A stretch of DNA of 21,889 nt from a virus, in IMG/VR virus record IMGVR_UViG_3300030116_004479, positions 1 to 21,889 of that record; one strand, 5' to 3'. The position numbers and the translations under genes are program-made. The notes below the pieces were generated by a model that was given only the letters and a program-made list of their open reading frames with translations, had not been told where the DNA came from and searched no databases. Shown here in pieces: positions 1 to 21,889 of the stretch (position 1 is its first letter; each line of letters begins with the position of its first letter).

Positions 1-279
1 GAACGAGCAGCGCGAAGACTGCCTGAAAAGTTCGAAGATTTCGTTGAAGAAGTTGGAGAACAAGAAGAACCAACGCCAGTTAAAAAGAAACGGGTTGCTC
101 GTGGCGGTCCTGCTGTCGGATCTGGAAAAGAGCACGCACCTGCGTCTACTCGTAAGGAAGTTTACATCAGTCCTGAGCGTAAACAAGCCATGATGGACCA
201 CGGTGTTTGGGATGATCCAGTGCTTCGACAGAAGTATGTCAAACGGTATATGGAGTGGGATCGAGAGAACAAGGCTTAA
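1..279 (+). CDS. C-terminal end of an unrecognised phage protein, capsid-region (partial)
   Basis: The reading frame is open from the first base and ends at TAA 277-279, giving the last 92 residues of a protein whose start lies outside the window. It is highly charged. A Glu-rich acidic stretch (about residues 9-23) is followed by a Lys/Arg patch (KKKRVARGG) and then a compact C-terminal part with the motif STRKEVYISPERKQAMMDHG and the ending WDRENKA. No catalytic motif or membrane segment is visible. Its place two genes upstream of the capsid genes suggests a head-assembly or scaffold-type role, but that is inferred from position only. I recognise the C-terminal segment as similar to conserved unknowns of marine phages but cannot name a function. 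Confidence 0.8.
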   Translation, partial: ERAARRLPEKFEDFVEEVGEQEEPTPVKKKRVARGGPAVGSGKEHAPASTRKEVYISPERKQAMMDHGVWDDPVLRQKYVKRYMEWDRENKA

Positions 280-285
280 ACAGGC

Positions 286-314
286 TTGCGTTTTTCAAAA
301 ATCCAACTTATATT
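286..314 (+). promoter_or_regulatory. Possible sigma70-like promoter ahead of the 346 gene
   Basis: In the 66-base gap before the next gene, TTGCGT (286-291) and TATATT (309-314) are separated by 17 bases, which is the usual spacing of a -35/-10 pair. The -35 match is poor (only TTG). The gap is AT-rich, so chance is a real alternative. Confidence 0.25.
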
Positions 315-323
315 TCAAAAATC
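293..323 (+). repeat. Short direct repeat TTTCAAAAATC
   Basis: The 11-base sequence TTTCAAAAATC occurs at 293-303 and again at 313-323, offset by 20 bases (about two helical turns), in the intergenic gap before the 346 gene. It overlaps the weak promoter candidate. It could be an operator-like site or simply AT-rich coincidence. Confidence 0.4.
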
Positions 324-345
324 GCTGAAAAAGGAGCGACATTAA

Positions 346-876
346 ATGTCAGACGAACGAATTAAGAAAACCTCTGGTGGTAACCGCACAAGCAAGGCGA
401 TGCAAGATCGTCCGGTAACAGAAAATCGTGAAGTTACTGAAGATGAGAGGTTAGAAATGTTCAGGCAACAATTTTTCCAATCTAGTCTACCAGACCTTCC
501 CGACATTCCGGGTTGGCATCTTTGTTGGATCACTACAACAAACCCTAGAGACACTGTACAGCATCGCATTCGACTAGGCTACGAGCCTGTCAAGCCAGAA
601 GAAATAGCTGGTTGGGAGTATGCAACAATCAAAGGGGGTGAGTGGGATGGCTTCATAGGTGTCAATGAGATGTTAGCATTCAAACTCCCAATGTCTCTGT
701 ATGAAAAATACATGATGGAAGCTCATCACGATGCTCCCATGCGAGAAGAATTAAAACTCGCGGAGACAGCTGCGTTGATTGAAGAACAAGCACAAGCATC
801 TGGCGGTAAAGTTGAGAAGGGTGATGGCACGGCTGAGATTGGTCAGTATCGGGAGGCTCAATTTGACCTCTCGTGA
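346..876 (+). CDS. Conserved phage protein of unknown function, head-assembly region
   Basis: This encodes a 176-residue soluble, charged protein. The ATG at 346 follows AAGGAG (331-336) at a sensible distance, which supports this start. The N-terminal 35 residues are basic and polar and look disordered. The middle (about 55-120) is the likely folded core, starting with GWHLCWITTTN and containing LGYEPVKPEE and NEMLAFKLP. The C-terminus is rich in Ala, Glu and Gln and is likely helical. I recognise the pattern (GWHLCW, LGYEPV, NEMLLFK-like) as a conserved unknown that sits near capsid genes in environmental podoviruses. A scaffolding or head-assembly role is possible from position and composition, but no motif proves it. 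Confidence 0.85.
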   Translation: MSDERIKKTSGGNRTSKAMQDRPVTENREVTEDERLEMFRQQFFQSSLPDLPDIPGWHLCWITTTNPRDTVQHRIRLGYEPVKPEEIAGWEYATIKGGEWDGFIGVNEMLAFKLPMSLYEKYMMEAHHDAPMREELKLAETAALIEEQAQASGGKVEKGDGTAEIGQYREAQFDLS

Positions 877-909
877 TCCTCAACTTTCAACCAATAGGGA
901 GAATGCAGA

Positions 910-1512
910 ATGTCTTCAGTCTCTGCACCTTTTGGCTTTCGTGCGTCTTATCACAACAGTGGGCAGATCATAGCGAAAGCCTATACTATTGCTTCGGGAT
1001 ACGCTCAAAATGTATTCCAAGGCGATCCCGTTAAATTGGTCGATACAGGTGTCGTACAATTAGGTACAAGCGATGGCACTCGTAGCGGTACAACTGACGG
1101 TATTTTACTTTTAGGCATTTTCGCCGGTTGCCAATATATTGATGCTCTTGGAGTTCCGACTGTGTCACCATACTGGCCTAGTGGAATTGCGGCGACAGAA
1201 ATTACAGCTTGGGTCTATGATGATCCAGAAATTCTGTTTGCAGTACAATATGACAATCCATCACCCGGAACAACGGTACAAACAGCCGTTGGTGAGCAAT
1301 GTGATTGGACTGTCGCTTCACCGGGTGGATCAACAAGAACTGGTCTATCTGATTGCAAACTTACTGCTATTCAAGCAACATCTGCACAATTTCAAATCAC
1401 TGGATTTGAAGGAACGACAGGTGGCGTTGATAGTACACTAACTGATGCCTTTGTAGTTGCTACTGTTCGTATAAACGAACATCAATACAAAGCAGCTGTT
1501 AACTCGGTTTAA
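910..1512 (+). CDS. Probable capsid-associated structural (decoration-type) protein
   Basis: This 200-residue protein begins with SAPFGFRASYHNSGQ, the pattern (FGfRp.YH.sG) of a phage structural family usually encoded directly beside the major capsid gene. The body is beta-rich, with many Thr, Gly, Val and Asp and few charged residues. A segment near residues 98-112 (TAWVYDDPEILFAVQYD) matches the conserved core of that family as I know it. The ATG at 910 is preceded by AGGGAG about 11 bases upstream. The gene lies 15 bases before the major capsid gene, so the two are probably co-translated from one message. A capsid decoration or stabilising role is inferred from family and position. No enzyme motif is present. 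Confidence 0.75.
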   Translation: MSSVSAPFGFRASYHNSGQIIAKAYTIASGYAQNVFQGDPVKLVDTGVVQLGTSDGTRSGTTDGILLLGIFAGCQYIDALGVPTVSPYWPSGIAATEITAWVYDDPEILFAVQYDNPSPGTTVQTAVGEQCDWTVASPGGSTRTGLSDCKLTAIQATSAQFQITGFEGTTGGVDSTLTDAFVVATVRINEHQYKAAVNSV

Positions 1513-1527
1513 GGGGGGTATTGAACT

Positions 1528-2442
1528 ATGGCTACTCCTATGCGTAGTACCGACTTTCGCTCGATAGTTGAACCTATCTTAAACGAAGTCTTCGATGGAA
1601 TATATGAGCAACGTGCTGATGAGTGGGCTGAGGTATTCGAAGAGTATCAAGGCATTCCTCGACAGTACCATGAAGAACCAGTTCTTTATGGTTTTGGTGC
1701 GGCACCAGAACTACCAGACGGTATGGCAGTGACATATCAATCCGGTGGTGTGCTTTTTATTCAGAGATACCTCTACAAAGTATACGGTTTGGCGTTTGCT
1801 CTTACCAAAGTGCTTGTTGAGGACGGTGACCATATTCGTATTGGTTCAACGTATGCTAAACATCTCGCTCAATCTTTGGTGGAAACCAAAGAAACTCTTG
1901 GTGCGAATATTCTGAACAGAGCATTCAATGCGGCCTTTCCGGGCGGTGATGGCGTTGCACTGAACAGTGCTTCACACCCAATTGTTAACGGCACGTTTAG
2001 CAACATACTGACGAATGCGGCAGCACTGTCTCAGACATCTCTGGAACAAATGCTAATTCAAATCCGTAATGCGGTTGACAACAATGGTAAGCGAATCAGA
2101 CTTACACCAACCCAAATCGTTACCGGACCAGCAAACGTTTTCCAAGCAGAAACTCTACTAAAATCTGCTTTGAGACCGGGAACGGCTGATAACGACATCA
2201 ACCCTGTTAAGTCAATGGGGCTATTGGGTGACGGTCAGGCAAACATCTCGCGTATTACTTCAAGCACTGCTTGGTGGGTACAAACGGATGCTCCTGAAGG
2301 TCTGAAGCTGATGATGCGAAGAGGGCTTGAGAAATCAATGGAAGGCGATTTCGAAACTGACTCAATGCGTTATAAAGCCACTGAACGTTACAACTTCGGT
2401 TGGACAGATCCGAGAGCAATCTTCGGAACACCCGGAGTTTAA
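1528..2442 (+). CDS. Major capsid protein, Mu gpT-like (HK97 fold)
   Basis: This 304-residue protein forms the icosahedral head shell. The sequence matches the Mu-like major head subunit (gpT) pattern from end to end. There is a helical N-terminal segment (about 10-40), an E-loop-type stretch (about 65-95), and then a run of gpT landmarks: ASHPIVNGTFSN (148-159), LSQTSLEQ (167-174), GKRIRLTPTQIVTGP (187-201), RPGTADNDINP (216-226) and the C-terminal RYKATERYNFGWTDPRAIFG (281-300). The length fits this family. The start follows a strong AAGGGGGG Shine-Dalgarno, in keeping with a very highly translated gene. A strong terminator lies directly after the stop. No N-terminal maturation extension or fused protease is visible. 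Confidence 0.92.
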   Translation: MATPMRSTDFRSIVEPILNEVFDGIYEQRADEWAEVFEEYQGIPRQYHEEPVLYGFGAAPELPDGMAVTYQSGGVLFIQRYLYKVYGLAFALTKVLVEDGDHIRIGSTYAKHLAQSLVETKETLGANILNRAFNAAFPGGDGVALNSASHPIVNGTFSNILTNAAALSQTSLEQMLIQIRNAVDNNGKRIRLTPTQIVTGPANVFQAETLLKSALRPGTADNDINPVKSMGLLGDGQANISRITSSTAWWVQTDAPEGLKLMMRRGLEKSMEGDFETDSMRYKATERYNFGWTDPRAIFGTPGV

Positions 2443-2448
2443 TGAAAT

Positions 2449-2485
2449 CCCCTACCGTCCTATCCCTGTGGCGGTAGGGGTTTTT
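2449..2485 (+). terminator. Strong intrinsic terminator after the major capsid gene
   Basis: A perfect 9-base inverted repeat (CCCCTACCG at 2449-2457, CGGTAGGGG at 2472-2480) with a 14-base loop is followed at once by TTTTT (2481-2485). This is the standard layout of a factor-independent terminator. It sits 6 bases after the capsid stop codon while the same-strand genes continue downstream. It therefore probably acts as a partial terminator that keeps capsid message more abundant than tail message, in the same place as the T7 T-phi terminator after gene 10. Confidence 0.9.
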
Positions 2486-2505
2486 CGGGATTTAACCTTG
2501 TGTAT

Positions 2506-2534
2506 TTGACAGTTCCCGACTGCCGACATACCGA
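2506..2534 (+). promoter_or_regulatory. Possible promoter downstream of the capsid terminator
   Basis: A perfect TTGACA lies at 2506-2511, but the best -10 at normal spacing is the poor TACCGA (2529-2534). The sequence CCGAC is repeated three times nearby (2516, 2523 and 2531, spaced 7 and 8 bases). A promoter here would make sense because a terminator lies just upstream, but the -10 is weak. Confidence 0.25.
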
Positions 2535-2564
2535 CAAATACACGCAACTCGTATGTGAGGAAAA

Positions 2565-3020
2565 ATGGGTACAACTACTTTTTCTGGTCCGATTAAAGCC
2601 GGAACCATCCAAGCCACTACTGGAACGGACCTTGGCGTTAACGTAGCCAATGTTGGTTCTGTCGTAATGGCACAGTCAATGATGCCAAACATCACTGGTG
2701 CAAGCCAACTCAATCAAAGAGTTGCAGTGCTCCCAGCAAATTCTCAGATTGTTGACGTAATATTAAACGTTACAACGGCGGGTGACGATAGTGGCGCGGC
2801 TACTATTTCCGTTGGAACTGCGGCAGATCCCAATGCGTTTTTGAATGCGGTGGATACTAAATCTGTCGGTACAACTCATGGAACGCTAGATACTGAGGCA
2901 ACGAATGTGTCTGGAGCCGATAGAGAAGTTCTTGCAGATTTTACGGGTGCTACTGGTGACGGTACATCGGGTGTTGCTTCACTGACAGTGATGTATATCC
3001 AAAACAATAATCTCTCTTAA
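2565..3020 (+). CDS. Small beta-rich virion-type protein, function unknown
   Basis: This encodes a 151-residue protein starting MGTTTFSGPIKAGTI, an opening I recognise from small structural proteins of marine phages. It is almost free of Lys and Arg, rich in Thr, Gly, Ala, Val and Asp, and predicted to be mostly beta-strand. A central stretch (about 50-75) reads as alternating hydrophobic strands, and the C-terminus ends in SLTVMYIQNNNLS. There is no signal peptide, membrane segment or catalytic motif. It is the first gene after the capsid terminator and uses TGAGGA as its ribosome site. It is followed after 13 bases by the next virion gene. A capsid- or tail-surface role is an inference from composition and position. 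Confidence 0.7.
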   Translation: MGTTTFSGPIKAGTIQATTGTDLGVNVANVGSVVMAQSMMPNITGASQLNQRVAVLPANSQIVDVILNVTTAGDDSGAATISVGTAADPNAFLNAVDTKSVGTTHGTLDTEATNVSGADREVLADFTGATGDGTSGVASLTVMYIQNNNLS

Positions 3021-3033
3021 AGGGAGGTGAACT

Positions 3034-3807
3034 ATGGCTGATGCAGTCACAACTCAAGTTCTCCAAGATGGAGAGCGACAGTACATTGCAAAGTTTACTA
3101 ATCTCTCGGATGGTACTGGAGAAAGTAAAGTTACCAAGATAGACGTTTCTACACTTGCTCCAAACTCGTTCGGTTTAGCTTGTAATGGTCTAAAAATTAC
3201 AAAGGTCGTATGTCAGACTTATGACATGGGTGTTGATCTTTTTTGGGTTGGTGATCCAAGTCCAGCTGGTGATGCTCTCATAGCTAGTTTCCCACAAGGT
3301 GAACTGTATGATATCCCATACGTCCCGTATCTACCCTATAATGCAAGTGGCATTAAAGGTGTCGATGCGGCTGGTGATATCGCTTTGAGCACTAGAAATG
3401 CTTCAAACGGTGATACTTATACAATAATAATTCATGCAATTAAGGAGTATCACAGACCAGCGGACGTTAGTGGTCTAGTGTCTTACAATGTAAGAGTCGC
3501 AGCGGGTACAAACTCCTATGGAACTGGTAATGTTTTTTATGTTGATGATGCGGTAAGCCCACACTTCACATTTGAAGCAAACAGAAGTTATCGCTTTTTA
3601 CAAAGTGATAATACCAACAACAACCACCCATTGCGATTTAGCACAACGCCAAACGGAACACACGCAGGTGGTGCTGAATACACCGATGGGGTGACTATAA
3701 ATAATACAGCGGGTACAGCAGGTGCATTCACTCAAATAGATACCACCGACTCAACACCTGAATTGTACTATTATTGTTCAAACCATTCAGGTATGGGAGA
3801 TGCATGA
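3034..3807 (+). CDS. Virion structural protein with C-terminal cupredoxin-like domain
   Basis: This is a 257-residue two-part protein. Residues 1-140 resemble a conserved phage structural family (opening MADAVTTQVLQDGERQYIAK, then FTNLSDGTGESKVTKIDVS and a strand-rich body ending YTIIIHAIKEY). In relatives I remember, the protein stops about here. Residues 150-257 form an added beta domain of the plastocyanin/cupredoxin type: YNVRVAAG...YRF...NNHPLRFS...LYYYCSNHSGMG. The four expected copper ligands are visible as His198, Cys248, His251 and Met254 in an H...CxxHxxM pattern. No signal peptide is seen, so the protein is probably a virion component and not secreted. The start follows an ideal Shine-Dalgarno (AGGGAGGTGA, 3021-3030). 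The stop overlaps the next ATG as ATGA. Copper binding is inferred. The domain could instead be a structural relic used for surface binding. Confidence 0.8.
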   Translation: MADAVTTQVLQDGERQYIAKFTNLSDGTGESKVTKIDVSTLAPNSFGLACNGLKITKVVCQTYDMGVDLFWVGDPSPAGDALIASFPQGELYDIPYVPYLPYNASGIKGVDAAGDIALSTRNASNGDTYTIIIHAIKEYHRPADVSGLVSYNVRVAAGTNSYGTGNVFYVDDAVSPHFTFEANRSYRFLQSDNTNNNHPLRFSTTPNGTHAGGAEYTDGVTINNTAGTAGAFTQIDTTDSTPELYYYCSNHSGMGDA

Positions 3808-4361
3808 TGAAATCGAGCTATCCCTTCCGAGACGGTTGGCATTTTGATTCTTCGTTTGGTTTCACGAAATCAAGTTCTCGTGGAATGAAAAAAGGTGGAT
3901 CAACATCTGACAAAAACTGGATTCAGGGGGCTGTAAAAAAGCCGGGTGCGTTGACTTCTTACGTTAAAAGCGAAGGGGTCAAAATGAAAGATGGAAAAAT
4001 TCCTAAGGGCGTAATTAACAAATTAGCCGAAGGGAAGCCAGCTAAAAAAGGTGCTGGTAAACCATCTGCAACCACTCAGAAAAGAGCCAACCTAGCCAAG
4101 ACTTTTTCAAAAATGAATAAAGCTGATGGCGGTAGAGTCAACCGTAATATTCGTGATGAGGAAGCTCGTGTCATTGGTGTTCAGGACGATGCCGCTGATG
4201 AAATGCGTAGAGTTAGAGCACGAAGACCCAAAGATGCTCAGGAAAGACGCGACAAGCGTCAACAACTGAAAAGAGTTGCATCTAGGGAAAGAAATGCTCG
4301 TGACGAAATGCGTAGACTTCGGGGCGAAGCTGAATATGATATTAAACGGAGAAAACGATGA
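3804..4361 (+). CDS. Highly basic protein with WIQGAVKKPGAL motif, probable DNA-binding virion protein
   Basis: This encodes 185 residues from the ATG at 3804, which overlaps the previous stop as ATGA and has GGGAGA just upstream. An in-frame TTG at 3774 would give a longer form but lacks a ribosome site and lies deep in the upstream gene. A central segment (about 37-105) carries KNWIQGAVKKPGALTSYVK followed by KGVINKLAEGKP and QKRANLAKTFSKM. This is a basic helical motif (W-I-x-x-A-I-K-K-P-G-A-L ... RA-LA-T) that recurs in many phage proteins of unknown role. The C-terminal 70 residues are dense in Arg, Asp and Glu and likely form a long charged helix or coiled coil ending KRRKR. Nucleic-acid binding or DNA condensation in the head is inferred from charge and context. 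Confidence 0.75.
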   Translation: MMKSSYPFRDGWHFDSSFGFTKSSSRGMKKGGSTSDKNWIQGAVKKPGALTSYVKSEGVKMKDGKIPKGVINKLAEGKPAKKGAGKPSATTQKRANLAKTFSKMNKADGGRVNRNIRDEEARVIGVQDDAADEMRRVRARRPKDAQERRDKRQQLKRVASRERNARDEMRRLRGEAEYDIKRRKR

Positions 4362-4429
4362 AATCTAAAGGTTATGCCAAAGGCGGCAAAAGAATGATGA
4401 AGTCCAAAGGCTATGCCAAGGGCGGTAAG
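4358..4429 (+). repeat. 33-base direct repeat encoding MKSKGYAKGGK
   Basis: The 33-base unit at 4358-4390 recurs at 4397-4429, separated by 6 bases. Most differences between the copies are at third codon positions, so the peptide is preserved exactly while the DNA has drifted. This implies selection on the amino-acid repeat. Confidence 0.85.
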
Positions 4430-4702
4430 AAACAAGGCTACAACGCAAGGCTTGACGAATCTCTCGGCATGAGAAGAGGCAAAGAGTCTTCCAAATCCCA
4501 AAGCATGAAGTCTCGTAGAGATGAAAGCAAGGGTATGGAAAAAGCTATGGGCCGTAGAGCTTATCAGTCTGTCGGAACGATGGATATGAAACGTGGTGGT
4601 TCTATGAAAACCAAAGGCATGATGAAAGGCGGTTCCATGAAGTCAAAAGGTGGTTTCAAGGCAATGCCCGGTGATGCCCAATTTAAAAGAAAGTCTTGGT
4701 AA
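4358..4702 (+). CDS. Small Lys/Gly/Met-rich protamine-like protein
   Basis: This is a 114-residue, strongly basic, low-complexity protein. It starts at an ATGA overlap with the previous gene and has GGAG upstream. The N-terminus contains two copies of MKSKGYAKGGK, and the C-terminal half repeats MKxKG, MMKGG and SMKSKGG units before ending QFKRKSW. The Lys/Arg content and lack of hydrophobic core suggest a disordered nucleic-acid-binding polypeptide. KGYAKGG-type small proteins are, in my experience, common in marine phages and their function is not known. Together with the preceding gene it forms a pair of basic proteins between the capsid and tail genes. A role in packing DNA or delivering it with the genome is plausible but unproven. 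Confidence 0.75.
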   Translation: MKSKGYAKGGKRMMKSKGYAKGGKKQGYNARLDESLGMRRGKESSKSQSMKSRRDESKGMEKAMGRRAYQSVGTMDMKRGGSMKTKGMMKGGSMKSKGGFKAMPGDAQFKRKSW

Positions 4703-4713
4703 CTCAAAACTGA

Positions 4714-4739
4714 ACGGGGTTTGCTGTATCAGCATCCGT
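4714..4739 (+). other. Possible small RNA hairpin in the gap before the connector gene
   Basis: In the 56-base gap, TGCTG (4722-4726) and CAGCA (4730-4734) can pair around a 3-base loop. They are flanked by ACGG (4714-4717) and CCGT (4736-4739), which could extend the stem with an internal bulge. There is no T-run, so it is not an intrinsic terminator. It could be an RNA-processing or stability element, or chance. Confidence 0.3.
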
Positions 4740-4758
4740 AATTAAACTTAGGATTGAT

Positions 4759-5769
4759 ATGGCATACTCTAATAATATTGGTGTAAAAACCTTTAATTCA
4801 TTGAAAGTGGTTGATCACGCTTTCAGGCGTTGTAGATTGCCTGCACAAGCGATCACCTCTGAAATGCAAGATTATGCATTAGACTCTCTGGCTTTTATGT
4901 TGGATGACTTGTCCAATATCCGAGTTCCCAGTTGGTGCATCGAAAAGATAATCCTTCCATTTTATCAAAATCAACCAGTGGTGACATTGCCACTGGGTAC
5001 AGTTGACGTTCTCAATGTCAACTTTCGTCAGCCTATGTTTCCAACTGGGACCGTCACATCTACAAACACGAGCTATCTCGTTAATTTTTCTAGCGCGACA
5101 ATCGTCAACACAGTAGGTGTGAAATGGTCAGCAACTGCTATACCATTAACATTTCAAGTAAGTTCTGACGGTGTCAACTTTACTACGGTAGCAACAACAA
5201 ATAGCTACGATCTTTCAACTGGGGCGTTGGCTCAAGCTGGAAAGATAGTATGGACAGACATAGTTCCCGCATTGGCATATCAATATTTTAAAATAGTTCC
5301 AACGGATGGTGTTTCTACCATTAATTACACATCTATCACGTTGGGTAACGAGCCATATGTCATACCACTGGGAACTCTCAACCGTGATCAATATGTAAAT
5401 CAAAGTAACAGTGTTTTTGCGGGTCAACCTAGCACTTACTATTTTCAACGAAACGTTGCACAACCTGTATTAAATGTCTGGCCTGCTCCCGATGAAGATA
5501 CAGAAAAAACACAGTTGATTGTGTGGAGACATCGTTCGGTCATGGACACCGATACTCTACAACAAGAAGTTGAGATCCCTAATCGATGGTTGGAAGCTAT
5601 TGTAAACGGACTAGCGTCTAAAGTTGCGATGGAAACACCGAGCGTTGACGCGAATATCATACCTTTATTAGAACAAAGAGCTGCCATTTCAATGCAACGA
5701 GCGTGGGATGGTGACGGTGATGGATCTCCAACACAAATCAATCCCGGCATTGGACCTTATACAAGATGA
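4759..5769 (+). CDS. Head-tail connector/adaptor-like protein (P22 gp4 / T7 gp11 type) with inserted beta domain
   Basis: This encodes 336 residues. The N-terminal helical part (about 10-60, with SEMQDYALDSLAFMLDDLSN) and the C-terminal part (about 205-315) fit the adaptor family that docks below the portal ring. Conserved-looking landmarks are QPSTYYFQRN, the strand and turn LNVWPAPDEDTEKTQLIVW, and the helix PNRWLEAIVNGLASKVA. Between them, residues 95-198 form a separate Thr/Ser/Val-rich beta module resembling a discoidin (F5/8 type C-like) sandwich, with FQVSSDGVNFTTV and YFKIVPTDG as the telling stretches. The family normally lacks such an insert. The start follows TAGGAT, and the stop overlaps the next gene as ATGA. 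A role as tail connector is likely. The assignment rests on pattern recognition alone. Confidence 0.65.
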   Translation: MAYSNNIGVKTFNSLKVVDHAFRRCRLPAQAITSEMQDYALDSLAFMLDDLSNIRVPSWCIEKIILPFYQNQPVVTLPLGTVDVLNVNFRQPMFPTGTVTSTNTSYLVNFSSATIVNTVGVKWSATAIPLTFQVSSDGVNFTTVATTNSYDLSTGALAQAGKIVWTDIVPALAYQYFKIVPTDGVSTINYTSITLGNEPYVIPLGTLNRDQYVNQSNSVFAGQPSTYYFQRNVAQPVLNVWPAPDEDTEKTQLIVWRHRSVMDTDTLQQEVEIPNRWLEAIVNGLASKVAMETPSVDANIIPLLEQRAAISMQRAWDGDGDGSPTQINPGIGPYTR

Positions 5770-6071
5770 GTAAGTATTTAGACCCAACAGGACAACCAAC
5801 ATTCGGTATCGGAATATGTGCTAGATGTTCGCGTAAATTTTTTCTGGCTGATTTATATCCGGACCCCAACGATCCGGGTCTACGAGTTTGTAAAGAAGAT
5901 AGAGATCAATTTGACCCCTACAGACTACCACCACGAAGACCAGATCAAATCGTGTTGCCATTTGTTAGACCTGATAGAAATATAGACACGCATCCCGCTG
6001 GTTTAATACAAGAAGCTGGGGATGAATTTATTGTCACGGAAGACGGTGATAATTATCTGGAGATAAATTAG
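5766..6071 (+). CDS. Small conserved protein with CxxC knuckle
   Basis: This encodes 101 residues, starting at an ATGA overlap with the connector gene. Residues 14-45 carry GIGICARCSRKFFLADLYPD and then DPGLRVCKED, with Cys18, Cys21 and Cys42. This looks like part of a zinc-ribbon or treble-clef knuckle, but a clear fourth ligand is missing, so metal binding is uncertain. A proline-rich middle (FDPYRLPPRRPDQ) and an acidic C-terminus follow. I recognise the ICARCSRKF...DPYRLPxR pattern as a conserved unknown usually found right next to the connector gene in environmental podoviruses. A small structural or assembly role tied to the connector is the most likely reading. No enzymatic motif is present. 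Confidence 0.75.
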   Translation: MSKYLDPTGQPTFGIGICARCSRKFFLADLYPDPNDPGLRVCKEDRDQFDPYRLPPRRPDQIVLPFVRPDRNIDTHPAGLIQEAGDEFIVTEDGDNYLEIN

Positions 6072-7733
6072 ATGACTAACGTTCCAAGTAATTTAATACC
6101 AACCAGAATATCGCAACTACCTACGGCTCCGGTAGCATCTGCCGATGGTATGTTACTGTTCAATTATCAAGGTGTTAGTTATCAAGTCAGAGCTGGAGAC
6201 TTACTACAAGTTGCAGGAGTTCCAACCACACGACAAGTCATAGCTGGAACTGGTTTGACAGGTGGTGGACAACTCAATCAAGACATAACATTGAGCGTTG
6301 CAAGTGGTGGTATTGGGACGGTGCAACTTGCAGCTAGTGGAGCAACTCCCGGAACATATGGAAGCACAACTCAAATACCAGTAGTCACCGTTGATTCCAC
6401 TGGTCGTATTACAGCCGTAAGCACGGTGACTGCTTCTACAGGTGGAGTGCCAACTTCCACACAGATTATTGCGGGCAATGGATTAGAAGGTGGTGGTAAT
6501 TTAAGTTCGAATGTAACATTGACGGCAGACTTTGAAGACAATGTTCCGTTAGTTACAACGACAGGTGGTGCAGCGGGAACGTCCAATGAATTATCAAGAG
6601 GGGATCACCAACATCCACCCGTAGATTTATCTAACCAAGATCAAATAGATGGCGTTTTACCAATTGATCAAGGTGGTACAGGACGGAGTATAACATCAAC
6701 TCCCGGAGGTATAGTTTACGGTGGTAGTGGTGATCTTGCTATCGGTCCAGCGGGACAAAACGGACAAGTTCTAGTTTCAGGTGGAACCGGAACATATAGT
6801 TGGGGATCGGCTCTTCTACAATCTGACCAACCAGCCAACGTAGTCTTTGCAGGTCCAACCTCTGGTGCGGCAGCCCCGACAGCATTTCGGGCATTAGTTG
6901 ATGCAGACTTACCTACCTCTGGAGTTACACCCGGAACGTATGGATCATCGAGTGCTATCCCTGTCGTTGCAATAAACGACAAGGGTGTAATTACCTCGGT
7001 ATCAACTGCATCTTTTCAAACGGGTTTAAATTTCCAAGGAACATGGAACGCCTCGACTAACACACCTACACTAACATCAAGCTCAGGGGTAAATGGTTAT
7101 TACTACATCGTCAGCGTTGCGGGTAACACAAACCTAGACGGAATTACCGATTGGGAAGTAGGTGATTGGGCTGTATTCGCAAGCACTGGGGTTTGGCAAA
7201 AAATCGACCAGAGTAACACTGTCACATCCGTAAACGGTCAAGTTGGTGCTGTTACACTTACTGCTAGTGATGTGGGGGCAGTGCCACTCAATGGAACGGG
7301 TGCCACGGGTACTTGGGCCATAAGTATAACTGGTAACGCAGCTACAGCAACCAAAGCAACCAATGTGGCAGGGGGTTCAGCTAATAGAATTGTCTACAAC
7401 ACATCTGCCGACACAAGCGACTTTATAGCCGCTCCATCAACTGCAAACAGATTTTTAAAATGGGATGGAAGTGCCTTTACGTGGGCAGGTGCAATTACAA
7501 CGGCTGTAAGTGCATTTAGTGCAGGAACGACAGGATTCACACCCAATAGTTTAAGCACTGGTGATATTACACTTTCAGGTACACTTGTCCCAGCGCATGG
7601 CGGTACTGGACTTACATCACCCGGAACTACTGGAAATGTACTGACATCTGACGGAACCAACTGGGTTTCATCAGCACCAAGTGCAGGGGTTACAACTGAC
7701 GATGTCATTGCATTAGCGATTGCATTGGGGTAA
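6072..7733 (+). CDS. Long tail-fibre-like protein
   Basis: This is a 553-residue Gly/Thr/Ser/Val-rich protein, starting directly after the previous stop. An N-terminal domain (RISQLPTAPVASADGMLLF) looks like an attachment module. It is followed by fibre repeats: TPGTYGSTTQIPVVTVDSTG (92-111) recurs as TPGTYGSSSAIPVVAINDKG (286-305), and DQGGTG (199-204) recurs as AHGGTG (508-513). A histidine motif, SRGDHQHPPVD (175-185), is typical of phage fibres. Residues 365-425 (GDWAVFASTGVWQKIDQSNT, then VNGQVGAVTLTASDVGAVP and TGNAATA) match a collar-type segment known from T4-like and marine phage fibres. The C-terminus ends in a short hydrophobic helix (VIALAIALG). It is a trimeric fibre or fibre base by family logic. 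Receptor specificity cannot be read from sequence. Confidence 0.8.
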   Translation: MTNVPSNLIPTRISQLPTAPVASADGMLLFNYQGVSYQVRAGDLLQVAGVPTTRQVIAGTGLTGGGQLNQDITLSVASGGIGTVQLAASGATPGTYGSTTQIPVVTVDSTGRITAVSTVTASTGGVPTSTQIIAGNGLEGGGNLSSNVTLTADFEDNVPLVTTTGGAAGTSNELSRGDHQHPPVDLSNQDQIDGVLPIDQGGTGRSITSTPGGIVYGGSGDLAIGPAGQNGQVLVSGGTGTYSWGSALLQSDQPANVVFAGPTSGAAAPTAFRALVDADLPTSGVTPGTYGSSSAIPVVAINDKGVITSVSTASFQTGLNFQGTWNASTNTPTLTSSSGVNGYYYIVSVAGNTNLDGITDWEVGDWAVFASTGVWQKIDQSNTVTSVNGQVGAVTLTASDVGAVPLNGTGATGTWAISITGNAATATKATNVAGGSANRIVYNTSADTSDFIAAPSTANRFLKWDGSAFTWAGAITTAVSAFSAGTTGFTPNSLSTGDITLSGTLVPAHGGTGLTSPGTTGNVLTSDGTNWVSSAPSAGVTTDDVIALAIALG

Positions 7734-7742
7734 GGAGAAAAC

Positions 7743-8075
7743 ATGGCAAATGCTTTTGAAAGAAAATTATCAAGGGATATAGGAACGTCTCTGACGGCAG
7801 TTGGTTCGTATACCGTCCCTGCAGCGACTCAAACAACTGTGATTGGTCTGACAGTTGCCAACACAACGGGGGCCACAGTCAACATTGACGTTACTTTAAA
7901 TGACGGAGCAAACGATACTTACATCGTTAAAAGTGCTCCGGTGCCTACGGGTGGTGCAATCGTACCAATCGGTGGTAATCAAAAAATTGTTATGGAACCT
8001 AATGACTCGATCAAAGTTAAATCAGACACAGCTACATCCATAGATGCTGTTTTATCAATCTTGGAGATAACTTAA
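7743..8075 (+). CDS. Small beta-sandwich virion-type protein
   Basis: This encodes 110 residues, starting after an AAGGAG site (gap of 9 bases). The pattern RDIGTSLTAVGSYTVPAATQ, then VIGLTVANTTGATVNIDVTL, YIVKSAPVPTGGAIVPIGGN and DSIKVKSDTATSIDAVLSIL fits a compact all-beta phage protein that I know from several marine phages, where it accompanies tail-fibre genes. There is no signal peptide or membrane helix. The stop overlaps the next ATG as TAATG. It could be a decoration or adaptor piece of the fibre, but its job has not been defined by anything visible here. Confidence 0.75.
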   Translation: MANAFERKLSRDIGTSLTAVGSYTVPAATQTTVIGLTVANTTGATVNIDVTLNDGANDTYIVKSAPVPTGGAIVPIGGNQKIVMEPNDSIKVKSDTATSIDAVLSILEIT

Positions 8076-8293
8076 TGGCTAACCCTTATATTGGTAATGC
8101 ACCAACCGACATACCTTTAACAACCCAACAACTAGCAGACGGCATTGTAACGACTGCTAAGTTGGCATCCCCCATTGCTCCTACGATATCCGGTGGAACA
8201 ATAGACAATGCTGTAATTGGTGGATCGACGCCAGCAGCTGGAACGTTCACATCATTAACTGCAACTTCTGGTATTTCAGGGGGAACATTTTAA
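8075..8293 (+). CDS. Very short fibre-like protein (72 aa)
   Basis: This is coupled to the previous gene by TAATG. The N-terminus MANPYIGNAPTDIPLTTQQL and the motif TIDNAVIGGSTPAAGTFTSL (42-61) are known from the starts and middles of much longer phage fibre proteins. The gene therefore looks like an isolated fibre head module or a shortened fibre, not a random reading frame. It ends in GGTF, and the codons for this ending include an AGGGGG run 9 bases before an ATG at 8293. It may be a real small virion protein or a remnant left by fibre recombination. No frameshifted continuation is evident in the 28 bases that follow. Confidence 0.65.
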   Translation: MANPYIGNAPTDIPLTTQQLADGIVTTAKLASPIAPTISGGTIDNAVIGGSTPAAGTFTSLTATSGISGGTF

Positions 8294-8301
8294 TGTATAA
8301 T
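8273..8301 (+). promoter_or_regulatory. Possible promoter with perfect -10 inside the fibre cassette
   Basis: TATAAT occurs at 8296-8301 in one of the few intergenic gaps of the cassette. It would put a transcript start about 14 bases before the 8322 ATG, with AGGAG retained as ribosome site. The -35 at normal spacing is poor (ATTTCA, 8273-8278), so this is only a candidate. Confidence 0.25.
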
Positions 8302-8321
8302 ACAATTAATAGGAGACTCTA

Positions 8322-8984
8322 ATGCCACAAACTGGTTTTACACCTATTCAGCTATATCGAAGTTCGACATCTTCGAATACACCAAGTGCTAGTGACTTAG
8401 TAGACGGTGAATTAGCTATCAACACTGCCGATGAGAAACTGTTTTTCAAAAACTCGTCAGGGGTAGTCAAAGAAATTGCATCCTCTGGTGGTAGCACTGG
8501 CGATGTTGCGGGGCCAGCATCAGCAACGGACGGTGCCATTGTAGCTTTTGATGGAACTACCGGAAAACTTGTAAAAAGCGCACCACTTACTTCAGGTAAC
8601 GTAGTAATCGGAAATGGCACGGGTGCTCCCACCTTTGTTGCTCCGGGAACAGTTGGTAATGTTTTAAAGAATGTAGGAGGTAATTGGACATCCGCGGCGG
8701 GTGGCATAGACGCTCCAACAATTGTGAGTGGTAACACAAATGCAACGTCTGGACAGTTTCTCGTAGCTAGTGCGGGATCTATCACTATAACCTTACCAGC
8801 TGGTCCATCAGCAGGCGATTTTGTCATTGTTAAAGACGGTACAGGTGCAGCAGCGACTACAACTTTCACCGTAGCAAGAAATGGGAGTAATATCGCAAGT
8901 TCTGCAAGTGATTTAATTTTTGACAAAAACTTTGCCGAAATCACGATGACATATATCGACGCAACCATAGGATGGAGCGTATAA
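8322..8984 (+). CDS. Short tail-fibre-like protein (220 aa)
   Basis: The N-terminal module (TPIQLYRSSTSSNTPSASDL, then DGELAINTADEKLFFKNSSG, residues 7-46) is a widespread phage fibre entry domain. Residues 60-125 contain fibre-shaft repeats (DVAGPASATDGAIVAFDGTT, GNGTGAPTFVAPGTVGNVLK). The C-terminal domain (about 130-220) is a beta sandwich with TITLPAGPSAGDFVIVKDGT and FDKNFAEITMTYIDATIGWSV, also seen at the ends of marine phage fibre proteins. The ribosome site TAGGAG precedes the ATG. The whole protein is a complete small fibre: an attachment module, a short shaft and a tip. It is followed after one base by the first propeller gene, so it may form part of the same adhesive assembly. Confidence 0.75.
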   Translation: MPQTGFTPIQLYRSSTSSNTPSASDLVDGELAINTADEKLFFKNSSGVVKEIASSGGSTGDVAGPASATDGAIVAFDGTTGKLVKSAPLTSGNVVIGNGTGAPTFVAPGTVGNVLKNVGGNWTSAAGGIDAPTIVSGNTNATSGQFLVASAGSITITLPAGPSAGDFVIVKDGTGAAATTTFTVARNGSNIASSASDLIFDKNFAEITMTYIDATIGWSV

Positions 8985-8985
8985 T

Positions 8986-10482
8986 ATGAGCAATCTGTCA
9001 GAGCTACTGCCCTCTGGCGGTGGGCAAAATAATGTAGAATTTGTGGCTCAAGGTACGTTAACCAATGGGCAAGCGGTAAGGTTACGAACTGACGGTAAGG
9101 TGGAAGCAATATCGGTGCAACCCGCGGGTATTTCAAGCAACATAAACGTTGATGCAGATCAACCACGATATAACCAATGTATCTATGTAAGCAACGTAAA
9201 TCGCGTTGCCATAATTTTTCAAAATAACACCACGGGCTATCCAGAGGCAGTAATAGGAGAGGTTAGCGGATCATCAATTACTTTCGGAACTCCTGTCCAA
9301 ATTACAACGGTTGTTTCGTATATGCCAATGAGAGCAACATACGATGCCAGTGCAGATAGGCTCGTTGCTTTTTTTGGTGATGGTGGAAGTGCCGGTTATC
9401 GTGGGTTTGTCGGAACTATAAATGCGGCAACAAATAGTTCGTCGTGGGGATCTGAACAGCAAAGAAGTTTGGGAATACTGTGTAAAGCCAGAGCTTGTAT
9501 TTATATGCCAGACGCTCTACACACGCTTTTCATTTTTTGGCAAAATTCAGGTAATGGATATCTAAGGGCCGCAAGTGCTAAGGTAAATAGTAATAATACA
9601 ATTACTTGGGTTAGTCAGACTAACATACAAACTAGCAATGGTCCGGGGTATAATGACTATGGGTGCGATGTAACGTATGATTCAAATCAGCAAGTAGCCA
9701 TAGCGGGATACAATTTTGGGTACTCAACCAGTGTAGCTGCAATAACTATTGGTATGGATACATCTGGCAACATAGCTATAGGAACACAGAGAAGCCTCTA
9801 TAGCGCTGGTTATTTCGATTGTGTAGCCATTGACTATGACAGCAAAACCCAAAAATGCGGATTAGTAGCAGACGCTGCGGGTAATGGTTATATGATTGGG
9901 GTTTATGCTGACAGTTCAACCACTCTAGCCCAAGGTAGTAGTGGTCCTTACAGCTTGGGTGGTTTATTTGGTGGTGAGCCAGAGGGATCAATAAAATCAA
10001 ACGGTAACAATCAATTTATTTACGCTTATACTTACAACAGTAGTGGTGTTATCAAACCTGCTTATTGGTTAATGTACATAGATAGTAACAATGATTTGTA
10101 TAATAGCTCTTCAAGCATCGATATTGCCTCGGCATCAAGTAATGGGGATTTTGATATTGCCTACGATACAACTACACAAAAATTTATCATTAATTTTTAT
10201 TACAATGGTACGAGTGATAAAAACCAAGCCTATCTTTATAACTATCCAATTTCCAACAATGGCGATGTAATAGGTATAACATCACAGGCTATTTCATCTG
10301 GTGCCAGCGGTAACGTAAGTTTGCTTGGCGGTATTAACGAATCACAGAGTGGAATGACGCCCGGTGATACTATGTATGTTCAGGGCGATGGCTCTATAAC
10401 TAATTCAAGCAGTGGAACCTATACACCTGTGTTGATTGGCACGGCAGTATCAGCTACTACTTTAAACATTAAGGATCTGTAA
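8986..10482 (+). CDS. Propeller-type tail adhesin 1, single 7-blade array
   Basis: This 498-residue protein is the first of three tandem paralogues. It opens with the shared leader MSNLSELLPSGGG, then a small strand domain (VEFVAQGTLTNGQAVRLRTDGKV). Residues 60-420 hold about seven repeats of roughly 50 residues. Each is built around an aromatic-Asp/Ser start (for example RATYDASADRLVAFF, CDVTYDSNQQVAIAGY, DIAYDTTTQKFIINF) followed by a G-V-G or strand turn, as in a seven-bladed beta-propeller. A C-terminal cassette follows (DVIGITSQAISSGASGNVSL, then MYVQGDGSI and IGTAVSATTLNI). No catalytic motif is evident. A receptor- or glycan-binding role is inferred from propeller architecture and location in the fibre cassette. 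The stop overlaps the next gene as TAATG. Confidence 0.75.
   Translation: MSNLSELLPSGGGQNNVEFVAQGTLTNGQAVRLRTDGKVEAISVQPAGISSNINVDADQPRYNQCIYVSNVNRVAIIFQNNTTGYPEAVIGEVSGSSITFGTPVQITTVVSYMPMRATYDASADRLVAFFGDGGSAGYRGFVGTINAATNSSSWGSEQQRSLGILCKARACIYMPDALHTLFIFWQNSGNGYLRAASAKVNSNNTITWVSQTNIQTSNGPGYNDYGCDVTYDSNQQVAIAGYNFGYSTSVAAITIGMDTSGNIAIGTQRSLYSAGYFDCVAIDYDSKTQKCGLVADAAGNGYMIGVYADSSTTLAQGSSGPYSLGGLFGGEPEGSIKSNGNNQFIYAYTYNSSGVIKPAYWLMYIDSNNDLYNSSSSIDIASASSNGDFDIAYDTTTQKFIINFYYNGTSDKNQAYLYNYPISNNGDVIGITSQAISSGASGNVSLLGGINESQSGMTPGDTMYVQGDGSITNSSSGTYTPVLIGTAVSATTLNIKDL
9163..10245 (+). repeat. Seven diverged ~50-residue propeller repeats (adhesin 1)
   Basis: Repeat starts recur at residues 67, 118, 171, 229, 283, 336 and 391 of the protein. 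Only the strand pattern and a few aromatic, Asp and Gly positions are conserved, so the duplication is old. Confidence 0.6.
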
Positions 10483-12758
10483 TGAGTAATTTATCTGATC
10501 TACTTCCTGCAGGTGCCGGTGGTAAAAATGTAAGTTTTACGGCTAACGGTACAATTTCGCAAGGTGATGCAGTTATTATTGAAAGCAATGGTCAGGTCGC
10601 TCCTGTTTCATCACAATCAGCGGGTATAAATGCAGGTCAAGCTGTCAGTGGTGGACAGACTATTGAGTATATCGATGGGTGTTACGATGAAGCGTCTGGT
10701 TTTTTCACTCTGATTTATAGTAACAGCAACGCAGGTAGTGTAGCTCAAGTAAGGGGAGTGCAACCTAACGGCTCTTTAGGTAATGCGGCATCGTTTTCAA
10801 TTGGCAACCCTACAGATTTAATCACTTCTGGCACACCAACATCCGTGGGATCGGGTGTAACGGTGGTTGAAATTCCTTCGATTGACAGAGTGGTTGGTTT
10901 AGCTAGTCTTTCTTCCCCTCATTACATTAAAGGAAATGTTGTAACTCCGGGATTTAACAATACCGTACAAAGTAGCGTTACACTTGTTGGACAACAGGCA
11001 CGAGGGGTAGCCGCGTGCTATGTTCCAAGTGTTGATAGGTTATTTGTAGTAGGTTATGACACTTCCAATGCAAGATTAAATTACAATCTGTGTTCTGTTT
11101 CAACATCAACAATTACACCCTTAGTAAACAGTTCAACAGGTGGTAACATTGCCGTACCTTTTGGCGTAACTCCTTATTATCCCGTTGTAACGTATGATTC
11201 AACTAATGATAAAATTATCTTATTATGTACGCAAAGCAATAATGCGATCATCAATGTTGGTACGCCATCTGCTTCTAACGTTAGTTGGGCAGGATGGACT
11301 ACGGCAGTAACTGGGGGATTCACTTCAAGTTATGGATATCATGACATTGGTTACATTCCCGACTCAGATGTCATATTTATTATATTCGCAGATTCTTCGA
11401 ATGGATATTATCCTACATATCAAGCGGGAAGACTAAGCGGAACAACTTATGCACATTTTGGAAGCGCGAAAAATGTTTTGTTTACGAACAATAGCTATCC
11501 TAACATAAGTTGCGATTATAACTCTGGAATAAAAAAACTCGGAATACAGTGGGCATCGTCTACGTCTGTTAGGCAACAAACTGTAACTTTCAACGGTAAT
11601 ACGGCTGTGTTAAGTGCAGTTACGGGCAACCAACAAGGACTTAACAGAAATAATGCTAGAGTGGCTTCTATGTCCACAGTCAAACAAATGGTGCAAATGT
11701 GTCAAAATCAATCTAGTTCACCCGGAGGAAACCAAGGTGAGGCTGTAATTTACACACCAGAGGCCTCTACGGTTTCTAGTTTTATTGGAATTGCAGATGA
11801 AAACATAGCAAATGCTTCTACGGGGAACGTAACAATTAAGGGTGGTATAGCAACAACTCAACTAGCTACCCCACTTTTCGAGTATATGAATAAAAGTTTC
11901 AGCACTGCTAGTCAGGATACAATACCTGAAGAAGTGAGGTTTAAACCTGATGGAACAAAATTTTATATTTTAGGTGGCAGTAGCGATCAGGTGTATCAGT
12001 ACAGTATGACTACACCTTGGGATGTTTCCACTGCATCTTATGACAATGTAAGTTTGAATGTACAAACACAGGATACAAATCCGCAGGGATTGGCAATTAA
12101 TGCAGACGGAACATCATTTTATATGTGTGGTCAAACTGATGCTATTTATCAATATGATTTAACCTCAGCCTACGACTTGAGTACAGCTTCGTATGCGAAT
12201 AAAAGTTTTAGTTTCAGTAGTCAAATAGGTAGTGGTGCACCGTGGGGAATACACTTCAATAGCACCGGAACACAATTATATATGATTAGTAGTTCTGCCA
12301 GTGGTCCTATTTACCAATACAGTTTGTCCTCAGCCTTTGATGTTTCTACTGCTTCCTATGCAAATAAAACTGTTAACGCGGGCCTAAACAATACAACTTC
12401 ATTAACAATGACTCCCAATGGAGTTACCTTATACGTTTTGGATTATGCAACTGGTATTTATAAATATACACTAAGTGTGGCAGATGATATTTCTACAGCT
12501 ACCTATGATAACGTTTTCTATAATACAACAGCACAAGACCTCTATCCATTCGGGGTTGCTGTAAAAACTGATAACACTCAACTGTATACAACAGGCACAG
12601 AAAACGACAGTGTTTATCAGTACAGCCTTTCGACTAATTTGACCCCAAACAGTGTGTATTACGTCGCAGACGATGGAACAATCTCAACGACTTCGACAGG
12701 GTTGAGAATAGGTAAGGCATTGAGTACATCCAGTATCAACTTGGAATTTGAAACATGA
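10482..12758 (+). CDS. Propeller-type tail adhesin 2, 7-blade plus 5-repeat array
   Basis: This 758-residue paralogue starts MSNLSDLLPAGAGGKNVSF, with the same strand domain as its neighbours. Residues 60-430 hold about seven diverged ~50-residue repeats (GCYDEASGFFTLIY, TYDSTNDKIILLC, GYIPDSDVIFIIF among them). The linker FIGIADENIANASTGNVTIK (434-453) follows. Residues 467-717 then carry five much clearer repeats of a different type, with the core PDGTKFYILGG...VYQYSMTTPWDVSTASYDN. This second array is a YncE/WD-like propeller repeat seen often in marine phage and metagenome proteins. The C-terminus (NSVYYVADDGTIS, then IGKALSTSSINL) matches the paralogues. Binding to a surface receptor is the likely role. 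No active site is visible. Confidence 0.75.
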   Translation: MSNLSDLLPAGAGGKNVSFTANGTISQGDAVIIESNGQVAPVSSQSAGINAGQAVSGGQTIEYIDGCYDEASGFFTLIYSNSNAGSVAQVRGVQPNGSLGNAASFSIGNPTDLITSGTPTSVGSGVTVVEIPSIDRVVGLASLSSPHYIKGNVVTPGFNNTVQSSVTLVGQQARGVAACYVPSVDRLFVVGYDTSNARLNYNLCSVSTSTITPLVNSSTGGNIAVPFGVTPYYPVVTYDSTNDKIILLCTQSNNAIINVGTPSASNVSWAGWTTAVTGGFTSSYGYHDIGYIPDSDVIFIIFADSSNGYYPTYQAGRLSGTTYAHFGSAKNVLFTNNSYPNISCDYNSGIKKLGIQWASSTSVRQQTVTFNGNTAVLSAVTGNQQGLNRNNARVASMSTVKQMVQMCQNQSSSPGGNQGEAVIYTPEASTVSSFIGIADENIANASTGNVTIKGGIATTQLATPLFEYMNKSFSTASQDTIPEEVRFKPDGTKFYILGGSSDQVYQYSMTTPWDVSTASYDNVSLNVQTQDTNPQGLAINADGTSFYMCGQTDAIYQYDLTSAYDLSTASYANKSFSFSSQIGSGAPWGIHFNSTGTQLYMISSSASGPIYQYSLSSAFDVSTASYANKTVNAGLNNTTSLTMTPNGVTLYVLDYATGIYKYTLSVADDISTATYDNVFYNTTAQDLYPFGVAVKTDNTQLYTTGTENDSVYQYSLSTNLTPNSVYYVADDGTISTTSTGLRIGKALSTSSINLEFET
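11880..12632 (+). repeat. Five ~50-residue VSTASY-type propeller repeats (adhesin 2)
   Basis: Units start at about residues 467, 520, 571, 626 and 675. Most contain a Gly/Asn-Gly-Thr turn, a YxYxL strand and the closing D(V/L/I)STA(S/T)Y. They are much better conserved among themselves than the first array of the same protein, which suggests more recent expansion or exchange. Confidence 0.85.
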
Positions 12759-15340
12759 CAAATTTATCTGATTTACTCCCTGCGGGTGGCAGTGCAAAAG
12801 AAGCTACAGCCATAGCCTCTGGTAATATTGCTACTGGTCAAACAGTAGCACTCTTATCAAACGGACAGATAGAGGTGGTGAGTGAAACACAAATAAGTCA
12901 AGGGTTTGGATCAACGGTTGTTTACGAGTCAGGTGGCAACTACCCACAACAAGTAGCTGTAACTTACGATACCAACGTAGATAGAGTTTTTGTTTGTTAT
13001 TACTTTAGTGGGAGTTATCCCCGTGCACAAATTGGAACAGTTAGTGGAAGCACTATAACTTTCGGAACTGCTACCCAAGTGATGACTCAGACAAGTGGCG
13101 CAATAGATTGCTGTTTTGATGAGAGTCAGAATAAAGTGATTGTTGTCAGTTACGACAACGGAACGACAAAAGGTGTCAGCGCAATTGGTACTATTACCAG
13201 TGGCACTAATAATGTTTCATTTAGTTCAACGTCACAAATTTATAATCAACAAACCGATTACATCAGATGTGCATACGATCCGGTGCAACAACAAGTTCTT
13301 GCGGTTTTCAGAGATGCTAATAGTTATGGGCGAGGATACGTTGGCACAACATCAGGATCAACAACTACTTGGGGTGGTACACAAACTTATTCTACGGGGA
13401 ACCCGATTGACAATGATCTCGCATACAGTCCAGACGATCAGTGTTTTTGTGTTATTGCAAGAAATATAAGTTATTCCGATGTTAGGGCATACATTCTTAC
13501 AATCAGTGCTAGTCAAATTGTTTATCAAACACAAAACGTAATTACATCAGGGGCAAGTTACTATAATTATTTAAAAATTCTTTACAATACGGCAGAAAAC
13601 AAATTTGTTGTAGCTTTCCACAATTCTCAAAACTCCGATGGTGAGGCTTATGTTGGCACAGTAATTTCCGCAAATCTTTCTATGAGTTTCAGTGGGGCAA
13701 ATCAATTTTCGGCTAATCAAGTTTCTCAAATCGGAATTGGATATGATCCAAGTGCCGATAAATTGCTCTTTGTTTGGCGTGATGATACCACTGGATATAG
13801 TTATTACAGTGTTGGTACGCAAAGTGGAAATGTAATTAACTTTACAACACAAACATTATTAGCTCCGACTGCTAATTACCGATTCCCTGCAATTGAATAT
13901 GACCCTGATGCACAACAATTAGTTCTCGCTTATCAAAACCACGCCAACGGAAATGGCGAAGCTAGAATGTTCCAAAATGCCAAAACGACAACTAATAATA
14001 CTGACTTCATTGGCATAGCGGCTGAGACAATCTCTAGCGGTAACAGTGGGAAATATAATCCACAAGGTGGGGTAGCTATCACCTCAGAGTCTAGTCCGGG
14101 TGAAGCGGGAACACCCACAGTATTTACAGGTGGAATCAGATCGGCTGATATGAAAGCTGTATTTGACAGTGGAAGCAATCAAGTTGTGTTCGGATTTCAA
14201 AATTTTGCTACAGGTCATGGAACATCTATCGTTGGAGCTATAAACTCATCAAATAACACTGTATCGTTTGGTGCTACAGGCACTTATCAATCACTTTCTT
14301 CGAGTTATAACAGTATTGCCTATGATGCATCAGCCGACAAAATAGTAGCTGTTACGTCTGATCCAACTTCTTCTAACTATTATGGAGTAGCCTATGTAGG
14401 CACTGTAACTGGCACAGGTATTTCATTTGCTAGTGGGGTAGAATACAGACAAACACAAATACAATCTCAAGACATTTCTTATGATTCTACAAGTCAAAAA
14501 GTAGTTGTTTGTTGGACTAGAGCAACTTACGGAGAATCGGCTGTAGGAACCATATCAGGCGGTGCAATTACTTTTGGATCTATGACGGAGTGGCAACAAC
14601 TAAGTGGAGCAATTAGTTATGTCAACACCACTTATGACTCAAACGCTGATAGGACAGTAGTCGCATATCAACGTTCAGGAACAGGGTTAGCTTGTGTGGT
14701 TGGACAAGTTTCCGGTACCTCTATCACATGGGGTAGTAGAGTTGATCCAATTGGTGCCATTGGCGTTGTTATGTCAGAGGGGGGAACAATTTGTTTTGAT
14801 AGCCAGAACAACAAGGTCATAATCCCCTATAAAGATAATTCGTCATCATACGGAACCGTGGTGGTCTGTACTGTAAGTGGTTCAACACTTAGTGGAGGAA
14901 CGCCTGTTCCATTCACGGACGTTGCTATAAATGGTCAATCTCTGCAATCTACATTCGACTCCAATCTCAACAAAGTAATTATCGCTTATTGTCACCAATC
15001 CGGAGACAACTATTTACGAGTTGTTACAGGCACGGTGTCTGGAACATCTATTACTTTCGATACTCCCGTTGCAATTACATCAACCGATATCAATCCATCT
15101 TCCGTAGCAATTGCCTTTGATTCAAATGTAAACAAAACAATGGTAGGCTACAATGACAACTCAGCGAGTGCAGCCTACGGTGCAGTATATCTAACAACGG
15201 GATCAGCAAAAGATCTCACGATTGATGCTACTTATTACGTGCAAGGAAATGGCGAGTTAACACAAACCGCTGGTGGTACTAATGTAGAAGTAGGAAAAGC
15301 TGTATCAACAACACAATTATTACTAAAAGGAGCACCATAA
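12755..15340 (+). CDS. Propeller-type tail adhesin 3, double 7-blade array
   Basis: At 861 residues this is the largest protein in the window. It overlaps the previous gene by ATGA. The leader MTNLSDLLPAGGSAK and strand domain match the other two adhesins. Repeat starts fall at residues 71, 121, 174, 225, 277, 330 and 382, and after the linker FIGIAAETISSGNSGKYN (418-435) again at 470, 523, 576, 627, 680, 733 and 788. The unit is YDsxadkvvvay...g.a.vGtvsGtsItfGs, with the best examples in the second half. The C-terminus (DATYYVQGNGELTQ, then VEVGKAVSTTQLLLKGAP) is shared. The layout implies two stacked seven-bladed propellers. A receptor-binding role is inferred. No enzymatic residues can be identified by eye. 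Confidence 0.75.
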   Translation: MTNLSDLLPAGGSAKEATAIASGNIATGQTVALLSNGQIEVVSETQISQGFGSTVVYESGGNYPQQVAVTYDTNVDRVFVCYYFSGSYPRAQIGTVSGSTITFGTATQVMTQTSGAIDCCFDESQNKVIVVSYDNGTTKGVSAIGTITSGTNNVSFSSTSQIYNQQTDYIRCAYDPVQQQVLAVFRDANSYGRGYVGTTSGSTTTWGGTQTYSTGNPIDNDLAYSPDDQCFCVIARNISYSDVRAYILTISASQIVYQTQNVITSGASYYNYLKILYNTAENKFVVAFHNSQNSDGEAYVGTVISANLSMSFSGANQFSANQVSQIGIGYDPSADKLLFVWRDDTTGYSYYSVGTQSGNVINFTTQTLLAPTANYRFPAIEYDPDAQQLVLAYQNHANGNGEARMFQNAKTTTNNTDFIGIAAETISSGNSGKYNPQGGVAITSESSPGEAGTPTVFTGGIRSADMKAVFDSGSNQVVFGFQNFATGHGTSIVGAINSSNNTVSFGATGTYQSLSSSYNSIAYDASADKIVAVTSDPTSSNYYGVAYVGTVTGTGISFASGVEYRQTQIQSQDISYDSTSQKVVVCWTRATYGESAVGTISGGAITFGSMTEWQQLSGAISYVNTTYDSNADRTVVAYQRSGTGLACVVGQVSGTSITWGSRVDPIGAIGVVMSEGGTICFDSQNNKVIIPYKDNSSSYGTVVVCTVSGSTLSGGTPVPFTDVAINGQSLQSTFDSNLNKVIIAYCHQSGDNYLRVVTGTVSGTSITFDTPVAITSTDINPSSVAIAFDSNVNKTMVGYNDNSASAAYGAVYLTTGSAKDLTIDATYYVQGNGELTQTAGGTNVEVGKAVSTTQLLLKGAP
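12932..15205 (+). repeat. Two arrays of seven ~50-52-residue propeller repeats (adhesin 3)
   Basis: Fourteen repeats split 7+7 by a non-repeat linker at 14006-14077. The recurring nucleotide core around GTxxGGxACATCxATTACTTTCGG encodes the (V)SGTSITFG strand and is most regular in the second array. Confidence 0.7.
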
Positions 15341-15711
15341 TGAAAACCATCGTAGAAAATTCTACAAAACTAAGTAAGTATCTGTACGAAGATGACAAAG
15401 AAATTTTGATGGAAGCAGGCCGTATTACGATTGGTCCTGTAGATAACCCTGAGTTATATGTCGGTTGCCATAGCATGAACGATTGCACGTTATATGAAAA
15501 TATTGAGGGTCCACCAGATACTTGGGCAGGCAATAAATATACGTTTGACGGCACGACTTGGACCGCCAATCCAGATTGGAGAGACCCAGTTGAGCTTCAG
15601 GCAGAGTTAGATGCAGAGAGAGAAGCTAGATTAGCTGAAATTGAAGCGGCTAATGCAGCATCGGAAGAGGCAGAAAGTTCTGAGGAAAGCTCGGAAGAGA
15701 GTTCAGAGTAA
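15340..15711 (+). CDS. Small protein at the end of the fibre cassette, acidic Ser/Glu tail
   Basis: This encodes 123 residues, coupled to adhesin 3 by TAATG and with a strong AAAAGGAG site. Residues 1-80 resemble small proteins next to fibre genes in marine T4-like and other phages: MKTIVENSTKLSKYLYEDDK, then NDCTLYENI and TWAGNKYTFDGTTWTANPDW. That last stretch resembles a tail-fibre-assembly or fibre-tip type domain. Residues 84-108 form a likely coiled coil (ELQAELDAEREARLAEIEAA). The last 15 residues are an acidic repeat of Ser-Ser-Glu-Glu units. By position it may be a chaperone or tip protein for the adhesins, as fibre-assembly genes often follow their fibre. This is inference. Confidence 0.75.
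   Translation: MKTIVENSTKLSKYLYEDDKEILMEAGRITIGPVDNPELYVGCHSMNDCTLYENIEGPPDTWAGNKYTFDGTTWTANPDWRDPVELQAELDAEREARLAEIEAANAASEEAESSEESSEESSE
15664..15708 (+). repeat. Acidic ESSEESSE codon repeat
   Basis: The last 15 codons encode a low-complexity Glu/Ser tract with the SSEE unit repeated. The DNA copies differ at synonymous sites (AGTTCTGAGG, AGCTCGGAAG, AGTTCAGAG), so the peptide composition is what has been kept. Confidence 0.8.
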
Positions 15712-15721
15712 GGACTAAGCC

Positions 15722-16354
15722 ATGAGCTATACAATGACATATGATAGCTTGTTAGTGGACATACGCAGGTATCTTGAGCGTGGGTTTACACAAGCTAGTG
15801 ATCAAATTGTTTTTGATCAATTGCCACGTTTAGTGACGTTAGCAGAGAGGCGTATAGCTCGTGAACTCAAAATCGAAGGTTTTATCCGAGCGATAACAAC
15901 GCCTCTGTCTATTGGTGTTAGCACCTATCTCAAGCCAGACAGATGGCGTGACACGATTTCTATGACGGTAGACGGGACGCCAATACAAACAAGATCATAT
16001 GAGTACCTTCGTAATTACTGGCCTAATGAAGCTCAAACAGCATCACCTCAATTCTATGCTGATTACGACTATGCTAATTGGTTGATTGCTCCAACACCAA
16101 ATGCAGCTAGTACATTAGAAATCCTTTACTATGAACAACCTGCACTGCTAGGTCCAAACTTGCAAAGTAATTGGCTGACGGACTACGCACCGGAGTTGGT
16201 GTTGTACGCTTCGTTACTTGAGGCAACCCCATTTTTGAAAAACGATGAGAGAGTACAGCTATGGCAAAGTCTATATGACCGATGTGCTCAAGCATTCAGC
16301 GGTCAAGACTTAGGAAGAATACTTGATCGTGCGGCACAAAGGAGTGAAGCATAA
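15722..16354 (+). CDS. Second connector-like protein (P22 gp4 / T7 gp11 tail-tubular A type)
   Basis: This encodes 210 residues, a normal length for the compact tail-tubular A/adaptor family. The N-terminal helical part (YDSLLVDIRRYLERG, then FDQLPRLVTLAERRIARELK) and the strand section (YLKPDRWRDTISMTV, IQTRSYEYLRNYWP) match. So do APTPNAASTLEILYYEQPAL and the closing helices (ELVLYASLLEATPFLKNDER, then LWQSLYDRCAQAF). It has no insert, in contrast to the protein at 4759-5769. It is preceded by AAGGA and overlaps the next gene as TAATG. It likely forms the ring between the portal/connector and the tail hub encoded two genes downstream. Assignment is by family pattern, without an alignment. 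Confidence 0.75.
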   Translation: MSYTMTYDSLLVDIRRYLERGFTQASDQIVFDQLPRLVTLAERRIARELKIEGFIRAITTPLSIGVSTYLKPDRWRDTISMTVDGTPIQTRSYEYLRNYWPNEAQTASPQFYADYDYANWLIAPTPNAASTLEILYYEQPALLGPNLQSNWLTDYAPELVLYASLLEATPFLKNDERVQLWQSLYDRCAQAFSGQDLGRILDRAAQRSEA

Positions 16355-17547
16355 TGCCTATTTATCAAGACGTTTTTGGCGGTGCTAACATTTATCCTAG
16401 TGAAATCAGTTATAGCACTCAAAACTTATCGGCTGATGTCACGCTGAGTTGGCCCGAAGAAACTTCAACAAATACTAACTTAGCTACGCGAATAATTGAT
16501 GTAACACAAACGGGTGCAGGTTTTAGCATTATTGTTCCAGATGCCCAAAAAAGCGGAACTGGTAATACAATACTATTCAACAACATAGGCTCACACACGT
16601 TTCTTGTAAAAAATGCGGGCGGTATTCAACTTGGATCAATTGCGGCGGGTGAGGTTTATCAATTATATTTGACTGATAATAGCACCACAAATGGAACATG
16701 GGTGTTTCTGCAATATGGAGCTACTACATCAACTGCCAACGCAGCGTCATTAGCTGGTACAGGTATAGTCGCTATCGGAACGGTATTATCGCAGTCCGTA
16801 CCAGTCACCACGTTCAATACTAACTTTACAAGTGGCGTGGATGATCGAGCCAAAATGTTTAACTACACGGGGGCTGGTGGTACTTACACATTGCCTGATC
16901 CAATAACGGGTGGTGACAACTGGTTTGTTTATCTGCGAAACTCTGGATCAGGTGCAATAACGGCAACACCTCCGGGGGCAGTTACAATTGATGGTGCAGC
17001 TAACTTACCGTTTCAACCGGGTGAGTCAGCTATCATCGTAACAGATGGAGCTAACTTTTTTACCATTGGTTTCGGACAAAGTGCTACTTTTGCATTTGAT
17101 TACACCACAATAAACATTGCGGGTACTGGTGATTTTACACTTAGTGGTACTGAACTAAATCGAGTTGCTTATAAATTTACTGGAGCACTTACGGGTGCTC
17201 GAAACGTAATAATACCAGCGACAGTGCAACAATACTGGATTGATAACAGCACGACAGGATCTTACGTTTTAACTGTAAAAGTTTCTGGTCAAACGGGTGT
17301 CACCATTGGACAAAATACGAGAGGTATATTTTATTGTGACGGTACCGATTTAGTAGATGCAGATACCAGTACAGTTTCGTTCCCAATTTCAATAGCACAA
17401 GGTGGAACGGGAGCCAACACGGCGGGCGGTGCTCTCATTAATCTAGGTGGTGGGTCTACAGGAATCAGTGTTTTTCAATCAAGCACGCAAACAGATGCGT
17501 GGACCGCAATCGGATATCCAAATCAATTTAACGGTGGAACATTCTAG
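16354..17547 (+). CDS. Conserved tail-fibre-like structural protein
   Basis: This encodes 397 residues, coupled by TAATG to the connector gene. The opening MPIYQDVFGGANIYPSEISY is highly characteristic of a structural protein encoded between the tubular A and hub genes in marine podoviruses, as I remember it. It has two similar halves of beta structure. Residues 30-125 (TLSWPEETSTNTNLATRIID, VPDAQKSGTGNTILFNNIG) and residues 140-240 (QSVPVTTFNTNF, GGTYTLPDPITGGDNWFVYL, FQPGESAIIVTDG) each read as a beta sandwich. Near the C-terminus is a fibre motif, AQGGTGANTAGGALINLGGG (349-368). The protein ends in NGGTF, the same ending as the small gene at 8293. A tail-fibre or tail-collar role is likely. 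Confidence 0.75.
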   Translation: MPIYQDVFGGANIYPSEISYSTQNLSADVTLSWPEETSTNTNLATRIIDVTQTGAGFSIIVPDAQKSGTGNTILFNNIGSHTFLVKNAGGIQLGSIAAGEVYQLYLTDNSTTNGTWVFLQYGATTSTANAASLAGTGIVAIGTVLSQSVPVTTFNTNFTSGVDDRAKMFNYTGAGGTYTLPDPITGGDNWFVYLRNSGSGAITATPPGAVTIDGAANLPFQPGESAIIVTDGANFFTIGFGQSATFAFDYTTINIAGTGDFTLSGTELNRVAYKFTGALTGARNVIIPATVQQYWIDNSTTGSYVLTVKVSGQTGVTIGQNTRGIFYCDGTDLVDADTSTVSFPISIAQGGTGANTAGGALINLGGGSTGISVFQSSTQTDAWTAIGYPNQFNGGTF

Positions 17548-17549
17548 GA

Positions 17550-19394
17550 ATGGCAGAGCAAACCACGATACTTGTTTCTGAACCGGGGATCAAACGTGAC
17601 GGTACAAAGTTCGAAGGTAACAACTACGTTGATGGTCAGTGGGTTCGTTGGCAACGTGGTTTACCTAGGAAGATTGCTGGATACAAAACGACGCTCAAAA
17701 CATTAGCAGAGATTAGCCGTGGATTTATTACTTTTAGTCAACAATTACTCGTCTATTGTCATTCTGGCGGTGCTAATACTCTTGAAAGATTCACGCTAGA
17801 CGAAAACGGAAATAGCTCTATTGTAAGCACAAGAACACCCGTAGCAGTAGCGGCACAAGGGTCGGTAACGTTAGCTGGTTCTGGCGGTGCTGTAGATATG
17901 ATAGCTGTAAATGGTGTGGACATCATGTCGGGTTCTGTACCTTTCAACACTGATATAAATCAGACAGCCACAGACGTTGCTTCTAACATTACAGCCTTTA
18001 CAAGCACACCAAATTATACAGCCAGTGCCAATGGGCCAACAATTACGATTACGTCAGCCACAACTGGCGATGAGTTTAACGGATTTATAATTACTACTAC
18101 CCTCACCACTTTGACTTCTACAATTGTAAATATGCAAGGTGGATCAGATGCAGTCATAGCAAACGCAAACAATTTTTGGATGTTTGATTTCCAATTCGAA
18201 TCAAGCAGTAATCAAAATTTCATACTTGCATCTGTATCTCCTAATATGGATTGCATTTGTAACGATCAAGACGGACAAATATTTTTTGGTGATGTGCTTG
18301 GTACTGGCCCACTGCAAAGTATATCACTTCCAGCAAACACCAATGCTACAGGTGGGATTGTTAGTTTACACCCATATTTATTTTACTACGGCACTGACGG
18401 TATTATTGGGTGGTCAGTTCCCGGAGAGCCTACAGACTTAACAGGAACAGGTAGCGGAAACGCTAGAGTGTGGGGTCAAAAGATAATAAAAGGTCTACCT
18501 TTACGTGCGGGTTCAGGAACGGCACCCGCTGGTATATTCTGGGCATTTGATGCTGTTATACGGAGCACGTTTGTTGGTGGGTCAGCCGTATTTCAATTTG
18601 ATATCGTAGCTACCGGAACATCTATTCTCAGCCCATTCTGCCCGATTGACTATGATGGAGTTTTCTATTGGATTGGAACTGACCGTTTTTACTTGTTCAA
18701 CGGTGTTGTCAGAGAAGTTCCAAACAACCTCAATCTCAATTACTTTTTCGATGGTTTAAACCGTGATCATGCAAGCAAATGTTTTGCCTACAAGGTGCCA
18801 CGATACGGTGAGATTTGGTGGGCATATCCACGGGGTACAGCCACAGAATGCACTCACGCTGTAGTTTACAACGTTAGAGAAGACACATGGTACGATACAG
18901 AATTGCCAAATGGTGGACGTTCAGCGGGTCAATTCAATAACTCGTTTGCAGCTCCAATACTTACAGGTATTGTGCAAGCTACGACAGCATCTGGAACTGG
19001 ATACAAAGTTTGGCAACACGAGTTTGGTATGGATGAGATCGACGGTCCTGACATTGCACCAATAAGATCATTTTTTGAAACGGCAGACTTGTCTACACTT
19101 ACACAAGGTGGTGACAGATATCTCCGTATAACAACTATCGAACCGGACTTTGTGCAAGTAGGAGATATGACAGTAACCGTCACCGGAAGGGCCAACGCTA
19201 GAGCACCTGAAGTTGTGGGTACAACGTTCACGTTTCCTGATCAAGCCACACAACCTTTTGAACAAATAGTAATGTTGAAAGAACAACGTAGAGAATTAAG
19301 AGTTAAATTTGAATCCAACGCTTTATATGGTGATTATCAAATGGGACAGATAATAGCTCACCTCGGTGTTGGTGACGGAACGGATCTAGGATAA
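17550..19394 (+). CDS. Tail hub protein, P22 gp10 / T7 gp12 (tubular B)-like, with Ig-like insert
   Basis: This 614-residue beta-rich protein starts 2 bases after the previous stop. The N-terminus (EPGIKRDGTKFEGNNYVDGQ, then WVRWQRGLPRKIAGYK) is typical of the podovirus tail hub. Residues 205-500 show a propeller-like series (NFWMFDFQFE, HPYLFYYGTDGIIGWSVPGE, IDYDGVFYWIGTDRFYLFNG, YGEIWWAYPRG, HAVVYNVREDTWYDTELP). The C-terminal part (about 510-610, DGPDIAPIRSFFETADLS, EQRRELRVKFESNALYGDYQ) fits the same family. Residues 100-200 are an extra Thr/Ala-rich module (DMIAVNGVDIMSGSVPFNTD, then TASANGPTITITSA) that resembles the Ig-like domains inserted in many phage tail proteins. It is the central tail-tip body, to which fibres attach. 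The stop overlaps the next gene as TAATG. Confidence 0.75.
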   Translation: MAEQTTILVSEPGIKRDGTKFEGNNYVDGQWVRWQRGLPRKIAGYKTTLKTLAEISRGFITFSQQLLVYCHSGGANTLERFTLDENGNSSIVSTRTPVAVAAQGSVTLAGSGGAVDMIAVNGVDIMSGSVPFNTDINQTATDVASNITAFTSTPNYTASANGPTITITSATTGDEFNGFIITTTLTTLTSTIVNMQGGSDAVIANANNFWMFDFQFESSSNQNFILASVSPNMDCICNDQDGQIFFGDVLGTGPLQSISLPANTNATGGIVSLHPYLFYYGTDGIIGWSVPGEPTDLTGTGSGNARVWGQKIIKGLPLRAGSGTAPAGIFWAFDAVIRSTFVGGSAVFQFDIVATGTSILSPFCPIDYDGVFYWIGTDRFYLFNGVVREVPNNLNLNYFFDGLNRDHASKCFAYKVPRYGEIWWAYPRGTATECTHAVVYNVREDTWYDTELPNGGRSAGQFNNSFAAPILTGIVQATTASGTGYKVWQHEFGMDEIDGPDIAPIRSFFETADLSTLTQGGDRYLRITTIEPDFVQVGDMTVTVTGRANARAPEVVGTTFTFPDQATQPFEQIVMLKEQRRELRVKFESNALYGDYQMGQIIAHLGVGDGTDLG

Positions 19395-19627
19395 TGGCGT
19401 TAAGTGTTACATTGCCAGTGGGTATTGGTCTTAAAGATTGGGCAAACTGTTTAATCACAGATTTTATTGCCTTTGGTGCATTTGACCCGTTAGACGATGA
19501 AACAAAGTGGCAAGATTGGGCTACGCAATTTTTGAATGCAACCAATTTGATTGAAGATTTCCCAGACCCGTATATGTATGACGATTGGAGAGAGTGGGCA
19601 GAAAGATTTGTCCAAACAACGCTATGA
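19394..19627 (+). CDS. Small conserved phage protein
   Basis: This is a 77-residue acidic and Trp-rich protein (5 Trp), coupled to the hub gene by TAATG and to the next gene by ATGA. The pattern LKDWANCLITDF ... WQDWATQFL ... FPDPYMYDDWREWAERFV is one I recognise as a conserved unknown downstream of the hub gene in marine and roseobacter-type podoviruses. No signal peptide or membrane helix is present. Repeated W-x-x-W-A patterns suggest a small helical packing protein. Its function is not known, though conserved gene order points to tail or ejection-apparatus assembly. Confidence 0.75.
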   Translation: MALSVTLPVGIGLKDWANCLITDFIAFGAFDPLDDETKWQDWATQFLNATNLIEDFPDPYMYDDWREWAERFVQTTL

Positions 19628-20076
19628 GATTTATTGGTTTTGAAAGAGAGATTTCTGCGGAAAAGTGGGCTAGACCGTTACTTGGTCTTAAAGATGAGCC
19701 TGAGTTTTTCCGTGCGATGTCGGCAGTTGATGACGAGGAAAAGTTTGTTTGCACTGCAATTTTCAACAACTTTACACCTAGAAACATAGATGTATCGTTT
19801 GCATCCCGTGGCGGTAACTGGGCATCTCCGAAAGAAACCTTACGGATGTTCAACGCTATTTTTACTTACATATTTAAGATACACGAAGCGTCACGGGCTA
19901 CAGCTTTGATTGGTCATAACAACGAAAAGTCTATACGGTTTGTCAAAAGGTTAGGATTTAAACACGAAGGTACAATGAGACAGGCCTACGACGATAACGA
20001 AGATTTAGAGGTATTTGGGTTTTTGCGGAATGAATATAATACGCACAGATGGTGTAATGTGAGGACTGCGCGATGA
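19624..20076 (+). CDS. GNAT-like N-acetyltransferase family protein
   Basis: This encodes 150 residues from the ATG at 19624, which overlaps the previous stop as ATGA. An in-frame TTG at 19585 would extend it by 13 residues but lies inside the upstream gene without a good ribosome site. The C-terminal half fits the GNAT fold: a helix (SPKETLRMFNAIFTYIFKIH), a strand (ATALIGHNN), then EKSIRFVKRLGFKHEGTMRQ and LEVFGFLRNEY, as in RimJ/RimL-type enzymes. The usual acetyl-CoA loop (R/Q-x-x-G-x-G/A) cannot be seen, so activity is doubtful or the loop has diverged. This family sits beside tail genes in many phages. Its substrate, and whether it modifies virion or host proteins, is unknown. Confidence 0.75.
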   Translation: MRFIGFEREISAEKWARPLLGLKDEPEFFRAMSAVDDEEKFVCTAIFNNFTPRNIDVSFASRGGNWASPKETLRMFNAIFTYIFKIHEASRATALIGHNNEKSIRFVKRLGFKHEGTMRQAYDDNEDLEVFGFLRNEYNTHRWCNVRTAR

Positions 20077-21889
20077 GTATGAAAGAACAAATCCTATCAA
20101 TTGCAATGCAAGATCCCCGTTTCCAAGAAACGATTACGGTTATTCAAGAACAATTATCTGGTACCAATATGGTAGCTGAGGATCTCACTGAAGCCATACA
20201 AATGCTTGAGTATGTATTACAGAACCCAGAAGTGTACCCAGAAGTCCGTATGGCGGCTATAAAAGACGGTTTGATAGATGAGGGTATGTTCCCCCCACAA
20301 TTTGATGAAGTGCTCATTATAAGCCTTCTAGTGGTCTTGTATGGGATGCAAGACAGATTAGCACAACAAGGTTATGCACGGGGTGGACTTGCAGTATCCG
20401 GTAAACAGTTGGCTCGTATGGGTCAAGGTGGTGACCGACAGTTGGCTCACATCAATGATCGTGAGGCCGAGGTGCTCCGTAGGATGGGCGGTCAAGGAAC
20501 AGTCAACCCAAACACCGGACTACGAGAATACAAAGGTCTTAAAAATATTATCAAGACAGCTTTGCCCATCGCTTTAAGCGTTGTCGCTCCCGGTCTCGGA
20601 ACAGCAATTGGTTCGGCTATCGGATTAAGCGGAACAGCGGCAAGCATTGCGGGGGGTGCCATACTCGGTGGTGGTACATCCTTTTTGACAGGTGGAGATC
20701 CAATCCTCGGTGCTGTGACAGGTGGTTTAGGTGGATTTGCCCCAGTAATTGGTGAAGGTATAAGTGCAATTGCACCCAGTCTTGATCCAAGTATTGTCAC
20801 TGGACTTAGTGGTGGTGTTACAGGGGCATTAGGGCAAACCCTTGCTGGTGGAGATCCATTAACTGGATTTGCTACTGGAGCAATTGGCAGTATGTTGCGT
20901 CCTGAAATAACTAATATGACACGAAGAGCTGGTGAAGTGGTAGTTGACAGTATGAAAAGTGGTATGCCAGCTATAACGACAGAGTCAGGTGCTCCAATCC
21001 CACAAACGGTTAAACCAACTTACAATGCATCAGATCTGGTTTCTGACATGGATGCGGTTAGCTTCGATCCGCAACCAGTGACGGAAGACTTTAAATTTGA
21101 TTATGTGTCAAATTTACCTCCACCAGAGTTAGCCTCTCAAGAGACAAACCCCATGAAAACAGGTGCAATAGACGCTTTTATGAACAAATTAGCTGCAAAA
21201 GAAATGGCTGGGGCGGTAAGTGATAATCCTATGCTTGGGGCAGATTTCGCCACAAATATAGCGGAATTAAATACTGTCACACCTCCCGTGAGAGGCGAAG
21301 GTATGGACTTTTCAGTTGATATAGAAAAATTAGGTCAGGTGTCACAACCTCAACAAGGAGAAGGTATATTTGCCGGAATTAGAAATATGATACCTGAGTC
21401 GATAGCTGAACTATTGCCTGAATCAACCGCAGGTCAACTGCTATTAGGGGGAGCTTTAGCTTCGACATTACTCGGTGGACTTGGTGAAGCAGATCAACTA
21501 GCAATTCAACAAGCTGAGTCTAGTGGGATATTTGATCGTCCAATTAATAACTTTGATTTTGTAAAAATACGAACAGAGGCAAATAAACGTGGAATGTCGA
21601 TGTCAGATTTCTTAAACAGTTCATTTTTTCTAAGCGATCAAAGTAACTACTATACGCCAACTAACGCAGCGAGAGGTGGGATAATGGACGCTCCTGGTTA
21701 CGTCAGTGGTCCGGGCAATGGTAGGGATGATGTCATAAACGCTAGGTTGTCTGATGGAGAATATGTTATAGATGCAGAGTCTGTATCAATGTTAGGAGAC
21801 GGAAGTAACGCTGCAGGGGCGAAAATGTTAGACGATATGCGTAAGAAACTTAGAATGCATAAGGGTAAAGTTTTAGCAAAAGGTAGATT
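20073..21889 (+). CDS. Probable ejection/internal virion protein, N-terminal 605 residues (partial)
   Basis: The frame opens at ATG 20073 (ATGA overlap with the GNAT-like gene) and is still open at the window end. An N-terminal helical region (1-100) leads to ARGGLAVSGKQLARMGQGGD and then AHINDREAEVLRRMGGQGTV (125-144). Residues 160-275 are rich in Gly, Ala, Ile and Leu (LPIALSVVAPGLGTAIGSAI, GGAILGGGTSFLTGG), a glycine-zipper type stretch that could insert into membranes. After a long polar linker, residues 533-605 carry ARGGIMDAPGYVSGPGNG, DDVINARLSDGEYVIDAESV and MLDDMRKKLRMHKGK. This C-terminal motif is common in marine phage virion proteins. By analogy to P22 gp7/gp16/gp20 it likely helps DNA cross the cell envelope. 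The stop is probably close, since that motif usually lies at the end of the protein. Confidence 0.75.
   Translation, partial: MSMKEQILSIAMQDPRFQETITVIQEQLSGTNMVAEDLTEAIQMLEYVLQNPEVYPEVRMAAIKDGLIDEGMFPPQFDEVLIISLLVVLYGMQDRLAQQGYARGGLAVSGKQLARMGQGGDRQLAHINDREAEVLRRMGGQGTVNPNTGLREYKGLKNIIKTALPIALSVVAPGLGTAIGSAIGLSGTAASIAGGAILGGGTSFLTGGDPILGAVTGGLGGFAPVIGEGISAIAPSLDPSIVTGLSGGVTGALGQTLAGGDPLTGFATGAIGSMLRPEITNMTRRAGEVVVDSMKSGMPAITTESGAPIPQTVKPTYNASDLVSDMDAVSFDPQPVTEDFKFDYVSNLPPPELASQETNPMKTGAIDAFMNKLAAKEMAGAVSDNPMLGADFATNIAELNTVTPPVRGEGMDFSVDIEKLGQVSQPQQGEGIFAGIRNMIPESIAELLPESTAGQLLLGGALASTLLGGLGEADQLAIQQAESSGIFDRPINNFDFVKIRTEANKRGMSMSDFLNSSFFLSDQSNYYTPTNAARGGIMDAPGYVSGPGNGRDDVINARLSDGEYVIDAESVSMLGDGSNAAGAKMLDDMRKKLRMHKGKVLAKGR

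Follow-up and report, generated by a model that had tools for sequence, protein, structure and literature searches.

The closest described counterpart of the locus reported here is found in Lentibacter phage vB_LenP_ICBM2 (Cobavirus, MF431616), a cultured podovirus of Lentibacter sp. SH36, itself in culture; its gp49 carries a 7-bladed-type propeller on the same split frame and its gp51 is a 5-bladed propeller of the type carried by gene 2 below, both having neighbours annotated as tail assembly chaperones, within a tail-fibre region that is variable (PMC6775973). ICBM2 differs in having a single framed gene with its own longer N-terminus, annotated as hypothetical, and in encoding the 5-bladed propeller, also annotated as hypothetical, as a separate gene and not as an insert in a frame. 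A second likeness is to the head decoration family PF09956 (Phage_cement_2, DUF2190), since the frame without its inserts matches most of this profile, although unlike PF09956 proteins it carries propellers at up to three loops and is not encoded next to capsid genes. Modular receptor-binding proteins, such as the host recognition modules of Alteromonas phages A5 and V22 with their exchanged tips (PMC10579305), share with the present proteins a constant attachment part, an exchanged recognition part and horizontal transfer, but here the heads lie inside the attachment domain rather than after it and move among three paralogues. Finally, the RCA roseophages CRP-9, CRP-13 and CRP-738 encode, in or near putative fibre regions, 5-bladed YQYSLS propellers of a repeat type also present in this locus; their propeller proteins differ in being large and multi-propeller, and no cement-like frame was seen in the translated CRP-13 and CRP-738 proteins.

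The window, i.e. the whole stretch of DNA analysed here (21,889 bp), is the virus record IMGVR_UViG_3300030116_004479, a fragment from a marine phage encoding capsid, fibre-type, adaptor, nozzle-type and tape-measure-like proteins. By capsid and nozzle protein the nearest isolates are the Caulobacter phages GB2A, RW, RLK and KcrB, the capsid protein being 79% identical to those of GB2A and RW, and judging from these isolates our guess is that the host is an alphaproteobacterium; no frame gene was found in the region of GB2A that was read. Most of the loci compared (L numbers) are metagenome contigs. The sequence-only reading of the window had described three consecutive propeller genes encoding proteins of 498, 758 and 861 aa, and these open reading frames are present on the + strand as claimed, with overlaps of 1 base and 4 bases (Table 1). 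We think it likely that the locus encodes a set of adhesins, putatively tail-borne and receptor-binding, with interchangeable propeller heads on one split frame.

Table 1. Features of the propeller locus and its neighbours in the window.
Feature	Coordinates	Strand	Remarks
g0, fibre-like, 220 aa	8322..8984	+	N-terminal tail-fibre domain; PHROG tail-fibre matches
g0 C-terminal domain	8718-8981	+	Occurs only alongside propeller genes; putative dock
Gene 1, 498 aa	8986..10482	+	Frame; slot 1 holds one 7-bladed propeller
Gene 1 frame N piece	8986..9117	+	Parsed from homologue alignment
Gene 1 propeller P1, type G, 383 aa, 7 blades	9118..10266	+	Identity to L011 breaks at both ends
Gene 1 frame middle and C pieces	10267..10479	+	Slot 2 empty, 6-aa linker
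Gene 2, 758 aa	10482..12758	+	Frame; 7-bladed propeller in slot 1, 5-bladed in slot 2
Gene 2 propeller P1, type J, 389 aa	10614..11780	+	97% identical in L011
Gene 2 frame middle piece	11781..11849	+	
Gene 2 propeller P2, type D, 263 aa, 5 blades	11850..12638	+	Insert missing from L011; pLDDT ~95
Gene 2 frame C piece and tail	12639..12755	+	
Gene 3, 861 aa	12755..15340	+	Frame; slots 1 and 2 each hold a 7-bladed propeller
Gene 3 propeller P1, type H, 373 aa	12887..14005	+	
Gene 3 frame middle piece	14006..14074	+	
Gene 3 propeller P2, type A, 380 aa	14075..15214	+	Slower evolving
Gene 3 frame C piece and tail	15215..15337	+	
123-aa protein	15340..15711	+	Resembles N-terminal half of Lentibacter phage ICBM2 gp48
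SU10-type adaptor protein	15722..16354	+	PF24175, E 1.4e-25

When 21 and 25 homologues were aligned, nearly all invariant columns fell in three places, namely the leader, a strip in the middle (FIGIA...GGI) and the C strip, tail included. Of the leader M(S/T)NLS(D/E)LLP(A/S)G, small domain and similar tail singled out by the sequence-only reading, leader and tail are real and conserved among homologues, but the three are not separate parts: leader, middle strip and tail are pieces of one domain of ~118 aa that is interrupted by the propellers. Against PF09956 (cut-off 24 bits) the intact proteins gave partial matches of 21.8 bits for gene 1, at residues 426-491, and 11.1 bits for gene 2, with no match for gene 3, and upon removal of the inserts the scores became 28.2, 27.3 and 20.3 bits for genes 1, 2 and 3 respectively. 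This Pfam match suggests that the N, middle and C strips contact one another in the folded protein. Slot 1 was filled in every protein parsed, by 365-403 aa forming 7 blades, slot 2 was either empty (6-8 aa) or held 263 aa (5 blades) or 368-389 aa (7 blades), and slot 3 was either empty or, in L095 and L097 of a second lineage, occupied by a 5-bladed-type propeller. L098 has a 115-aa cupredoxin-like piece in slot 2 in place of a propeller. The split frame is a natural case of a small domain tolerating big insertions at two or three loops. A hit of the frame profile to Photorhabdus PLL lectins (E 1e-8) was the sum of seven weak stretches, none significant singly, and was discarded.

The resemblance to cement proteins raises the alternative that the frame sits on the capsid and displays propellers adhering to cells, mucus or particles, much as head fibres do; the frames of genes 1 and 2 exceed the Phage_cement_2 threshold once their inserts are removed, and phage cement and head decoration are the annotations of Phage_cement_2 and PHROG 122. 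Gene context makes this alternative improbable. The three genes have fibre-type genes on one side and the adaptor and nozzle genes on the other, away from those of the capsid, and relatives without frame genes carry other fibre-like arrays at the equivalent site. The frame genes are moreover accompanied by the C-terminal domain of g0, which directly precedes the first frame gene in all 17 of the 17 contigs covering this spot (including L095, L097, L098 and L110) and was found in 0 of the ~14 relatives that cover the region but have no frame genes, most of which retain the N-terminal half of g0, these counts coming from related phages that are not independent, so that no p-value is claimed. In SU10 the fibres attach to adaptor and nozzle (PMC9509320), and the region of gp49 in the cultured relative ICBM2 is variable and encodes tail fibres according to its authors (PMC6775973). 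The link to the g0 C-terminal domain, the fibre arrays at this site, the SU10 fibres and the ICBM2 context together favour the tail over the capsid. We infer that the propeller proteins are tail-borne, dock on g0, bind a receptor and are selected for head diversity. Downstream, the gene for the 123-aa protein is present alongside frame genes and is not in relatives lacking them. Its product is 32% identical (E 1e-13) to the N-terminal half of ICBM2 gp48, an annotated tail assembly chaperone, but the match lies outside the PF16778 domain of gp48 and the same function for the 123-aa protein was rejected as unproven.

The predicted heads were assessed using a blade HMM trained on modules of other phages, for which shuffled sequences gave a full E of 0.03 or worse. 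Gene 3 contained 14 blade units (E 2e-132) plus one weak unit inside the frame, gene 1 contained 6-7 (E 1.5e-22), and in gene 2 only 3 of the 7 blades of the first propeller were recognised (E 5e-7), so that for the first propeller in genes 1 and 2 the count of seven draws partly on the motifs and on the matching lengths. Five YQYxLS-type repeats are present in the second propeller of gene 2, which AlphaFold modelled as a propeller at residues 470-715 (pLDDT ~95), whilst the gene 3 model comprises two propellers (mean pLDDT 85) with tandem WD40-type propellers as its best PDB matches in Foldseek (E 1e-15). Closed propellers of 4-stranded blades are thus predicted by AlphaFold for genes 2 and 3, by Foldseek and by the repeat HMM, and for gene 1 via homology only. 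Structure prediction, the check proposed with the sequence-only reading, therefore returned propellers in both models, and with the repeat HMM and the motifs upholds its blade counts of 7, 7+5 and 7+7. Searches with gene 3 against annotated phages (tblastn) gave no match, and PDB sequence searches gave no convincing relative.

Catalytic propellers are known from phage tailspikes, and the propellers could in principle be enzymes that degrade the surface of the host, of sialidase, lactonase or glycan lyase type. The 5-bladed propeller of the window has a weak SGL match, and its relatives in L095 and ICBM2 gp51 pass the SGL/lactonase cut-off. However, the window proteins match no enzyme family above its cut-off, and almost all invariant residues belong to the frame, with none forming a possible catalytic pattern in the propellers; an enzymatic role is very unlikely. 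The adhesin reading is consistent with how the heads vary. Between the window and L028 the adaptor is 100%, the nozzle protein 99.7% and the frames are 72-80% identical, whilst the first propellers of all three genes share 25-30%, the background between unrelated types. Likewise the first propeller of window gene 2 is of an unrelated type (24-28% identity) in the relatives compared other than L011; the second propeller of gene 3 (type A) is 58-92% identical among the nearest relatives. A conserved anchor with exchanged variable heads, the hallmark of modular receptor-binding proteins, was found, and the proposed paralogous set of adhesin-like propeller proteins at a receptor-binding-type locus, with heads varying strongly between close relatives, stands.

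Propellers have been exchanged between the three genes. With propeller types defined as clusters at 40% identity, type B occurred in genes 1, 2 and 3, types C and E in genes 2 and 3, types F and I in genes 1 and 3, and types G and L in genes 1 and 2; type G, carried by gene 1 of the window, is found in gene 2 of L012 at ~51% identity. Propeller combinations differ among complete loci. The frame tree required 2 changes of gene identity, a value that is low partly by construction as gene labels were set from the tail, which is part of the frame, whereas the propeller tree required 19 and shuffled labels a mean of 24; gene order independently yields identical labels except for a hybrid gene in L098. 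There were 15 cross-gene propeller pairs above 60% identity, the best at 90%, and the most similar 7-bladed pair inside one locus reached 56%, so that the heads carried by one phage are always unlike.

The junctions of these exchanges lie at the frame. Comparing the window with L011, similarity in gene 1 ends at 9110, where the N piece of the frame ends at 9117, and returns at 10268, where the middle piece starts at 10267, whilst in gene 2 it ends at 11853 and returns at 12640, the bounds of the 5-bladed insert, in whose place L011 has an 18-bp linker, a clean case of presence and absence. In cross-gene swaps DNA similarity begins in the leader and extends as far as the middle piece or into it, for example over residues 20-428 at 90.8%. 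Transfer between diverged phages is also seen: L025 and L031 share 75% DNA identity over the 3 kb upstream, 99.9% in gene 1 and 99.1% in gene 2, and have unlike propellers in gene 3, and 99% identical genes next to a 75% flank indicate recent transfer and not drift. Different heads were carried by L009 and L011, which bear one IMG sample number, and head combinations thus appear to coexist. That the mosaic reflects ancient paralogy with loss and drift, or mis-assembled contigs, rather than head exchange is very improbable, for although most loci are metagenome contigs with conserved stretches that allow paralogues to be mis-joined, cross-gene pairs reach 90% identity on gene-specific frames, a 99% identical block adjoins the 75% flank, and the pattern is repeated in many contigs with a locus common to a second lineage (L095 and L097). 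A few mosaic joins could nonetheless be assembly errors, given this reliance on metagenome contigs.

We propose that each protein is formed by a small Phage_cement_2-related beta domain split by propellers in its loops. The frame pieces would keep their gene 1, 2 or 3 identity, presumably since each occupies its own virion position, probably on the fibre encoded by g0 (8322-8984), and the propellers would be the exposed, fast-changing heads that bind to the surface of the cell. When phages co-infect, recombination with crossovers falling in the conserved parts of the frame would then move whole propellers between phages and among the three genes, the outcome being a set of unlike heads per phage. 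A phage could in this way carry several recognition heads and renew each by exchange, keeping its assembly contacts constant. The frame gives a context to propeller proteins, among them those of cultured roseophages, that are annotated as hypothetical, and it opens to direct test how the combination of heads relates to host range among marine phages.

Within one genome the frames of the different genes share ~45-80% DNA identity, and at this low level crossovers between genes are probably rare; those that arise are probably short-homology events among co-infecting phages, followed by selection. It is rather doubtful that the three frames constitute a dedicated exchange system, with the conserved pieces serving as crossover zones for in-frame swaps of propeller cassettes; if they did, new multi-head combinations would arise across three virion positions and phage populations with neither a DGR nor an invertase. 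Six related contigs of 33-58 kb, of which some may be incomplete, gave no match to reverse transcriptase (RVT_1), the mark of DGR-diversified receptor-binding proteins, or to the serine and tyrosine recombinase families that include integrases and invertases (PF00239 and PF00589), the mark of invertible tail-fibre loci, control genomes being positive, and matches to a YqaJ-like exonuclease in three of the six were below the cut-off.

The sequence-only reading had called for the locus to be compared among relatives for turnover in the number and order of its genes. The heads do turn over strongly, but in the main lineage, that of the window, each locus that is complete enough to judge has exactly three frame genes, always in one order. 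Since relatives nearly always have three genes in constant order, gene number is not the varying feature. Nor do the growing blade counts, ascribed earlier to gene duplication, reflect stepwise duplication, the second propellers being inserted into loops of a fixed frame: gene 2 has 7 blades in most loci, 7+5 in the window and L016 and 7+7 in L027, and gene 3 has 7+7 blades but 7+5 in L031. In other lineages L110 has one frame gene and L098 has two in view, the first of these being a hybrid with the leader of gene 1 and the middle and tail of gene 2. A search of genome contigs yielded one relative, in a phage-like stretch inside a planctomycete MAG.

The frame genes, whose propellers are inserted in loops of a split domain related to Phage_cement_2, are accompanied in the window and in 16 related contigs by the C-terminal domain of the fibre-like gene, which lies immediately 5' of the first frame gene wherever this region is visible, and which was not found in relatives without frame genes. 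At the same site the distant relatives L044, L053 and L076 carry different tandem sets of fibre-like proteins, of GGFI or glycine-rich types, and multi-adhesin arrays may therefore be common there. In the contigs L045 and L052 the adhesin site has gained inserted genes that read, from their motifs, as sulfotransferase-like and kinase-like.

One related contig (L098) holds a hybrid of frame genes 1 and 2 in which a cupredoxin-like piece occupies slot 2 and the propeller is missing there; the final stretch of a separate window gene resembles this piece. The single frame gene of L110, a contig labelled as a Planctomycetaceae MAG, lies inside a phage-like stretch.

Elsewhere in the window, a lysine-/glycine-rich repeat protein varies in length among contigs, and a GNAT-type acetyltransferase gene, flanked by a nozzle-type gene and a tape-measure-like gene, is retained among relatives.

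Coordinates of the features in the window and related contigs
Sequence	Position	Feature	Length (aa)
Window	8718-8981	Fibre-like gene, C-terminal domain	
L045	7871-10004	Inserted sulfotransferase-like and kinase-like genes (by motif) at the adhesin site	
L098	551-2326	Hybrid frame gene	
Window	3034-3807	Gene whose final stretch resembles the cupredoxin-like piece of L098	
L110	8001-9530	Single frame gene	
Window	4358-4702	Repeat protein	114
L010	1574-1951	Repeat protein	125
L013	2291-2701	Repeat protein	136
Window	19585-20076	GNAT-type acetyltransferase
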